A stretch of DNA of 64,000 nt, from positions 124,001 to 188,000 of the forward strand of contig JBDSQB010000005.1 in the NCBI GenBank assembly GCA_039930045.1, written 5' to 3'. The translations under genes were made by a program, and so were the position numbers. Numbering within the stretch: position 1 is the first letter of the stretch; each line of letters starts with the position of its first letter. The notes under the pieces were generated by a model. It saw nothing but the letters and a program-made list of their open reading frames with translations. It had not been told where the DNA came from and did no database searches. Shown in pieces: positions 1 to 64,000 of the stretch. Origin of the DNA: Chthoniobacterales bacterium. Its GTDB lineage: Bacteria; Verrucomicrobiota; Verrucomicrobiia; Chthoniobacterales; DASVRZ01.

Positions 1-84
1 CGAACGTCAGTGAATATGCCTTAACTATTGCCTTAAGATAAGCATTCAAAACGCTGATAATCGACGCAGGTCGTTCAAATCACT

Positions 85-156
85 GTCTCCATAGTTCAAC
101 GGATAGAACGAGGGTTTCCTAAACTCTAGATCTGGGTTCGATTCCCGGTGGAGACA
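85..156 (+). tRNA. tRNA-Arg (anticodon CCT)
   Basis: The sequence folds as a complete 72-nt cloverleaf. The acceptor stem pairs GTCTCCA with TGGAGAC, the D stem pairs GTTC with GAAC, the anticodon loop is TTCCTAA (anticodon CCT), and the T arm is CTGGG-TTCGATT-CCCGG. The discriminator base is A and CCA is not encoded. It should read AGG arginine codons. Confidence 0.95.
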
Positions 157-283
157 CTCTTTTGGATTGTTTTCCACTCATTCGTGAGAAAGATCAGCCA
201 TTTTTCCAAAAAAACATTTGTCACAAACGAGAATCGGTGGTTTATAGCTCGAACTCCCCAGTTACTTCATATTCTCCCCGACT

Positions 284-418
284 ATGTTCATCATGTTTTC
301 CCTCATCGGAGCTGTCTTTTTGACCGGCTCCCTAATGCTCTTGTGGGCCAATTTCAATGCTGTCGAAGGCTACGAAGACGAAGAGGGTTTTCATACTGGC
401 CGCCGTTCCAAGCGCTAG
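284..418 (+). CDS. small single-span membrane protein (44 aa)
   Basis: A 44-residue frame starting MFIMFSLIGAVF has one hydrophobic segment (about residues 1-22) followed by an acidic then basic tail ending GRRSKR. The distribution of hydrophobic, acidic and basic residues looks like a real microprotein. It lies downstream of the tRNA and its stop overlaps the 3' end of the opposite-strand methyltransferase gene by 4 nt. No clear Shine-Dalgarno site precedes it. Function is unknown; it could be a chance frame. Confidence 0.45.
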   Translation: MFIMFSLIGAVFLTGSLMLLWANFNAVEGYEDEEGFHTGRRSKR

Positions 419-1104
419 GCACTTTTTCTCGCCTGATAAAGGCTAACGATGCCGCCCGCCAGTTGCCGTGATTCGGATGCAACTCCGCCCACTTGCTCCA
501 TGAGACCGGTCATTTGCCTGCCGCTCGGAAAAGCCTCGATGGATTCGCCCAGATAATCGTAGGCGCACTTTTCTCCAGTTAGCAGGCCAGCGAGACGCGG
601 GAGAAAATGCCGCAGATAGAGGCGATAGGGGAGCCTGAGAAAATTGCACGGCATCGAGAAATCCAGAACGAGTAAGAGTCCGTTGGGCTGGAGGACGCGC
701 AGGAATTCACGCAGCGCCGTCTCGTAGGACGCCATGTTGCGGAGCCCAAAGGCCACGGTGAGCACGTCGAATGTGTCATTGGCAAAAGGCAGCCGCGTGC
801 CATCGGCACCTGTGAGATTCGGCACGTTTTTCAACTTGGCTTCGGCGAGCATGGGCAGGCAAAAATCGGCCGCGACGACTTCCGCTTCCGGGCAATATTT
901 TGCCAGGGTCAATGCCAGATCGCCGCTGCCTGTGGCCAGATCGAGGATCAGACGGGGCCGGTGGGCCGCTGCGATTTTGCCAATCCGCCGACGCCAGCCG
1001 TAGTCGAGGCCGAGACTAAGAACATGATTCGCCAGGTCGTAGCGCCGGGCGATTTTCCCGAACATCGTCTGAATGAAGACCGGATTCTGCGGGTGGGCTT
1101 CCAT
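415..1104 (-). CDS. ubiE: demethylmenaquinone/ubiquinone C-methyltransferase (MenG/UbiE)
   Basis: This 229-aa SAM-dependent methyltransferase catalyses the C-methylation step in menaquinone (or ubiquinone) synthesis. Visible family marks are the N-terminal block FGKIARRYDLAN (residues 15-26), the SAM-binding loop DLATGSGD (55-62) and the GLRN block (120-123). Length is normal for the family. Its ATG directly follows the TGA of the FHA-cyclase gene with no spacer, so the two are probably co-transcribed. Menaquinone rather than ubiquinone as substrate is inferred from the presumed phylum; no other quinone gene is in the window. Confidence 0.92.
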   Translation of the reverse strand: MEAHPQNPVFIQTMFGKIARRYDLANHVLSLGLDYGWRRRIGKIAAAHRPRLILDLATGSGDLALTLAKYCPEAEVVAADFCLPMLAEAKLKNVPNLTGADGTRLPFANDTFDVLTVAFGLRNMASYETALREFLRVLQPNGLLLVLDFSMPCNFLRLPYRLYLRHFLPRLAGLLTGEKCAYDYLGESIEAFPSGRQMTGLMEQVGGVASESRQLAGGIVSLYQARKSA

Positions 1105-2076
1105 TCAATTCGAGGGCTGGGAAAGAAGCGTGTCGGCTTGCGGCGTGCGCCAGTCGGCGAGACCGAAGACGCGCACGCGCTGGTTTTTGCCTTTGAGTTG
1201 ACGCTCCCCGAGGTCGTTCAGGGCGGGTTGCGGACGAAGTTCATTCGCAAAATCTTCGGAGAGAACGATGTCCTGGTTTAGCTCCTTCATCACCGATTCG
1301 AGCCGGAAAGCCGTGTTCACCGCATCGCCGATAATCGTGGCATCGCGCTGGGCCACGAGTCCGATATTTCCACAAGTGACCGGGCCAAAGTGCAATGCGA
1401 CTCCCACGCGAAACCGTGCATCCGTCTCCAGCCAGGTGCGCTTCTCGGTTGCCGCGAGAAACTTCTGCCCCACAGCCAGCGCGGCGGCGCATTCGACCCC
1501 TGAGATCGTGCCCTGACTCGGCTTCGGCCAGTAGGCGAGAATGGCGTCGCCGATAAATTTATCAATCGTGCCGCCGGAGAGATTGACGATATTTCCCGCC
1601 TCCGCAAACCAGCTCCCGAGGCCGCGCGCCAGCAGATCGGGAGTCGTCGTTTCCGCCACGGTGCTGAACCCCCGGATGTCGCAGACGAGGATCGCCACGT
1701 GCTGGATCGACGAATCCGTGCCCGCTCCAGTCGTGCCAATGGTCACATCGACGACGCCATCGCCATCTGAGTCGCCTTCTTCAAAGGTCTCGAAACGCAG
1801 CTCGTGATTGGAAATGCGGATCACGGCATTTTGCTCGAGCGTCACCGGAGTAACAACGCGATGGCCGTTGACATAGGTCCCGTTGCGACTGCCGAGATCC
1901 ATCAATTGATATTGAACTCCGTTGAAGCAGCGAATGAGCGAATGCTGCCGCGAGACGCGCGGATCGGACGACAGACAGACCGTGTTGTCCGGCGTGCGGC
2001 CGATGGTGGCGGTGTTGCCGATAATGATTTCAAAAGGTTCCCCGGAAGGCGGCGAAACGTGGACGCGGGCTGGCAT
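1105..2076 (-). CDS. FHA domain-class III adenylate/guanylate cyclase
   Basis: A 323-aa soluble signalling protein. Residues 1-97 form an FHA phosphothreonine-binding domain (IGR at 25-27, SRQH at 42-45, GSRNGT at 62-67). Residues 125-300 form a class III nucleotide cyclase catalytic domain with metal aspartates in CDIRGF (D133) and GDAILA (D177), a purine-selecting Lys (K173), and the TIIGDAVNTAFRLE block carrying substrate Asp and catalytic Asn/Arg. All key residues are present, so it should be active, probably making cAMP. It is divergent from a Ser/Thr kinase gene 99 bp away, which could supply the phosphothreonine ligand (inference). The ubiE gene follows immediately. Confidence 0.88.
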   Translation of the reverse strand: MPARVHVSPPSGEPFEIIIGNTATIGRTPDNTVCLSSDPRVSRQHSLIRCFNGVQYQLMDLGSRNGTYVNGHRVVTPVTLEQNAVIRISNHELRFETFEEGDSDGDGVVDVTIGTTGAGTDSSIQHVAILVCDIRGFSTVAETTTPDLLARGLGSWFAEAGNIVNLSGGTIDKFIGDAILAYWPKPSQGTISGVECAAALAVGQKFLAATEKRTWLETDARFRVGVALHFGPVTCGNIGLVAQRDATIIGDAVNTAFRLESVMKELNQDIVLSEDFANELRPQPALNDLGERQLKGKNQRVRVFGLADWRTPQADTLLSQPSN

Positions 2077-2175
2077 GGGGCAGACATTGCACGATTTCGC
2101 CAGTGGTGTCCATCGGTGCGACTTGCGAAGCGACGTTGCATTTCTCCCCGTGAGCGGATTACATCACGGGCACCA

Positions 2176-4350
2176 ATGGCCGAGGCGCAGCGATTCCAGC
2201 ATTACGAAGTCGAGATGAAGCCCGATGGCGCTCCCTTCGAGTTGGGTCGGGGCGCGATGGGGATCACTTACAAAGCCTTCGACACCAACTTGCGCTGTCC
2301 CGTCGCGTTGAAAGTCATCACGCATAGCTACCTCGGCAGCGAGGTGGCGCAGCAACGTTTCTTTCGCGAGGCACGGGCAGCGGCGGCGTTGCGGCACCCA
2401 AATGTCGCGTCGGTCTTCCACCTCGGGCAGGAGGGCGAAAATTTCTTCTACGCGATGGAGTTCGTCGAGGGCGAAACCGTGGACGCGCTCCTGCGGCGCG
2501 AAGGTCCGATCCCGGTAGCGAAAGCTCTGCAGATCGCACTGCAAGTCAACCGCGCGCTGGGCGCCGCCGACAAACAAGGCCTCGTCCATCGCGACCTCAA
2601 GCCAGCCAACATCATGATCCAGGCCGACTCGGAGAACGAGCTGCTGGTGAAATTGATCGACTTCGGCCTGGCCAAATCCGCCGTGCGCGACGCCAGCGAA
2701 GCGACGATCACGATGCAGGGTTTCCTCGGCACGCCGCACTTTGCCAGCCCGGAGCAACTCGAGGAAAAAGACGTCGATATTCGGTCCGACATTTACTCTT
2801 TGGGCGTCACGCTCTGGTGCATGTTGCTGGGGAAAACGCCCTACTCCGGCTCGCTCGCGCAAGTCATGAGCCAGCATCTTTACAAGCCGGTGCCGCTCGA
2901 TCAACTCGTGGGTTTCAGCCCGAGCGTCGCCGCCTTGTTGCGTCACATGCTGGAAAAAGACCCGGCCCGGCGTCCGCAGAATCCCATGGAACTCCGCCGG
3001 GAAATCGAGGACTGCCTGGAGACGCCGCAACTGCAAGCTCCGTTGGCGGCCGCGAGCATGGAAAACTTCGAGACACTCGCAGAAACCATCGCCGAACCAC
3101 TTCAAACACCCGCCGGAGCACTTCAAACACCTGCCGGAGTGGTTCAAACGCCTGCCGGAGCGGTTCAAACACCTGTCGGAGCGGTTCAAACACCTGTCGG
3201 AGCACTTCAAACACCTGCCGGAGTGGTTCAAACATCCGCCGGAGTGCGCCAAACGGGAAAAGGAGTCGTCTTGATCCTCCTCGCGTTGCTCTTTTTCGGG
3301 GCTCTCGGTGGTGGAGCCTGGTTGGTCTTGCAGAAAATCCTCCAGCCACATTCGACTCCGACTCCCATCGCGGAGGCGACGCCCACGGCGACTCCCGTAG
3401 TTGCCAGCCCGACGGCGACTCCGATCGTTGCCACGCCTCTGCCGACGCCGGACCCGGAGGCGGTGTTTCAGGAGGCATTCGCTCGGGCGCAATCGCTCAA
3501 TTCCGATGGAACTCAAGCGGCGGCCCAGATGCAGGCTTATCTCGATTTGCTCCAAAAATACCCCGGTCGGAGTGAGATTCGCACGCGGCTCGAAGGCATG
3601 ACGGCGCGTCTCATTCGCGACGAATCGCCCTTGGCGCCCGGCGAGTTTGAGAAACTCCACAGTGCATTGGAACTCGCCGCCAAGTCGGGCATCGTTCGCG
3701 CCGAATTGTTGCTCGCGCAAAACATCCGCGCCAACGAACCGGATCGTGCGCTGGATTTATACGAAGCCGTCGCCCGCACCGGCGATGTCTCGGCCATGCG
3801 CCAAGGCGGGCTGCTTTACTCCAATCGCAATCGACCCGGCGACATGCTGCGAGCCGTGGGGTTGTTTGAGCAAGGGGCCGCGCTGGGCGATGCCGGTTGC
3901 AAACTGGCCGCCGGCGAGACGTATCTGCTGGGCAAAGGCGTGCCGCGCGACGTCTCCAAGGGACTCGCCTACCTGCAGGAAGCCGCTGCCAGCGACGAGC
4001 CGCGCGCCTGGGATAAATTGGGCGATTACTACAATCGCGAGAAGGATTTCCCGAAGGCGCTGGAGGCATTTACGCGGGCTCGCGCCCTCGGCTGGACTCC
4101 GGCGCTGGCGAATCTCGGTGCGCTTTATATCAATGGCAGCGGGGTGCCGTCCGATCCAAAGCAGGCCGACGCGCTCTTCGCCGAAGGGGCCGCGAAAGGC
4201 GATGCGCGGGCGATGTTTTTTCATGCCCAATGTCTGCAATCGGGCTTGGGCACGACGAAAAATCTGGAGGACGCCCGCTCTTGGTATCGCAAGGCGGCGG
4301 CTGCCGGAGACAAGCGCGCGGCGGATTGGCTGGAGAAAAACGGCGGATAA
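2176..4350 (+). CDS. membrane-anchored Ser/Thr protein kinase with Sel1 repeats
   Basis: A 724-aa Hanks-type kinase. The kinase domain (residues 20-280) shows the glycine loop GRGAMG (25-30), VALK (Lys46), HRDLKPAN (138-145), DFG (162-164) and a GTPHFASPEQL activation segment. Residues 309-357 are seven-residue tandem repeats built on QTPAG, followed by a single membrane helix (about 364-385), a Thr/Pro-rich linker, and an extracytoplasmic part with several Sel1-like repeats that normally bind proteins. The ATG at 2176 was chosen because it sits just before the kinase domain; the frame stays open upstream but that part has no domain and crosses the divergent cyclase gene. The FHA-cyclase is a plausible partner (inference). 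Confidence 0.9.
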   Translation: MAEAQRFQHYEVEMKPDGAPFELGRGAMGITYKAFDTNLRCPVALKVITHSYLGSEVAQQRFFREARAAAALRHPNVASVFHLGQEGENFFYAMEFVEGETVDALLRREGPIPVAKALQIALQVNRALGAADKQGLVHRDLKPANIMIQADSENELLVKLIDFGLAKSAVRDASEATITMQGFLGTPHFASPEQLEEKDVDIRSDIYSLGVTLWCMLLGKTPYSGSLAQVMSQHLYKPVPLDQLVGFSPSVAALLRHMLEKDPARRPQNPMELRREIEDCLETPQLQAPLAAASMENFETLAETIAEPLQTPAGALQTPAGVVQTPAGAVQTPVGAVQTPVGALQTPAGVVQTSAGVRQTGKGVVLILLALLFFGALGGGAWLVLQKILQPHSTPTPIAEATPTATPVVASPTATPIVATPLPTPDPEAVFQEAFARAQSLNSDGTQAAAQMQAYLDLLQKYPGRSEIRTRLEGMTARLIRDESPLAPGEFEKLHSALELAAKSGIVRAELLLAQNIRANEPDRALDLYEAVARTGDVSAMRQGGLLYSNRNRPGDMLRAVGLFEQGAALGDAGCKLAAGETYLLGKGVPRDVSKGLAYLQEAAASDEPRAWDKLGDYYNREKDFPKALEAFTRARALGWTPALANLGALYINGSGVPSDPKQADALFAEGAAKGDARAMFFHAQCLQSGLGTTKNLEDARSWYRKAAAAGDKRAADWLEKNGG
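3100..3246 (+). repeat. in-frame 21-bp tandem repeat array (7 units)
   Basis: Seven consecutive units of exactly 21 bp begin at 3100, 3121, 3142, 3163, 3184, 3205 and 3226; an eighth at 3247 is degenerate. The shared core is TTCAAACACCTGCCGGAG. In the kinase frame each unit encodes seven residues containing QTPAG or QTPVG, placed between the kinase domain and the membrane helix. Units differ by only a few substitutions and no indels. The period matches two intergenic arrays at 22.9 kb and 40.5 kb. Confidence 0.95.
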
Positions 4351-4418
4351 GGTTCTCACTCGACTGACGTTTTTTCGCTGGCAAACCGGTCTTTTTCCCG
4401 CCTAATCTGCGCTCAACT

Positions 4419-4946
4419 ATGAAAAACCCCACCATCAAGGCTTCTGCCTGCGTCGCCACACTCGCCCTCTTCGTCACCGGTTGCGAAAATCTCTCGCCCG
4501 GTGCCAATGCCGCCCTGTTCGGGGGTTTGAGCGGAGTCGGAGCCGGGACCATCGCCCGCAGCGCCGGAGCCAGCACGAACGAATCCCTCGCCATCGGAGC
4601 CGCCACCGGCATCGCGACGGCCATCGTCGTTTACATCGTCGCCAAGCATCAGGCCACGGAGCGTCAGCATCAGATCGCCGAGGAGCGCGCCCGCATCGCG
4701 GCAGCTCGTTTGGAACGTCAAAGAGCCGCGCAGGCTTCCGCCAAAAAGAAACGCAAGAGCCGTTACATCGCGGTGGATACGGAGCGCAATTCCGAGAGCA
4801 CCGGCAAAAAATCGGTGATGATTTTCGACACAGAATCGAAGGAAATCGTGGGCAACAATGTCTATGACGTGCAATCGACTCCGGCCAAGGGCGAGGTGGC
4901 GAAGTTTGATACGTATTCCGCCGAATACGTCGGCACGGGTGCTTAG
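4419..4946 (+). CDS. glycine-rich lipoprotein, unknown function
   Basis: A 175-aa protein with a signal peptide ending in a lipobox (LFVTGC, lipidation at about Cys22). Residues 27-70 hold a glycine/alanine-rich membrane-associated stretch (LFGGLSGVGAGTIARSAGA) of the glycine-zipper kind, then a basic Ala/Arg/Lys coiled region (about 75-115) and a C-terminal part with VYDVQSTPAKGEV. It is probably anchored to an envelope membrane. It lies 68 bp after the kinase gene on the same strand and ends in a strong hairpin terminator. The precise role is not recognisable. Confidence 0.75.
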   Translation: MKNPTIKASACVATLALFVTGCENLSPGANAALFGGLSGVGAGTIARSAGASTNESLAIGAATGIATAIVVYIVAKHQATERQHQIAEERARIAAARLERQRAAQASAKKKRKSRYIAVDTERNSESTGKKSVMIFDTESKEIVGNNVYDVQSTPAKGEVAKFDTYSAEYVGTGA

Positions 4947-4966
4947 AATCGACTCAAACTGAAACG

Positions 4967-5007
4967 AAAACACCGGCTGTGAGCGAACTCATGCAGCCGG
5001 TGTTTTT
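4967..5007. terminator. Rho-independent terminator between convergent genes
   Basis: A 12-bp GC-rich stem pairs AAACACCGGCTG with CAGCCGGTGTTT, the inner bases TGAG/CTCA can extend it, and a T run follows on the plus strand. It separates the lipoprotein gene from the 3' end of fabF and may serve both strands. Confidence 0.88.
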
Positions 5008-5040
5008 GCGTTTGGGAGTGATCCGAGTGGGATCGGAATA

Positions 5041-6300
5041 TTACTCGAATGCCGTCGCGACGAGCGTGGCGTTGTGACCGCCGAAGCCGAAGGAATTGTT
5101 GACGACGACTTTGACTTTGGCCTCGCGGGCTACATTAGGAACGTAGTCGAGATCGCAGGCAGGATCCTGGTTTTCCAGATTGATCGTCGGCGGGAGAATG
5201 CCGTCGCGCATGGCCATGATGCAGGCAGCCATTTCGATGGCACCGGCGGCACCGAGGGTGTGGCCGGTCATGGATTTGGTGCTGCTGACGGCGATTTTTC
5301 CACCGTTTGCAGGGATGGCTGCGTCGCCAAATGCGAGCTTGATCGCCTGAGTTTCCGCAATGTCGCCGAGTCCGGTGGAAGTCGCGTGGGCGTTGATGTA
5401 ATCGACCTCGTCGGGATTCACCCCGGCGTGTTTCAGCGCCAGAGTCATGCAACGTGCGACGGATGATCCATCGGGGCGCGGACTGCTCATGTGGTAGGCG
5501 TCGGCGGTGACGCCGTAGCCGGCGAGTTCGCAATAAATCCGGGCTCCGCGAGCCTTGGCGTGTTCCATTTCCTCGAGGACGAGAACGCCCGCGCCTTCGC
5601 TGAGAACGAAGCCATCGCGCCCCAAGTCAAATGGACGGCTGGCGCGCTCTGGGTCGTCGTTGCGCGTGCTCATCGCCTTCATGTTGTCGAAACCGGAGAT
5701 GCCGAGCGGAACGCAAGCCGCCTCGCTGCCACCGGCGAGAAAACCGTCGGCGTCGCCAAACTTGATGATGCGCCAGGCTTCGCCGAGTGCGTTGTTTGCG
5801 GTCGCGCAAGCCGAGACGACGCTGAGGTTCGGGCCCTGGAAATTGAACTCCATGGAAATGATGCCGCTCGCCATGTTGGAGATCATCATCGGGATCATGA
5901 ACGGACTGACGCGACCCGGACCTTTTAGAATGAGGTTGGTGTGCTGCGCCTCCAGCGTGCCGAGGCCGCCGATGCCGCTGCCGACGATCACTCCGAAACG
6001 GGTGACATCGATTTTTTCGAGATCGAGCCCGCTGTCAGCGACTGCCATCTTGCTCGCCGCCATGCCAAGCTGGGTGAAACGATCCGCGCGCCGCGAGTCC
6101 TTCGGGTTGGCGAAGAAGGGAACTGGATCGAAGTTTTTAACCTCGCCCGCGATCTTGCAGCCGTAGCCCGTGGTGTCGAAAGCCTGGATGAGACCGACGC
6201 CGCTGCGGCCGTGTTTCAAGCTGTCCCAAAACGTGGGAAGATCATTTCCAACGGGGGAAATGACGCCGATGCCAGTGATGACGACTCTGCGAGTATTCAT
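5041..6300 (-). CDS. fabF: beta-ketoacyl-ACP synthase II (FabF)
   Basis: This 419-aa condensing enzyme elongates acyl-ACP with malonyl-ACP in fatty-acid synthesis. The catalytic triad is visible as Cys165 in SVVSACATA, His305 in NAHATST and His347 in KSMTGHTLGAAG. The start MNTRRVVITGIG gives the usual length; the frame is open further upstream without any domain. It lies 23 bp after the IMP dehydrogenase-like gene on the same strand and is probably co-transcribed with it. Confidence 0.95.
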   Translation of the reverse strand: MNTRRVVITGIGVISPVGNDLPTFWDSLKHGRSGVGLIQAFDTTGYGCKIAGEVKNFDPVPFFANPKDSRRADRFTQLGMAASKMAVADSGLDLEKIDVTRFGVIVGSGIGGLGTLEAQHTNLILKGPGRVSPFMIPMMISNMASGIISMEFNFQGPNLSVVSACATANNALGEAWRIIKFGDADGFLAGGSEAACVPLGISGFDNMKAMSTRNDDPERASRPFDLGRDGFVLSEGAGVLVLEEMEHAKARGARIYCELAGYGVTADAYHMSSPRPDGSSVARCMTLALKHAGVNPDEVDYINAHATSTGLGDIAETQAIKLAFGDAAIPANGGKIAVSSTKSMTGHTLGAAGAIEMAACIMAMRDGILPPTINLENQDPACDLDYVPNVAREAKVKVVVNNSFGFGGHNATLVATAFE

Positions 6301-6323
6301 GGGAGTGTGGGCGAGATGAGGGA

Positions 6324-7502
6324 TTAGCGGGTGCCCATTCCGACGCTTTGGACGGTCTGGAAGAGCTTGCCCTCGGTCTTGATCGACGGGGCAATGATGA
6401 TTTCGGTTTCCTGAAACTCGCGAATGCTGGCCGCGCCGACGTTGCCCATGCAAGTCGTGATGGCACCAACGAGATTTTGTGAGCCGTCATCGACTTCCGC
6501 CGGGCCGAAGAGGATTTGTTTGAGCGAGCCGGTGGTGCCGACTTTGATACGGGTGCCGCGAGGCAGATTCGCGTGCGGCGTGGCCATGCCCCAGTGGTTG
6601 CCTTTGCCGGGAGCTTCCTGCGCTTTGGCGAAGGCGCTGCCGACCATGACGGCGTCGGAACCGCAGGCGAGCGCCTTGCAAACGTCGCCGCCCTTGCTCA
6701 TGCCGCCGTCGGTGATGATCGGGACGTAGCGTCCGGTTTGCTTGAAATATTGGTCGCGAGCCGCTGCGCAATCGACGGTGGCGGTGACCTGTGGCACGCC
6801 GAGTCCGAGGACGCCACGCGAGGTGCAGGCCGCTCCGGGTCCGACTCCGATGAGGACGCCAGCGACGCCGCATTGCATGATTTCGAGAGTCACGTCGTAG
6901 CCGACAGTGTTGCCGATGATGACGGGGATTTTCAGTCCTGCGCAGAATTTCGCCAGTTCTAGCGACTGGTATTCGGTGGAAATGTGGCGAACCGTCGAGA
7001 CGGTGCTTTGGACGACGAAAAGATCGGCTCCCGCTTCCTGGGCGATGGCGGCGTAACGGTCCGCTTTTTGCGGAATGGAACTAACCGCTGCAAAACCACC
7101 ACCTGCCTTGATTTCCTGCACGCGCTTCGCAATGAGGTCTTCGCGGATGGGTTCGAGATAAATCTTTTGGAGCAGTCCGGTGACGTGATCTTTGTCGGCC
7201 TCGACCACTTGCTGAAGGACTTCGTCGGGGTTTTCGTAGCGAGTTTGGACGCCTTCGAGGTTCAGAACAGCGAGACCGCCAAGCTTGCCCATGGCGATGG
7301 CGAAACGCACGTCGACGACGCCGTCCATGGCGCTGGCGAGAATGGGAATGCTGAGTTTGAGGGGTTCCGAATCGCGCCGCGGGACTTGGAATGAGATGTC
7401 CACCTCATTGGGGTTGATGGTGATGGCACCGGGGACGAGGGCGATCTCGTCGAAGCCATAAGTGACCCGTGCCTTGCGATTACGTCCGATCCACATTCCC
7501 AT
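6324..7502 (-). CDS. guaB: IMP dehydrogenase-like protein, GuaB3 type (no CBS domains)
   Basis: A 392-aa (beta/alpha)8 barrel of the IMPDH/GMP reductase family. The catalytic cysteine loop GPGAACTSRG (Cys226) and the phosphate-binding block ITDGGMSKGGD are present. Classical GuaB is near 490 aa with two CBS domains; here the CBS pair is absent, as in the GuaB3 group of actinobacteria and cyanobacteria. It probably oxidises IMP to XMP for guanine nucleotide synthesis, although the substrate of this subgroup is less certain than for GuaB. It sits between the exbBD cluster and fabF on the same strand. Confidence 0.85.
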   Translation of the reverse strand: MGMWIGRNRKARVTYGFDEIALVPGAITINPNEVDISFQVPRRDSEPLKLSIPILASAMDGVVDVRFAIAMGKLGGLAVLNLEGVQTRYENPDEVLQQVVEADKDHVTGLLQKIYLEPIREDLIAKRVQEIKAGGGFAAVSSIPQKADRYAAIAQEAGADLFVVQSTVSTVRHISTEYQSLELAKFCAGLKIPVIIGNTVGYDVTLEIMQCGVAGVLIGVGPGAACTSRGVLGLGVPQVTATVDCAAARDQYFKQTGRYVPIITDGGMSKGGDVCKALACGSDAVMVGSAFAKAQEAPGKGNHWGMATPHANLPRGTRIKVGTTGSLKQILFGPAEVDDGSQNLVGAITTCMGNVGAASIREFQETEIIIAPSIKTEGKLFQTVQSVGMGTR

Positions 7503-7538
7503 AAATAATTGGTTTTGAAAAAGTTAAGTTGCGTTGTT

Positions 7539-7769
7539 TTAGCTGTTGCCTCGTTCATTGAGGCTGCCACATTTCGGACAGCGCGGCAGGGGGTTGTCGC
7601 TCCGGTCTTCAAAGGGGAGTGCGCAAATTATACATTGCAGCCGGTAACGCAAGACTTCGCTTTCTCTTCTTTTGCGGATCCAATTGGCCCAAAGCCAGAG
7701 CGTCATGATAAAAATCAGGCCGAAAACGACATAGGCTGGCAGGAGCAAATGCAGCGGGATGCGAATCAT
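7539..7769 (-). CDS. small membrane protein with C-terminal zinc ribbon
   Basis: A 76-aa protein with one N-terminal membrane helix (about residues 7-29, LHLLLPAYVVFGLIFIM) and a cytoplasmic zinc-ribbon pattern, CIIC then CPKC about 18 residues later. The start overlaps the stop of the upstream 241-aa gene by 4 bp, so translation is probably coupled. It is the last gene of the exbB-exbD cluster. No specific function is known to me; it may be an assembly or regulatory subunit of the transporter. Confidence 0.75.
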   Translation of the reverse strand: MIRIPLHLLLPAYVVFGLIFIMTLWLWANWIRKRRESEVLRYRLQCIICALPFEDRSDNPLPRCPKCGSLNERGNS

Positions 7770-8491
7770 GGCGCGGCTTTTTTCCAGATTTCACCGCCCC
7801 AATGGATTTGAACCCAGCCGCTGGTCTGGCTGTTTTTCAGCGCGACTTGCGAAGCCATCAGCCACTGGCGCGCATAACTATCCAACTCGTCGTGCCCCGA
7901 TGACTGGAGCAGGAAAAAGGCTTTTTCGCCATATGGCCCGGCACTGGTGATGAGAAATTGCGCAGGCGTGGGGAGTTCGCCGTTGATCGCGGGTGGGGAA
8001 AATGGCCTTGAAAAATCGAGTTCGATGGAGGGTGACGGGACGACTTTGGAAGTGAGGATCGCCACTTTTTTCGTCACGGTTCCCACATTCGACTGGAAGT
8101 CCGGCACCGGTCCCGGCGGAAAAAACGACTGGTGATGCAGCGAATTGGTTTCTCGAAGGACAGGCAGCGGCTCGGGCAGGACTTTTTCGTAACTTGGCTG
8201 ATAAGGCGGGGTGTCGAAAAGGTGCGGCGGCTGCGGCGACTCGCTTTGAAAAGCGATGGCGGCGGGATCGTGGTTTTCGATCCACTCGAGCACAGGCAGA
8301 TCGCGAGAGTTATTGGGATCGAGAACGGTCAGCCGCGCACTGGCAATGAGCTTTTTTTCCGGCTCGGGGACGGAGGCTTGGACGAGGTAGAAAGCCATTC
8401 CGTGGATAAAAACCGCACCCAGAATCATGCTGGGCAGCACCCAGTCTTGCGCGCGCAGCCGGGGAGTGGAAAAAATGGGCTGCCACTTCAT
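7766..8491 (-). CDS. single-pass periplasmic protein in exbBD operon (possible TonB-like partner)
   Basis: A 241-aa protein with a cytoplasmic N-terminus, one membrane helix (about residues 17-40) and a proline-rich periplasmic domain. That topology, together with its place directly after exbD, is what TonB or TolA partners show. The C-terminus ends with SGWVQIHWGG, loosely like the last strand of TonB-type domains, but no clear TonB motif is seen. The gene overlaps the zinc-ribbon gene by 4 bp and follows exbD by 13 bp. I propose an energy-transducing partner of ExbBD; this is inference. Confidence 0.6.
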   Translation of the reverse strand: MKWQPIFSTPRLRAQDWVLPSMILGAVFIHGMAFYLVQASVPEPEKKLIASARLTVLDPNNSRDLPVLEWIENHDPAAIAFQSESPQPPHLFDTPPYQPSYEKVLPEPLPVLRETNSLHHQSFFPPGPVPDFQSNVGTVTKKVAILTSKVVPSPSIELDFSRPFSPPAINGELPTPAQFLITSAGPYGEKAFFLLQSSGHDELDSYARQWLMASQVALKNSQTSGWVQIHWGGEIWKKAAP

Positions 8492-8504
8492 GGCGTTGCG
8501 TCGA

Positions 8505-8912
8505 TCAATGCGTGGCTGGCTTCATCATTCCACCAGCCATGACGACGCGATAGCCGCGCTCCAGAGCCAGATTGGTGACGGTCATGACTCGTTCGTAGGG
8601 CACCGCGCGATCCGCTTTCACGATCAGGGTGGCGGAGGGAGTGTCTTTTTTGTTGCTGAGCAAGGTGTCCAATTGAGCTTGGGAAACGAGTTGATCGCGG
8701 AAGAAGATGTTGTTTCCGACGATGCTGATGATCTGGTTGTGGAGGGCCGGTTCGACCGTGAAATTCGAGGTCGGGAGTTCCACAGTTATCCCGGGTTGCG
8801 AGACGAAGGTGGCCGTGAGGACGAAAAAAACGAGGACCGCAAACAAGATGTCGAGCAGCGGAATGATCTGGAAGAGGAACGGCGAAGTCCTGTGGGTGCG
8901 AGTGAGGCGCAT
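8505..8912 (-). CDS. exbD: biopolymer transport protein ExbD/TolR
   Basis: A 135-aa inner-membrane protein with one N-terminal helix (FQIIPLLDILFAVLVFFVLT, about residues 15-34) containing the conserved proton-path aspartate in PLLDILF, followed by a periplasmic domain of normal ExbD/TolR size. It works with ExbB to use the proton-motive force for driving a periplasmic partner. The gene follows exbB by 23 bp. Confidence 0.9.
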   Translation of the reverse strand: MRLTRTHRTSPFLFQIIPLLDILFAVLVFFVLTATFVSQPGITVELPTSNFTVEPALHNQIISIVGNNIFFRDQLVSQAQLDTLLSNKKDTPSATLIVKADRAVPYERVMTVTNLALERGYRVVMAGGMMKPATH

Positions 8913-8935
8913 AAACTAAGGCCCGGCAGCGGAGT

Positions 8936-9598
8936 TTAGAGACCGAGTTTTTTTGTCTGCTCTTCGAAGCTGATAATGTCCGTTTTCAGATGCGTCGGGT
9001 CGGTGAGCAGATTCACGATTTCGATGCCAGCGCGTTCCATGTCGTGCATCAGACGGTCCACTCGAGCGGACAAATATTGGTGTCCGACAAAGGCCGGGAT
9101 GGCGACGGCGATTCCGGCTGCCGTGGTGAGCAGGCTTTGATAAATCGCTCCCGAAATATCGATCGCGGAGGCGTAGCCGTTGTTCGAAGAAATCGTGGAA
9201 AAAGCTTGGAGCAATCCGGTGACTGTTCCCAAAAAACCGATCATTGGCGTGATGAAGGTGATCGTGGAAAGCGCGGGCAGATGTTTCTCCAGCAGAGGCA
9301 CTTCCAACTGGCCTGCTTCCTGGACGATCTCCTTGAGGTCGGCGCGCGAACTGTTGTGACGCAGGATGGCGGCATGCAGGACACGCGCGACGGGGACGTG
9401 AGTCACGGCGCATTCATGACGCGCTTCGGCGAAGTTTTTGCGTCGGATCAGGCTGGCGAGGCCATTAAGAAATTCCGAGACTTCAATGAAACTCCGATGG
9501 AAAAAAAAGAAGCGCTCCAGAAAAATGCCTGTGGCCAGAACACTGCAAAATACGATCACCCACATCAACACGCCACCTCTTTGCATCAACTCGATCAT
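8936..9598 (-). CDS. exbB: MotA/TolQ/ExbB proton channel family protein
   Basis: A 220-aa inner-membrane protein with three predicted helices (N-terminal VLMWVIVFCSVLATGIFLE, then a pair in the C-terminal half). The family blocks LPALSTITFITPMIGFLGTVTGL and ISGAIYQSLLTTAAGIAVAIPA are visible. It forms the proton channel with ExbD. It is the first gene of a four-gene set (exbB, exbD, 241-aa protein, zinc-ribbon protein). A pilin gene terminator lies just upstream. Confidence 0.9.
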   Translation of the reverse strand: MIELMQRGGVLMWVIVFCSVLATGIFLERFFFFHRSFIEVSEFLNGLASLIRRKNFAEARHECAVTHVPVARVLHAAILRHNSSRADLKEIVQEAGQLEVPLLEKHLPALSTITFITPMIGFLGTVTGLLQAFSTISSNNGYASAIDISGAIYQSLLTTAAGIAVAIPAFVGHQYLSARVDRLMHDMERAGIEIVNLLTDPTHLKTDIISFEEQTKKLGL

Positions 9599-9636
9599 GG
9601 CTCTTTAATTACGCCAAGTCAGATGCGGTGTAAAAA

Positions 9637-9667
9637 CAAAAAAGGCACCGGATTTCTCCGGTGCCTT
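9637..9667 (-). terminator. terminator of the pseudopilin gene
   Basis: A 10-bp perfect stem (AAGGCACCGG with CCGGTGCCTT) with a 6-nt loop is followed, reading the minus strand, by TTTTTTGTTTTT. It lies 18 bp past the pseudopilin stop codon. Confidence 0.9.
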
Positions 9668-9684
9668 GTTGAGAATATTATCAG

Positions 9685-10401
9685 TTAGGGTGCCAGCGGA
9701 TTAACTGGTAATTGAGTGGCCGATAGCCAAGTCGATGATGTGGCGAAAATGTCGCCTGTCGCTCCGCCTGCTGTTCCTACCGGACCATACACCTTGAAAT
9801 CGGTAGAGCGCACGGTTTCTACTTTGCCGCTTTGGTCGACACGAATAACAATCGCCTTTTTGCCTTCCCATACGCCGCCTTTTTCAGTTTGTTGAGCAGA
9901 ATATATTCCAACAGCATCAGAAAAACCGTCTGCCACTAAAGGAAAAGAACCGTTGGATGTATCTGTCAGATTTGTGACGTAAGCCATGCTGTTTTCGCCC
10001 TTTGCCAGGCGGGCTGCGTCACCGGGAGTCGTGCCAATATTTTCATCAGGACTATTGGGTGACCAAGCTGATTTCTTGACTGCAAAAATCTTTTCAGACG
10101 GCACATACTGCGGGATCAATTGCTTAAAGGCAGCATTTGAATCAATGATTTCGCCTGTATCAAAGGCACCACTCGTGGCCGTGTAGGTGCTAAATTTGGG
10201 AAAAGTTCCATCAAAGTCACCGGCATACAGCTTTAAGCCGAGACCGATTTGCTTGGCATTGGAAAGCACTTTGGTTTGTTCAGCATTGACCTGAACTTTC
10301 TGGAAAACGGGCAGGGCGATGCCGGCAAGAATTCCAATGATGGTGATAACAACAAGCAATTCCACGAGGGTAAATGCGTTTCTGGATAGGGTCTTTTTCA
10401 T
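9685..10401 (-). CDS. type II secretion/type IV pilin-like protein (pseudopilin)
   Basis: A 238-aa protein with a class III prepilin leader: basic MKKTLSRNA, predicted cleavage before Phe10, Glu at mature position 5 (FTLVELL) and the long hydrophobic helix to about residue 33. The rest is an extracellular globular domain with the block KQIGLGLKLYAGDFDG, typical of the abundant H/G-type pseudopilins of Verrucomicrobia and Planctomycetes. It stands alone with its own terminator. The specific partner secretion or pilus system is not in the window. Confidence 0.85.
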   Translation of the reverse strand: MKKTLSRNAFTLVELLVVITIIGILAGIALPVFQKVQVNAEQTKVLSNAKQIGLGLKLYAGDFDGTFPKFSTYTATSGAFDTGEIIDSNAAFKQLIPQYVPSEKIFAVKKSAWSPNSPDENIGTTPGDAARLAKGENSMAYVTNLTDTSNGSFPLVADGFSDAVGIYSAQQTEKGGVWEGKKAIVIRVDQSGKVETVRSTDFKVYGPVGTAGGATGDIFATSSTWLSATQLPVNPLAP

Positions 10402-10497
10402 GGTTGGTAGATAGGGAACAGGGTGACGCTATTATTCTGCGGTCCAGATGTCAAAGAAAGATTGGCCGTAAACTGTTCTTGGCTACTGCTTTGGCAC

Positions 10498-12684
10498 TTA
10501 CTTCTTCAGCCGGAAGCCAACAGTGGCGAGCGGCGGCAGGTTGATTTGCAAGCTGTGTTCCCGGCCCTGCCATGGCCAGAGATGGCTCGGGACTCCGCCG
10601 TAGTTGCCGATGTTGCTGCCGCCGTAAGTCTCGGCGTCGGTATTGAGAATTTCCTCATAGAAGCCAGCTTGGGGCACGCCTACTCGGTAGCCCTCGCGGG
10701 GAACCGGTGTTGCATTGATCACGAAAATGAGCAGCCCGCCAGTGCGATCGCGGCGGAGGAAAGCGATGACACTGTTGTCAGCGTCATGGAAGTCGATCCA
10801 GTCGAAGCCCTCGTAGCTGTCGTCGATTTCTGACAGCGCGGGCTCGGTTTTGTAGAGATGATTCAGATGCTGCACGAGCCGCTTCAAGCCGTCGTGCAAT
10901 GGGAACTCGCAAAGATGCCAGTCGAGGCTTTTTGCGTAATTCCATTCACCCCACTGTCCGAATTCCTGGCCTTGGAAGAGCAGTTTCTTTCCCGGATGCG
11001 CATACATCCAGCCGTAAAAGAGGCGCAGGTTGGCAAATTTCTGCCACATGTCGCCCGGCATTTTTTGAATGAGCGATCCTTTCCCGTGCACCACTTCGTC
11101 ATGGCTCAGCACCAGCACGAAATGCTCGTGAAACGCATAGATCATCGAGAATGTGATGTCGCCCTGATGATGCCGCCGATAAACGGGTTCCTTTTCCATG
11201 TAGGAGAGGAAATCGTGCATCCAGCCCATGTTCCATTTGAAGCCGAAACCGAGGCCGCCGAGGTAAGTCGGACGCGACACACCGGGCCAGGAAGTCGATT
11301 CCTCGGCCATGGTCATGATGCCGGGATGCTGCGCGTAGCAGACCTCGTTGAAGCGCTTCAGAAAATGGATTGCCTCCAGATTTTCGCGACCGCCGTGGAC
11401 ATTCGGCACCCATTCGTTAGCTTCTCGGGAGTAATCCAGATACAGCATCGACGCCACGGCATCGACTCGCAGGCCATCGATATGGTACTCCTCCAGCAGG
11501 AATAACGCGTTGCCGATGAGGAAATTTCTCACCTCATTGCGTCCGTAGTTAAAAATCAAAGTCCCCCAGTCGCGGTGCTCGCCCTGGCGCGGATCGGAGT
11601 GCTCGAAGAGCGCAGTTCCATCGAAATTGGCCAGTCCATGCGCATCTTTCGGGAAATGCCCTGGCACCCAGTCGAGGATGATGCCCACGCCGGCTTGGTG
11701 GCAGCGATCCACGAAATAACGGAACTCATCCGGGTTCCCAAAGCGGCTGGTGATCGCGTAATAACCCGTGACCTGATACCCCCACGATCCGTCGAAGGGA
11801 TGTTCCGCCACGGGCATGAGCTCGATATGAGTGTAACCCATTTCGAGCACGTAACCGAGCAGGCGATCCGCCAGTTCGCGATAGCTCAGAGGCCGGTTGT
11901 CCTCCTCCCAGACGCGCTGCCAGGAGCCGAGATGCACCTCGTAAATGCTTACCGGCTTGTTCTGCCAATTCGTCTGCGCACGAGCGGTCATCCAATCCGC
12001 ATCGGCCCAAGTGTAACGATTGAGATCGAACACCATCGACGCCGTTTTTTCACTGTGCTGGCCATAAAAGGCAAACGGATCGCTCTTCAACTGGATGGTG
12101 CCGTGGGCGCCGCGCACCTCAAATTTGTAATGACAGCCCTCGCCAACATTCGGGATGAAAATTTCCCAGATTCCGGCCTCGAGCAATTTCCGCATCGGAT
12201 GCACGCGCCCGTCCCAGCCGTTAAATTCCCCGACGACGCTCACGCGCTGCGCGTTGGGTGCCCAGACGGCGAAGGCGACGCCCTCGACGCCGTCGATGGT
12301 GCGAAGATGCGCCCCGAGTTTTTTGTAGATCTGATAATGATTCCCCTCGGCGAAGAGATGCGTATCCAACTCGCCCAGGACGCGACCGAAGGAAAATGGA
12401 TCGTCGATTACGAAAACGTCGCCGTGCCAGGGAGTGATTTGCAGCCGGTAGCGAACTGGTTTCGCGCCCACGCTGGCCTCGAAGAAGCCCTGATCGTTCA
12501 CCTGCGGAGCCTCGGCAATGACTGCACCCGTTACGTCGAGAATTGAGACGGCTTTTGCATCGGGCCGGAAGACGCGGATCACATTCTGACTCCCGACTTT
12601 TTGCGGCCCCAGCGCCGAAAACGGGTCTTGGTGGGTAGCGGAGAGGAGCAAACGAAGGTCGTGATCAGCGAGTGTGGAATTCAT
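10498..12684 (-). CDS. glgB: 1,4-alpha-glucan branching enzyme (GlgB)
   Basis: A 728-aa GH13 enzyme that adds alpha-1,6 branches to glycogen. It carries two N-terminal beta-sandwich regions (about residues 5-210), the catalytic barrel with HIELMPV, nucleophile Asp in [10 protein letters not shown], acid/base Glu in MAEESTSW and the final LSHDEV block, then a C-terminal beta domain. The start [11 protein letters not shown] was chosen because it overlaps the stop of the upstream glycosyltransferase gene by 4 bp (ATGA), indicating an operon; a further in-frame start exists 57 bp upstream. Confidence 0.95.
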
Positions 12685-13823
12685 GGGGTTTGGGGACGAT
12701 GCAATAGTGGTAGAATGTGCTTTTGATGGATGGCCTGCCAATCGAAATCGCGCCGGATGAGCTGCCGGACGTGCGAACTTGGGGAGCTGGAGAAAAAATG
12801 GCTGATTTTCCGCGTAATTTCAATGGGCGATGTAGCGAGATCGAAGACAATGCCGTTTTCTGTGGCGAGATGCGCCAGCGGCTGGGTGGCGGAGGCGAAA
12901 ATGGGGAGCCCGCGCAAGCCCGCCTCCAGCATGGGCAGGCCGAAACCCTCCTGTTCGCTGGGGAAAAACAAGGCGTCGGCGATGGCATAGAGCGGAGTGA
13001 GATCGGACTCAGCGACGGGCCTTTCGTCGGCAAGAAAGTGGATTTCCTCATTCAAATCTAACTCGGCCACGAGCGCGTCGAGTTCTTTGCGATACGCCGC
13101 CTGATCCCCGGAAAATGACTCCGCCGCGCCGGAAATGAGCAGGCGGGGGGTGAATCCGAGCCGCTTCAATTCGGATGCAACTTGAATGCCGAGCCCGATG
13201 TTTTTGCGGCGCAGCAATCGCGTCGGATGAAACAAAACTGGGAACGCGCCCGGCAATGCAGCCCGCAGTTTTGGTCGATTCTCCAGAAGCGCGCCCGCGA
13301 GTTCGCCGACGTTGTCGATGCCGTTGGGAACCACCGTTACGGACGCGTGGCCGGTGAGTTTCTGGTAAGCGATGGCGCGTTCCGGGGAAATGGCGACGAC
13401 GTGGGCTCCCGTCGGATGCTGGCGCAGGAGGTCGTTTTCCGGGACGACGTAATAAGGATTCACCGCCGCCAGATCGTGAACCCAGGAAATGACGGGCAAC
13501 GCGCTCGCGGCCAGCACGTGACACGCCGCTGTCGCCGCCGGGCAGAACGGCATGGTGAGGACGTTGTGGACGATGAGAAAACCGAGTTTTTGGAGTTGAA
13601 TGAAACTCACAAAAGCGTCCCGATTCGAATGGAACTCGCCTGTGTTTTGAAACCCCGGCACCGCGAGCCACGGGAACTCGGCTGCCATTTCGCCCTGACT
13701 CCCATCGCAAAGCAGGATGACCTCGTGTCCGTCAATGCGGAAGAGTCTCGTGTGCGCCGCAACGATGCGCTCGACGCCGCCAATCGCCGGGGGCATCGAA
13801 TAATGCAGCAGGCCAATTTTCAT
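12681..13823 (-). CDS. GT4-family glycosyltransferase
   Basis: A 380-aa GT-B glycosyltransferase. It begins [19 protein letters not shown] with the glycine-rich acceptor loop, and the C-terminal half shows the nucleotide-sugar block [20 protein letters not shown] with the EX7E motif of family GT4. It may transfer glucose or another hexose. Translational coupling to glgB (ATGA overlap) suggests a role in glucan or glycogen metabolism, but this is inferred from position. The chosen start is 45 bp inside the longest frame because the domain begins there. Confidence 0.85.
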
Positions 13824-13919
13824 CCGTCCATCGAGTCTGGCACAAATCACCGTGCGCCGACAACCCACTTGATTCTGCGGAATCTTTGGTTATTATCGCA
13901 CTCCGCTTTTCAGCCCAAC

Positions 13920-13994
13920 GCCAGGGTAGCTCAGTGGTAGAGCAGGGGACTCATAAGCCCTTGGTCGGGAGTTCAATTCTCCCCCCTGGCACCA
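13920..13994 (+). tRNA. tRNA with CAT anticodon (tRNA-Met, elongator type)
   Basis: Cloverleaf with acceptor GCCAGGG/CCCTGGC, D stem GCTC/GAGC, anticodon loop CTCATAA, T arm GGGAG-TTCAATT-CTCCC, discriminator A and an encoded CCA (13992-13994). The anticodon stem GGGGA/GCCCT has an unpaired A-G at the loop end. It lacks the three G-C pairs of an initiator stem, so an elongator Met or a lysidine-modified Ile tRNA is expected; the sequence alone does not settle which. Confidence 0.93.
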
Positions 13995-14042
13995 GCGGGT
14001 TTTCGGCAGTCGCGGTCGCGTAATTCTGCTAACCTGCCGCGA

Positions 14043-14564
14043 CTATTGAGCTTTGTAATGGACGCTGACGTTGCGAAAGACATCCGCGCCGCGCTCGGCT
14101 GAGAAATAGAAGAGCTGCATCGAGCCGCTGTCGAGTTTCCATTGGTAGCCAACGACCGTCTCCGTGACGTCGCCCGTGGGGGCTTTCTGGCGCGCGATGA
14201 GCGTGCCAGGACCGTAGAGCTGCTCGATCTTCGTCCGCACCTCGCCGAGAAATGTATCGTAATGGGCCACGTCCCAAGTGGCGTCCTCGTATTGCAATTC
14301 CACCTCCGCGAGCGTGGCCGACTGGAAATAAAACAGCGTCCGCTTCAGTCGTGGCTGGAGCAAGCCCTCCACCGTCCAGACATCGCGCTCGCCGGATTTG
14401 CCCTTGCTCACAATCTTCGCGCCGGCACCCTGGAGCAGCGTCGAGAGATGATCGGGCGTCTCGCCCCAGGCGAGTCCAAAGGGAGGACGCACCTCCGCAG
14501 CCGGGAGATTTACGATCCCGCCCAGCATTGCCAGCCAACAAAAAAACAGGACCCGTCGCCACAT
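14043..14564 (-). CDS. exported protein of unknown function
   Basis: A 173-aa protein starting MWRRVLFFCWLAMLGG, a clear Sec signal peptide with likely cleavage after LPAA. The mature part begins with RPPFGLAWGETPD, a pattern common in small periplasmic proteins that sense or bind ligands, and is rich in beta-strand-like segments. An in-frame ATG 39 bp upstream is possible but would put 13 extra residues before the signal. It follows the DUF1501 gene on the same strand. No family is recognised. Confidence 0.65.
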   Translation of the reverse strand: MWRRVLFFCWLAMLGGIVNLPAAEVRPPFGLAWGETPDHLSTLLQGAGAKIVSKGKSGERDVWTVEGLLQPRLKRTLFYFQSATLAEVELQYEDATWDVAHYDTFLGEVRTKIEQLYGPGTLIARQKAPTGDVTETVVGYQWKLDSGSMQLFYFSAERGADVFRNVSVHYKAQ

Positions 14565-14679
14565 CGATGTTCGCAGTAAAGAGGAGAAGACTGGCGGCGT
14601 CAATCGGTGGATTCCTTCTTAAAAGGATTTGGTCGAGCCTCTCGCTTCCGGTGCGAAAATGGATTAGCCGGGCCAGTTT

Positions 14680-15942
14680 TTACACTAGCCCGACCGGCTT
14701 GAATTCGTGTCCAGGAAGAACCGTCTTCAAGCGGGCATTGCCGAGATGTGCGGTGACCACTTCGCCGAGCACATCGCGGAAATCCGTCGTGTGCAAAAGG
14801 TCCCGCCCTTGGTGGAGCTGGTCCTTCGCGAGCCCCGGCCATTGGGAAAGAACCGGGCTGGATTTGCCTGCTCGATTGGAGAGATCGCCACCCACGGCCA
14901 ACATGCAATTGGCCCAGCCGTGGTCGGTGCCGGCAGTGCCGTTTTCAGCGGCGGTGCGGCCAAAGTCGCTGATCGTGAGGAGCAATGTGTCGTTCATTTT
15001 CGAGCCGAGATCCTTCGTAAATGCCGCGATGGCGTCGGACAATCCGCCGACGAGATTGCCAAACGCGCCCTCGACGTTTCCCTGATTTTGATGCGTGTCC
15101 CAGCCGCCGTAATCGATCTCGACGACTTCGACTCCGAGTCCGCATTTGATCAGCCGCGCGGCTTCTGCGAGACGTTTGCCAATGGTCGTTTTCGGGTATT
15201 CAGCGCCTGGCGTATAAACGCCAGCAGTGGCGCGCTGGATCTGATGCATCCCGTCGAGCGTCGTCTGCGCGGTCTCGGCGAGAAGGTCGCGGGCGGCGTT
15301 TTTTTCCTGGCGCGGCTCGACGCAATACGCGTGTTCCAAGGCGGCGGAAATAGAGGCGTCGTCACTCTGTTTCGAGGACGGAAACGATAGATCAGAAATC
15401 CCTTCCAGCGCAAACGCCGGAGCTTTGCCGCGAAGAATCCTTGGGAGATTATCGCCGATGGAAACCGCCCGCACCGGGCCATGTCCCGTCGAGGTGAGCA
15501 AGTGGCGATTCAGCCAGCCATCGGAACTGACTGTGTTGCCGATGACCCCCGTTTCCCAGACGTCCTGCTCCTCGAAATGCGAGCGCGTATTCAGCGCATA
15601 ACCGACCGCGTGGAGTCCCATCGCCGTGCCGTCTTTGAAGAATGGCAGCAGCGCCGCCGCCTTCGGATGCAGCCCAAAAAATCCGTCGATGTCGAGCGCG
15701 CCACCCTCGGTTCCGGGAGCTTTGATCCCGATGCTTTTGCGAATGGCGGCGTAACCAGGATCGGCAAACGGCACGAGAAAATTCAGCCCGTCCATGCCGC
15801 CGCGCAGAAAAATGACGACCAAAGTTTTTCCCTGGGTCACGATAGCTGGCGCGTTGCTGCCGAGAATGTTGCCCGGTGAAATGCCGCAGTAAAGGGCGAG
15901 AGCACCAGTGGATTTCAGGAAAAAACGGCGTGAGATATTCAT
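14680..15942 (-). CDS. DUF1501 family protein with Tat signal
   Basis: A 420-aa protein of the sulfatase-like DUF1501 family. The N-terminus has a perfect twin-arginine motif (SRRFFLK, residues 4-10) before a hydrophobic stretch, so it is exported folded by Tat. Family blocks include VVIFLRGGMDGLNFLVPF near the N-terminus and ISDFGRTAAENGTAGTDHG in the C-terminal half. The gene starts 5 bp after the DUF1800 gene ends, the usual arrangement of this pair. The biochemical role is not established. A tatA gene is also in this window. Confidence 0.9.
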   Translation of the reverse strand: MNISRRFFLKSTGALALYCGISPGNILGSNAPAIVTQGKTLVVIFLRGGMDGLNFLVPFADPGYAAIRKSIGIKAPGTEGGALDIDGFFGLHPKAAALLPFFKDGTAMGLHAVGYALNTRSHFEEQDVWETGVIGNTVSSDGWLNRHLLTSTGHGPVRAVSIGDNLPRILRGKAPAFALEGISDLSFPSSKQSDDASISAALEHAYCVEPRQEKNAARDLLAETAQTTLDGMHQIQRATAGVYTPGAEYPKTTIGKRLAEAARLIKCGLGVEVVEIDYGGWDTHQNQGNVEGAFGNLVGGLSDAIAAFTKDLGSKMNDTLLLTISDFGRTAAENGTAGTDHGWANCMLAVGGDLSNRAGKSSPVLSQWPGLAKDQLHQGRDLLHTTDFRDVLGEVVTAHLGNARLKTVLPGHEFKPVGLV

Positions 15943-15947
15943 GGTAG

Positions 15948-18900
15948 TTAGCGGAGTCCGGCTTCGGGGGTTTGGCAGAGAAAATTAACGATCAAGCGGG
16001 AACGCGCGTCGCCGGTCGGTTCGGTTTTGGCGAGCAGCTCTATGGCGGCTTGGTTGGAGGTTTCGCTGAGGCAGGCACCGAGAAGCCGGGTGGCGGTGAA
16101 ATCGAGCATTCGCTGGGTTTGCTCGGGGGTGAGTTTCTTTTCATCGCGCCACGTTTTTGGAATCACGGAAAGGAGTGGACCCTCGATTTTTTGACCCAAT
16201 CTCCAACGCTGCATCAATGCATTGGAACTCACGTAATCCGAGTCGGCCGCCGAATAGCCGTCCGGTGTCGAGTGATCGAAAAGCCCCATCCCGCTGCGGC
16301 GCAAAAAGTCAGCAATCGGGCTCGTTTCCTCCAGCCGAACGGCTCGGGCCATGCGCAATGAAAAATCCAGCGGAGTTGCAATCCGCCGGGGCGCAGCGGC
16401 AAATTCCGGGCTCTGCACCATCGCAGTCATCAGCGCCTTCATGTCGCCGCCGGTCTTCAAATAGACCAGTCCCATTTTCTGAACGAGTGAGGCGGGAGCC
16501 GGATCGGAAACATAATGCTCGGCCAGTTTGCGCGAGATAAATTCACCGGTGCTCGGATACGAAGCCAGCATGTCGAGCGCCATCTCGACGCGGGCAAAAC
16601 GCTCCTCGGGCGCGGCCTTGGGAAACTCTAGACCGAGAATCTGCGTGGGAGCCCCGGCATTCAAATCCGGGTCGTATCGAAACTCACCGACGAGGTCGCC
16701 GCCGGTGCCTTCGAGGTCGCCTTGCTCGGCCATGCTCCAGCCGGTGAGCAGGCCCGCAAGCGCCGTGACATCGGATTGGGTGTAGCCACCTTTAACCCCG
16801 AGCGTGTGAAGTTCCATGATTTCGCGGGCATAATTTTCATTGAGCCGACCGGCAAAACTCCGCTGCTGATCGAGATAGAGCAGCATCGCCGGGCTCATCG
16901 CCGAAGTGAGCAGCAAATCAGAAAACGATGCGACTCCGATGCGAGCAAAGGCCTCGTGCTCGCGACGTTTTTTCTCACGCCCAGTCTTCTCGATCCAGGT
17001 GGAAAAATGGTTCTCCGTCCAGAGAACGAATCGGTCGCGGACCGGATTTGGATCGACCACTGCTTCGTAGAGAACCTGGCGCACGAGATTGTTGCTGGCG
17101 TCTTCACCCGCGAAACGTTGATTGATCGCGGAACGCACGATGGCGCGCTGATTGGCGTCGGGAGCGAGGGCGGAAGCGAGCCATTGGGCCGGACCTTGAG
17201 TGAGCAACGGCAGCAGATCGGCAGGCGATGCTCCGAAGCCCAGACGATCCAAGAGCGCGACGGCTTTGGCATAATTTCCAGTGGCGGGTTCGCGTTTGGC
17301 GCTGACGAAAATTTCCTTCGTTGTGGAGGCCGTCTTTTTGCCATCCGCATCGAAGGCGACGACCTGCAAACGATGGCTCCCCGGCTTCAGCGAACGCGTC
17401 AGTAAAGGGAGTAAGACCGGATTCAGGCCATCGGAAATATCGGTCGCCAGATTCTGCGGAATGTCGTCGATCACGAGGTCCGCCGTGGCCAATCCATCGG
17501 GCGCGGAGAACTGCGCGACGACCGCGTCGGAGAGGCCGGCAGCCTGATTTTGCGGCCAGTATTTGAGGGCGACGCTGGCTTTTTGCGGAGTGGTTGACTC
17601 TGTGAGTTTGATGGCGCGCAGCCAGAAATTGCGGTCATTTTTGCGGCCATCGGATTCGTCGTTTATGAAGCGCACGACGAGTTCCTTGGGACCGGTAGGC
17701 AGCGAGAAATTGCCCGCGCGCACCTCGCTCCATTCGGGTTTGATTTCACTCTGGAGGACGGCGGTTTCCTTTCCATTGACTCGCAGCGCGACCTCGGCCA
17801 TCGGCAGAACTTTGTAAAACTGGCCCTTCGCCAGCAACGAGAGTTGGAAATTTCCCGTCAGCGTTTCCGGCAGGCGCAGGACGGATTCGCCATTCGTAAA
17901 CCATGCCGCCGAATCGGCGAGACGCTTGCCCTCTTTCTCGTAGCGTTTCGCCATTTCGCCATCCCAACCAGGATCGAACATCGTAAAATATTCCACCCGC
18001 CGCGTGGTCGGCGGTTTTGGGCCATCGAGAACGAGAGTCTGCGGGGCCGATTCGACCCAGGCTCCGACGGCGTCCTGTGAGCGGAGTTGCACTGTATTCT
18101 GGCCCGGATTCAGCATTCCGGGATCGATTGTGTAAACCAGCGACGGCCCACTTTCCGAGGCGACTTTCGTTTTATTCACCCAAAGCCCAATCTCCGGGAA
18201 ACGCGTGGCTGCGGGATCGTCCATGCGGCATTGCGCCTTCAACGTCACCGGACCCGCCACGCTGCGTCCGTCGAAAATACTTGAGAAATTCACCTTGAAT
18301 CCACTCGCGCCCACGCGAACTGGCGTCGCTGCATCGGACATCATTGGGGCCATCATCATCATTGGCGCATCGCCTTCCCCGGCAACGGCGGGACCTGCGC
18401 TGACTTTGGCAAATTCGTAGCGATCCAGATACAGGTTGCGATCCACTTTGCCGTTGCTGAAATCATTCTGAAAACGCACGCCGACGATGTGCGAACCCAC
18501 GTCCAGATGCACCGGCAATCCGAGCGGCGCACGACGCCAGATGTGATCGCTCACGCGTCCGTTGGTGACCGGTTTCGGGAGGTCGTCGAGTCGCAACGTC
18601 ATCGTCGGATATGCACCGACCGCCGCATCGCCACGGGCAACGACCATCATCTGATATTCGCCCGCTTCCTTGATATCGATGGAAGTCAGCCAGACTGGCT
18701 CGGGACTGGTATTGCGCACACACGCGCCACTGGAAGCGGAGTCGTCCTTGCCGACGACAGGAGTTTTCAAACCGTATTTTTCCGTGCGCGGTGTGTTGAT
18801 CGTATCCTCGCATTCGCCGGCGATTAGTTCCTCGACTTTGGGTGCAATCACCCGCACGCGCACCGGCTCCGCAGCGATGGGAGCGGAACCTTTCACCACC

Positions 18901-19487
18901 ACTTCGAGATTCAGATCGGTCTCGCCGGAACTCATGCGAGTGGTATCGACTGAGAAAACAAAATGCCGCCCCGGTCCTTTCGGCACGGCGGCCAGTGGCT
19001 CGGGAAATACCTCCGTGCCATTTGCCAGCCGCAACACGGCGGTCGCTTCCGTTCCATCGGGCACGAAACAATCCGCCGTCACCGCGACCTGACCCCACAC
19101 GGCCGCTCCCGCGAGCGGCGCGACGATCCGGGGTTCCAGGACGAGTTTGGGCGTGGTCTCCGGGGTGATTTCCAAGGCCAGCGATGCGCCGCCCATTTTC
19201 AGGGTGGCGCGGCCCGGCTTGAGCGCGCGAATGCGGAGATAGCCGACGGGCTGTTGATCGAGAATTTTCCCTGGCAGGACGACTTCAACCTGATCGGCGG
19301 GCGTGACAATCGGTTGCAACTCGGCTGGGGCGAGGTCGGTGCCGGAGCGTTGAAAGGCGATCATCTTGGTCCGCCCGGCCTCGACTTGAATCGTGGGTGA
19401 GGGGAATCGAACTCGCATGGCCGGAGCCACCGCGCGCGCTTCGCTGGCCAGCAAAAGCAGCAGAAGAAAATGGCAAAAGCCTTTCAT
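15948..19487 (-). CDS. large exported DUF1800 family protein
   Basis: A 1179-aa protein. MKGFCHFLLLLLLASEARA is a Sec signal peptide; the start 33 bp upstream adds residues not needed. The long N-terminal part (to about 760) looks like successive beta-sandwich, carbohydrate-binding-like and Ig-like modules. The C-terminal 400 residues are the DUF1800 domain, with LLDRLGFGASP, the block WTENHFSTW, and NENYAREIMELHTLGV. It is probably extracellular or periplasmic and works with the downstream Tat-exported DUF1501 protein. Roles in polymer handling have been suggested for such pairs but are not shown here. Confidence 0.88.
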   Translation of the reverse strand: MKGFCHFLLLLLLASEARAVAPAMRVRFPSPTIQVEAGRTKMIAFQRSGTDLAPAELQPIVTPADQVEVVLPGKILDQQPVGYLRIRALKPGRATLKMGGASLALEITPETTPKLVLEPRIVAPLAGAAVWGQVAVTADCFVPDGTEATAVLRLANGTEVFPEPLAAVPKGPGRHFVFSVDTTRMSSGETDLNLEVVVKGSAPIAAEPVRVRVIAPKVEELIAGECEDTINTPRTEKYGLKTPVVGKDDSASSGACVRNTSPEPVWLTSIDIKEAGEYQMMVVARGDAAVGAYPTMTLRLDDLPKPVTNGRVSDHIWRRAPLGLPVHLDVGSHIVGVRFQNDFSNGKVDRNLYLDRYEFAKVSAGPAVAGEGDAPMMMMAPMMSDAATPVRVGASGFKVNFSSIFDGRSVAGPVTLKAQCRMDDPAATRFPEIGLWVNKTKVASESGPSLVYTIDPGMLNPGQNTVQLRSQDAVGAWVESAPQTLVLDGPKPPTTRRVEYFTMFDPGWDGEMAKRYEKEGKRLADSAAWFTNGESVLRLPETLTGNFQLSLLAKGQFYKVLPMAEVALRVNGKETAVLQSEIKPEWSEVRAGNFSLPTGPKELVVRFINDESDGRKNDRNFWLRAIKLTESTTPQKASVALKYWPQNQAAGLSDAVVAQFSAPDGLATADLVIDDIPQNLATDISDGLNPVLLPLLTRSLKPGSHRLQVVAFDADGKKTASTTKEIFVSAKREPATGNYAKAVALLDRLGFGASPADLLPLLTQGPAQWLASALAPDANQRAIVRSAINQRFAGEDASNNLVRQVLYEAVVDPNPVRDRFVLWTENHFSTWIEKTGREKKRREHEAFARIGVASFSDLLLTSAMSPAMLLYLDQQRSFAGRLNENYAREIMELHTLGVKGGYTQSDVTALAGLLTGWSMAEQGDLEGTGGDLVGEFRYDPDLNAGAPTQILGLEFPKAAPEERFARVEMALDMLASYPSTGEFISRKLAEHYVSDPAPASLVQKMGLVYLKTGGDMKALMTAMVQSPEFAAAPRRIATPLDFSLRMARAVRLEETSPIADFLRRSGMGLFDHSTPDGYSAADSDYVSSNALMQRWRLGQKIEGPLLSVIPKTWRDEKKLTPEQTQRMLDFTATRLLGACLSETSNQAAIELLAKTEPTGDARSRLIVNFLCQTPEAGLR

Positions 19488-19662
19488 GACGGGCGAGAGG
19501 AGGGGAAGGAAACAGGGCAATTTACAATGTTAGCAATCCGCGTCCAACCTGTAAAAACACGACCGCGCCGGAAGCCGGGGTCTGGCTGAAATATGCACGC
19601 AATTTGCCCCGTCTTTCCGAAAAATATAAAATCATTCCCACTCTTTTAGCCGCATCAAATCC

Positions 19663-21183
19663 ATGCCTGCATCATCGACTGAAGTCAAAAATGCCAACGT
19701 CTGCTCCACCGGAATCGAGGGGCTCGACCAAATCCTCCGGGGCGGACTGCCGCTCCACCGCTTTTACCTCGTGCAGGGCGATCCCGGTGTGGGCAAAACC
19801 ACGCTCGGGCTCAACTTCCTTCTGGAGGGCGTCAAGGGCGGGGACAAGGGACTCTACATCACGCTTTCCGAGACGCACGACGAACTGGTCGAAGTCGCCA
19901 AATCGCATGAATGGGATCTAACTCAAATCTCGATTTTGGAGTTGTCGGCACTTGAGGAAACGCTCTTCGCGGAGGCGCAGAACACGCTTTTTTATCCGGC
20001 GGAAGTCGAGTTGAACCAGCTAGCGCAGATCCTCATGGAGCGCGTGGTGGAGGTCAATCCGGGGCGCGTGATCTTCGACTCGCTCTCCGAGTTGCGGCTG
20101 CTCGCGCAAAATCCGTTGCGCTACCGCCGGCAGTTGCTGGCCTTGAAGCAATTCTTTAGTGGCCGCAAATGCACCGTGCTCGTGATGGACGACCGCACCA
20201 GCGAAACCTCCGATCGCGAGGTGCAAAGCATCGCCCACGGTGTGATCAAACTCGAGCAGATGGCCCCCGAATACGGCGAGTCGCGCCGGCGCATTTCCGT
20301 CGTGAAAGTGCGCGGGGCCGTCTTCAGCGGCGGCTACCACGATTACGTCATCAGGCAGGGCGGACTTGTGGTCTATCCTCGGCTCACAGCGGCGGAAAAA
20401 CAGGGAGTCTTCCCCAGCGGCGCAGCCTCGGGCGGCATCCCGGAGCTCGATCAGCTCCTCGGCGGCGGCCTCGATCGCGGCACGAGCACCCTCTTTATGG
20501 GACCGCCCGGAACCGGCAAATCGACCCTCGGCGCGCAGTTTGCCGTGGCGGCTGCGGAGCGCGGGGAAAACTCCATCGTCTTCACTTTCGACGAAAAAGT
20601 GGAGACCTACATCCACCGGGGCGACTCCATCGGACTTGGGGTTAGCCGTCAGATCGACGCTGGCCGGATCAACGCCATACAGATCAACCCCGCCGAGCTG
20701 TCTCCGGGGGAATTTGCCAACTGCATTCGCGCCGCCGTCGAGGAAAAGCAGGCCCGCGTAGTCATCATCGACAGCCTCAACGGCTACCTCAATTCCATGC
20801 CCGAGGAATCTTTCCTCGCCGTGCAGATGCACGAGTTGCTCAGTTATCTGGCGCAGCGGGGGATCGTCACCATTCTCATCCTCGCGCAAAACGGCCTCAT
20901 CGGCGCCGCCATGCAATCGCCCGTGGACATCACCTACCTGGCCGACACCGTTGTCATCCTGCGCTACTTCGAGGCCGAGGGCACGGTGAAAAAAGCCATT
21001 TCCGTGATCAAGAAACGCAGCGGCGACCACGAGCGAACGATCCGCGAGTTTGCGATCACCCCCGACGGCATTCAGGTCGGCGCACCGCTCAATGCATTCC
21101 ATGGCGTCCTCTCCGGCATCCCCACTTTCCAGGGGCAGGGCGATGCCCCGACGCCAAGCCAGCACCCGCATGGACCTCTCTAA
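19663..21183 (+). CDS. KaiC-like double ATPase domain protein
   Basis: A 506-aa RecA-fold protein with two KaiC domains. Domain I (about 12-245) has Walker A GDPGVGKTT (39-47) and Walker B VIFDSLSELR (about 136-145). Domain II (about 253-490) has GPPGTGKST (280-288) and VVIIDSLNGY. Length and layout match cyanobacterial KaiC, but no kaiA or kaiB is nearby, and this group is widespread in non-circadian bacteria. The downstream hybrid histidine kinase gene overlaps it by 14 bp, so the two form one signalling unit. The start MPASSTEVKN is the first ATG after a 140-bp spacer. Confidence 0.9.
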   Translation: MPASSTEVKNANVCSTGIEGLDQILRGGLPLHRFYLVQGDPGVGKTTLGLNFLLEGVKGGDKGLYITLSETHDELVEVAKSHEWDLTQISILELSALEETLFAEAQNTLFYPAEVELNQLAQILMERVVEVNPGRVIFDSLSELRLLAQNPLRYRRQLLALKQFFSGRKCTVLVMDDRTSETSDREVQSIAHGVIKLEQMAPEYGESRRRISVVKVRGAVFSGGYHDYVIRQGGLVVYPRLTAAEKQGVFPSGAASGGIPELDQLLGGGLDRGTSTLFMGPPGTGKSTLGAQFAVAAAERGENSIVFTFDEKVETYIHRGDSIGLGVSRQIDAGRINAIQINPAELSPGEFANCIRAAVEEKQARVVIIDSLNGYLNSMPEESFLAVQMHELLSYLAQRGIVTILILAQNGLIGAAMQSPVDITYLADTVVILRYFEAEGTVKKAISVIKKRSGDHERTIREFAITPDGIQVGAPLNAFHGVLSGIPTFQGQGDAPTPSQHPHGPL

Positions 21184-22888
21184 CGCGAGCGACCGTGGCG
21201 GGCATCTGTCCCCAGATGCCTCGGCCGGGCCACCCGGCGACGAATGCATCTTCGTCCTCGCCCCGCTGGGACGCGATGCGGAGCTGGCCAGCGCCGCACT
21301 GGCTCAAGCCGGGTTCAGCACCCGCATCTGCCGCGATCTGCCCGACATCATCGACCGCCTGTCGAACGCCGGCGACGACTGCGGCGCGGTGCTCATTGCC
21401 GAGGAATCGCTCCTCACCAGCGAGGTTGCGCGCTTCACCGGGTATCTCGAAAGCCAGCCCGCGTGGTCCGATCTGCCCGTCGTCATTCTCACCCAGGGCC
21501 GCATCACCAGTGAGTTGAGTCCGAGCCTGCTCCAGCGGTTCGCCCCGCATGGAAATATCACCCTGCTCGAGCGCCCCCTGCGCGTCATCACCCTGCGCAG
21601 CATTATGGAAGTCGCCTTGCGCGCCCGCCGCCGCCAATACGAAGTGCGCGACCTCATTCGCGAGCGCGAGGCCGTCCTTTCCAGCGAACGCGCCGCGCGC
21701 ACCGAGGCCGAAAAGGCCAATCGCATGAAGGACGAGTTTCTCGCCACCCTCAGCCACGAATTGCGCACCCCGCTCAACGCCATCCTCGGCTGGACCTCCA
21801 TCCTGCGCGGCGTCCCCGAGGATCGCATGGAACTCGAGCAGGGCCTGGAAATCATCGAGCGCAACGCCCGCGCGCAAGCCGTCATCATCGACGACCTGCT
21901 CGACATGAGCCGGATCATTTCGGGCAAGATCAACCTCGAAGTCGTCGGCATCCACCTCGGCGCGCTCATCGAGTCGGCGGTGAAAACCGTGCGACCCGGA
22001 GCCGACGCCCGCGAGATTGCACTCGAAGTCGCCATTGATCCCTCGCTCGGCGCATTCTGCGGCGACCCGAATCGATTGCAGCAGGTCTTTTACAACCTGC
22101 TCACCAACGCCATCAAATTCACCCCGCCCGGCGGCTCCGTCCGCGTGAACCTGCGGCAACTCGAGGCTGCGGTGGAAGTCAGCATCCGCGACTCCGGCAT
22201 GGGAATCGAACCCGAGTTTTTGCCCCTCGTCTTCGACCGCTTCCGCCAGGCCAACGCCAGCAGCACCCGCAAACACGGCGGCCTCGGCCTCGGCCTCGCC
22301 ATTGTCAAAAACCTCATCGAACTCCACGGCGGCCAGGTGCGGGCCGAGAGCGCCGGCCTCGGCTGCGGCTCCACCTTCATCGTCACCCTGCCCGTCAGCC
22401 ACAAGTCGAGTCAGACCCCGCTCACCACGCCCGAACTCCTGCCCACCCTCGATCCCGCCGGCGTCCCACCCGACGCCCGGGAGCCATGGAAGTCCGCCCC
22501 GCGCCTCGACGGCATCCACGTTTTGGTCGTCGATGATGAACCCGACACACTCTCTATGATGCGCCGGTTCCTCCAGGAAAGCGGCGCGCAAGTCACCACC
22601 GCCTCCTCAGCGGCGGATGCCTTTGCCGCGTTTCAATCCGGCCCGCCCGACATCCTCGTCAGCGACATCGGCATGCCTGGGGAAAACGGCTACTCGCTCA
22701 TCCGCCGGGTGCGCGCCCTGCCCGTCGAACACGGCGGCGTCGTCCCGGCGGTGGCCGTCACCGCCTACGCCCGCGCCGAGGACCGGGAGCAAGCCGAGCA
22801 AGCCGGTTTCAACGACCACCTCACCAAACCCATCGACGCCGCCCGCCTCCTCGACCTCCTCGCCAGCCTCACCTGTGCTGCGGATTAA
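21170..22888 (+). CDS. hybrid sensor histidine kinase/response regulator
   Basis: A 572-aa soluble protein with no membrane helix. Residues 25-150 resemble a degenerate receiver domain lacking the usual acidic pocket; a coiled helix leads to the HisKA dimerisation domain with phospho-His196 (FLATLSHELRTPLN). The HATPase domain has the N box LTNAIKFTP and G boxes DSGMGIE and GGLGLGLAIV. A complete C-terminal receiver has the DDE pocket and phospho-Asp near 499 (VSDIGMPGENG). The start was chosen at MDLSNASDRG; it overlaps the KaiC-like gene. The N-terminal pseudo-receiver may bind the KaiC-like partner (inference). Confidence 0.9.
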   Translation: MDLSNASDRGGHLSPDASAGPPGDECIFVLAPLGRDAELASAALAQAGFSTRICRDLPDIIDRLSNAGDDCGAVLIAEESLLTSEVARFTGYLESQPAWSDLPVVILTQGRITSELSPSLLQRFAPHGNITLLERPLRVITLRSIMEVALRARRRQYEVRDLIREREAVLSSERAARTEAEKANRMKDEFLATLSHELRTPLNAILGWTSILRGVPEDRMELEQGLEIIERNARAQAVIIDDLLDMSRIISGKINLEVVGIHLGALIESAVKTVRPGADAREIALEVAIDPSLGAFCGDPNRLQQVFYNLLTNAIKFTPPGGSVRVNLRQLEAAVEVSIRDSGMGIEPEFLPLVFDRFRQANASSTRKHGGLGLGLAIVKNLIELHGGQVRAESAGLGCGSTFIVTLPVSHKSSQTPLTTPELLPTLDPAGVPPDAREPWKSAPRLDGIHVLVVDDEPDTLSMMRRFLQESGAQVTTASSAADAFAAFQSGPPDILVSDIGMPGENGYSLIRRVRALPVEHGGVVPAVAVTAYARAEDREQAEQAGFNDHLTKPIDAARLLDLLASLTCAAD

Positions 22889-22924
22889 CGGGTGATATGG
22901 CAGTCCCGTCCCGAGTTACGGCGG

Positions 22925-23239
22925 AACGTATGCCCGGCAGCGCAAAGTGGTTTAGCGCGAGCAAAAAGATGTTTCCCCGAGCCGGAGACATGGTTCCTGA
23001 GGGCGAATCCACGGTGCTCCAGCTCCCGGACACGTTACCCGGCGGCCAAGACAGGTTTCCCGAGCCGATGGACACGGTGCTCAAGCCCGTAGACACGTTG
23101 CGCATGGGCAAAGACACAGTCCCTGATGGCACGGACACGTTTTTCCGGCCCCTCCACACGTTCCCCGACCCCGCAGACACGTTCCTCACCCCCCAAAACA
23201 CGTTTTCCGTTCGGATGACCAATTTGGCGCAAGTGCTTG
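22925..23239. repeat. 21-bp periodic array with conserved core and variable remainder (about 15 units)
   Basis: Units start every 21 bp at 22925, 22946, 22967, 22988, 23009 and so on to 23219, with no insertion or deletion. The core is close to ACACGTT preceded by G or AG (GGACACGTT, AGACACGTT), and the remaining 12-14 bp differ between units. The best units are 23030-23218; the first three and last one are weaker. It fills the 374-bp gap between the 3' ends of the hybrid kinase and lnt genes. It is open in several frames only because 21 is a multiple of 3. No promoter, terminator or gene was recognised in it. Confidence 0.92.
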
Positions 23240-23262
23240 GGAAGAGGGGAGTTGCAACGAAA

Positions 23263-24768
23263 TCACCGTCCGGGGTGCACTCGCCTAGCGCATCGACCAC
23301 CGGTGAGCCAGCGGCCCAGCACCCAGGCGGCCCAGCCGATGGGGAAAAGGGTTCCCCATTGTTGAAAAAAGGTCGGGGCCGGGTGGGCGCGGAAGGCGAT
23401 TTTGCCGGTGAGGATGCCGGGGTGGCCGGGCTCGAGTTGTTGCAGGACGCGGCCCTGGCGGTCGATGAAGGCGGTGACTCCGGTGTGCGCGCAACGGATG
23501 AGGGGCAGGCCGGTCTCGGGGGCGCGAAAGAGGGCGTTCTGGAAGTGCTGGCGCTCGACCACGGGGTCGGCGAAGAGGCTGTCGTCGGTGAGATTGAGCA
23601 GGATGTTGGCTCCGGCGGCTGCGTTGTCGCGGGCGAGCGAGGGGAGGGTGTCCTCGACGCAAATGAGCGAGCCGAGCCGGGTGTCGCTGCCGATCAGCCA
23701 GAGCGGCGCGGAGGAGGTTCCTCGGGAGAAATCGCTCTCGTAGAAGGGGAGCAAGTGGCGTTTCCGATAGGTCTGCATCCCCCGCCAGCCGGGCGGGAAG
23801 GCAAAGGCGCTGTTGTAGGAGCCGTCGGGCGAATGTTCCTGACTGCCGGTGATGAACCACACAGGGACGTTTTCCAGATCGAGATCGAACTCGACTGCGA
23901 GCTTTTTCAGGACCGGGAGCGAGTCGAGGAGGGGAGCGCCGGGGGCGGATTCGGGCCAGACGATGAGGTCGGGATTTTGCAGAAGCGCGAGGGTGCTGAG
24001 GTGCATGTATTCGCGGAGTGGGTCCTTGGCCGTCGCCGCCTGGACGAGGGAAACTTTGATCTCGCGGTCGTTGGTGTGATCGAAGGAAAGGCTCACGCCA
24101 TAGCCAAACGACCCGAGGACGAGCGCGAGGCCGAAGGTGAAATCAGAGCGCGAGGCGAAGGTCAGCCGGCCCGCCTCGGCGATGAGGCGCGAGATGGTGG
24201 TGACGACGATGACGTTGCTAAAAACGATGAGCCACGAGAGGAATGGAACTCCGCCCACGGAGGCGAGCTGGAGAAACGGGATATTGGTATGGAGCGCGAC
24301 TCCGAGGCCGTTCCAGGTCATGCCGCCAAAGAGGCAGCCGCGCAGCCATTCCAACAAAGCCCAAGCCGAGGCGAGGGTGATCGCGACGGCGAGACTGGTG
24401 ATAGATCGACGCCACGGGGATTGGCCGGGCACGAGCTTCGAGAGCGGAATGCGGCACGCTGGCAACCCCGCCAGCCAGGTCCAGATCGCGGGGTAGATGG
24501 CAAGGTAAACGGTGAGGCCGAACCAGCCCGCTGCGGTGACTTTTCCCAGCCAGAAGAAGGTCATGCCGAAGAAGAAGACGCCGCCGAGCCAGCCGACCAG
24601 GAAGCGTTTGGAGCCAGATAATTTCCCAAACCACGCCGCGCAAAGCAGGGGAATGAGTGCCAGCCATACCAGCCAGTCCTGCTCATACGGCGCGAAGCTG
24701 AAGGTGAGCATGATCCCGCTGAAAATCGCCGCCAGCCACGGCCAGGAGTTGCGGAGGAAAAGTTTCAT
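23263..24768 (-). CDS. lnt: apolipoprotein N-acyltransferase (Lnt)
   Basis: A 501-aa inner-membrane enzyme that adds the third acyl chain to lipoproteins. The N-terminal half has about six to eight membrane segments; the periplasmic nitrilase-like domain carries the catalytic Glu (VWPESAPGAP), Lys (YRKRHLLPFYE) and Cys (LICVEDTLPSL). Length is typical. Its presence confirms a Gram-negative envelope and fits the lipoproteins encoded elsewhere in the window. The gene is divergent from the helicase gene. Its 3' end abuts a 21-bp repeat array. Confidence 0.94.
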   Translation of the reverse strand: MKLFLRNSWPWLAAIFSGIMLTFSFAPYEQDWLVWLALIPLLCAAWFGKLSGSKRFLVGWLGGVFFFGMTFFWLGKVTAAGWFGLTVYLAIYPAIWTWLAGLPACRIPLSKLVPGQSPWRRSITSLAVAITLASAWALLEWLRGCLFGGMTWNGLGVALHTNIPFLQLASVGGVPFLSWLIVFSNVIVVTTISRLIAEAGRLTFASRSDFTFGLALVLGSFGYGVSLSFDHTNDREIKVSLVQAATAKDPLREYMHLSTLALLQNPDLIVWPESAPGAPLLDSLPVLKKLAVEFDLDLENVPVWFITGSQEHSPDGSYNSAFAFPPGWRGMQTYRKRHLLPFYESDFSRGTSSAPLWLIGSDTRLGSLICVEDTLPSLARDNAAAGANILLNLTDDSLFADPVVERQHFQNALFRAPETGLPLIRCAHTGVTAFIDRQGRVLQQLEPGHPGILTGKIAFRAHPAPTFFQQWGTLFPIGWAAWVLGRWLTGGRCARRVHPGR

Positions 24769-24837
24769 GGGAGTTCGATGCTAATGGCCGCTTCCCAATT
24801 TGCAATTGCCGGTCATTCGCCGGAAGATCGGCTCCCC

Positions 24838-27357
24838 ATGCTGCCCATTTACGAAATCTCCGCCGCCATCGCCGCTGCTGCCCGGCGGCCCAAGGCGCGC
24901 TTGCTCGTGCAGGCTCCGACAGGCTCGGGAAAATCGACCCAGATTCCGCAGATTCTGCACCAGTCGGGTCTCACTCAAACCGGTCAGATCGTGCTCCTGC
25001 AACCGCGCCGTCTCGCCGCCCGGATGCTGGCGGATCGTGTCGCGCACGAGATGGGCGAAAAAACCGGCGGGCTGGTGGGTTATCAAATCCGGCTGGAAAA
25101 TCGCACGTCCGCCGCGACGAAGATCCGTTTCGTGACGGAGGGGATTCTTCTGCGGCAAATGATCCATGATCCGAGTTTGAGCGGAGTGCAGGTGGTGGTT
25201 TTCGACGAATTTCACGAGCGCCATCTTTACGGCGACATCACGCTGGCGCGCGCGCTCGATTTGCAGGACACGACGCGGCCCGACCTCGTCATCGTCGTGA
25301 TGTCGGCGACTTTGGACACAGTTAAGTTAGAGGATTATCTGGCTCCCTGCACCGTGCTAACATCGGAGGGTAGAATGCATCCGGTGGAGATCGAATACCT
25401 CGACAAACCGGTCGGCCCCGAATACCCGATCTGGGATCTGGCCGCCGATGAGCTGGATCGATTGTTAGGAAAAACACCGGGCGATGCGCTCGTTTTCATG
25501 CCCGGTGCTTACGAGATTCAGCGCACGATCGAGGCGATCCGGCGGACGAGCCGGGGAGTGTTAGTCTTGCCGCTGCATGGCGAGCTGCCCGCGGCGGATC
25601 AGGACGCGGCGGTGAGCAAGCACGATGTTAGGAAAGTCGTCGTCTCTACTAACGTCGCGGAGACTTCCCTAACCATCGACGGCATCACCATCGTGGTGGA
25701 TTCGGGTCTGGCTCGTGTCGCGAAATTCGATCCGCAGCGTGGGATCAACACGTTGTTAGTCGAAAAAATTTCCCGCTCCTCCGCCGACCAGCGCGCCGGT
25801 CGTGCTGGTCGCACCGCCCCCGGACGCTGCCTGCGTTTGTGGACGGCGCACGAGCACTCGCTGCGCGCGCCGCAAGATTTGCCAGAGGTGAAAAGGCTTG
25901 ATCTCAGCGAGGTCGTTCTAACACTCAAGGCGGGCGATGTTAGAAATGTCCACGACTTCCGCTGGCTGGAAAAACCCGAGGCGAAAGGGTTGCAGCGCGC
26001 GGAGAATTTGCTGGTCGATCTCGGCGCGGTGGACCACGAAATGATCACGCCACTCGGCCGCCGGATGCTGGCGTTTCCGGTGCATCCGCGTTACGCCCGG
26101 ATGTTTTTGATGGCGCAGGAACTCGGCTGTGTGCGCGGTTGCGCGTTGTTAGCAGCAATGACGCAGGGCAGGGGAATCTTGCTGCGCAGCCAGGGCCGCA
26201 AGATGGATGATTTGCGCGATGACATTCTCGGCTCTGAGGCGGAGTCGGATTTCTTTCTAGCCATTCGCGCCTGGCGTTACGCGGTGAAGGCAGGGCCGGA
26301 TCGCAGCAAGCAGCTCGGCATTCATTACGCGACTGCGCGTCAGATTCAGCAACTCTTCGATCAGTTTCTGCGCATCGCAGCGGATGAGAAGTTAGATATT
26401 ACTGAAACTCCGATGAACGGCGAGGCACTGGCGAAATGTTTGTTAGCAGGCTTCTCCGATCAAGTCGCGCGGCGGATGGATAGCGGCACACTCCAGTGCG
26501 AACTGGTTCACGCGCGTCGCGGAGTACTAGCACGAGACAGCGTGGTGCAAAAACATCCGTTGTTAGTCATCGGCGAAATTCGCGAAATCGAAGGCCGCGA
26601 CAAGGAGTTGAACACGCTCCTAACCTTGGCGACGGCAATTCAGGAAGACTGGTTGCGCGAGATGTTTCCTGCGGATTTTTCAGAATCGACTTCGGTTCGA
26701 TTCGACCCTACTCAACGCCGCGTGATCGCCGAGACGAGCCGCCGTTTTCGCGATCTCACCTTGGAAAAACCCAAGGCCAGTCCACCGCCTCCGGGTGAGG
26801 CTGCGCGGGTGCTGGCCGAGGAAGTCGTCGCTGGCCGGCTCGTGCTGGAAAACTGGGATCACACCGTCGAGCAATGGATCATTCGCCTGAATCGCCTTGC
26901 CGAATGGGCTCCGGAATTGGCTTTGCCGGCGCTGACTTTGGAAGATCGCACGACGTTGATCGAGCAACTCTGCCTCGGCGCGGTGGGTTACAAGGAGATC
27001 AAGGAAAAGTCGGTTTGGCCGACGGTGAAAAGCTGGCTGAGTCGAGTTCAACTCGACTGGCTCGACACCCACGCGCCGGAAAAAATTGAGCTACCGGGTC
27101 TGGCCAAGCCACGTGCGATCAAGCTGGTGTATGCAGAAACAGGGCCGCCGACTTTGGCAGCGCGCATCCAGGATTTGTTTGGTGTGGAGCGCGATCTAAC
27201 CATTTGCATGGGACGCGTTCCGGTGTTGATCCAGGTGTTGGCTCCGAACCATCGACCGGTGCAGGTGACACAGAGCCTGACGACGTTTTGGAAGGAAAGT
27301 TATCCTCTGCTGAAGCAGCAGTTGCAGCGGAAATATCCACGTCACGAATGGCGCTAG
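24838..27357 (+). CDS. hrpB: ATP-dependent helicase HrpB
   Basis: An 839-aa DEAH-type helicase. Motifs: APTGSGKST (I), DEFHER (II, with Phe in the DEAH position), VVMSATLD (III), STNVAETSLTIDG, and QRAGRAGRTAPG (VI), then the HrpB C-terminal domain. Size matches the family (about 820 aa). The start MLPIYEISAAIAAA fits the family; another ATG lies at 24778. The gene shows an odd concentration of GTTAG/CTAAC pentamers, including rare TTA and CTA leucine codons, unlike its neighbours. The cellular substrate of HrpB in most bacteria is not known. Confidence 0.9.
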   Translation: MLPIYEISAAIAAAARRPKARLLVQAPTGSGKSTQIPQILHQSGLTQTGQIVLLQPRRLAARMLADRVAHEMGEKTGGLVGYQIRLENRTSAATKIRFVTEGILLRQMIHDPSLSGVQVVVFDEFHERHLYGDITLARALDLQDTTRPDLVIVVMSATLDTVKLEDYLAPCTVLTSEGRMHPVEIEYLDKPVGPEYPIWDLAADELDRLLGKTPGDALVFMPGAYEIQRTIEAIRRTSRGVLVLPLHGELPAADQDAAVSKHDVRKVVVSTNVAETSLTIDGITIVVDSGLARVAKFDPQRGINTLLVEKISRSSADQRAGRAGRTAPGRCLRLWTAHEHSLRAPQDLPEVKRLDLSEVVLTLKAGDVRNVHDFRWLEKPEAKGLQRAENLLVDLGAVDHEMITPLGRRMLAFPVHPRYARMFLMAQELGCVRGCALLAAMTQGRGILLRSQGRKMDDLRDDILGSEAESDFFLAIRAWRYAVKAGPDRSKQLGIHYATARQIQQLFDQFLRIAADEKLDITETPMNGEALAKCLLAGFSDQVARRMDSGTLQCELVHARRGVLARDSVVQKHPLLVIGEIREIEGRDKELNTLLTLATAIQEDWLREMFPADFSESTSVRFDPTQRRVIAETSRRFRDLTLEKPKASPPPPGEAARVLAEEVVAGRLVLENWDHTVEQWIIRLNRLAEWAPELALPALTLEDRTTLIEQLCLGAVGYKEIKEKSVWPTVKSWLSRVQLDWLDTHAPEKIELPGLAKPRAIKLVYAETGPPTLAARIQDLFGVERDLTICMGRVPVLIQVLAPNHRPVQVTQSLTTFWKESYPLLKQQLQRKYPRHEWR

Positions 27358-27360
27358 AGC

Positions 27361-27384
27361 GGAGTTAGATAGCTATCCAACTCC
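27361..27384. other. 24-bp dyad symmetry after hrpB
   Basis: GGAGTT-A-GATAGCTATC-C-AACTCC is a palindrome broken by one mismatched pair. It begins 4 bp after the hrpB stop codon, just before a strong terminator hairpin. It could be a protein-binding site or an RNA hairpin that blocks exonucleases. Confidence 0.6.
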
Positions 27385-27393
27385 GAGTGAAAA

Positions 27394-27434
27394 TAAAAAA
27401 AGCCGGGTCTGCATGGAAGCAGCCCGGCTTTTTT
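27394..27434. terminator. bidirectional terminator between hrpB and outer-membrane protein gene
   Basis: A stem pairs AAAAAAGCCGGG with CCCGGCTTTTTT, enclosing a loop whose TCTGC/GCAG can also pair. A and T runs flank both sides, so it can stop transcripts from either convergent gene. Confidence 0.9.
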
Positions 27435-27455
27435 ATTGAACTTAACTAGCGGAAG

Positions 27456-28103
27456 TTAGAATGCGAAACGAACGCCCGTGCGAACCGACGGGAAGTTGTT
27501 TTTGCCACCGTCAACCACAGTCCAGCGACCGTCGGTGAAAACACCGAAGTTGCGGGTGATGCGATATTCGACTCCAGCGCCAGCGTGACCTTCGATGAGA
27601 GTGTCATCGTTGTTGTTGCCGTTGTCGTTGTTGTCGAGGACATCATCAATCACGTCGCCAGCGTCGTTGTGAGAGGTGAAATCACCGTTGCTGCCGTCTG
27701 CGTTGAAGATGGCGCCGCCACCAACGTAAACGTAAGGAGCCCAACCGGACTCACCGATTGGCATGCGATAGAACACATTCAAGGCTGCGGAGCCCACAGT
27801 GTCGTTATCGTTGCGCTGGGTGCGAAGAGCCTGGCCTTCGAGTCCGATGCCGATGTTCTTGGTGAAGAAGCGGTTTACTGCGAGACCACCGCCAAAAGCG
27901 TGATCGCCGAGGATGCGCTCGTTGGTGGATTCGGTGAATGCGTAGGTGCCGAACAGATCGATGGTCCATTCAGGGCCATAGAGAGACACTGCTGTCTGTT
28001 GTTCGACTACGTTTTTGCTGCTAGGAGCAACATAGGTGCTGCCCGCGATAGCGGAAGCGCCCATAGCTGCAACGGCTGCCAGAGTAAGGAGGTTTGTTTT
28101 CAT
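27456..28103 (-). CDS. outer-membrane beta-barrel protein
   Basis: A 215-aa exported protein. MKTNLLTLAAVAAMGASAIAG is a Sec signal. The mature part alternates hydrophobic strands (WTIDLFGTYAF, HAFGGGLAVNRFF, GWAPYVYVGGGAIF, GAGVEYRITRNFGVF) and ends in Phe (VRTGVRFAF), the hallmark of an 8-strand outer-membrane barrel of the OmpW/OmpA-like kind. One loop is very rich in Asp and Asn (DNNDNGNNNDDT), suggestive of metal-ion binding. It is a single-gene unit with its own terminator. Confidence 0.82.
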   Translation of the reverse strand: MKTNLLTLAAVAAMGASAIAGSTYVAPSSKNVVEQQTAVSLYGPEWTIDLFGTYAFTESTNERILGDHAFGGGLAVNRFFTKNIGIGLEGQALRTQRNDNDTVGSAALNVFYRMPIGESGWAPYVYVGGGAIFNADGSNGDFTSHNDAGDVIDDVLDNNDNGNNNDDTLIEGHAGAGVEYRITRNFGVFTDGRWTVVDGGKNNFPSVRTGVRFAF

Positions 28104-28210
28104 TGGTTTCTTTTTTTGGGTTAATGTAGGGATCGCATTGGGGGATGCGAGTGGTTACACTAAGCCAAACGATTCAGAGCAGCAAGCGGCCTTATTTTTT
28201 TGGACTTTAA

Positions 28211-29401
28211 TCAGGCGGCTACCTGACCCCCGGTCTGGAGCGTGCCGATGAATGTCTCCATGCGGTCCATGGCGATCTTGATTTGATCGAGATTGGTCGC
28301 AAAACAGCAGCGCACAAAACCCTCGCCGCTGGGGCCGAAAGCCGGGCCGGGAACGACGGCGACATTCTGCGTTTGCAGGAGGCCGAGCGAGAAATCCTTG
28401 CTGCTGATCCCGAGATGGTCGATGCGCGGGAAAATATAGAAGCTGCCCTTCGGAGAATGACATGGAAGTCCGAGGTCGTGGCAGCGGCTGACGATGAAAT
28501 TGCGGCGCAACTCGTATTGGTCGCGCATCATTTTCACCGATGCCGCGCCGTTTTCCAGGGCCTCGATGGCCGCTTCCTGGGCGATAATGCTGGCGCACAT
28601 GATGGCGTATTGGTGGACCTTCATCATGGCTTCGATCAAGGCCGCCGGGGCGCAGGCGTAGCCGATGCGGAAGCCGGTCATGGCGAAGGATTTCGAGCAG
28701 CCGTGAATGAAAATCGTCCGTTCGCGCATCCCGGGCAGGCTGACGATGGAGTGATGCTGCGCGCCGTCGAAGGTGAGTTCGCTGTAAATCTCGTCCGTGA
28801 TGACGACCAGATTGTGCTGCTCACAAAGGGCGGCGATTTTCACGAGTTCCTCGCGAGTCTGGGTCGCGCCAGTCGGATTAGTCGGGAAATTGAGCATCAG
28901 CACCTTCGAGCGCGGGGTGATTTTCTCCGCGAGCGATGCAGCGGTGAGGCTGAAATTATCCTCGGGCTTGGTCGAAACCGCCACCGGCACGCCGTAAGCC
29001 AGCGCGATGCTCGGGCTGTAGGAAACGTAGCAGGGCTCGTGATAAATGACCTCGTCGCCGGGGTTGAGCAAAGCGCGGAGAGCAAGATCGATCGCCTCGG
29101 ATGCTCCCACAGAAATGAGCACCTCGGTGATCGGGCTGTATTCGACTCCGAACCGCTCGGAGGTCCATTTGCTGACGGCCTGGCGTAGCTTGGGCAACCC
29201 GAGATTCGATGTGTAAGTCGTGCGGCCTTTTTCCAAGGCAAAAATGGCGGCCTCGCGGATGTGCCAGGGCGTGACGAAATCCGGCTCGCCGACTCCCAGC
29301 GAGATGACGTCTTTCATGGATTGCACTAACTCGAAGAAGTCACGGATGCCGGACTTCGGAATGTCGCGGACGTGGTCGGCGATATGTGAGGAAATGGACA
29401 T
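28211..29401 (-). CDS. PLP-dependent class I/II aminotransferase
   Basis: A 396-aa fold-type I aminotransferase. Cofactor residues are visible: Asn in NPTG (175), Asp203 in ITDEIY, PLP Lys237 in SKSFAMTG and an arginine in GFRIGY. It resembles the I-gamma aspartate/aromatic or methionine-type aminotransferases. The Lrp/AsnC-type regulator gene ends 9 bp upstream, so both are probably one operon and the regulator may respond to the amino acid made or used here. The exact substrate cannot be read from the sequence. Confidence 0.88.
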   Translation of the reverse strand: MSISSHIADHVRDIPKSGIRDFFELVQSMKDVISLGVGEPDFVTPWHIREAAIFALEKGRTTYTSNLGLPKLRQAVSKWTSERFGVEYSPITEVLISVGASEAIDLALRALLNPGDEVIYHEPCYVSYSPSIALAYGVPVAVSTKPEDNFSLTAASLAEKITPRSKVLMLNFPTNPTGATQTREELVKIAALCEQHNLVVITDEIYSELTFDGAQHHSIVSLPGMRERTIFIHGCSKSFAMTGFRIGYACAPAALIEAMMKVHQYAIMCASIIAQEAAIEALENGAASVKMMRDQYELRRNFIVSRCHDLGLPCHSPKGSFYIFPRIDHLGISSKDFSLGLLQTQNVAVVPGPAFGPSGEGFVRCCFATNLDQIKIAMDRMETFIGTLQTGGQVAA

Positions 29402-29410
29402 AGATGCGAG

Positions 29411-29893
29411 TTAGGGCGCAACGGAGAGTCGGCCATTGGCCACCTCTGCGTGGGCCAGAATGCCATTCGACTTGTAGGTTTTGAGGCGGAAACTTGTGGC
29501 CGTGCTCAGCACGCCCTCGATGGTAGCCAGTTTCTCGGTGACGAACATCGCGATCTCGCGCAAGTCGGTGCCCTCGACCACCACGGCCAGATCGTAGCCG
29601 CCGCTCATCAAATAGCAGCTTTTCACCTGGTCAAATTGCGAGATGCGTCCCGCCAATCGATTGAAACCGCCGCCGCGCTCGGGCGTAATGCGGACCTCGA
29701 TCATCGCGGTCACATTCTTCGAGTTGGCGCGCTCCTCGTCGAGAATCGCCTGGTAGCCCAGAATAATGCCGTCCGCTTCGAGCGCGGCGATGCGTTCTGA
29801 GACGACTTCCACAGTGGTCTGGAGTTGGCGCGCGATGTCCTCTTTCGAGGCATGAGCGTCGGTGGAGAGGATGGAGAGTAGTTTGGAGTCCAT
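29411..29893 (-). CDS. Lrp/AsnC family transcriptional regulator
   Basis: A 160-aa regulator: an N-terminal winged helix-turn-helix (residues 1-55, with ASKEDIARQLQTTVEVV), then the RAM ligand-binding/oligomerisation domain (about 65-140, with SGGYDLAVVVEG). The start MDSKLLSILSTD was chosen because the domain begins there; the frame is open further upstream but runs into the phosphofructokinase gene, which ends at 29904. It is likely to sense an amino acid and to control the adjacent aminotransferase gene. Confidence 0.9.
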   Translation of the reverse strand: MDSKLLSILSTDAHASKEDIARQLQTTVEVVSERIAALEADGIILGYQAILDEERANSKNVTAMIEVRITPERGGGFNRLAGRISQFDQVKSCYLMSGGYDLAVVVEGTDLREIAMFVTEKLATIEGVLSTATSFRLKTYKSNGILAHAEVANGRLSVAP

Positions 29894-29903
29894 AAAGTGC
29901 GTT

Positions 29904-30980
29904 CTAATCGCCAAAGGCAATGTCCACGGAGCGGGCGGTTTCGACCATCTGATGATCGGGTGGCACGGTGCGCAGCCGATGCACGGCGTCGGCGATCGGC
30001 ACATCCATCACGATGTAATTCTGGTAGCTGACCATCCGGCCAAACTTCTCTTCCTCGATCATTTTCACCGCGTGAACGCCGAAACGCGTCCCCAGGATGC
30101 GGTCGAGGCAGGTCGGCGCACCGCCACGCTGGAGGTGACCCAGCACGCAGGTGCGCGTCTCCTTACCCGTGCGGGCCACGATTTCATGAGTCACCTGCTC
30201 GCCAATGCCGCCCAAGCGATATTCCCCGGCGCGTTGCTCGGCAACGACCAGCGAGCCGTCCCGTGGACACGCCCCTTCCGCAACGACGACCATGGTGCTC
30301 TTGTAGCCCTCGGCCTCGCGGCGGCGGACGACCTCGGCCACTTTCTCATAATCAAACGGAATCTCTGGCAGCAAAATAATGTCCGCCCCGCCGGCGAGTC
30401 CGCCGTAGAGCGCGATCCAACCCGCATGGCGGCCCATTACTTCGAGCACCATCACGCGTTTGTGGCTGGAGGCCGTCGTGTGCAAACGATCCAGAGCATC
30501 GGCCACGCAGGCCACAGCGGAATCAAATCCAAACGTCATCGCCGTCGCCTCGAGGTCGTTGTCGATCGTCTTCGGCACGCCGATCATCGGGAAACCCTCC
30601 TCGTAAAGTTGCAGCGCGGTCGTCAGCGAACCGTCCCCGCCGATGGCGATCACGGCGTCCAGCTTCAAATCTTCAATCGTCTTCCGCGCCTTCGCCACTA
30701 CCTCGGGCGGCGCGGCCATCTTCTTCCCGTCGCCGACCTTGGCGATGAAGTTTCCCTTGTTCGTCGTGCCGATCATCGTGCCGCCCAGCTGCATGATGCC
30801 CGCCGTGTTCGCACGGGTGAGTTGCATCGTTCTCACGGGAGGCAGGATGCCCTCGTATCCGTCAATAAACCCGAGCACTTCCCAGTCGAGATGCTCCGAG
30901 GCCCGGACGACACCGCGCAAGACTGCATTCAATCCGGGACAATCCCCGCCGCTGGTTAAAACTCCGATTTTCTTGCTCAT
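29904..30980 (-). CDS. pfkA: 6-phosphofructokinase
   Basis: A 358-aa enzyme phosphorylating fructose 6-phosphate in glycolysis. It starts MSKKIGVLTSGGDCPGLNAV. GGDGS (114-118) has Gly at the position that distinguishes ATP-using from pyrophosphate-using forms, whereas PKTIDND (136-142) has the Lys seen in pyrophosphate-type and actinobacterial enzymes. The combination fits the longer ATP-dependent group III, so ATP use is likely but not certain. MGRHAGW is also present. The Lrp gene follows 10 bp downstream and the carboxypeptidase gene precedes it by 7 bp. Confidence 0.93.
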   Translation of the reverse strand: MSKKIGVLTSGGDCPGLNAVLRGVVRASEHLDWEVLGFIDGYEGILPPVRTMQLTRANTAGIMQLGGTMIGTTNKGNFIAKVGDGKKMAAPPEVVAKARKTIEDLKLDAVIAIGGDGSLTTALQLYEEGFPMIGVPKTIDNDLEATAMTFGFDSAVACVADALDRLHTTASSHKRVMVLEVMGRHAGWIALYGGLAGGADIILLPEIPFDYEKVAEVVRRREAEGYKSTMVVVAEGACPRDGSLVVAEQRAGEYRLGGIGEQVTHEIVARTGKETRTCVLGHLQRGGAPTCLDRILGTRFGVHAVKMIEEEKFGRMVSYQNYIVMDVPIADAVHRLRTVPPDHQMVETARSVDIAFGD

Positions 30981-30987
30981 GATGATT

Positions 30988-31935
30988 CTATTTCAGCTTG
31001 CGACCGCCGGCAGCCCATTGCTCCTCCAAGGCCCAGCCCCGGTTGAGCAGCGTCACCCCGGCGGAAAAACGATCCTGCGCACCCAACAACACCACCGTCA
31101 CCCGGCGCGGAGTCACATACGTCTTGCCACCCTCCTCGCGCGTCTCCGGATCTTTCACCGCCGACACGATTAGGCATTCGCCCGCCGCCGTCGTCTTGCC
31201 CGTCTTCACCCCGTCGATGCCATCCTGGCCGAGGAGTTCATTGGTATTCTTCAGCAGATAACTCTCCGGCTTGAGCGCGCGCATGATCGAGATTTTGCGC
31301 TCCTTTTGCGAAACGTAGAACCGAAATCCCTTGTCCTGCATCGCGTAACGGGCCAGCACCGCCATGTCAGCCGAAGTCGAGTAGGGGAGCACCCCGCGAG
31401 CCGGCTCCAGCCCGTGCGGATTCAGAAACAACGTCCGCTCCAGACCCAGCGAACGCGACAGGGCATTCATCTGCGCCACAAACGTATCCACCGGGCCCAG
31501 ATCACTCGGCTTCTCCGCCTTTAACGAACGCCCCACATGCGCGGCCAGCGTGTAAGCGGCGGCATTGTCGGATTGCAGCAACGCGCAATAAAGCAGATCG
31601 CGCACCGAGACGAAATCCCCGGGCGTCAACCCCACCGGATTCGACCCCTCCATGCGGGCGATCTCCTCGGGCACCGGCACGAGTTCCGCCACATCGTGCT
31701 TCGTGGCCCGGCACCAATCCAGCACCACCATCGCCGTGCAAATCTTCGTCAGACTGGCCACCTGACGCTTCTTCGAGCCATTCGAGGACTCCAGGACGTG
31801 CCCCGTTTCATTGTCGAGAATCGTGTAAGCCTCCACGCCATAAGGATTGGAAGCCGCGCGGGAAACAGTGGGCAGAGCCGAGAGAAAAAGGGATGCCAGA
31901 ACGATGGAACAGAGACGGGAAAGCATGGACCGCAC
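30988..31935 (-). CDS. D-alanyl-D-alanine carboxypeptidase (peptidase S11)
   Basis: A 315-aa penicillin-binding protein with an N-terminal signal (IVLASLFLSALPTVSRA). The three serine DD-peptidase motifs are intact: SLTK (61-64, nucleophile Ser61), SDN (122-124) and KTG (244-246). It trims the terminal D-Ala of peptidoglycan pentapeptides in the periplasm. The usual C-terminal beta domain and membrane-anchoring helix of DacA appear to be missing, as the protein ends soon after the catalytic domain. It is the first gene of the run leading to pfkA. Confidence 0.9.
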   Translation of the reverse strand: MRSMLSRLCSIVLASLFLSALPTVSRAASNPYGVEAYTILDNETGHVLESSNGSKKRQVASLTKICTAMVVLDWCRATKHDVAELVPVPEEIARMEGSNPVGLTPGDFVSVRDLLYCALLQSDNAAAYTLAAHVGRSLKAEKPSDLGPVDTFVAQMNALSRSLGLERTLFLNPHGLEPARGVLPYSTSADMAVLARYAMQDKGFRFYVSQKERKISIMRALKPESYLLKNTNELLGQDGIDGVKTGKTTAAGECLIVSAVKDPETREEGGKTYVTPRRVTVVLLGAQDRFSAGVTLLNRGWALEEQWAAGGRKLK

Positions 31936-32068
31936 AGTCTATGGAAGAAGCCCCGCTTGGCAATAACGAACCGCGCCCCGTGCGTTATTCTGGCGCAATC
32001 ACGCAGGCCCCGCATCGGCAGCGATGCGCAGCCTTGGCCACGGAGGGAATCGGGACCTTACTGCGCTC

Positions 32069-32148
32069 TTCCAAACTCCGTTTATCGGCGCGAGGAAACA
32101 GAGTTTCCTAGGCAAGTTCATTTCCAAACAGGAGTTTGGAAATGAGGG
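32069..32148. repeat. palindromic interspersed element, copy 1
   Basis: TTCCAAACTCC at the left pairs with GGAGTTTGGAA at the right (32131-32141); inside is GGAAAC-AGA-GTTTCC (32094-32108), and CCAAAC-AGGA-GTTTGG forms a third hairpin. The segment GCGAGGAAAC-GAGTTTCC-AGGC recurs in copy 2 at 39991-40100. It lies in the 427-bp divergent gap between the carboxypeptidase and MFS genes; the rest of this gap (31936-32362) shows no gene and no clear promoter. Confidence 0.75.
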
Positions 32149-32362
32149 AAAGAGCAGACTGCAGCCTCTCTTCGCTGAAGCGCATTGTTAGCTGCGCCTA
32201 ACCCTTGGGATTGATTCCAATGCAGCGTGCAGCCGGGCGGTCAGTGCTGACGAGCGATCGGTGTTGTTTTTGGAAATACGCGGTTGCACTGGCACTCGAA
32301 TTGTTCGTTAGTTCTCGAATGAGTTGGGCGGGTGATTCGTTCGGCACAACCTCTTTCCCGCT

Positions 32363-33622
32363 GTGAATTCTTACCAACCCAAGACCGTTCTCTCCGAGCG
32401 GATGCTGCTCATTCTGCTGGCCGGGGTGCAGTTTACCCACATCATGGATTTCATGATCATGATGCCGCTCGGGCCGCAGCTCATGCGCCAGCTCTCGATC
32501 TCGGCGGCGCAATTTAGCGGGTTGATCTCGGCTTACACGATCACGGCGGGCGTGATCGGACTGCTGGCCGCGCCGTTCATGGATCGCTTTGACCGGCGGC
32601 GCGTGCTGGTGGTGAGTTACATCGGATTCATCCTCGGCACCTACGCCTGTGCGACGGCGCATACGGTCGGCGGTTTGCTCATGGCGCGTGCGGTTTGCGG
32701 GGCCTTTGGCGGTGTGTCGAACGCCACGATCATGGCCATCGTCGGCGACATCGTGCCGCCGCAACGACGCGGGACCGCCATGGGAATCATTATGACCTCG
32801 TTTTCGGCGGCGGCCGCGCTGGGAGTTCCATTTGGCTTGTACCTGGCGCAAAATTACCGGTGGGAAACCCCGTTCATGCTCCTCGTGGGCCTCTCCACGG
32901 TAGTCGAAGTCTTGCTCCTGGTTTTCCTGCCGAGTGTGCGCGAACACCTCGTGGGCGGAACCCCGGCTTCGCTGAAAAACTTCTTTGCGCTGCTCGGCAA
33001 CGCCAACGCCTGGCGCGCGCTGATCTTCATGGCCGCGCTGGTTTTCGGCCACTTCTCGATCATCCCATTTCTCTCGCCGCACCTCGTTTTCAATGTCGGC
33101 CTGCCCGAGAACGATCTGATTTATGTCTATCTCGTCGGCGGTTTGCTGACGATTGTCACGTCGCCCATCGTGGGAAAAATGACGGATCACTATGGTCGCC
33201 ACGAGGTTTTTACCGTGCTGATCGTCGTGGCCTCGTGCGTTATTTACCTCATCGCCAACGCGCATCATCAGTCGGTCGCGACGATTCTGGTGCTGGCGGG
33301 GTTGTTCTTTGTCTTCGCCAGCGGACGCTTCGTGCCGGGTCAGGCAACGATGACGCTGGCCGTGGAATCGAAGCAGCGCGGGGCGTTTATGAGTCTCAGC
33401 TCATGCACGCGGGACTTGTGCTCGGGATTTTCCGCGATGATCGGCGGAGTGATCGTGACGCGTTCGGCGGACGGGGGCCTGCTCCATTTCAATTGGCTGG
33501 GCTGGATCGCCATCGCGATGAGCGTCGTCAGCGTCGGGCTGATCCGCTGGGTGAAAGTGGTCGATCACACCCCGCACGTCGCCGATTCGGTGAACGAGCC
33601 GGAGTTTATCGAAGTCGGCTGA
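32363..33622 (+). CDS. MFS transporter
   Basis: A 419-aa major facilitator protein with about 12 membrane helices. The loop between helices 2 and 3 reads DRFDRRRVLV, close to the family A-loop; the sixth-seventh helix loop is cytoplasmic. It resembles drug/proton or sugar-efflux antiporters of the AraJ/YdhP kind, but the substrate is unknown. It starts with GTG, supported by the N-terminal MNSYQPKTVLSERM just before the first helix. It is transcribed alone and ends before a long inverted repeat. Confidence 0.85.
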   Translation: MNSYQPKTVLSERMLLILLAGVQFTHIMDFMIMMPLGPQLMRQLSISAAQFSGLISAYTITAGVIGLLAAPFMDRFDRRRVLVVSYIGFILGTYACATAHTVGGLLMARAVCGAFGGVSNATIMAIVGDIVPPQRRGTAMGIIMTSFSAAAALGVPFGLYLAQNYRWETPFMLLVGLSTVVEVLLLVFLPSVREHLVGGTPASLKNFFALLGNANAWRALIFMAALVFGHFSIIPFLSPHLVFNVGLPENDLIYVYLVGGLLTIVTSPIVGKMTDHYGRHEVFTVLIVVASCVIYLIANAHHQSVATILVLAGLFFVFASGRFVPGQATMTLAVESKQRGAFMSLSSCTRDLCSGFSAMIGGVIVTRSADGGLLHFNWLGWIAIAMSVVSVGLIRWVKVVDHTPHVADSVNEPEFIEVG

Positions 33623-33628
33623 CGGTTT

Positions 33629-33717
33629 GGGAGCGCACGCGCCTCGCGAAGGGCGCTTTTCCGGAAGAGACTTTGAGGCGGGACACCTCAAAGAACACGC
33701 GAGACGCGTGCGCTCCC
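33629..33717. repeat. nested inverted repeat between convergent genes
   Basis: Outer arms GGGAGCGCACGCG (33629-33641) and CGCGTGCGCTCCC (33705-33717) are perfectly complementary and extend inward through CTCGCG/CGCGAG. Inside is a second hairpin, CTTTGAGG/CCTCAAAG (33671-33678 with 33686-33693). It is an 89-bp cruciform-forming element, REP- or MITE-like, placed between the MFS gene and araD and possibly acting as terminator too. Confidence 0.8.
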
Positions 33718-33727
33718 GAAGCAACTT

Positions 33728-34432
33728 CTAGTGCGCGCCTGATTTCTGGCCGTAGTAGGCGGTCGGGCCGTGTTTGCGCAGGTAATGTTTGTCGAGCACG
33801 TGCTGCGGCAAACCGTTGGCCTGTGGAAAAATGGAGAGTGTTTTCAGCGCCATCTCGGCGACGATTTCGAGGGCTTGGGCGACTTCGACCGCGTGCAGCC
33901 CACTCGTGCTCCAGGCGAAAGGACCGTGGCCCTGGACGAGCACGGCGCGAATGGCGAGCGGATCGAGCCCGGCAAAACGCTCGATGATGACGTTCGCCGT
34001 TTCCAACTCGTAAGCGCGGCTCACTTCCTCGGGCGTCATGATGCGGGTGACCGGCACCGGGCCGTGAAAATAGTCCGCGTGAGTTGTTCCAAAACAGGGA
34101 ATGGGCCGTCCCGCCTGCGCGAAGGCGACCGCTGTGCGCGAGTGCGTGTGGACGACCGAGCGAATGCCGTCAAACGCCTGGATCAGCCGCAAATGTGTCG
34201 GCGTGTCGGACGACGGACGCAGCGTTCCCGAGACGGTGGTGCCTTCAAAATCGAGGACCACGATGTCGTGCGCAGTGAGTTTTTTGTAATCCACCCCGCT
34301 GGGTTTGATCGCAAACAAACCCGCCTGACGGTCGGCGACGCTGACGTTTCCAAAGGTGAGATCGACCAGGCCCGTGGTGGGCAAAAGCAGATTGGCTTCG
34401 AGGCATTCCTCGCGGAGATCGGCGTGGTCCAT
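33728..34432 (-). CDS. araD: L-ribulose-5-phosphate 4-epimerase (AraD)
   Basis: A 234-aa class II aldolase-type enzyme converting L-ribulose 5-phosphate to D-xylulose 5-phosphate. Visible are the phosphate/substrate block FGNVS, the zinc-ligand histidines in HTHSRTAVAFAQAG and the block FGTTHADYFHGPVPVTR. Size is typical (231 aa in E. coli). It is the last gene of araB-araA-araD, 5 bp after araA. Confidence 0.95.
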   Translation of the reverse strand: MDHADLREECLEANLLLPTTGLVDLTFGNVSVADRQAGLFAIKPSGVDYKKLTAHDIVVLDFEGTTVSGTLRPSSDTPTHLRLIQAFDGIRSVVHTHSRTAVAFAQAGRPIPCFGTTHADYFHGPVPVTRIMTPEEVSRAYELETANVIIERFAGLDPLAIRAVLVQGHGPFAWSTSGLHAVEVAQALEIVAEMALKTLSIFPQANGLPQHVLDKHYLRKHGPTAYYGQKSGAH

Positions 34433-34437
34433 GGGAG

Positions 34438-35943
34438 TTAGAACCGGCTCGGGGCGGTCTTCAGTTGGTGGTAAACCTCATTGTTCCGCAAGTCCTGCTG
34501 GAAGCTGCGGATCGTGGTGTCGGCGTCAATCGGCACAAACTCGATTCCAGCGATCTTCGCGAAATCTTCCAAATGCTCGCTCGTAACGGCGTAGCTGTAG
34601 CCGGTGTGATGCGCTCCGCCAGCATAAATCCAAGCGGCGCAGGCAGTTTTGAAATCGGGCAGGCATTTCCAGACGGCGCGGGCGACGGGCAGTTTCGGGA
34701 GCGGCTTGGGTGGCTTGATCGCGGTGACTTCGTTGACGATGAGCCGGAAACGGTTGCCGAGATCGACCAGGCTGGCGTTGAGCGCTGGACCCGCCGGAGC
34801 GTCGAAAACCATGCGGACGGGGTCTTCTTTTCCACCGATGCCGAGCGGATGAATCTCCAGAGTCGGCTTGGTGGCGGCGATGGTCGGGCAGACTTCGAGC
34901 ATGTGCGAGCCGAGGACGAGATGGTTTTTCGGATCGAGATGATAGGTGTAATCCTCCATGAACGACGTGCCGCCGGGCAGATCCTCGCCCATGACTTTCA
35001 TGGCGCGGAGCAGCGCGGCGGTCTTCCAGTCGCCCTCGGCGCCAAAGCCGTAGCCGTCGGCCATGAGGCGTTGCACGGCGAGCCCGGGAAGCTGGGTGAG
35101 CCCGTGCAAATCCTCGAAGGTGGTGGTAAAGCCCTTGAAATTTCCCGCGGTCAAAAAGGCGCGGAGTCCGAGTTCGATCTTGGCCGCGTCGCGCAGTGAG
35201 TCGTGTCTGGCTCCGCCCTTTTTCAAGGCCGCCGAGAGCGTGTAAAACTTGGAATATTGCGCGCAAAGATCGGTGACGTCCGCTCCGGGAATGGCGTTGA
35301 TGCTGGCCGCGAGATCGCCGATACCGTAGCCGTTGACGGAGAAACCGAAGTTGGCCTCAGCCGCGACTTTATCGCCTTCCGTGACGGCGACGTAGCGCAT
35401 GTTGTCGCCGAAACGGGCAAATTTTGCGCCCTGCCAGTCGTGCCAGGCGCGGGTGGCGCGCATCCAGGCAGCGATGCGATCCTGCACCTCGCGGTCCGAC
35501 CAATGGCCGACGACGACTTTGCGCTGCAACCGGAGTCGCGTGTGAATGAACCCCGCCTCGCGGTCACCGTGCGCCGACTGGTTGAGGTTCATGAAATCCA
35601 TGTCGATTGTGCCCCAAGGCAGATCGCGATTGAACTGCGTATGCAAATGCAGGAACGGCTTGTCGAGTTTGGTGAGTCCGCCGATCCACATTTTCGAGGG
35701 CGAAAAGGTGTGCATCCAGAGAACGAGACCCGCGCAATTCGCCGTGCTGTTGGCGTCGAGACAGAGCTGCCGGATTTCCTCGGGCGTCTTCAGGACGGGC
35801 TTGAAAACGAGGTTGAGCGGGAGCTTTTTGCTGAGGATCAGTTTCTCGACGATAGACTGCGAGTTCTCGGCGACTTGCGCGAGAACGGCCTCGCCGTAGA
35901 GGTGCTGACTGCCGGTGACGAACCAAATTTCTGGAGCGGACAT
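34438..35943 (-). CDS. araA: L-arabinose isomerase (AraA)
   Basis: A 501-aa enzyme converting L-arabinose to L-ribulose (500 aa in E. coli). It begins [16 protein letters not shown]; the metal and catalytic residues lie in [12 protein letters not shown] (Glu), SFMEDYTYH (Glu) and HMLEVCP (His), with a further His near the C-terminus (AHHTGYSY). It follows araB by 6 bp and precedes araD by 5 bp, so all three are one transcript. Confidence 0.96.
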
Positions 35944-35949
35944 AATGTG

Positions 35950-37602
35950 TTAGTGGGTGCGGAGTTGGATGAGAGTGGACATGACCTCGCTGAGGTCGGC
36001 GTGTTTGTTGGTGCCGCCAAAGGCATCGTGAATCTGGCGGTAAAGAACGTAAAGCTGATCGTAGATTTTCTGGTTGGCGGGAATCGGCTCGTAACTGACG
36101 GATTTGAGCGAGGTCATTTTCGCCTGGGCAGTGGGGAAATCGGGTTGCGCCCCGGCCAGCACCGCGGCGACCACGGCCGAGCCGAGCGCGCAGGCTTGCG
36201 ACGAGCCTGCGACCTGCAACGTGCAGCCGGTAATGTCGGCGTAGATCTGCATGAGAAAGGCATTTTTCTCCGCGATGCCGCCGCAGCAAACGACGCGCTC
36301 CACGGGCACGCCGTATTCGCGAATCCGCTCGATAATCGCCCGTGCGCCAAACGCCGTCGCCTCGATGTAAGCCCGGTAAAGTTCCGCCGCCGTCGTGTGC
36401 AGCGTCTGGCCGAGGACGAGTCCGGTCAGCATCGGATTCACCAAAATCGTGCGGTTGCCATTGTGCCAATCGAGCGCGAGCAAACCGGAGCGACCGGGCG
36501 GCTGCGAAGCGACTTCGGCGATGAGTTCGGCGTGCGATTTTTTGTTTTCGAGGACGTATTCCACCCACCATTTGAAGATGTCGCCGACGGCGGATTGACC
36601 CGCCTCGATGCCGTAGAAACCGGGAAGAATCGCCCCGGGGACGATGCCGCAGATGCCGGGGATGTCGGCCACGGTTTTCTCCATGGAAACGACGCAGCAA
36701 TCGCACGTCGAAGTGCCGATCGCCTTCACCAATGTGCCCTCGCTCACCCCGCTGCCGATCGCGCCGTAGTGAACGTCAAACGCGCCCATCGCGATGGGGA
36801 TTCCAGCGGGGAGGCCGAGCTTTTTCGCCCATTCCTCGCAAAGCGTTCCGGCGGCGGTGCTGGCGTCGTGGGCTTTGTCGTAGAGCCGGCTGCGCAACGC
36901 GGCCAGTTTCGGGTCGAGCATGGCGAGAAATTCCTCGTCGGGCAGGCCATTCCAGTCGTCGGAGTAGAGCGCCTTGTGGCCCGCCGCGCAGATGCCGCGT
37001 TTGACTTGCAATGGATTCTGCACCCCGGCCAGAACGGCGGGAATAAAGTCGCAAAGTTCGACCCAACTGTGAGCCGCCTCGAAGACCTCGGGCGCGACGT
37101 TCAGACAATGCCAGATCTTCGACCAAAACCACTCCGACGAATAGGTGTTGCCGCATTTCGCGATGTATTGCGGGCGATGCGCGGCGGCGATTTTCGTAAT
37201 GCTGGCCGCCTCGGCGTGGCTGGTGTGATCCTTCCAAAGCCAGCATTGCGCGGCAAGGGTGTCGGTAAATCGTGAGTCGAGTGCGAGTGGAATGTTCTTC
37301 GCATCGACCGGGATCGGACTCGAACCCGTGGTATCGACGCCAATGCCGACGATCCGAGTGGCATCGAAATCTGGGTCTTTCTGCGCGTCGGCAATCGCGC
37401 CGAGGACGGATTTTTCCAATCCAAAAAGATAGTCCGCCGGGCTTTGGCGGGCGAGATGGTGATCGTTCGCATCCAACAAAATACCTTCGCGACCGCTGGG
37501 ATAATGGACAATGCAGGTGGCGATTTCGCGTCCGTTGGCGGTGTCCACGATGAGCGCGCGGACGGAGTTGGTGCCGTAATCGATTCCGAGGGTGAACTTC
37601 AT
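35950..37602 (-). CDS. araB: L-ribulokinase (AraB)
   Basis: A 550-aa FGGY-family kinase that phosphorylates L-ribulose. It begins KFTLGIDYGTNSVRALIVD (ATPase phosphate-1 motif) and has GVDTTGSSP, the ATP-binding block AIGTSTCDCCVV and the FGGY-like CCGGIAEKN. Length matches the araB family. It is the promoter-proximal gene of the arabinose operon, divergent from a LacI-type regulator rather than an AraC homologue. Confidence 0.95.
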   Translation of the reverse strand: MKFTLGIDYGTNSVRALIVDTANGREIATCIVHYPSGREGILLDANDHHLARQSPADYLFGLEKSVLGAIADAQKDPDFDATRIVGIGVDTTGSSPIPVDAKNIPLALDSRFTDTLAAQCWLWKDHTSHAEAASITKIAAAHRPQYIAKCGNTYSSEWFWSKIWHCLNVAPEVFEAAHSWVELCDFIPAVLAGVQNPLQVKRGICAAGHKALYSDDWNGLPDEEFLAMLDPKLAALRSRLYDKAHDASTAAGTLCEEWAKKLGLPAGIPIAMGAFDVHYGAIGSGVSEGTLVKAIGTSTCDCCVVSMEKTVADIPGICGIVPGAILPGFYGIEAGQSAVGDIFKWWVEYVLENKKSHAELIAEVASQPPGRSGLLALDWHNGNRTILVNPMLTGLVLGQTLHTTAAELYRAYIEATAFGARAIIERIREYGVPVERVVCCGGIAEKNAFLMQIYADITGCTLQVAGSSQACALGSAVVAAVLAGAQPDFPTAQAKMTSLKSVSYEPIPANQKIYDQLYVLYRQIHDAFGGTNKHADLSEVMSTLIQLRTH

Positions 37603-37647
37603 GTGGGGCAGGTTAGAGGCTGGCGTCGAATGGTAAAGCCAGAGTTG

Positions 37648-37662
37648 ACTTTACAGTAAAGT
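37648..37662. promoter_or_regulatory. 15-bp perfect palindrome, likely operator for the arabinose operon
   Basis: ACTTTAC-A-GTAAAGT lies in the 76-bp divergent gap between araB and the LacI-type regulator gene. Its size, odd centre and location are what a LacI-family dimer operator shows. TTGACT at 37645-37650 could be a -35 box for the regulator, which would place the operator inside that promoter. Confidence 0.75.
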
Positions 37663-37678
37663 TTTTCTCTCCTGACTC

Positions 37679-38716
37679 ATGGCCAAACCCAGCATGTCCG
37701 ACATCGCGAAGCTCGCCGGAGTCTCGAAGAATGCGGTCTCGCTCGCCTTGCGCAACGACGCGCAAATTTCGGAAAAAACGCGCGAGAAAATCGCCGCCAT
37801 CGCGGAGAAACTCGGCTACGCCAAAAACCCGGTCGTCTCGCATTTGATGACCCAGCTTCGGCAAAGCCGCAGCCCGCGGTTTCAGGCGTCGCTCGGGCTG
37901 ATCAACGCCCACTCGGACCCGAAGGCGTTTGCGCAGCACCCCACGATTCCGACCTATGTCGCGGGCTGTCGGCGGCGGGCGGCGCAACTCGGTTATGTGC
38001 TCGACGAGTTCTGGCTGCACGACCCTGATTTGGATGGAACTCGACTCAACCGCATCCTCCAGGCGCGCGGCATTCGCGGGCTGGTGATCACCGGCTTGAT
38101 GAAAGAAAACCGGTTGCCGAAACGATTTGCCAGCACGTGGGAGGCGTTTCCCTGCGTCGTTACCGGAGTGAGAACGCGCCAGCCCGCGCTGTCGTTTGCG
38201 GCGACGGATCATCACATGCTGACGATGCGGGCCTTTGAAAAAGCCCTCGAGCTGGGTTACCAACGACCCGCGCTCGTCCTCGATCGCGAGATCGATTTGC
38301 TGATCGACGGACGTTTCAGTGCGGGCATTTACACCGCGCAGCTCGCCCTGCCGGAGAAGCAGCGGCTGAAGCCATTTTACGAGGTGAATCGCGCCCGGAA
38401 CGACCCCGATATTTTCTGGAAATGGTTCGACCGGGAGAAGCCCGACGCGATTCTCACGCTCTACAACGTCGTGCGGCACTGGCTGGAAAAACGCGGCCTC
38501 CAGATAGGAATGGAAGTCGGCTTGATCCAGATGGAATGGCGTGCGGACCGCCCCGATTGGGCCGGGATGAACCAGCACAACGACATCGTCGGCGAGGCGG
38601 CGGTGGAGATGCTCGTGGGCATGTTGCATAACGGCGAAAAAGGCGTGCCAGTCTTCCCGAGGGCGACGCTCGTCGGCAGTTCCTGGATGGACGGTGCGAC
38701 GGCGCTGCGGAGTTAG
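37679..38716 (+). CDS. LacI family transcriptional regulator (probable arabinose regulator)
   Basis: A 345-aa regulator. Residues 1-55 are a LacI helix-turn-helix (MSDIAKLAGVSKNAVSLALR) with hinge EKLGYAKNPVVSHLM; the rest is a periplasmic-binding-protein-like sensor domain ending in a dimer interface. It is divergent from araBAD across a gap containing a perfect palindrome, so it probably represses that operon and is released by a pentose (inference). It appears to autoregulate through the same site. Confidence 0.88.
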   Translation: MAKPSMSDIAKLAGVSKNAVSLALRNDAQISEKTREKIAAIAEKLGYAKNPVVSHLMTQLRQSRSPRFQASLGLINAHSDPKAFAQHPTIPTYVAGCRRRAAQLGYVLDEFWLHDPDLDGTRLNRILQARGIRGLVITGLMKENRLPKRFASTWEAFPCVVTGVRTRQPALSFAATDHHMLTMRAFEKALELGYQRPALVLDREIDLLIDGRFSAGIYTAQLALPEKQRLKPFYEVNRARNDPDIFWKWFDREKPDAILTLYNVVRHWLEKRGLQIGMEVGLIQMEWRADRPDWAGMNQHNDIVGEAAVEMLVGMLHNGEKGVPVFPRATLVGSSWMDGATALRS

Positions 38717-38753
38717 GGCGTGTCCTCACTCGGCGGAAATTCTCCAGTCCAAA

Positions 38754-38783
38754 TTGGACGTTCCCCGCCGCGGACGGTATAAT
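38754..38783 (+). promoter_or_regulatory. sigma70-type promoter of hslO
   Basis: TTGGAC (38754-38759) and a consensus TATAAT (38778-38783) are 18 bp apart. The -10 box ends only 5 nt before the ATG at 38789, so transcription would start at or next to the start codon and the message would be leaderless. Confidence 0.7.
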
Positions 38784-38788
38784 CGCTC

Positions 38789-39592
38789 ATGTCTGAAAAC
38801 GAAACTCCCGTTCCTCCCGATGGCACCGAGGTCCGCACCTATTTCGTCCGCGAACGCAACGCCATGCTTGCCCGCTCCGATGTCAGCGGACTCTTCGTCG
38901 ATTACTACCTCCATCTGCACGACGAGGGCCTGCGCCACGAACCCACTGCCGACCGCATGCTCAAGGACGCCCTCGTCGCTCTCCTGCTCCACTCCGCCTC
39001 CCGTCCCTGGAGCGAATCCGTCGCCTGGACGATCAATTTCCAGCACCCGCTCCTGAATGTTTTCGTGGCCGCCGACAACCGGCTCGCCACCATTGCGGGC
39101 AACGTCTTCACCAAAAACGTGAAGGAAAATCAGAGCAACCTTTTCTACAGCGACCTCGTTCGCAACACCGACCTCCCGCGCCGCAGCGTCGTCACCTTCG
39201 AGGGCTCCGAAGTCTTCCCTGCCGTCGAGGAATACTACACCCAAAGCGAGCAACGCCCCGCGCGCTACTTCCTGCTTGACGACGAGGATTACGTCTTCAT
39301 CACCGCGCAACCCGGCTGCGACCTCGAGTGGTTTGCCGCCCTGGACATCGAGGCCGTCCGCGCGATTGATAAAACCGAGACCCTCAGCCTGCTGGAGACG
39401 CGCCATTACAAATGGTTCTGCGGCTGCTCCGAGGAAGTGCTTCTGCCCATGCTCGCCACCGCCATGAAAGTGGACCGCGAAGGCCTCTTCGGCGAAGACG
39501 ACAGCATCCGCGTGACGTGCCCCCGCTGCGGTGCGGGTTATACCATCACCCGCGAAATGCTGGAGAAAAAACTCGGGGATGCGGCTGGGTAA
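38789..39592 (+). CDS. hslO: Hsp33 family redox-regulated chaperone
   Basis: A 267-aa holdase chaperone activated by oxidative unfolding. The zinc centre is complete: CGC (Cys211, Cys213) and CPRC (Cys244, Cys247) separated by 30 residues, as in Hsp33. The N-terminal domain begins YFVRERNAMLARSDVSGLF. The protein is slightly shorter than E. coli Hsp33 (292 aa) and its N-terminal core is divergent. It has its own strong promoter. Confidence 0.85.
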   Translation: MSENETPVPPDGTEVRTYFVRERNAMLARSDVSGLFVDYYLHLHDEGLRHEPTADRMLKDALVALLLHSASRPWSESVAWTINFQHPLLNVFVAADNRLATIAGNVFTKNVKENQSNLFYSDLVRNTDLPRRSVVTFEGSEVFPAVEEYYTQSEQRPARYFLLDDEDYVFITAQPGCDLEWFAALDIEAVRAIDKTETLSLLETRHYKWFCGCSEEVLLPMLATAMKVDREGLFGEDDSIRVTCPRCGAGYTITREMLEKKLGDAAG

Positions 39593-39653
39593 CTGGCGGG
39601 CTAGATAGGAATCGAAGTGGCAGTCAAGAGTTAGCTAAGTCGCGAGGTTTGGG

Positions 39654-39971
39654 TCACAGCTGAGTTAGCAGGTCTTGAAACCCAGCGCTAATAAGCTGGG
39701 ACTCTATCGTCTTGGATGCATGGATGACGACATACTTGGGATAGTCGGAGATAGTATGCTCAATGCGGACCCCGGTAAAAAACCAACCGCGTCGAATGGT
39801 AAGCCGCGTCACTGACGAAATGGGAAAGACTAGTTCGCGGCTGATACAGCTCAGAACCAATTGCCCTAAGGAAATAGTGATTCTGCCAAATGGCCGAGAC
39901 GCATTGATGGCAAATATCTGATTCCTTCCCACCGTGTAGCCACAAGTCTGCGTGATGATTTCTCCGGGCAT
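39654..39971 (-). CDS. small protein with possible PH-like fold
   Basis: A 105-aa protein, MPGEIITQTCGYTVGRNQ, without signal or membrane helix. It is rich in short beta-strands (ISLGQLVLSCI, ELVFPISSVTRLTI, WFFTGVRIEH, KYVVIHAS) and ends with a helix (TIESQLISAGFQDLL), the order seen in bacterial PH-like or GRAM-like domains. Its codon use is more AT-rich than neighbouring genes, suggesting transfer. The region upstream of its start is a palindromic repeat element. Fold assignment is tentative. Confidence 0.55.
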   Translation of the reverse strand: MPGEIITQTCGYTVGRNQIFAINASRPFGRITISLGQLVLSCISRELVFPISSVTRLTIRRGWFFTGVRIEHTISDYPKYVVIHASKTIESQLISAGFQDLLTQL

Positions 39972-39990
39972 ATTGTTAGTTGTTTCTTTT

Positions 39991-40100
39991 CGTTCCCAAA
40001 CTCCGTTTGGCAACGCACTTGCCGGTCAAACTCTGTTTGAAGGCGAGGAAACGGAGTTTCCAAGGCCAAGGCATTCCCAAACCGGAGTTTGGGAACGAGG
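39991..40100. repeat. palindromic interspersed element, copy 2
   Basis: Outer arms CGTTCCCAAACTCCG (39991-40005) and CGGAGTTTGGGAACG (40083-40097) are complementary. Inside are smaller hairpins: CAAAC-TCC-GTTTG, CAAAC-TCT-GTTTG and GGAAAC-GGA-GTTTCC. The segment GCGAGGAAAC-GAGTTTCC-AGGC is shared with copy 1 at 32069-32148. It looks like a cluster of REP-type palindromes. Confidence 0.78.
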
Positions 40101-40114
40101 GTCGAGGAGAAGCT

Positions 40115-40339
40115 TCACGCGGCGGCGTTAAAGAGCTTGCGTTCCCGGTCGGCGGCGAAAGCCCGACACGCCTTGGATGTCCTCACGAGTTAGCTCAGAG
40201 AAATCGGCCAAAATCTCTTCCTCAGACATGCCCGAAACCAGATACTTCAGCACGTCGTAAACCGTGATCCGCATCCCCGAATACACGGCTTGCCACTGCT
40301 CTTGCCCGGCTCAACCGTGATCAGGTGCTCATAGTTCAT
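40115..40339 (-). pseudogene. DUF433 (VapB45-like) pseudogene with two frameshifts
   Basis: Read from the ATG at 40337-40339 the frame gives MNYEHLITVEPGKSSGKPCI then breaks. One base appears to be missing at about 40274-40278; in the next frame it continues MRITVYDVLKYLVSGMSEE and FSELTREDIQ. One extra base at about 40169-40175 restores the frame to AFAADRERKLFNAAA and a stop. The three pieces together cover a whole DUF433 protein of 74 aa. DUF433 proteins are usually antitoxins paired with a DUF5615 PIN-like toxin; no such partner gene is present here. Confidence 0.85.
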
Positions 40340-40537
40340 GTCGGAAACCTATGCGTCCAGCGAAGATTGAGCAAGCGCGCGTCCATGTCTCACTAGAAGG
40401 GTAATAGTTATCCATGGAAGCTAGTTTGAATCGAATCCTGGGGATCTGTAAAAAAGAAGAACCGTCAGACCCGTTTCCTGCAAATCTGAGTGCAGTTCGC
40501 GAGAAAAATGAGCCCGCTGCCCTTAATTTCATGGAAA

Positions 40538-40831
40538 CGGACGAAAATCAGCATCAGACGGACGGATTTTGGCTACGGGCGGACGAAAAAGCAGGCAGGG
40601 CGGACGAATTTGCGACTTCCGCCAACTAAACAGGAACCTCCGCGAACCAATTTTGAGAGCGCGCGACCGAATTACGGCATCGGACAGACCAATTCGCAAC
40701 CCAGACGGACCAATTTGCACCCCGCGCGGACGAATCCGCAAGGCGGACGGACGAATTACGGAGGCTCGCGAACGAATTCGCAGGCGGGACGGACGAGTTG
40801 CCGGTGCGGACGGACCCGTTTGTTGGCCCTT
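40538..40831. repeat. 21-bp periodic array with conserved core and variable remainder (14 units)
   Basis: Fourteen consecutive units start at 40538, 40559, 40580 and every 21 bp to 40811, with no indel. The core is CGGACGAATT (also CGGACCAATT, CGAACGAATT), followed by about 11 bp that vary from unit to unit. The last unit ends 4 bp before the stop codon of the minus-strand lipoprotein gene. A stray similar unit may exist near 40466, out of phase. The remaining part of the gap (40340-40537) shows nothing recognisable. No CRISPR-like or iteron-like neighbours were seen. Confidence 0.95.
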
Positions 40832-40835
40832 CGCC

Positions 40836-41345
40836 CTAGTTCCAGAGGAACGACTGATTCAGCGCGACGATTTGGCCGTTTTCGATCAGGATCGCGCGCC
40901 AGGCGGTGACGCGGCCGTCGTCCGAGTAATCGTCGCCGATGACGGCGAAGTCGGTCCGGTGCGCGCCTTTCGCCTGCAGGTAGGTGATCTCGCGGGCTTG
41001 CACGTAGTTGCCGAGCTTCTCGGTGCGATACTCGAGGCGCAGGGTGAGGTCGGCCTGGCGGTGGGCGCGCCAGTAGAAGGTGAAATAATTTCCCCGGCGC
41101 GCGAGCACGTCGGTGTTGTCCACGGCTCCGAAGTTGATCTTTCGCAGGCGGGCGTTGAGCATTTCGTTGCTAGTTCGCTGGCGCACGTCGCTGTTGAGAA
41201 AGAGGCTGGTCTTGCGAAACTCGAAGTCGTCGCTCAGGGCGAGCGGCAGGACGTTGACCTTGGCGAGGGACACGGGCCGAAGCTGGGTGGTGGTGGTGCA
41301 ACCCGCCAGCCAGACAAGCGCAAACAAGAGGGCGATCCGTATCAT
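40836..41345 (-). CDS. lipoprotein of unknown function
   Basis: A 169-aa protein starting MIRIALLFALVWLAGCTTTT with a clear lipobox (LAGC). The mature domain has strands typical of small envelope proteins (YFTFYWRAHRQADLTLRLEY, YLQAKGAHRTDFAVIGDDY). The start was placed at the signal peptide, 78 bp inside the longest frame. It is divergent from the nuclease-ligase gene. Its 3' end abuts the 40.5-kb repeat array, reminiscent of the array at the lnt 3' end. Function unknown. Confidence 0.78.
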   Translation of the reverse strand: MIRIALLFALVWLAGCTTTTQLRPVSLAKVNVLPLALSDDFEFRKTSLFLNSDVRQRTSNEMLNARLRKINFGAVDNTDVLARRGNYFTFYWRAHRQADLTLRLEYRTEKLGNYVQAREITYLQAKGAHRTDFAVIGDDYSDDGRVTAWRAILIENGQIVALNQSFLWN

Positions 41346-41446
41346 TTGTGGACGATGAAAGCGATTTCCCCCGACGGTGACAACTGGAATTTCCACCTGC
41401 CGGGGGCGCGATTTTCGTGGCATGTTTTTCCCATGACCGGCTGCCC

Positions 41447-44089
41447 ATGATTGATGTGCGTTATCACAACGGGGTCTATCTCCCGGCGCACGACCTCTGG
41501 CTCGACCCGCAGCGGGATCAGGATTTTGCGTTCGTCAGCCACGCTCATGCCGACCATATCGGGCGTCATCGGGAGGTGATTTTTTCCGCGAACACAGCCC
41601 GACTGATGCGCGCGCGGCTGCCGGGGGAACGCATCGAGCACGTCCTGGAGTACGACACGCCGGTGGAGTTTCGCGGGGGCACGGTGCGCCTGCTTCCGGC
41701 GGGTCACATCTACGGCTCGGCGCAATTCCACTACGAGACCGAAGCCGGGTCGCTCCTTTACACAGGCGACTTTAAGCTGCGTCAGGGCAAATCCGCCGAG
41801 CCCGCAGAGTGGCGTTCGGCGGACATCCTCATCATGGAGACGACATTTGGCCTGCCGCGCTACGTGTTTCCGCCTGCGGAGGGGATATTGGAGGACATCC
41901 GGAAGTTTTGCATCGAGGCGCTGGAGGAGGGCTACGTGCCCATTTTGCTGGGCTATTCGCTGGGCAAGGCGCAGGAAATCCTCGCCGCGCTCCAGCCGCT
42001 CGGCGTGCCGGTAATGCTCCACGGCGCGGTCTGGCGAATGACGAAGCTCTACGGCGAAATGACGGTCCGGTTCCCGGAGTTGGAGCTCTATCAAGCTGGT
42101 GCGGTGCAGGGGAAAATCCTCATTTGCCCGCCGAGCGCGAACCGCTCGATCATGCTGAAGAAGATCAAAAACCGGCGCGTCGCCATGCTCTCGGGCTGGG
42201 CGCTCACGCCGGGGGCGATCCATCGCTACCAATGCGACGCGGTGTTTCCGCTTTCCGACCACGCCGATTACCCGGATTTGTTGCGCTACGTGGAACTCGT
42301 CCGACCGAAACGCGTGCTGACGTTGCACGGCTTCGCCGAGGAATTTGCCGCCGATCTGCGGGCGAGGGGAGTGGAAGCGTGGTCGCTCACGGGTCACAAT
42401 CAATTGGAACTCAGTATCGCCCTCGGCGGCATCGCGGAGATTCCAATGGAACTCGAATCGAAAAAAAGTGAGGGGAGTTTCAGTCGATTCTGCGCTGTCT
42501 GCGACCGCATCGCCGCCGTCACGGGCAAAAAGGAAAAAATCCGGCTGCTCGCGGAATTGCTGCAAAGCCTGCCGCCGGGGGAAGCTCCGCTCGCTGCCGT
42601 GTTTCTCACCGGACGCGCCTTTGCCCAGAGCGATCCGCGCGTCCTGCAAGTCGGCTGGGCGCTGATCCGCCGCGCCGTGATGCTGGCCGCGGGCGTGTCC
42701 GAAGGGGAATTTCGCGCGAAAACCAGCGGGCTGGGGGACATCGGCAAGGCCGTTCTCATCGCGCTCGCCGGTCGCGCGGGCACGGGTGATTTCTCCCTGA
42801 CTCAAGTCGCCGACGCCTTTGCTCGGCTGGAACAAACCCGCGGCCCGACTGCGAAATCCGCCGTGCTGCGCGAGATATTGATGGAACTCGACGCCACCGA
42901 GGCCGCGTATTTCGTTCGCATCCTCACGAGCGACTTGCGCATCGGACTCAAGGAAGGCCTCGTCGAGGAAAGCATCGCGGAGGCATTTGGAGTCGCGGCG
43001 GACGACGTTCGCGAGGCGAATATGCTCACCGGAGATTTGAGTCAGGTCGTTATCTTGACCCAAGAAAACCGCCTTGCCGACGCGGGCATCCAGCTTTTTC
43101 ACCCGGTAAAAGTGATGCTCGCCTCGCCCGAACCGACTGCCGAGGCGATCTGGGAACGCTTCGGTCCCGCCGCTGCCGACGGCGTGCTGGTCGAGGATAA
43201 ATACGACGGCATCCGCGCCCAGATTCATCTCGATGGCACTCGCACGGAGCTGTTTTCGCGCGATCTGCGCCCGATCACGAATCAGTTTCCCGAGCTGGCG
43301 GTGGCGTTTGCGACGTCAGCGATTTTCGATGGGGAAATTCTGGCGTTTGCCGAGGGCAAGGCGCTGACGTTTTTCGATTTGCAGAAACGGCTCGGGCGCA
43401 AAAGCCACGCCGATCTGTTTATCGACTCGGATATTCCGGTCGTTTTCACCGCGTTCGACTTGCTCTATCTGGACGGAAATTCCTTGCTGAAGACGCCGCT
43501 TGCCGAACGTCGTTCCCTCCTGAAAACACTGCAACTCCCGTCACCTTTTCGGCTGGCCGAAGCGACGCTGGTGCGTTCTGCCGATGAAATGGAGGCCGCC
43601 TTCATAGCCGCCCGCGCCCGCAGAAACGAGGGCTTGATCGTGAAGGACGCGACAAGTTTTTATCTCCCGGGACGGCGCGGCGGAGCCTGGTATAAATTGA
43701 AAAAGGAGCTCGCGACCCTCGATGTCGTGGTCACTGCCGTCGAGCAAGGCCACGGGAAACGCAGCCATGTTTTGAGCGATTACACGTTCGCCGTTCGCCG
43801 CGACGGGACGGAGGAATTGCTCACCATCGGCAAGGCGTATTCGGGCCTCACCGACGTTGAAATCGAGGAACTGACGGCGCACTTTGAGTCGAATGTGATC
43901 GGTCACTGGGGTCACGCGCGCCTCGTGCAGCCGGACATTATATTGGAAGTCGCCTTTGACTCGATCCAGCCGAGCAAGCGCCACCCAAGCGGACTCGCCA
44001 TGCGTTTCCCCCGGATCAAGGCCATCCGCCGCGACAAAACCCTGCGGGACATCGACACCCTGAGCTTTGCAAAAAGCTTGGTGGGATAA
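41447..44089 (+). CDS. fusion of MBL-fold exonuclease and ATP-dependent DNA ligase
   Basis: An 880-aa fused protein. Residues 1-335 are a metallo-beta-lactamase/beta-CASP nuclease of the ligase-associated exonuclease type, with HAHADH (32-37), PAGHIYGSA, TGDFK and the C-terminal block LSDHADYPD. Residues 340-880 are an ATP-dependent DNA ligase with N-terminal binding domain, adenylation Lys585 in EDKYDGIR, and later motifs DGEIL, EGLIVKD and WYKLKK. In many bacteria these are separate neighbouring genes, together with a helicase and a phosphoesterase. The likely role is DNA end repair. The MIDVRYHNG start gives the family N-terminus. Confidence 0.92.
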   Translation: MIDVRYHNGVYLPAHDLWLDPQRDQDFAFVSHAHADHIGRHREVIFSANTARLMRARLPGERIEHVLEYDTPVEFRGGTVRLLPAGHIYGSAQFHYETEAGSLLYTGDFKLRQGKSAEPAEWRSADILIMETTFGLPRYVFPPAEGILEDIRKFCIEALEEGYVPILLGYSLGKAQEILAALQPLGVPVMLHGAVWRMTKLYGEMTVRFPELELYQAGAVQGKILICPPSANRSIMLKKIKNRRVAMLSGWALTPGAIHRYQCDAVFPLSDHADYPDLLRYVELVRPKRVLTLHGFAEEFAADLRARGVEAWSLTGHNQLELSIALGGIAEIPMELESKKSEGSFSRFCAVCDRIAAVTGKKEKIRLLAELLQSLPPGEAPLAAVFLTGRAFAQSDPRVLQVGWALIRRAVMLAAGVSEGEFRAKTSGLGDIGKAVLIALAGRAGTGDFSLTQVADAFARLEQTRGPTAKSAVLREILMELDATEAAYFVRILTSDLRIGLKEGLVEESIAEAFGVAADDVREANMLTGDLSQVVILTQENRLADAGIQLFHPVKVMLASPEPTAEAIWERFGPAAADGVLVEDKYDGIRAQIHLDGTRTELFSRDLRPITNQFPELAVAFATSAIFDGEILAFAEGKALTFFDLQKRLGRKSHADLFIDSDIPVVFTAFDLLYLDGNSLLKTPLAERRSLLKTLQLPSPFRLAEATLVRSADEMEAAFIAARARRNEGLIVKDATSFYLPGRRGGAWYKLKKELATLDVVVTAVEQGHGKRSHVLSDYTFAVRRDGTEELLTIGKAYSGLTDVEIEELTAHFESNVIGHWGHARLVQPDIILEVAFDSIQPSKRHPSGLAMRFPRIKAIRRDKTLRDIDTLSFAKSLVG

Positions 44090-44102
44090 AGAAAAGGCTT
44101 GT

Positions 44103-44128
44103 GGAGTATGGCAACGATGCCATACTCC
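44103..44128. promoter_or_regulatory. inverted repeat upstream of vapBC, probable operator
   Basis: GGAGTATGGC and GCCATACTCC form a perfect 10-bp inverted repeat around a 6-bp centre, ending 4 bp before the antitoxin ATG. VapB proteins normally bind such repeats to repress their own operon. Confidence 0.7.
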
Positions 44129-44132
44129 TAAC

Positions 44133-44393
44133 ATGAAAATGACCATGCACATCGATGAAGAGCTTCTCGACAGAGTCATCAAAGTCACCGGCGCCGCCAG
44201 CAAGACCGAAGCTGTTAACATCGCCCTCCGGGAGATGGACCGGAAAATCCGGCTCGCGGAGTTTGGCAAAAAAGGACTCGGCCTCACCAAGGCAGAGATC
44301 CGGGCCGCGGTCGCCGAGGACGACACGATGTTTTTGCGGGTGGCGGAAGAGCCTGCGACGCCTTCTCCCATCAGAAGAGCCAAGAAATCCTAA
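44133..44393 (+). CDS. vapB: VapB-type antitoxin
   Basis: An 86-aa antitoxin with an N-terminal ribbon-helix-helix (MKMTMHIDEELLDRV, KTEAVNIALREM) of the DUF2191 type and a C-terminal tail that would wrap the toxin. It should bind DNA as a dimer, probably at the inverted repeat just upstream. The start was placed at MKMTMHIDE; an upstream frame is open but crosses the operator. The PIN-domain toxin gene starts 4 bp downstream. Confidence 0.88.
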   Translation: MKMTMHIDEELLDRVIKVTGAASKTEAVNIALREMDRKIRLAEFGKKGLGLTKAEIRAAVAEDDTMFLRVAEEPATPSPIRRAKKS

Positions 44394-44397
44394 CATT

Positions 44398-44784
44398 GTG
44401 ATCCTGGTCGATTCGTGTGTTTACATCCGGTTGCTGCGGGCCGATCTGGACCCGGCACGCGAATTGGCCGGGCTCGCGATGGAGGACGAACTGGCGACTT
44501 GCGGCGTGATTCGCTGTGAAGTCCTGCGAGGCATGCGCACGGCGAAAGCGCGCAAGGCTTTGGCGGCTTATCTCGATTGCATGCTCTACATTCCGACTTT
44601 GAACACAATCTGGGAAAAGGCGGAAGACCTGCTCTGGGAGATCGATCGCACCGGGTTTCACATCCCGCTGCCGGATGCGGTCATCGCCGCGAGCGCGCTG
44701 CATGTGGGAGCCACGGTGCTAACATTCGACGGCCACTTTCAGCACGTGCCGAAACTGGCAGTTCGCAGCGACTACGAGACTTAG
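44398..44784 (+). CDS. vapC: VapC-type PIN-domain toxin ribonuclease
   Basis: A 128-aa PIN-domain RNase. The four acidic catalytic residues are intact: Asp5 (LVDSCVYI), Glu41 (CEVLRG), Asp93 (LPDAVIAA) and Asp111 (TFDGHF). It starts with GTG, 4 bp after the antitoxin stop, so the pair is co-translated. VapC toxins usually cut tRNA or rRNA; the target here is unknown. Confidence 0.9.
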   Translation: MILVDSCVYIRLLRADLDPARELAGLAMEDELATCGVIRCEVLRGMRTAKARKALAAYLDCMLYIPTLNTIWEKAEDLLWEIDRTGFHIPLPDAVIAASALHVGATVLTFDGHFQHVPKLAVRSDYET

Positions 44785-44791
44785 GACTAAC

Positions 44792-45901
44792 TTAAACCAG
44801 ATTCTCCGGGTTTAGCGGGAGCAACGTCGGCTCGACAAAAATGCCGTCCTTGCGAATGAGTTTGCCGTCAAACCAAACCTCGCCGCCGCCGTAATCCTCG
44901 CGCTGGATATTCACCAAATCCCAGTGAACTTGCGAGCGATTGCCGTTGTCGGCCTGCTCGTAGGCCTGGCCCGGCGTGAAATGGAAGCTGCCGCTGATTT
45001 TCTCGTCGAAAAGAATGTCGCGCATCGGCTCGAGAATGTGTGGATTGAAGGCCAGCGAAAACTCCCCGATGTAGCGCGCACCCTCGTCGGAATCGAGGAT
45101 TTGGTTGATCTTTTTCGTGTTGTTGCCCGTGGCGTTGACGATTTTTCCCTTGGAAAACTCCAGGCGCACGTCGTCAAAACCGCCGCCTTGATAAACCGTC
45201 GGCGCGTTGAAATGCACGTAGCCCTCGACGGAATCGCGGATCGGACAGGAAAAAACCTCGCCGTCGGGAATGTTGTGCGTGCCGCCGCAAATGATCGCGC
45301 CGATGCCGCGAATGCTGAAACGCAGATCGGTTTTTGGACCCTTGATGTGGACCGCATCCGTCTTGTCCATGAGGACTTTGAGCGCATTCATGCTCGCCGC
45401 CATTTTTCCGTAATCCAGTGTGCAGACGCGGAAATAAAAATCCTCAAACGCCTCTGTGCTCATGCTCGCTTGCTGCGCCATCGAGGCGGTCGGCCAGCGC
45501 AGAACGCACCATTTCGTCTTCTGCACACGATGATCGAGCACGGGCTTGAGCAGCTTCATGGCGAGTTTCATTCGATCCGTCGGAACGTCGGAAAGCTCAT
45601 TGATGTTGTGGCTGCCACGGAGCGCAATGTAGGCATCCATCTTGCGCATCCGGGCGAGTTCCAAAGTGGAGAGAATCTCATATTGCGCCTCGTTCGCCTC
45701 GCGCATCAGCTCACGCGTGACCGACGCCCGGTGAATCTGCACAAACGGCAGCGCGCCCACACTGCGAACCGCACGAACTAGGGCGACCAGCATTTCCTCG
45801 GGAATGTCGAAGGCGTCGAGCAGGACTTTTTCTCCAGGCTGCAATCTCGTAGAGTGCCGGACGAGAATATCGGAAAGTCGCGCGTAACGAGGATCTTGCA
45901 T
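44792..45901 (-). CDS. aminopeptidase, peptidase family M29
   Basis: A 369-aa metallo-aminopeptidase. Family M29 features include the N-terminal domain starting [17 protein letters not shown] with [11 protein letters not shown], and the C-terminal catalytic half with the block [23 protein letters not shown] (given in part) and a late [11 protein letters not shown]. It releases N-terminal amino acids and is cytoplasmic (no signal peptide). The start was chosen 45 bp inside the longest frame because the domain begins there. Size matches AmpS/PepS. Confidence 0.85.
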
Positions 45902-45949
45902 GTTGCGTGGGAAATTATAGACGAACCGAACGGCGGGAAAGTGCAAATT

Positions 45950-46834
45950 CTAGGGCCGCACCCGCAAGACGACTACGAGCGGGCGGTGGTCGCTGGCCTC
46001 ATACCAATTTGCCGGGCGGGGAATGTGTGATTTTTCAGCGATCACATCCTGAGTCGCGGCCCGGCTAGTGAGGACGTAGTCGATGCGGGAATAAATGTCG
46101 GCTGTCTTCCAGTAATGCGTCCATTTGTCGCCGTTTACGTCGCGCAGATCGACGGGCCGGAGGGCGTCGTCGGAGTTTTTGCGGCCCATGATTTCGCGGA
46201 TCGACGCCTCATTGATCGTATCATTGAAATCGCCATAAACTAACATTCGCGCGTCAGGCGTTTTTTCCAGAATCGACTTGCAGTGCAATCGCAGCAAATG
46301 CGCCTCGCCGCGTCGCACCAGCGACTCGTCCTCCGGCACATCGCGCTTACTTTTCAGGTGAGTTCCAATGAAATGGAGCTGGCATGTGGCCGTGACGTCG
46401 ATGGTGACGTCGAGAATACCGCGTTTGTAATACTGCTTTTTGCCTATGAGATCGAAGGAGAGATTCGTCTGCGAATGACGGGCGGAAATCGGAAACCGGC
46501 TGGCCAGTGCGACATGGCGCTCCAAGTCCGCCGCCTGGACGTATTCGGTGTGGGGGAAATCGAGCCCGGCGGCTTTGAGCCGAGTTAGAAAGTCCTCAAA
46601 CTCGGCCGGTGCGCCCATTTCGCAGACGCCGATAATGTCGGGTTTTTCCGAGGCAATGACGGCGATAAGCGCGGCAATGCTTTTCTCCGACTTCGGTTCG
46701 ACTGGCCGGCTGCCTTCCGGGACGGAGCGGATGTAGTTTTCGAGGTTGTAGGCGAGAAAACGAACCTCCGCCGGACCTTCCGCCAAGACGCTCAGGCTGC
46801 AGGTGAGAAGAAAAAAAAGAAGAACTCGGATCAT
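45950..46834 (-). CDS. exported endonuclease/exonuclease/phosphatase family protein
   Basis: A 294-aa protein with a Sec signal (MIRVLLFFLLTCSLSVLA) followed by an EEP domain: AYNLENY, catalytic Glu in GVCEMG, GTHLKSKRD, YGDFNDT and the closing SDHRPLVV. These residues are the full DNase-I/exonuclease III active site. Exported members act as nucleases, phosphodiesterases or phosphatases; the substrate is not evident. It lies just after the tatA terminator on the same strand. Confidence 0.85.
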   Translation of the reverse strand: MIRVLLFFLLTCSLSVLAEGPAEVRFLAYNLENYIRSVPEGSRPVEPKSEKSIAALIAVIASEKPDIIGVCEMGAPAEFEDFLTRLKAAGLDFPHTEYVQAADLERHVALASRFPISARHSQTNLSFDLIGKKQYYKRGILDVTIDVTATCQLHFIGTHLKSKRDVPEDESLVRRGEAHLLRLHCKSILEKTPDARMLVYGDFNDTINEASIREIMGRKNSDDALRPVDLRDVNGDKWTHYWKTADIYSRIDYVLTSRAATQDVIAEKSHIPRPANWYEASDHRPLVVVLRVRP

Positions 46835-46866
46835 AAAAAAAGGCCCGTTGGATTAACGGGCCTTTT
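46835..46866 (-). terminator. terminator of tatA
   Basis: AAAAGGCCCGTT pairs with AACGGGCCTTTT around a 5-nt loop, followed on the minus strand by a long T run. It begins 20 bp after the tatA stop codon and abuts the start codon of the next gene. Confidence 0.9.
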
Positions 46867-46885
46867 CAAAAATTGAATCGGAAGG

Positions 46886-47122
46886 TTAGGAAGGCTTGAC
46901 CGCAGTTTCCTGATCCTTGGCGGGCTGGACGGCGACCGGCTCGGCGGGGTTGTGCAGTTCGCGATGAAATTCATCCTTGGCCTTTTTGAATTCGTGCATG
47001 CTCTGGCCGAGGCTGCGGGCGAGTTCGGGAAGTTTCTTGGCTCCAAAGAAAATGAGAACGAAGAACATGATGACCATGATTTCTGGCCAGCCGGGAGCGG
47101 AAAGGGCGAGGAGTGAGTTCAT
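46886..47122 (-). CDS. tatA: Sec-independent translocase subunit TatA
   Basis: A 78-aa protein: short periplasmic N-terminus, one helix (PEIMVIMFFVLIFFGAKKLP), an amphipathic helix (ELARSLGQSMHEFKKAKDEF) and a charged tail. It forms the pore of the twin-arginine translocase. The start MNSLLALSAPGW fits TatA; earlier in-frame starts add residues that would disrupt topology. The Tat-dependent DUF1501 protein at 14.7 kb is a probable client. Confidence 0.92.
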   Translation of the reverse strand: MNSLLALSAPGWPEIMVIMFFVLIFFGAKKLPELARSLGQSMHEFKKAKDEFHRELHNPAEPVAVQPAKDQETAVKPS

Positions 47123-47252
47123 AGTCGAAGTTATCATGGGGTTGGCACTTGGAAAGGGGCTTTTCTGCAAAGGTGGTTCGGAGAAAGCAGGCGATTGGAT
47201 GTGCCGCTGATGTGATCTGTAAAAAGAATTGCGGTTTTTCGTCAAAATCCAC

Positions 47253-47280
47253 TTGCACGCTTCCCCTTTGCACCTATTAT
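47253..47280 (+). promoter_or_regulatory. sigma70-type promoter of the ribosomal operon
   Basis: TTGCAC (47253-47258) and TATTAT (47275-47280) with a 16-bp spacer. It predicts a start near 47287 and a leader of about 118 nt before rpsL. It is the only good promoter seen in the 282-bp gap between tatA and rpsL. Confidence 0.65.
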
Positions 47281-47293
47281 TTCGGCCCCCGCG

Positions 47294-47336
47294 CTTGGCG
47301 GGCAGAGCAAATGTGAGCCGCCAAGGCGGTCTTTTT
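47294..47336 (+). promoter_or_regulatory. two mutually exclusive hairpins in the rpsL leader (possible attenuator)
   Basis: CTTGGCGG (47294-47301) can pair with CCGCCAAG (47318-47325). Alternatively GCCGC (47317-47321) pairs with GCGGT (47326-47330) directly before CTTTTTG, which is terminator-like. Both cannot form together, as in transcription attenuators. It lies at the predicted start of the ribosomal operon leader. Confidence 0.5.
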
Positions 47337-47404
47337 GTCTCTGGATTCCAAGACAGGAAACAATTTTCAGCCTCATTTAGTCACAACACATACAAGAATA
47401 ACAG

Positions 47405-47824
47405 ATGCCAACGATCAACCAGCTCGTCAGAAAAGGCCGTTCCAAGGTTACGGTGAAATCCAAGTCACCCGCCCTCGTGAATTGCCCGCAGCGTCGTGGA
47501 GTCTGTATTCAAGTGATGACTCGCACGCCAAAGAAACCCAACTCCGCTCTTCGCAAAGTGGCCAAGGTGCGTCTGACGAATGGCCAGGAAGTCATCGCTT
47601 ACATTCCCGGTGAAGGTCACAATCTGCAAGAGCACTCGATCGTCCTCGTTCGCGGTGGCAAGGTGAAGGATCTTCCCGGTGTTCGTTATCATATCGTTCG
47701 TGGAACCCTCGACGCCCTCGGAGTCGATGGCCGCCGCCGCAGCCGTTCCAAATACGGTGCCAAGCGTCCAAAGCCGGGCCAAGTGGAAGCCGTTAAAGGC
47801 AAGGGCGGCAAAGGTAAGAAATAA
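47405..47824 (+). CDS. rpsL: 30S ribosomal protein S12
   Basis: A 139-aa decoding-centre protein, first gene of the merged ribosomal operon. [12 protein letters not shown], the conserved loops [17 protein letters not shown] and [13 protein letters not shown], and the streptomycin-site lysines are present. The C-terminal tail is longer than the 124 aa of E. coli and ends in a run of Lys and Gly. Length before rpsG: 37 bp. Confidence 0.97.
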
Positions 47825-47861
47825 TTCGCGTCCCAGATTCTAAACTCCCAACTTTTCCAAC

Positions 47862-48335
47862 ATGTCTCGTCGCCGCAAAACCATTCACAAAGAAGTCAAG
47901 GCAGATGGCCGTTATGGTTCCTCTGAAGTCGCTGCTCTCATCAGCACGATCATGATCGGTGGAAAGAAATCCACCGCCGAGCGCATCGTTTACGGTGCCA
48001 TCGACAAGAGCCGCGAAGGTTCCGACATCGTTGATCCTCTCGAAACTCTTCACAAGGCTCTCGAAAACGTGAAGCCTCGTCTGGAAGTCAAATCCCGCCG
48101 CGTCGGTGGTGCCACTTATCAGGTTCCGATGGAAGTCCCGCAGGCCCGTCAAGTCGCTCTCGCGATGCGCTGGATTGTTGGTTTTGCCCAGAAACGTCGT
48201 GGCATTCCCATGATCGATGCGCTTTCCAATGAATTGAAAGACGCTGCTGCTGGTCAGGGCAACGCGATCAAGAAACGCGACGACACTCATAAGATGGCTC
48301 AAGCAAACCGCGCTTTCGCCCACTTCCGCTTCTAA
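47862..48335 (+). CDS. rpsG: 30S ribosomal protein S7
   Basis: A 157-aa protein (MSRRRKTIHKEVKADGRYGS) that nucleates assembly of the 30S head and contacts E-site tRNA. Conserved blocks GGKKSTAERIVYGA and ARQVALAMRWIVGFAQKR are visible. No strong Shine-Dalgarno sequence precedes it. fusA follows after 6 bp. Confidence 0.97.
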   Translation: MSRRRKTIHKEVKADGRYGSSEVAALISTIMIGGKKSTAERIVYGAIDKSREGSDIVDPLETLHKALENVKPRLEVKSRRVGGATYQVPMEVPQARQVALAMRWIVGFAQKRRGIPMIDALSNELKDAAAGQGNAIKKRDDTHKMAQANRAFAHFRF

Positions 48336-48341
48336 ATTTTT

Positions 48342-50510
48342 ATGTCCGCCACACTCGAAGCCAAACCTGCTGCCAATCCGAACTCTCCGGATCGTGCGTT
48401 TCCTCTGGAACGCACCCGCAACATCGGAATTGCCGCGCACATCGATGCGGGCAAGACGACTTTGACTGAGCGTATTCTTTTCTACACCGGCATGATCCAC
48501 AAGATCGGCGAGGTGCATGAAGGCAACACGGCGACAGACTGGATGGAGCAGGAGCGCGAGCGTGGCATCACGATCACCTCGGCGGCAACGACCTGTTCCT
48601 GGTTACAGAAAAAAGAAGAAGGCGTTTACAAGGTTTTCGAGAACATCAAGCAGCGCGTCAACATTATCGACACTCCTGGCCACGTGGATTTCACGGCCGA
48701 GGTCGAGCGTTCCCTGCGAGTTCTAGACGGCGCGATTGCCGTGTTCTGCGGCGTGGCTGGAGTTCAACCCCAATCTGAAACCGTCTGGCGTCAGGCGACC
48801 AAGTACAACGTCCCTCGTATCGCCTTCGTGAACAAAATGGACCGCACCGGTGCCAATTTTGATAACGCGATCAAAGACATGCGCACCAAGCTCGGTGCCA
48901 ATGCGTGGCCGGTTTTGATTCCTTACGGCAGAGAGGACTACCTCAAGGGTCAGTTCGATGTCATCAACAAGAAAGCCGTCATATACGTCGATGACGACTC
49001 GACGGGTTCCAGATATTTGATCGAGGAAATTCCTGCTGAGTTCAAAGACATGGTCGATAGCGCGTATGACGATCTCGTCACCGCAATGTCCGATCTCGAC
49101 GACGAAATCGGCATGGCTTATCTCGAAGAGCAGCCGATCACCATTCAGATGTTGAAGGCTGCGATCCGCCGCCAGACCATCGCTAATAAATTTGTTCCGG
49201 TTGTTGGCGGTTCCGCCTTCAAAAACAAGGGCGTCCAGTTCCTCGTCGATGCAGTGGTCGATTACCTTCCAAGTCCGTTGGACATTGAGGCAACCAAGGG
49301 TCTCAACCCGGACGATCTCACTCCGATGGAGGCTCCCACGAGCGACTTTGGCAAGTTCTGCTCCCTCGCTTTCAAACTCTGGAGCGATCCATTTGTTGGC
49401 AAGCTCGTTTTCTTCCGTGTTTACAGCGGCAAACTTTCCAAGGGCGACACCGTTTACAATCCTCGCACCAACAAGCGCGAGCGCATCAGCCGTCTGATTC
49501 AGATCCAAGCCGACAAGCGCGAGGACATCGACACTTGTTACGCTGGCGACATCGCGGCCATCGTTGGCATCAAAAACATCACCACGGGTGACACGCTTTG
49601 CGACGAGGATTACCCAATTCTCCTTGAGCCGCCGACCTTCCCAGATCCGGTTATCTCGATGGCCATTGAGCCAAAGACCAAGGTTGACCAGGAAAAAATG
49701 GGCAACGCACTCCAGCGTTTGTCTGAGGAAGATCCGACTTTCAAGGTTTTCACCAACGAAGACACGGGTCAGACCATTATCGCCGGCATGGGCGAGCTCC
49801 ATTTGGAAATTATTCGCGACCGCATGTTGCGTGAGTTCAAGGTTGAGGCCAACTCCGGCAAACCGCAGATCGCTTACCGCGAAACCATCACCAAAAAGGC
49901 GCATGGCGTTGGCAAGTTGATCAAGCAATCCGGTGGTCGCGGTCAATACGGCCACGTCGAAGTCGATGTTCGCCCCGGCGAGCGCGGCAAGGGTCTCGTC
50001 ATCGAAAACAAAGTGGTTGGTGGCTCCATTCCCAAGGAATACATCGCCCCGACCAAGAAGGGCATCGAGGAAGCTGTTCTTAACGGCATCATCGGCGGCT
50101 ATCCCGTCATCGACGTGGAAGTCGACATCGTTTTCGGCAGTTACCACGACGTGGATTCCAATGAAATGGCATTCAAACTCGCGGCCATCTTCGCCATGAA
50201 AGACGCTTTCAAGAACGCCGCTTCGGTGCTTCTGGAGCCGATCATGAAGGTCGAAAACAGCACTCCAGACGAGTTCCAAGGCGACATCATGGGCGATCTC
50301 AACCGCCGCCGTGGCCAAATCGTCAGCATCGAAAGCAAAGTCAACCTCAGCATTATCAATGCGACGGTGCCTCTCGCGGAAATGTTTGGCTACGCCACTG
50401 CGATCCGCTCCCTTTCCAAGGGCCGTTCCTCTTACTCGATGGAGCCTTCTCACTTCGAGCAAGTTCCCGCCCAAGTCCTGGCTGCCGTCATCGACTCCAA
50501 GGAAAAATAA
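48342..50510 (+). CDS. fusA: elongation factor G
   Basis: A 722-aa translocation GTPase. G motifs: AHIDAGKTT, the switch I RGITITSAATT, DTPGH, NKMD. Domains II to V follow with the usual order and size, including the domain IV loop SGGRGQYGHVE. It catalyses translocation after peptide bond formation. In many bacteria tuf follows here; in this window rpsJ follows 34 bp later and no tuf is present. Confidence 0.97.
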   Translation: MSATLEAKPAANPNSPDRAFPLERTRNIGIAAHIDAGKTTLTERILFYTGMIHKIGEVHEGNTATDWMEQERERGITITSAATTCSWLQKKEEGVYKVFENIKQRVNIIDTPGHVDFTAEVERSLRVLDGAIAVFCGVAGVQPQSETVWRQATKYNVPRIAFVNKMDRTGANFDNAIKDMRTKLGANAWPVLIPYGREDYLKGQFDVINKKAVIYVDDDSTGSRYLIEEIPAEFKDMVDSAYDDLVTAMSDLDDEIGMAYLEEQPITIQMLKAAIRRQTIANKFVPVVGGSAFKNKGVQFLVDAVVDYLPSPLDIEATKGLNPDDLTPMEAPTSDFGKFCSLAFKLWSDPFVGKLVFFRVYSGKLSKGDTVYNPRTNKRERISRLIQIQADKREDIDTCYAGDIAAIVGIKNITTGDTLCDEDYPILLEPPTFPDPVISMAIEPKTKVDQEKMGNALQRLSEEDPTFKVFTNEDTGQTIIAGMGELHLEIIRDRMLREFKVEANSGKPQIAYRETITKKAHGVGKLIKQSGGRGQYGHVEVDVRPGERGKGLVIENKVVGGSIPKEYIAPTKKGIEEAVLNGIIGGYPVIDVEVDIVFGSYHDVDSNEMAFKLAAIFAMKDAFKNAASVLLEPIMKVENSTPDEFQGDIMGDLNRRRGQIVSIESKVNLSIINATVPLAEMFGYATAIRSLSKGRSSYSMEPSHFEQVPAQVLAAVIDSKEK

Positions 50511-50544
50511 TCGCGGCATTCGCATCTAACTCCACTCCCTTTTT

Positions 50545-50856
50545 ATGACCACTGGCCAACGCATACGCATCCGACTCAAAGGTTTCGACTACCGGATGCT
50601 CGATCAATCCTCTATTGAAATCGTGGAAACCGCCAAGCGCACCGGCGCTCGTGTGGCCGGCCCGATCCCGCTGCCCACCCGCATCGAGAAATTCACCGTT
50701 AACCGTTCTGCCCACGTGGATAAAAAATCCATGGAGCAGTTTGAAGTTCGCACCCACAAGCGCCTGCTCGACATCATCGAGCCGACCGCCAAGACCGTCG
50801 ATGAGCTCCGCAAACTGAACCTCCCGGCTGGTGTGGACATCACTATCAAGATCTGA
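50545..50856 (+). CDS. rpsJ: 30S ribosomal protein S10
   Basis: A 103-aa protein, [17 protein letters not shown], with the conserved block [17 protein letters not shown] and the long loop [16 protein letters not shown]. It is a 30S head protein and the usual NusE factor in antitermination. It starts the S10 part of the operon. Confidence 0.97.
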
Positions 50857-50878
50857 CGTTTCAGACCCCAACATTTTT

Positions 50879-51532
50879 ATGAGAATCGGACTTTTAGGTA
50901 AAAAAATCGGTATGACCCGCGTCTATGACGAGAAGGGCCGTGCCACGCCAGTGACCGTGATTTCGGCCGGTGGAAATGCTCTTCTTCAGGTGAAAACCCT
51001 TGAGAACGACGGGTATTCCGCCGTGCAAGTGGGCTTCGACACCCAGAAAGAATCCCGCGTTCCCAAGGCGGAACTCGGCCACTTCGCCAAGACTTCCTCG
51101 GAGCCAAAAAAACGGCTCGCTGAATTCCGCCTGGAAGAAACCGACACCATTTCTGGCGATGTGAACCTGAAGGTTTCCCGTTTTCAGCCTGGCCAGTTGG
51201 TCGATGTCATCGGTCAATCCAAGGGCAAAGGTTTCCAAGGCGTTATGAAACGTCACAACTTCGCCGGCCAGCCGATGACCCACGGTCATACGACTCACCG
51301 CCGCAACGGCTCGATCGGCAACCGTTCGACTCCGGGTCGTGTCTGGAAAAACATGGGCATGCCCGGTCACATGGGTGACGAGCGTGTCACCGTGCAAAAT
51401 CTCCGCGTTGTCCAAGTTCGTGAAGAAGAAAACGTCATCCTCGTCGCCGGGGCAGTTCCCGGAGCCAACGGCGGTTACGTGATGATTCGTCCCGCGATCA
51501 AAAGCCCAACTCCAACTGAGGTGGCCATCTAA
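50879..51532 (+). CDS. rplC: 50S ribosomal protein L3
   Basis: A 217-aa assembly-initiating protein beginning MRIGLLGKKIGMTRVYDEKG. The peptidyl-transferase-side loop GQPMTHGHTTHRRNGSIGNR carries the Gln that is methylated in other bacteria. The start was set at MRIGLLGKK, 22 bp after rpsJ; an upstream in-frame start overlaps rpsJ and is not family-like. Confidence 0.96.
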   Translation: MRIGLLGKKIGMTRVYDEKGRATPVTVISAGGNALLQVKTLENDGYSAVQVGFDTQKESRVPKAELGHFAKTSSEPKKRLAEFRLEETDTISGDVNLKVSRFQPGQLVDVIGQSKGKGFQGVMKRHNFAGQPMTHGHTTHRRNGSIGNRSTPGRVWKNMGMPGHMGDERVTVQNLRVVQVREEENVILVAGAVPGANGGYVMIRPAIKSPTPTEVAI

Positions 51533-51534
51533 TT

Positions 51535-52143
51535 ATGAGTGCAACAGTTTTTACCATTGAAGCCGCCAAGGCTGCCAATATCGCCGTGATCGAAAACGGT
51601 CGTGGCACTCAGGCAGTTCATGAAGCCATCGTTGCGATGCGCGCTGCTCGTCGCAGTGGCACCGCAAGCACCAAGACCAAAGCCGAAGTCAGCGGTTCTG
51701 GTTCCAAGCCATGGCGTCAAAAAGGCACGGGCCGCGCTCGTGCCGGTTACAAATCGTCCCCGGTCTGGAGCGGTGGCGGTGTCGCATTTGGCCCCAAGCC
51801 TCGTGATTACACGAAGAATGTGCCGAAGTCGGTTCGCCGTCTCGCTTTCCTGAAAGCCCTCAGCTCCAAGATCGCCCTCGGCGATGTGCTCGTGGTCGAT
51901 TCGTTTTCCGTTTCCGAGCCGAAGACCAAGCAATTTGTTTCCCTCCTCGGTGAACAAACTCCCGAGACCAAAACCCTCGTGATTGCTCTCGCTTTCGACG
52001 AAAACACTTACAAGGCGGCCCGCAACGTTTCCTCCGCCCTGCTCAACACCGCGACCGACGTCAACACCGAGCAACTTCTCGCCTTCCGCAAGATTGTTAT
52101 CGTGAAGGACGCCCTCGCCAAACTCGCAGAAAGAGTCGCCTAA
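51535..52143 (+). CDS. rplD: 50S ribosomal protein L4
   Basis: A 202-aa exit-tunnel protein. The tunnel loop TKTKAEVSGSGSKPWRQKGTGRARAG and the following core are conserved (given in part: GSGSKPWRQKGTGRARAG). In E. coli L4 represses its own operon; the leader at 47294-47336 would be the place to look here. It follows rplC after 2 bp. Confidence 0.96.
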   Translation: MSATVFTIEAAKAANIAVIENGRGTQAVHEAIVAMRAARRSGTASTKTKAEVSGSGSKPWRQKGTGRARAGYKSSPVWSGGGVAFGPKPRDYTKNVPKSVRRLAFLKALSSKIALGDVLVVDSFSVSEPKTKQFVSLLGEQTPETKTLVIALAFDENTYKAARNVSSALLNTATDVNTEQLLAFRKIVIVKDALAKLAERVA

Positions 52144-52144
52144 T

Positions 52145-52429
52145 ATGAACGAGATCTACGATTTCATCCAAACGGTCCGCCTGACTGAAAAGGCGACCTT
52201 GCTCGCCGAAAAGGAAAACAAATACGTTTTCAGCGTCAGCCCTTCCGCGAACAAGATTCAGATCAAAACCGCCATCGAAAAGCTCTTCGGCAAGAAAGTT
52301 CTCAGTGTGAACACAATGAACTATGCCGGTAAGAAAAAGCGTGAGCGCCGGGCCGACTTCGGTCGCAAGAACCACTGGAAAAAAGCAATCGTCACGCTGA
52401 AGGAGGGCGACAAAATTGAGCTGGCTTAA
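52145..52429 (+). CDS. rplW: 50S ribosomal protein L23
   Basis: A 94-aa protein located at the tunnel exit, where SRP and trigger factor dock. [18 protein letters not shown] and the block [14 protein letters not shown]-like [15 protein letters not shown] are family marks. It starts 1 bp after the rplD stop. Confidence 0.95.
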
Positions 52430-52455
52430 TCGCTAATCTCAATCGCACAAGACTT

Positions 52456-53304
52456 ATGGCACTTAAAACTTTCCGACCGCTCACTCCGGTCCAGCGCTTT
52501 CAGGCGCTTCCCACTTTCGACGAAATCACGACGAGCAAGCCCGAGAAAAGCCTGCTCACCACCAAGAAAAAAACCGGTGGTCGCAATAACAACGGACGCA
52601 TCACCACCCGTCACATTGGCGGTGGTCACAAAAAGAAACTGCGCCTGATCGACTTCAAGCGCACCCTGCGCGGAGTTTCTGCAGATGTTGTTTCAATTGA
52701 GTACGATCCGAATCGTTCGGCTCGGATCGCTTTGCTTTCCTACACGGACGGCACCAAGGCTTACATTTTGGCTCCGATTGGACTCACCGTCGGCACCAAG
52801 GTTTCCGCAGGTGAAGCCGCTGCGCCTGAAATTGGCAATGCACTTCCTTTGAAGAGCATCCCGCTCGGCACCACCATTCACAACATCGAACTCGTCCCCG
52901 GTCGCGGCGGTCAAATCGCCCGCAGCGCTGGCCAGGCGGCTATTCTCAGCAACCGCGAGGGTGGTTACGCCCTGATTCGCATGCCTTCCGGTGAAGTGCG
53001 CCAGATTATTGAAACCTGCTACGCCACCATCGGCCAGGTCGGAAACATTGAGCACATGAACGTCTCCAGCGGCAAGGCCGGACGTTCCCGCTGGCTCGGA
53101 GTTCGTCCCACCGTTCGCGGTATGGTGATGAACCCGGTCGATCACCCAAATGGTGGTGGACAAGGCAAGAGCAAGGGCGGTGGCGGACGTCACCATCCGA
53201 TGTCTCCATGGGGTCAATTGGCGAAGGGCTTCAAGACTCGTCGCAAACACAAGCCAAGCAACCGCTTCATCGTGGAGCGCCGCAAATCCTCCAAGAAGAA
53301 ATAA
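52456..53304 (+). CDS. rplB: 50S ribosomal protein L2
   Basis: A 282-aa protein essential for peptidyl transfer and subunit joining. [15 protein letters not shown], the RNA-binding blocks [17 protein letters not shown] and the C-terminal [17 protein letters not shown] are visible. Conserved His in VDHPNGGG is present. rpsS begins 3 bp later. Confidence 0.97.
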
Positions 53305-53307
53305 TTT

Positions 53308-53586
53308 ATGGGCAGATCACTCAAAAAAGGGCCGTTCGTTGACGTTAAGCTCCTTGAAAAAATTGATAAGATGGCAGACGCCTCGGTCAAAAAACCAATT
53401 AAAACCTGGTCCCGGCGTTCCATGATTACCCCCGACTTCGTTGGTCACACCTTCCTGGTGCACAACGGCAAAATTTTCGCCTCCGTTTTCGTTACTGAAA
53501 ACATGGTGGGCCACAAACTTGGTGAGTTTTCCCCGACTCGTGTCTTTAAGAAACACGGATCGCATACCGCCAAGGTGTCCAAATAG
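53308..53586 (+). CDS. rpsS: 30S ribosomal protein S19
   Basis: A 92-aa 30S head protein. [19 protein letters not shown] and the block [17 protein letters not shown] are standard; the end [13 protein letters not shown] is conserved. In nearly all bacteria rplV follows; here a secreted protein gene intervenes 13 bp later. Confidence 0.97.
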
Positions 53587-53599
53587 TTTAGGGTGGCTC

Positions 53600-54445
53600 A
53601 TGATGCCACTGCCCAAAATCCTCCGGTGTTCGTTGATTCGAATGCAAGTCGGATCAGTGGCGGTCATCATAGGGTTGCTCGCCGAGTGTGGGTCGAATGC
53701 CATTGCGCAGACGGTCAATACTCAAAGTTCTTTCTCAGATACAATTGAATTAGCAGATCCCAAGTCGGCAGCCAGCGCCATTACGGCGGCGGTTTCTGAT
53801 ACGGAAGATTTGCTCAAGCAGAACCTGATTCTGCAAGAGCAGGTGCGCTCGATTTCCGAGGCCTTGGTGCAAGCCAAGACTGAGGCGGACGCTGCGGTGA
53901 CCGAAAACCGGGAGTTAAAAACCCGGATCGAAGCCCTCGGATTAAACGCGATTGGAAACGATCGCAGTAAGCTGGAGCAGCGACTCGTCAAAGCCGTCAG
54001 CGACCTGAGTGTTTCGCAAGCCGCCCTGGCCGAAAACAAAAAGATTCTCGCTAGTCTGACGGAGGCGATCCTTTCGCTTTTGAAGACTTCCAAGGATGTT
54101 TCACCCGAAGCACGCCTGGCTGTTGAAGCCGAGCTAAGGAACGCCAGCCAAAACGCTGGAGTCGAACCTGAGTCCGCTCAAAAAGCGGAACCCATCGGTG
54201 CCAGTTTGACCAATGCCCGGGTCATCAGCCTCAAACCGGAACTTGGTCTATTGATCGGCAATATCGGCTCCAATGAATCCGTGAAAATCGGAATGCCTTT
54301 CCGGGTCTATGAGGGACAAACTCCCATAGCCTTGGTACGAGTCGTCGATGTCCGCGAGAAGCTTTTCGGAGCGCTAATTCAAGAAACTTTATCTGATAAA
54401 ACCCCTGTCAAAGTAGGGCATCGACTCAAAGTCGCGGCCAATTAA
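53600..54445 (+). CDS. exported coiled-coil protein inserted in the ribosomal operon
   Basis: A 281-aa protein with no ribosomal similarity. An N-terminal hydrophobic signal (VGSVAVIIGLLAECGSNAIA) suggests export. Residues 64-155 form a heptad-rich coiled coil (NLILQEQVRSISEALVQAK), and residues 190-281 form a beta-rich C-terminal domain (KPELGLLIGNIGSNESVKIG and RVVDVREKLFGALIQE). It is preceded by AGGGTGG, a better ribosome site than most neighbours have, and the gaps to rpsS and rplV are only 13 and 12 bp. Function unknown; similar C-terminal domains seem common in this phylum. Confidence 0.82.
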   Translation: MMPLPKILRCSLIRMQVGSVAVIIGLLAECGSNAIAQTVNTQSSFSDTIELADPKSAASAITAAVSDTEDLLKQNLILQEQVRSISEALVQAKTEADAAVTENRELKTRIEALGLNAIGNDRSKLEQRLVKAVSDLSVSQAALAENKKILASLTEAILSLLKTSKDVSPEARLAVEAELRNASQNAGVEPESAQKAEPIGASLTNARVISLKPELGLLIGNIGSNESVKIGMPFRVYEGQTPIALVRVVDVREKLFGALIQETLSDKTPVKVGHRLKVAAN

Positions 54446-54457
54446 AGACTCAACAAC

Positions 54458-54937
54458 ATGCAAGTTAAATCCATTTACAAATACGCTAAGATCTCGGCCT
54501 TCAAGGCCCGGGAAGTGACGCGTGAAATTCAAGGTCTGCCAGTCTCGGCAGCTCTCGACATCGTCACGTTCAGCCCCAAAAAAGCGGCTTTCCTGATTGC
54601 CAAGACGCTGAAGAGCGCGGTGGCCAATGCCGAGAACAACAATGATTTGCGTGCTGAGAATCTGGTTGTGAAAGAAGCGATCGTCGGTGAGGGCTCGACC
54701 ATCAAGCGTTCCCGTCCACGGGCTCGCGGTAGCGCCAGCCCGATCCGCAAGCGCACGGCTCACATCAGCATCACTTTGACCGACGAGATCGTCATTGAGA
54801 CTCGCGAGTCCCGCAAAGCCAGCAAGCCGAAATCCAAGGCAAAAAAATCTTCCGCCAAAGTTTCTTCCCCGAAAGCCACCAAGCCAACTGTCTCCCCTGA
54901 AGCCGCTCCCGCCGCTTCCTCCGAAACCAAAGAATAA
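54458..54937 (+). CDS. rplV: 50S ribosomal protein L22 with long C-terminal tail
   Basis: A 159-aa L22; the core (residues 1-112) contains YKYAKISAFKAREVTREI and the beta hairpin loop GSTIKRSRPRARGSASPIRKR that lines the exit tunnel. The normal protein is about 110 aa. The extra 45 residues are a low-complexity tail of Lys, Ser, Ala and Pro (KPKSKAKKSSAKVSSPKATK) that would extend from the ribosome surface. Confidence 0.95.
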   Translation: MQVKSIYKYAKISAFKAREVTREIQGLPVSAALDIVTFSPKKAAFLIAKTLKSAVANAENNNDLRAENLVVKEAIVGEGSTIKRSRPRARGSASPIRKRTAHISITLTDEIVIETRESRKASKPKSKAKKSSAKVSSPKATKPTVSPEAAPAASSETKE

Positions 54938-54942
54938 TCGTT

Positions 54943-55608
54943 ATGGGTCAAAAAGTTAATCCAATTGGGTATCGTCTCGCGCTCAGCCGCGACTGGCGTT
55001 CACGCTGGTATGCCAACCGTCAGGAGCTTCCTGGTTTCCTCAAGGCCGACATCGACATCCGTGCTTACGTTAAAAAGAAACTCGCGCTCGCGGCGGTTTC
55101 CAAGATCGTCATCGAACGCGCCTGGAACAGCATCCGCACCACGATTTACACGGCTCGCCCTGGTATCGTGATCGGACGCAAAGGTTCTGAGATCGAGAAC
55201 ATGACTCTGGAAATCGCCAAAATGTCCGGCGGCAAACAGGTCAAAATCGACATTCAGGAAATCAAAACTCCGGAACTCGATGCACAACTCGTGGCCGAAA
55301 ACATCGCCATGCAGATCGAGCGCCGTATTTCTTTCCGCCGTGCCATGAAAAAAACCGTCCAGCAGACGATGGAATTCGGTGCACTGGGAATCAAAGTCCG
55401 CTGTGCTGGCCGCCTCGGCGGTGCAGAAATCAGCCGCTCGGAAGCCTATCGTGAAGGCAAAGTGCCACTGCACACCCTGCGCATGCCGATTGACTATGGT
55501 TTCGCGGAAGCCAACACGGTTTACGGTAAGATCGGCATCAAATGCTGGATTTGCAAAAAGGACGAAGCGCCTGTTGCGGAGGCTCCCAAAAAGGAAGCCA
55601 ACGTTTAA
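54943..55608 (+). CDS. rpsC: 30S ribosomal protein S3
   Basis: A 221-aa protein at the mRNA entry channel with helicase-related residues. MGQKVNPIGYRLALSRDWRS, the KH loop GIVIGRKGSEIE and the block GRLGGAEISRSEAYREGKVP (conserved) are visible. A short charged tail follows. It starts 5 bp after rplV. Confidence 0.97.
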   Translation: MGQKVNPIGYRLALSRDWRSRWYANRQELPGFLKADIDIRAYVKKKLALAAVSKIVIERAWNSIRTTIYTARPGIVIGRKGSEIENMTLEIAKMSGGKQVKIDIQEIKTPELDAQLVAENIAMQIERRISFRRAMKKTVQQTMEFGALGIKVRCAGRLGGAEISRSEAYREGKVPLHTLRMPIDYGFAEANTVYGKIGIKCWICKKDEAPVAEAPKKEANV

Positions 55609-55638
55609 TTTTTCAATTTTAATTTCTAGGAGACTTTT

Positions 55639-56061
55639 ATGCCATTGATGCCCAAAAGAGTGAAGTATCGCAAGACCCAGCGCGGCAGCCGCAAGGGAAC
55701 TGCTTCACGCAATATCAAAGTTGATTTCGGTGAATTCGCCCTGCAAACCTTGGAGCGCGCCTGGATCACCAACATTCAAATCGAAGCCGCCCGTGTCGCA
55801 TTAACTCGCAACATGAAACGCAAAGGAAAACTCTGGGTTCGTATTTTCCCAGACAAATCCGTCACCGCTCGTCCGCCTGAAACCCGAATGGGTAAAGGCA
55901 AAGGCCAGCCCGAGTATTGGGTCGCCGTGGTTCGGCCCGGCAACATTATTTTTGAACTCGATGGTGTGCCGGAATCCATTGCTCGCGAATCGCTGCGCCT
56001 GGCGGCAACCAAGCTCCCGATCCGCACCCGCTTTATCTCGCGTCACCACGTCGCTACCTAA
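55639..56061 (+). CDS. rplP: 50S ribosomal protein L16
   Basis: A 140-aa protein near the A site. The sequence [16 protein letters not shown] and [17 protein letters not shown] are family blocks. It is one of few genes in the operon with a clear Shine-Dalgarno site (AGGAG about 8 nt before the ATG). Confidence 0.97.
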
Positions 56062-56066
56062 CTCCC

Positions 56067-56255
56067 ATGAAAATTAAAGAAGCACGCGATCTGAGTCCCG
56101 AAGAATTGGTGGCTCGCAAGTCCGAACTCCGCAAAGAAGCCTTTCAGCTTCGCATCCAGCAAGGCACCGGCCAGTTGGAAAACCCGAGCCAGCTCACGAA
56201 AATCCGAAAAGATGTGGCCCGTATCGAAACAGTCCTTTCGGAACGCAATAAATAG
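56067..56255 (+). CDS. rpmC: 50S ribosomal protein L29
   Basis: A 62-aa two-helix protein at the tunnel exit. MKIKEARDLSPEELVARKSE and the C-terminal NPSQLTKIRKDVARIETVL are typical. It starts 5 bp after rplP. Confidence 0.95.
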   Translation: MKIKEARDLSPEELVARKSELRKEAFQLRIQQGTGQLENPSQLTKIRKDVARIETVLSERNK

Positions 56256-56288
56256 TGTATTCTCACCGCCCCAATTAAAACACGCCAG

Positions 56289-56576
56289 ATGAGCGAATCC
56301 CTTTCCACCACTCCAAATCCAGCCGCTGAAGTGCATCACGTCCGCAAGACGCGCGTCGGTCAGGTTGTTTCCACCAAGTCCGCCAAAACGGCTGTGGTCG
56401 AGACCACCACCCGCGTTCCGCACCCGAAGTTTGGCAAGATTATCAAGCACTCAAAGAAATTTCACGTTCACGACGAGAATAATACTGCCCAAGTCGGCGA
56501 CACGGTGGAGATCATCGAGACGCGTCCATTGAGCAAGCTCAAGCGCTGGCGCTTGGTGTCCGTCATCAAACACTAA
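56289..56576 (+). CDS. rpsQ: 30S ribosomal protein S17
   Basis: A 95-aa OB-fold protein that binds the 5' domain of 16S rRNA. After a short extra N-terminus (MSESLSTTPNPAAEVHHV) the core reads RKTRVGQVVSTKSAKTAVVE, with HPKFGKIIKHSKKFHVHDE and ETRPLSKLKRWRLV. Confidence 0.96.
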   Translation: MSESLSTTPNPAAEVHHVRKTRVGQVVSTKSAKTAVVETTTRVPHPKFGKIIKHSKKFHVHDENNTAQVGDTVEIIETRPLSKLKRWRLVSVIKH

Positions 56577-56588
56577 CCAGCAAATTTT

Positions 56589-56954
56589 ATGGTCCAGATT
56601 AGATCCAGATTAGATGTTGCCGATAACACAGGCGCCCGCATGGCGACCATGATTGGTGTCATTGGCAAATCCACCATGACTGCCGAAGTGGGCGATGTCA
56701 TCACCGCCAACGTCAAGGAGGCCGCGCATAACGGCACTGTGAAAAAAGGCGACGTCGTTCGCGCCGTCATCGTTCGCACCCGGCAGCCGATCAAGCGTGA
56801 GGATGGATCAGCCCTGCGTTTTGATAACAATGCGATCGTCATTATTGACAAGGATTTGAATCCGCGTGGAACTCGCATCTTCGGCCCAGTGGCCCGTGAG
56901 TTGCGCGAAAAGAATTTCATGAAAATCGTTTCCCTAGCCCCGGAGGTCGTATGA
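56589..56954 (+). CDS. rplN: 50S ribosomal protein L14
   Basis: A 121-aa protein of the intersubunit face. [19 protein letters not shown] and the block [20 protein letters not shown] are conserved; the second residues differ slightly from the usual MIQ. Its end overlaps rplX by 4 bp (ATGA). Confidence 0.97.
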
Positions 56955-57223
56955 GTGCATTGAAGACCCACGTTAAAAAAGGCGACGACGTCGTTGTCAT
57001 CTCCGGCAACCACCGCGGTTCGACCGGCAAGATTTTGCAAGTTCTTACCCGTAAGAATCAGGTTCTCATCGAGGGCGTGCGAATGATTAAGAAACACGTC
57101 AAGAAATCTGCCGAACATCAGAATGGCGCCATTATTGAGCGCGAAGGTCCGTTGCACATTTCAAATGTGAAGCTTTCCACTGTTGCCGAGCCTGCGAAGA
57201 AAACTTCTCGCACGAAGAAATAA
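56951..57223 (+). CDS. rplX: 50S ribosomal protein L24
   Basis: A 90-aa assembly-initiating protein with a KOW motif ([20 protein letters not shown]) and the block [15 protein letters not shown]. Translationally coupled to rplN by a 4-bp overlap. Confidence 0.95.
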
Positions 57224-57229
57224 GTTATT

Positions 57230-57802
57230 ATGGCCGCCACACTTTACACTGAATACAAGGAACGCGTCGTTCCCGCCCTCAAGGCGACACGTGGATACTC
57301 GAACATCCACCAGATCCCGAGGATCCAAAAGGTCGTCATCAACACCTGCATCGCGTCTCAATCGGACGTCAAGCAGGCGCTCGAAGACGCCAAAAACGAG
57401 TTGGGTATGATCACGGGCCAAAAGCCTGCGGAGACCATTTCCAAAAAGAGTATTTCCAACTTCAAACTCCGCGAAGGCCAGCCCATTGGGGCTAAAGTCA
57501 CCCTGCGCGGCGACAAGATGTATGAGTTCCTCGAACGTCTCATCCGCACCGCTCTGCCTCGCATCCGCGATTTCCGTGGGATTTCTCCCAAGGCATTCGA
57601 CGGCAACGGCAACTACACCCTCGGTGTTTCCGATCAATCCATTTTCCCTGAAATCGAACTCGATAAAATTAAACGCAACATTGGTTTTGACGTCACCATC
57701 GTGACATCTGCCAAGACCAACGACGAGGCGAAGGCTTTGTTGGTGGAAATGGGCGTTCCCTTCACTGACAAAGCCAAGAAAGCGCCTGCCAAGGCTGCCT
57801 AA
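57230..57802 (+). CDS. rplE: 50S ribosomal protein L5
   Basis: A 190-aa central-protuberance protein. NIHQIPRIQKVVINT, GQKPAETISKKSISNFKLRE (conserved) and RDFRGISPKAFDGNGNYT are present. A short Lys/Ala tail is added. rpsN normally follows; here rpsH follows 16 bp later, so rpsN must lie elsewhere. Confidence 0.97.
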   Translation: MAATLYTEYKERVVPALKATRGYSNIHQIPRIQKVVINTCIASQSDVKQALEDAKNELGMITGQKPAETISKKSISNFKLREGQPIGAKVTLRGDKMYEFLERLIRTALPRIRDFRGISPKAFDGNGNYTLGVSDQSIFPEIELDKIKRNIGFDVTIVTSAKTNDEAKALLVEMGVPFTDKAKKAPAKAA

Positions 57803-57818
57803 CATTGGCGAACTAATT

Positions 57819-58217
57819 ATGAGCACTGTTACCGATCCCATATCCGACTTTTTGACTCGGATTCGCAACGCCAGCGCCGCCCGCAAGGCCCTGGTAGAAG
57901 CTCCTTATTCCCGCATCAAGGCCGACATCGCCAAGATCTTGAAAGAAGAAGGCTACATTTCTGATTACTCCGTTGAAACGGAAATCACCCAGCCGCAAAT
58001 CAAAGTTACCACTAAATTTGTCAACAAGACCGCCGCCATCACCGGCGTTAAGCGCGTCAGTCGTCCTGGTCTCCGCAAATACGTCGGTGCCACGGAGATT
58101 CCCCGGGTTCTCGGTGGTCTCGGTGTGGCCATTCTTTCCACTCCGAAGGGTGTGTTGAGCGGTCAGAAAGCGAAAAAAGAAAACGTCGGCGGCGAAGTAC
58201 TCGCCTACATCTGGTAA
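57819..58217 (+). CDS. rpsH: 30S ribosomal protein S8
   Basis: A 132-aa central-domain protein. MSTVTDPISDFLTRIRNASA, the block SRPGLRKYVGATEIPRVLGG and ISTPKGVLSG-like ILSTPKGVLSGQKA are typical; it ends GGEVLAYIW. The E. coli homologue autoregulates the spc operon. Confidence 0.97.
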   Translation: MSTVTDPISDFLTRIRNASAARKALVEAPYSRIKADIAKILKEEGYISDYSVETEITQPQIKVTTKFVNKTAAITGVKRVSRPGLRKYVGATEIPRVLGGLGVAILSTPKGVLSGQKAKKENVGGEVLAYIW

Positions 58218-58229
58218 AGGATCACTAAA

Positions 58230-58769
58230 ATGTCACGTATCGGAAAAAAAGCAGTTGTTCTGCCTGAAAAAGTCACTTTCGGAGTGAATGCAGAAGGCTC
58301 GGTCAGCATTGAAGGCCCCAAAGGCAAGCTTCAGTGGGTTCTGCCCAAGCAAATCAAGGCCCGCCTCGAAGGCTCCAATGTGGTGATCGATCGCGAAAGC
58401 GAGAATCGCCAGGTTCGCGCTTTGCATGGTCTCAGCCGCGCTTTGGTCGCCAACATGGTTACCGGAGTCAGCACGGGATTCAAAAAGGATCTTGAAATTC
58501 AAGGCGTTGGTTTTAAAGCCGCCGTGCAGGGAGCCGTGCTCAACTTGAGCCTCGGTTTTTCTCACCCCATCAATTTCTCCATCCCGGCTGGCATCAAAGT
58601 CACGGTGACTGAAAACACCAAGATCGCCGTGGAAGGTATCGACCGTCAGCTCGTTGGCCAAGTGGCTGCTGACATCCGCGCTTACTACCCACCTGAGCCT
58701 TACAAGGGCAAGGGCGTCCGTTATGCGGGCGAGCAAATTCTCCGCAAGGAAGGCAAAACAGTCCAATAA
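58230..58769 (+). CDS. rplF: 50S ribosomal protein L6
   Basis: A 179-aa two-domain protein near the factor-binding site. MSRIGKKAVVLPEKVTF and the C-terminal YYPPEPYKGKGVRYAGE are conserved. AAGGA lies before the start, one of few ribosome sites in this operon. Confidence 0.97.
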   Translation: MSRIGKKAVVLPEKVTFGVNAEGSVSIEGPKGKLQWVLPKQIKARLEGSNVVIDRESENRQVRALHGLSRALVANMVTGVSTGFKKDLEIQGVGFKAAVQGAVLNLSLGFSHPINFSIPAGIKVTVTENTKIAVEGIDRQLVGQVAADIRAYYPPEPYKGKGVRYAGEQILRKEGKTVQ

Positions 58770-58772
58770 TCT

Positions 58773-59141
58773 ATGTCCGCCCAAACTGCCAAAAGCAACA
58801 TTCAACTCCGTCATGCCCGTATCCGCAAGCGGATCACCGGGACCGCCGCCCGTCCTCGTCTCGCGGTGCATTTCTCTGGCAAAAACGTTTATGCGCAAAT
58901 TATCGACGACACTCTCGGCGAGACTTTGGTCGCAGTGCAAACCACCGAGAAAGCATTTCGTTCCGAGAACAAGTCTGTTCACGCCAATCAAGCCATCGCT
59001 GAAAAAGTTGGCGCGCTGATCGCGGAGCGCAGTAAATCCAAGAACGTGACAGCAGTGGTTTTCGACCGCGGCGGTTTTATGTATCACGGTAAAGTCAAAG
59101 CTCTCGCCGACGCAGCCCGCGCTGGTGGCCTCCAATTTTAA
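58773..59141 (+). CDS. rplR: 50S ribosomal protein L18
   Basis: A 122-aa 5S rRNA-binding protein. [20 protein letters not shown], the [12 protein letters not shown] block and the final [20 protein letters not shown] are family marks. It starts 3 bp after rplF. Confidence 0.96.
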
Positions 59142-59142
59142 T

Positions 59143-59688
59143 ATGGCAAATCCAAATCAAGGTCGCAGAAATGATCGGAATCGTGAGGACAAAGGTCCGA
59201 AGTCCGACACCACCGAAAAAGTCGTTTTCATCAATCGTTGCGCCAAGGTCGTCAAAGGTGGACGCCGTTTCAGCTTCAGCGCATTGATCGTTGCTGGCGA
59301 TCATAAGGGCAAAGTCGGTTGTGGATTTGGCAAGGCCAATGAAGTTTCCGAGGCCATTCGCAAAGCTTCCGATGCCGCTCGCAAATCCATGGTGGCCGTG
59401 GCTCTCCGCGAAAACTCCATTCCGCACGAAGTCATCGGTGAATACGGTGGTGGTCGCGTGCTTTTGCGCCCCGCGTCTCCTGGAACTGGCATCATCGCCG
59501 GTGGTGGAGTGCGTGCGGTCGTCGAAGCGGCTGGCATCAAGGATGTCTTGGCTAAATCTCTCGGTTCCGACAATCACGCAAACGTGGTTAAGGCCACCAT
59601 TGCGGCTCTCCTGGCGCTTCGCCAGAAAGACCAAATCTTCACTCTCCGTGGCATCAATCGCTCCACTCCTGAAGTGGCGGCCGCCTAA
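59143..59688 (+). CDS. rpsE: 30S ribosomal protein S5
   Basis: A 181-aa accuracy protein. After an N-terminus [16 protein letters not shown] it reads [20 protein letters not shown], with [13 protein letters not shown] and [20 protein letters not shown]. The start was set 1 bp after the rplR stop. rpmD (L30), which usually follows, is absent; rplO follows 20 bp later. Confidence 0.96.
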
Positions 59689-59708
59689 TTTTTTAAGGAA
59701 TATTTCCC

Positions 59709-60260
59709 ATGCAACTTCATACCATGAAGCCCCGTCCGGGCTCCCGTCATCGCACCAAACGCCTCGGCATCGGTGAAAGCAGCGGCCACGGCAAAACCAG
59801 TGGCAAAGGTCACAAGGGCCAGAAGGCTCGTTCCGGTGGCAGCATTCGTCTCGGCTTCGAAGGTGGCCAGATGCCGCTCATTCGTCGTTTGCCCAAGCGC
59901 GGATTCAACAACGCCAACTTCAAAAAGAACTACGCCATCGTCAATCTGGATGATCTGAATAGTTTTGCGGACGGTGTCACTATTGACGAAACAGCTTTGC
60001 TCGAAACCAACCTAATTCGCGGCAAATATGTCGGCGTTAAAATTTTGGCGCGTGGAGAAATCTCTAAGAAAATCATCATTGAAGCCGACAAAGTGACTGA
60101 TGCAGCCCGTGCTAAAATCGAGGCTTTAGGTGGTTCTATTATTCTTCGGCCTGCCAAAGAAGGTACTGTCAAAGGCGTAAAAATCGTTAAGGCGAAAGTC
60201 TCAAAAACCGAACGAACTTTTAAGGCTCAAAAAGCGGTTGCTACCAAGGTCGCCAAATAA
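59709..60260 (+). CDS. rplO: 50S ribosomal protein L15
   Basis: A 183-aa protein. MQLHTMKPRPGSRHRTKRLG, GRGHGKTSGKGHKGQ-like SSGHGKTSGKGHKGQKAR and FEGGQMPLIRRLPKRGF are conserved. The protein has a basic C-terminal tail beyond the usual 145 residues. AAGGA precedes the start. Confidence 0.96.
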   Translation: MQLHTMKPRPGSRHRTKRLGIGESSGHGKTSGKGHKGQKARSGGSIRLGFEGGQMPLIRRLPKRGFNNANFKKNYAIVNLDDLNSFADGVTIDETALLETNLIRGKYVGVKILARGEISKKIIIEADKVTDAARAKIEALGGSIILRPAKEGTVKGVKIVKAKVSKTERTFKAQKAVATKVAK

Positions 60261-60295
60261 TTGCGGTTAAGCTTTTGCGCTTTGAGCTTTAGCCG

Positions 60296-61804
60296 ATGAT
60301 CTCCGCCTTCGTCAACGTATTTAAGATTCCTGAGCTGAAACAACGGGTGCTTTTCACCCTTTGGATGCTTGTTATCGTCCGCATTGGTGCGGCCATTACC
60401 ACTCCTGGCGTCAACGCCCATGTCTTGCATGAGTGGTTCCGCACTGCAGTGGATCCACAGGCGGGTGGCAATGTCGCCGCCTTGTTCAGTTTGTTCAGCG
60501 GTGGCGCACTCGAAAACTGCGCCATTTTTTCGCTGGGCGTGATGCCCTACATCAGCGCCTCGATCATGATCCAGTTGCTGACAGCGGTTGTTCCGCAACT
60601 CAGCAAACTCGCTCGTGAGGACGGTGGTCGTCAGAAAATCACCCAATACACGCGGTATGCGACGCTCATTCTTTGCGTCTTCCAAGGCTACCTGCTTTCG
60701 CTTTCTTTCATTCACCCAGAGACAAGTCCGTTTCTTCCGGGCATCGCTGAAACCATCAAGCGCGTCGGACCATTGGTAATTTTCCCGAGCGACTGGGGTT
60801 TCTCGGTCATCACCGTCATCACTTTGACGGCGGGCACCATGTTCCTCATGTGGCTGGGTGACCAAATCACCGATCGCGGCATCGGCAATGGCATGTCCAT
60901 GATCATTACCGTCGGCATTGCCGCACGTCTTCCCGCCGCGATGGTTCAGGCGTGGAAAACCTTCGTTCCGTCCGAGGCTGGGCAGGCCAGTCAGGTCACG
61001 CCGTTCCTGTTGGTCGTGATGGTTCTATTTCTCGTGATCGTCATTGCGGGCGTCATTGCCATTACCCAAGCGCAGAGAAAAATTAGCGTGCAATACGCCA
61101 AGCGCGTCGTCGGTCGCAAAGTTTACGGTGGTCAGACTCAATACATGCCGCTCAAAGTCAATTATGCCGGCGTCATGCCGATCATCTTTGCCCAGGCAAT
61201 TCTGCTTTTTCCCAGCTCGATCTTGGGCTTCCTTTTCAAAGGACAAGGCTGGGCACAACAGCTTTCGCAGATGCTCGTCGGCGGCTGGCTGCATTACACT
61301 TTGTTCGGTGTGATGATCTTTTTCTTTAGCTACTTTTGGGTCGCCACCCAGTTCCAGCCGAATCAAATCGCAGACGACTTAAAGAAATATGGCGGCTATA
61401 TCCCGGGCGTTCGTCCGGGCAAGCCGACGGCGGAGTTCCTCGATTTCACCATGAGCCGGCTCACGTTTGCGGGAGCGATTTTCCTGACCCTGATCGCGAT
61501 CTTCCCTCAGATTTTGATGGAAGCCATGCATGTCCCGAGAGTGGTGGCAGGTTTCTTCGGCGGCACCAGTTTGCTCATTTTGGTCGGCGTCATGCTCGAC
61601 ACGATGCGCCAGGTGGAGACGCATTTGATTCAACGCCATTACGACGGCTTCCTCCGCAAGGGCAAGATCCGTGGTCGTTTCGAGCGTGCGGCCTACAATC
61701 GTGGCAACGCCATCAGCGACAGCACCATGGTCTGGCTTTCGACTTCCATGGCGATCTTGATCATTGTGGCCGTGGTTATTTTGCTCTTCGTGCAAAATAA
61801 ATAG
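60296..61804 (+). CDS. secY: preprotein translocase subunit SecY
   Basis: A 502-aa inner-membrane channel protein with ten membrane helices. The plug region, the loop SLGVMPYISASIMIQLLT and the conserved block AQRKISVQYAKRVVGRKVYG before helix 7 are visible. It is longer than E. coli SecY (443 aa), with extra residues in the fourth-fifth helix region and at the C-terminus. It exports the signal-peptide proteins seen in this window. Confidence 0.96.
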   Translation: MISAFVNVFKIPELKQRVLFTLWMLVIVRIGAAITTPGVNAHVLHEWFRTAVDPQAGGNVAALFSLFSGGALENCAIFSLGVMPYISASIMIQLLTAVVPQLSKLAREDGGRQKITQYTRYATLILCVFQGYLLSLSFIHPETSPFLPGIAETIKRVGPLVIFPSDWGFSVITVITLTAGTMFLMWLGDQITDRGIGNGMSMIITVGIAARLPAAMVQAWKTFVPSEAGQASQVTPFLLVVMVLFLVIVIAGVIAITQAQRKISVQYAKRVVGRKVYGGQTQYMPLKVNYAGVMPIIFAQAILLFPSSILGFLFKGQGWAQQLSQMLVGGWLHYTLFGVMIFFFSYFWVATQFQPNQIADDLKKYGGYIPGVRPGKPTAEFLDFTMSRLTFAGAIFLTLIAIFPQILMEAMHVPRVVAGFFGGTSLLILVGVMLDTMRQVETHLIQRHYDGFLRKGKIRGRFERAAYNRGNAISDSTMVWLSTSMAILIIVAVVILLFVQNK

Positions 61805-61812
61805 AGGTCTGT

Positions 61813-62457
61813 GTGAAGCGCCGGATCGTCTTGCTGGGCCCGCCTGCCTCGGGGAAAGGCTCCCAGGCACAGCTTATTTTTCAGAAATACCAGATTCCCG
61901 CCGTTTCCACGGGACATCTCTTACGCGACGAAGCGGCGGCTAAAACGGAACTCGGCCAGCTTGCCGCAGCTTACACGTCGAAAGGCCAGTTGGCCCCCGA
62001 TCCCTTGGTGATGGCAGTTTTGAAGAAATGGCTCGGTGGTGGACGCGAGTCTTACGTTTTCGATGGATTCCCCAGAACTCTGGATCAGGCAATTCAACTC
62101 CAGCCGTTGCTGGCAGCCGCTGGCATTCCATTGGAAGTCGTCTTGTTTTTGGAATGCGACTTTCCCACCATCGAAAAACGCGTGCTCGGACGGGTGACCT
62201 GTTCTTCCTGCAAAACTATTTTCAACATTGGACTCCATGTCGAATCTGGCACGGCTCCGTGTCCCAAATGTGGTGGCGTTTTGGAGCGGCGCGCGGATGA
62301 CCAGCCCGAGGTGTTGCAGCATCGCATGGTGCAATATTTCGAAAAAACCGCACCCCTCGTGGAATTTTATCAAAAGCAGGGGCTCCTGCGCAAAATCGAC
62401 GCCAACCAGTCGATGGATGAGATCTTTTCCAAGATTGAGGAGGCGTTGCTGTCATGA
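61813..62457 (+). CDS. adk: adenylate kinase
   Basis: A 214-aa enzyme balancing ATP, ADP and AMP. The P-loop reads GPPASGKGSQ (usual GPPGAGKGTQ, so two changes); FDGFPRTLDQA is the AMP site. The LID has two CXXC pairs (CSSC and CPKC) indicating a zinc-binding LID, as in Gram-positive enzymes. It starts with GTG and its end overlaps map by 4 bp. Confidence 0.95.
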   Translation: MKRRIVLLGPPASGKGSQAQLIFQKYQIPAVSTGHLLRDEAAAKTELGQLAAAYTSKGQLAPDPLVMAVLKKWLGGGRESYVFDGFPRTLDQAIQLQPLLAAAGIPLEVVLFLECDFPTIEKRVLGRVTCSSCKTIFNIGLHVESGTAPCPKCGGVLERRADDQPEVLQHRMVQYFEKTAPLVEFYQKQGLLRKIDANQSMDEIFSKIEEALLS

Positions 62458-63242
62458 TCCCTATCAAGACCGCCAAGGAAATTGACCGGATGCGCGAGGC
62501 GGGCCGTCGCGCGGGCGAAATCATTGGTCAGGTGAGCCGCCTGGTTCAACCCGGAGTCACCACCGGCGAGATCGACGTCGCCGCTGCCGAATTGATCGCG
62601 CAACATCGCTGCACGAGCGCATTTCTCGGCTATCGCGGGTTTCCCGGAAACATCTGCATCTCGCTTAATGAAGAAGTCGTGCATGGCATCGGTGGCAAAC
62701 GCCGCATTCAATACGGCGACATCGTGAAGCTGGACATCGGGGTTTTTTACGAGGGCTTCGTCGGCGACACTGCAACTACCGTTGCGGCAGGGGCGATTGA
62801 TTCGAAAATCCAAAATCTGCTGGAGGCGACCGAGGCATCCCTTTATCTGGCAATCAAACAAGCCGTGGCTGGAAACCGCGTCGGCGATATTAGTTCGGCC
62901 GTCGAGGACGAAATCACCGCGCATGGATTCAGCGTTGTCCGGGAATTTGTCGGGCATGGCGTCGGCCGCAAACTTCACGAGGAACCGCAAGTGCCCAACT
63001 ACGGTCGCCCTCGCTCCGGCGCGAAATTGAAACCCGGAATGACTCTGGCCATCGAGCCGATGGTGAACATGGGCACGTCGGCGGTCAAAATTCTCGCCGA
63101 TGGCTGGACCGTCGTTACCGCCGACGCGCGTCCGTCTTCGCATTTCGAGCACACTGTTTTGATCACTGACGGAGAACCCGAGATTCTAACTTGGCGCGAA
63201 AAATCGCCTGCCACCGCCGTTTCTGCCCAGCCCGTCAGATAA
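62454..63242 (+). CDS. map: methionine aminopeptidase, type I
   Basis: A 262-aa metalloenzyme removing the initiator Met. Metal ligands are visible in DIGVFYEGFVGDTA (two Asp), GHGVGRKLHEEP (His), IEPMVN (Glu) and HFEHTVLIT (Glu). It begins MIPIKTAKEIDRMREAG and is coupled to adk. In most bacteria infA follows; here only a fragment of it remains. Confidence 0.96.
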   Translation: MIPIKTAKEIDRMREAGRRAGEIIGQVSRLVQPGVTTGEIDVAAAELIAQHRCTSAFLGYRGFPGNICISLNEEVVHGIGGKRRIQYGDIVKLDIGVFYEGFVGDTATTVAAGAIDSKIQNLLEATEASLYLAIKQAVAGNRVGDISSAVEDEITAHGFSVVREFVGHGVGRKLHEEPQVPNYGRPRSGAKLKPGMTLAIEPMVNMGTSAVKILADGWTVVTADARPSSHFEHTVLITDGEPEILTWREKSPATAVSAQPVR

Positions 63243-63280
63243 CATCTGCTGCAAATCACCGGGAACCCACAAAATTTTAC

Positions 63281-63382
63281 CAAAAAATGCTTTTCACCCG
63301 CATTCACATCTTGCCACGGGAAAATCTTGTGGTAGAGATGTCCCCCTGCGACTTGTCAAAGGGCTGGATGACCGTCCTGCCC
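63281..63382 (+). pseudogene. infA: eroded fragment of infA (translation initiation factor IF-1)
   Basis: Translation in the frame containing 63287 gives TRIHILPRENLVVEMSPCDL and then SKGWMTVL. This aligns with the C-terminal half of IF-1 (family pattern IRILPGDKVxVEMSPYDLSKGRIT), with Gly to Arg, Tyr to Cys and Arg to Trp changes. The N-terminal half is missing, so the OB fold cannot form. It sits between map and rpmJ, the standard infA position. The rest of the gap (63243-63556) holds no other recognised feature. A functional infA must be elsewhere. Confidence 0.75.
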
Positions 63383-63556
63383 CAGATGAGAAAGCAGGGC
63401 AACAGCACATCAAACGCACCCGGAATTCATCCGCGGATGACCCATCGGGAGCGTTTTTTTGTCCCCAAATAGGATCACCCTTCCGCAGTCGAAGCCGACT
63501 AGACTGCTGGAAATAACGATACGCGACGGCAACTTCCGAACCTCAAAAGATTTACC

Positions 63557-63670
63557 ATGAAAGTAAGAGCATCAGTCAAAAGACTCTGCGAGCAATGCCG
63601 CATCGTTAAGCGTCAGAACGTCGTCCGAGTTGTCTGCAAAAATCCGCGTCACAAACAGAAGCAAGGTTAA
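63557..63670 (+). CDS. rpmJ: 50S ribosomal protein L36
   Basis: A 37-aa zinc-ribbon protein, [20 protein letters not shown] and onward, with Cys11, Cys14, Cys27 and His32 as zinc ligands, i.e. the zinc-binding form. rpsM follows 29 bp later. Confidence 0.95.
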
Positions 63671-63699
63671 TTCTCCGTCCACTTTACTCATTTTCCATT

Positions 63700-64000
63700 A
63701 TGCCAAGACTCTTAGGTGTTGAAATTCCCGGCGACAAACGCATCGAAGCCTCCCTCCCGTATATCTACGGAATCGGACCGACGACCGCCAAGCGCATCCT
63801 TGAACAAGCCAATATTGACCCCAATATTCGCGCGAAAAACCTCAGCACCGAGCAAATGGGCGAGCTGATTCACGCGATCACGGCCAGCAAACTCGCCATC
63901 GAAGGCGACCTTCGCCGCGAGATCCAAGGCAACCTGAAGCGTCTCCAGGCCATTAACTGCTATCGTGGCATTCGTCATCGCCGCAGCCTACCCGTTCGCG
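63700..64000 (+). CDS. rpsM: 30S ribosomal protein S13 (partial, runs off the window)
   Basis: The first 100 residues are present: PRLLGVEIPGDKRIEASLPY, YGIGPTTAKRILEQANI and the block YRGIRHRRSLPVR. About 20-25 residues of the C-terminal tail lie beyond the window. It begins the alpha operon part (rpsM, rpsK, rpsD, rpoA usually follow). Confidence 0.96.
   Translation, partial: MPRLLGVEIPGDKRIEASLPYIYGIGPTTAKRILEQANIDPNIRAKNLSTEQMGELIHAITASKLAIEGDLRREIQGNLKRLQAINCYRGIRHRRSLPVR

Follow-up and report, generated by a model that had tools for sequence, protein, structure and literature searches.

The window, that is, the whole 64-kb stretch of DNA analysed, contains a tandem array of short units (array A) just beyond the 3' end of a minus-strand ORF, from which it is separated by a gap of 4 bp (Table 1). 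The initial annotation had given its coordinates, a count of 14 units, a period of 21 bp and zero indels, all of which were correct, with 14/14 units lying in 21-bp register. Its intergenic location likewise held, as the array lies between ORFs and the ORFs that cross it are without a Pfam match. TRF detected the array in parts only. Terminator-like hairpins in its vicinity were not above the level of shuffled sequences (2 found versus 1.6 expected). The remaining features listed for the window include a palindrome-rich stretch, an apparent broken small gene, a nuclease–ligase fusion and a VapB-like antitoxin with an overlapping partner.

Each unit had been described as carrying the same core at the same place. 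The register of the core is indeed exact, but its sequence is degenerate (CGRACSAATT): the exact form CGGACGAATT is present in only 2/14 units, and with up to two mismatches it is found in 12/14, the core of unit 5 (CCAACTAAAC), like that of unit 14, being badly degraded. The other 11 bp were said to change from unit to unit; they are variable, but not fully random, with an identity of 0.35–0.39 as against 0.28 for the bulk composition.

Table 1. Positions of array A, its surroundings and the other repeats described in the text (window coordinates unless a different sequence is named).
Feature	Location	Strand	Description
Array A	40538..40831		14 tandem 21-bp units, consensus CGRACSAATT plus ~11 variable bp, zero indels
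Unit 1 of array A	40538..40558		CGGACGAAAATCAGCATCAGA; near-identical to unit 1 of array B (CGGACGAAAATCAGGATCGAG)
Exact core CGGACGAATT	40601..40610; other exact copy 40748-40757		
Unit 14 of array A	40811..40831		Core CGGACCCGTT badly degraded; 4 bp short of the neighbour's stop codon (40836-40838)
Neighbouring ORF, 195 aa	40836..41423	minus	N terminus resembling that of a lipoprotein (by eye); GC by codon position as in a real gene; no Pfam family
Weak terminator-like hairpin	40465..40489	minus	On the far side of array A as read from the minus-strand gene
Palindrome-rich stretch	39980-40110		Several CCAAACTCCGTTTGG / AAACGGAGTTT copies, like a REP-type intergenic repeat
Apparent broken small gene	40110-40345	minus	Resembles a short antitoxin-type protein in pieces (by eye), between array A and the palindromes
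890-aa fusion ORF	41417-44089		Metallo-beta-lactamase/RMMBL nuclease region plus full ATP-dependent DNA ligase (PF04675, PF01068, PF04679)
VapB-like antitoxin (PF09957)	44067-44784		Followed by an overlapping ORF resembling a putative PIN-domain partner
21-bp coding repeat	3083-3271	plus	Within ORF 1804-4350, linker after a kinase-like domain (by eye), units TTCAAACACCTGCCGGAGCGG
Divergent 21/42-bp periodic region	22968-23219	plus	CACGTT..CC, within ORF 22897-24621
Array B	G000:C2:173065-173337 = L005 6066-6338		13 units of 21 bp, 13/13 in register, no indel
21-bp array L181	L181 9575-9763		Imperfect TTCC..GGAA inverted repeats in the units; z of about -3.3 for RNA folding
42-bp arrays	L192 6255-6464; L195 11963-12172; L227 13482-13712		Two 21-bp unit types in alternation
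Treponema saccharophilum plasmid pTS1 array	L271 2997-3258		Unannotated 21-bp array CGGACGGACTTCATCCCAAGT, lying in a gap and starting directly behind the stop codon of the DUF1963 gene

A second array and the test of chance periodicity

The genome to which the window belongs (3.52 Mb, 23 contigs) was searched for three core copies at 21-bp spacing. Exactly one further array with the core CGRACSAATT was obtained (array B), which overlaps the dprA stop codon and lies upstream of a gene for a FAD/Rieske oxidoreductase; neither a looser two-copy pattern nor a profile built from A and B returned any other array in this genome. The genes neighbouring the arrays comprised an Hsp33-like ORF, an uncharacterised ORF, the ligase fusion, DprA and the FAD/Rieske oxidoreductase. 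When all 27 units (A and B together) were considered, the information per column was 1.2–2.0 bits at positions 1–5 and 7–9, 0.75 bits at position 6 and about 0.05–0.9 bits at the remaining positions.

Although the first units of A and B are alike nearly letter for letter, colinear homology of the two arrays was rejected, with spacer identity remaining flat over all register offsets. Unit identity was 0.38 between the arrays and 0.35 and 0.39 within them, and adjacent units of either array were no more similar than distant ones. Given that neighbouring units are no closer than distant ones and that the likeness between arrays equals that within them, neither a recent duplication of units nor their homogenisation is indicated. 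The two arrays have one core but no unit order in common, and homogenisation of whole units therefore fails to account for the core.

Chance periodicity, or an ordinary minisatellite decaying without constraint, is an extremely improbable source of array A. Within a span of 290 bp, the match averaged over lags 21, 42 and 63 reached 0.51, compared with a maximum of 0.34 among 60 Markov copies of the entire window, and array B is an independent array with the same core. Neutral duplication trees were simulated at five divergence levels (150 each), and a contiguous core of nine columns was contrasted with the other columns: although 16% of the trees at the lowest divergence reached the overall column variance of array A, 0/750 matched its core-versus-rest contrast.

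Arrays with a 21-bp period in this and other genomes

A census of periodic lags was carried out at a threshold of 0.47 over 477 kb of the same genome (the window, the L005 region with array B and 400 kb of stretches unselected for repeats). It returned 11 regions at lag 21, two at lag 12 and one each at lags 15 and 30, with none at lags 16–20 or 22–29; some of the lag-21 regions were coding (window 3083 and 22968). The favoured period also occurs in the form of coding heptapeptides (window 3083-3271). When five relatives were sampled (398 kb), one lag-21 region was obtained at the same threshold.

About nine non-coding arrays with a period of 21 or 42 bp and differing cores were present in an 864-kb unselected sample of the genome, from which a total of about 37 was estimated by extrapolation; at lags 20 and 22, no arrays were detected in this 0.86 Mb. 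The non-coding arrays of the 477-kb census had the cores TTCCAG...GTGAG (L185), CCAGCGACG (L177), TTCC...GGAA (L181) and AGA.CGCTAAAACTT (L190), or alternated two 21-bp unit types with a period of 42 bp (L192 and L195; Table 1). A further 400 kb beyond this census yielded the 42-bp alternation of L227 and one TATGTTTG array, of which the genome contains three (on C10, C16 and C23). An AT-rich tract of the curvature type was considered as a property common to the arrays and rejected, as the AT content of the cores ranged from 0.08 to 0.75 without a rule. The L195 units, which fold strongly, contain the short dyads GGAANNTTCC and GCAGNNCTGC.

No convincing CGRACSAATT array was found in 213 genomes of the same order or 384 genomes of the same class, none of which belonged to the same family. 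Within the order, seven other genomes each gave one to three matches to the core pattern, always at the mismatch limit, and these matches look like other repeats or chance; the A+B profile gave one borderline match outside its own genome among the 384 class genomes. To these searches a comparison of dprA loci was added, for which 30 were fetched and 18, including that of the own genome, were readable by script (dprA was missed in 12/30). Within the 18 readable loci, a 21-bp array behind dprA was present in the own genome alone. An ancestral array beside dprA was rejected, the relatives with a locatable dprA having no 21-bp array after this gene.

A degenerate three-core pattern, biased by its design towards cores resembling RTN codons, was then applied to 84,980 species and matched 99 loci, against about 0.1 expected (as estimated from the pattern length). 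Most of these loci were ordinary tandem repeats with near-identical units, and 53 of the arrays were called coding by the ORF method because stop-free units create false ORFs. In the flanks of the 99 loci, which lie outside the pattern selection, 21 was the commonest period (8/22). Several arrays from Bacillaceae (L048, L049, L054, L074, L097, L101 and L112, from Metabacillus, Rossellomorea, Fictibacillus and Bacillus sp. V5-8f) combine a conserved CGGACAAAT with near-random spacers (identity about 0.35–0.5) at a 21-bp step. They resemble array A in their short CGGAC.AAT core, spacer divergence and period; this likeness of the cores was imposed by the search pattern and provides no evidence of common descent. 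Unlike array A, the Metabacillus arrays also contain 18-bp steps, and a Salsuginibacillus array shows units that are more alike, with 20-bp steps mixed in. Metabacillus mangrovi (L048, L101 and L111) carries long arrays in which 21-bp and 18-bp spacings follow a semi-regular order (18,21,21,21,21). The annotated Treponema saccharophilum plasmid pTS1 supplies an independent case of a 21-bp array, and six places on it are similar to this CGGACGGACTTCATCCCAAGT array.

Coding potential, RNA structure and substitutions in a duplicated array

The initial annotation had considered a heptapeptide gene. In such a gene, the plus frame would encode a small repetitive protein of RTNxxxx repeats. A period of 21 bp does equal seven codons, and the RTN frame is open through both A and B (P=0.10 and 0.14 by spacer shuffling). 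Codon usage nevertheless makes such a gene very unlikely: in the 27 units, the core arginine codons are CGG (18) and CGA (6), never CGC or CGT, and asparagine is encoded by AAT (19), never AAC, with AAA (Lys) in four units, so that the restriction acts on bases rather than on residues. Pfam matches are absent from the frames through array A, the RTN frame is broken by stops in 6/7 of the Bacillaceae arrays with the same core pattern, and no frame is open in all three TATGTTTG arrays. Moreover, per-column counts revealed no third-position excess of substitutions in the one frame that is open in both of the duplicated TATGTTTG arrays on C10 and C16.

A role at the RNA level is also unlikely, if less so. 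A transcript of array A, for instance a 3' UTR of the minus-strand gene with AAUUSGUYCG as its repeated motif, would then offer repeated sites that bind, or as a sponge sequester, an RNA-binding protein or an sRNA. The positions of the arrays are in keeping with this proposal, as A starts 4 bp past the stop codon of the minus-strand gene, B overlaps that of another minus-strand gene and the Treponema plasmid array starts right behind one; in addition, 52-nt satellites of B. coagulans were reported to be transcribed. However, the C10, C16 and L177 arrays, from the same genome, are placed upstream of genes, and the preference for 3' ends elsewhere is weak, with 20 of the 99 foreign loci nearest to a 3' end versus 10 nearest to a 5' end, which is not significant. 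A single-stranded RNA would have no obvious need for an exact 21-bp spacing. RNA structure, which also bears on the source of small RNAs named in the initial annotation, was not detected in A and B, which folded slightly worse than shuffled sequences on both strands (z +0.4 to +1.5), and Rfam gave no match to array A at the gathering score or at E values up to 1. In contrast, good folding was obtained for L181 and L195 (z about -3.3 to -4.5), so that RNA or cruciform structure is not the property that the arrays have in common.

A direct comparison of core and spacer was provided by the TATGTTTG arrays on C10 and C16, which lie upstream of duplicated genes and were copied along with them (BLAST alignment of 997 bp at 81%). 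Colinearity extends over 12 units (-4 to +7) with no indel, and two 3-base gaps are located immediately outside the array. Between the copies, 9/96 cells in core columns had changed, compared with 52/156 cells in variable columns (Fisher p=9e-6); outside the array, the corresponding values were 38/105 for adjacent plain intergenic DNA and 37/294 for coding DNA. When the non-array part was split in the same manner, the fractions were 0.17 and 0.20. The low rate in the core, together with the similar rates in variable columns and plain intergenic DNA, shows that the TATGTTTG core is selected and the rest drifts. Purifying selection thus acts on the core of this family, and the rate of change in its spacer is close to that of plain intergenic DNA. 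In the C23 array, which lies outside the duplicate pair, the core columns are again conspicuous. The claim that half of the unit is constrained is supported by the neutral simulation for array A and by the duplicated sister array for the TATGTTTG family. As the duplication test was made on the latter, arrays A and B being without a colinear duplicate, the same selection on their cores is presumed.

These data also bear on an explanation by satellite dynamics, in which a replication or recombination machinery working in 21-bp steps would make and spread units without benefit to the host, and the core would persist because it is recognised by this machinery. The occurrence of several lineage-specific families per genome, with one period and unrelated sequences, agrees with this explanation, as do the dispersed same-core arrays without a common unit order and the arrayless dprA site of the readable relatives. 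We consider it rather unlikely all the same, because the spreading of whole units should homogenise the spacers, whereas these are close to random and proximity does not make units more similar. The point-by-point conservation of the C10/C16 core, with unit order kept, looks instead like selection on standing sequence.

Relation to known repeats and proposed mechanism

Plasmid oriV iterons and ParR/TubR centromeres consist of direct repeats with a conserved core and helical phasing that are bound by one protein. Array A is similar in its direct repeats, conserved core and helical phasing. Unlike iterons, it is not accompanied by a gene for replication or partition in the immediate neighbourhood searched, and many arrays with different cores are distributed over a chromosome-sized genome; a plasmid or phage origin was rejected, as array A had no match in plasmid or phage DNA. 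CRISPR arrays likewise have a conserved repeat, a variable spacer and constant spacing. Their repeats measure about 23–50 bp, with spacers of similar length, and the 10-bp degenerate core and 11-bp spacer of array A are far too short for this class.

Bacterial constant-length tandem repeats of 20–21 nt were reportedly described by Subirana and Messeguer in J Bacteriol in 2020. Bacterial repeats of constant length (20–21 nt, or 52 nt) are non-coding and form several families per genome, which are unrelated in sequence, mostly species-specific and each provided with a short conserved signal; their function is unknown, and a scaffold for nucleoid proteins or a source of small RNA was suggested (Subirana and Messeguer, IJMS 2021, PMC8161180). 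Repeats of this kind have been called 'enigmatic' in bacteria. The statement that array A is not a named element stands insofar as searches of Rfam, Pfam and of plasmid and phage DNA gave no match, but its class is in print. Array A is a new family within this described, unexplained class, all testable features of which it displays. Repeat length is homogeneous, at 21 bp in 14/14 units of A and 13/13 of B. The non-coding nature is reflected in the position of A between ORFs, in frames devoid of Pfam matches and in constraint at the nucleotide level. Several families of the same length coexist (about nine arrays in 864 kb), and a short sequence is conserved, CGRACSAATT in A and B and other cores elsewhere. 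Species specificity is indicated by the lack of a convincing core in the 213 order and 384 class genomes, none of the same family. The published repeats were detailed for Bacillus at 20–21 nt, whereas those studied here come from another lineage and measure exactly 21 bp, with almost random spacers and some 42-bp alternations of two unit types; this comparison is based on the published description.

Of the readings offered in the initial annotation, the protein-binding scaffold remains the likeliest. Our preferred, still tentative reading is that array A may well represent a series of repeated DNA recognition sites that lie on one face of the helix and are cooperatively bound by a predicted protein partner. 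Each unit would consist of a single short recognition site, CGRACSAATT, and a spacer of about 11 bp. Because a step of 21 bp corresponds to two helical turns, all sites would be placed on the same side. A sequence-specific DNA-binding protein would occupy the array cooperatively, and its occupancy would serve local nucleoid structure or a boundary beside genes. That the partner is a protein, and that it binds DNA rather than RNA, is predicted, as is the effect of binding. The observations in support are the exact spacing, the second, dispersed array with the same core, the numerous arrays that have this period but differ in core, and the selection on the TATGTTTG core.

What the arrays have in common is the 21-bp step, without a common composition signal. 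It counts against this reading that several unrelated cores in one genome would require either several proteins or one that reads something besides sequence. Against helix phasing stand the Bacillaceae arrays with mixed 20/21 or 18/21 spacings, as an 18-bp step loses the helix phase; the 18/21 pattern of Metabacillus mangrovi is not accounted for by phasing alone. In view of the hairpin signal in L181 and L195, the class of arrays may also be mixed. A more general proposal, that every 21-bp family provides a dedicated docking strip for an oligomerising DNA-binding protein, either one private to the family or one shared between families, appears somewhat doubtful. The arrays would then form a chromosome-wide scaffold with universal spacing and lineage-private sequence, the core being held by purifying selection and the spacer left free.

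To the known class of repeats, the present analysis adds core families in another lineage, a sharp lag spectrum confined to 21 and a duplication test. With an extrapolated total of about 37 arrays, two or more core families each represented by more than one array, and a natural duplication, this genome offers a handle on the function of such satellites, and the C10/C16 duplication permits a position-wise comparison of core and spacer. If the core is a docking site, its partner would define a new level of chromosome organisation or regulation, one that occurs in many phyla.
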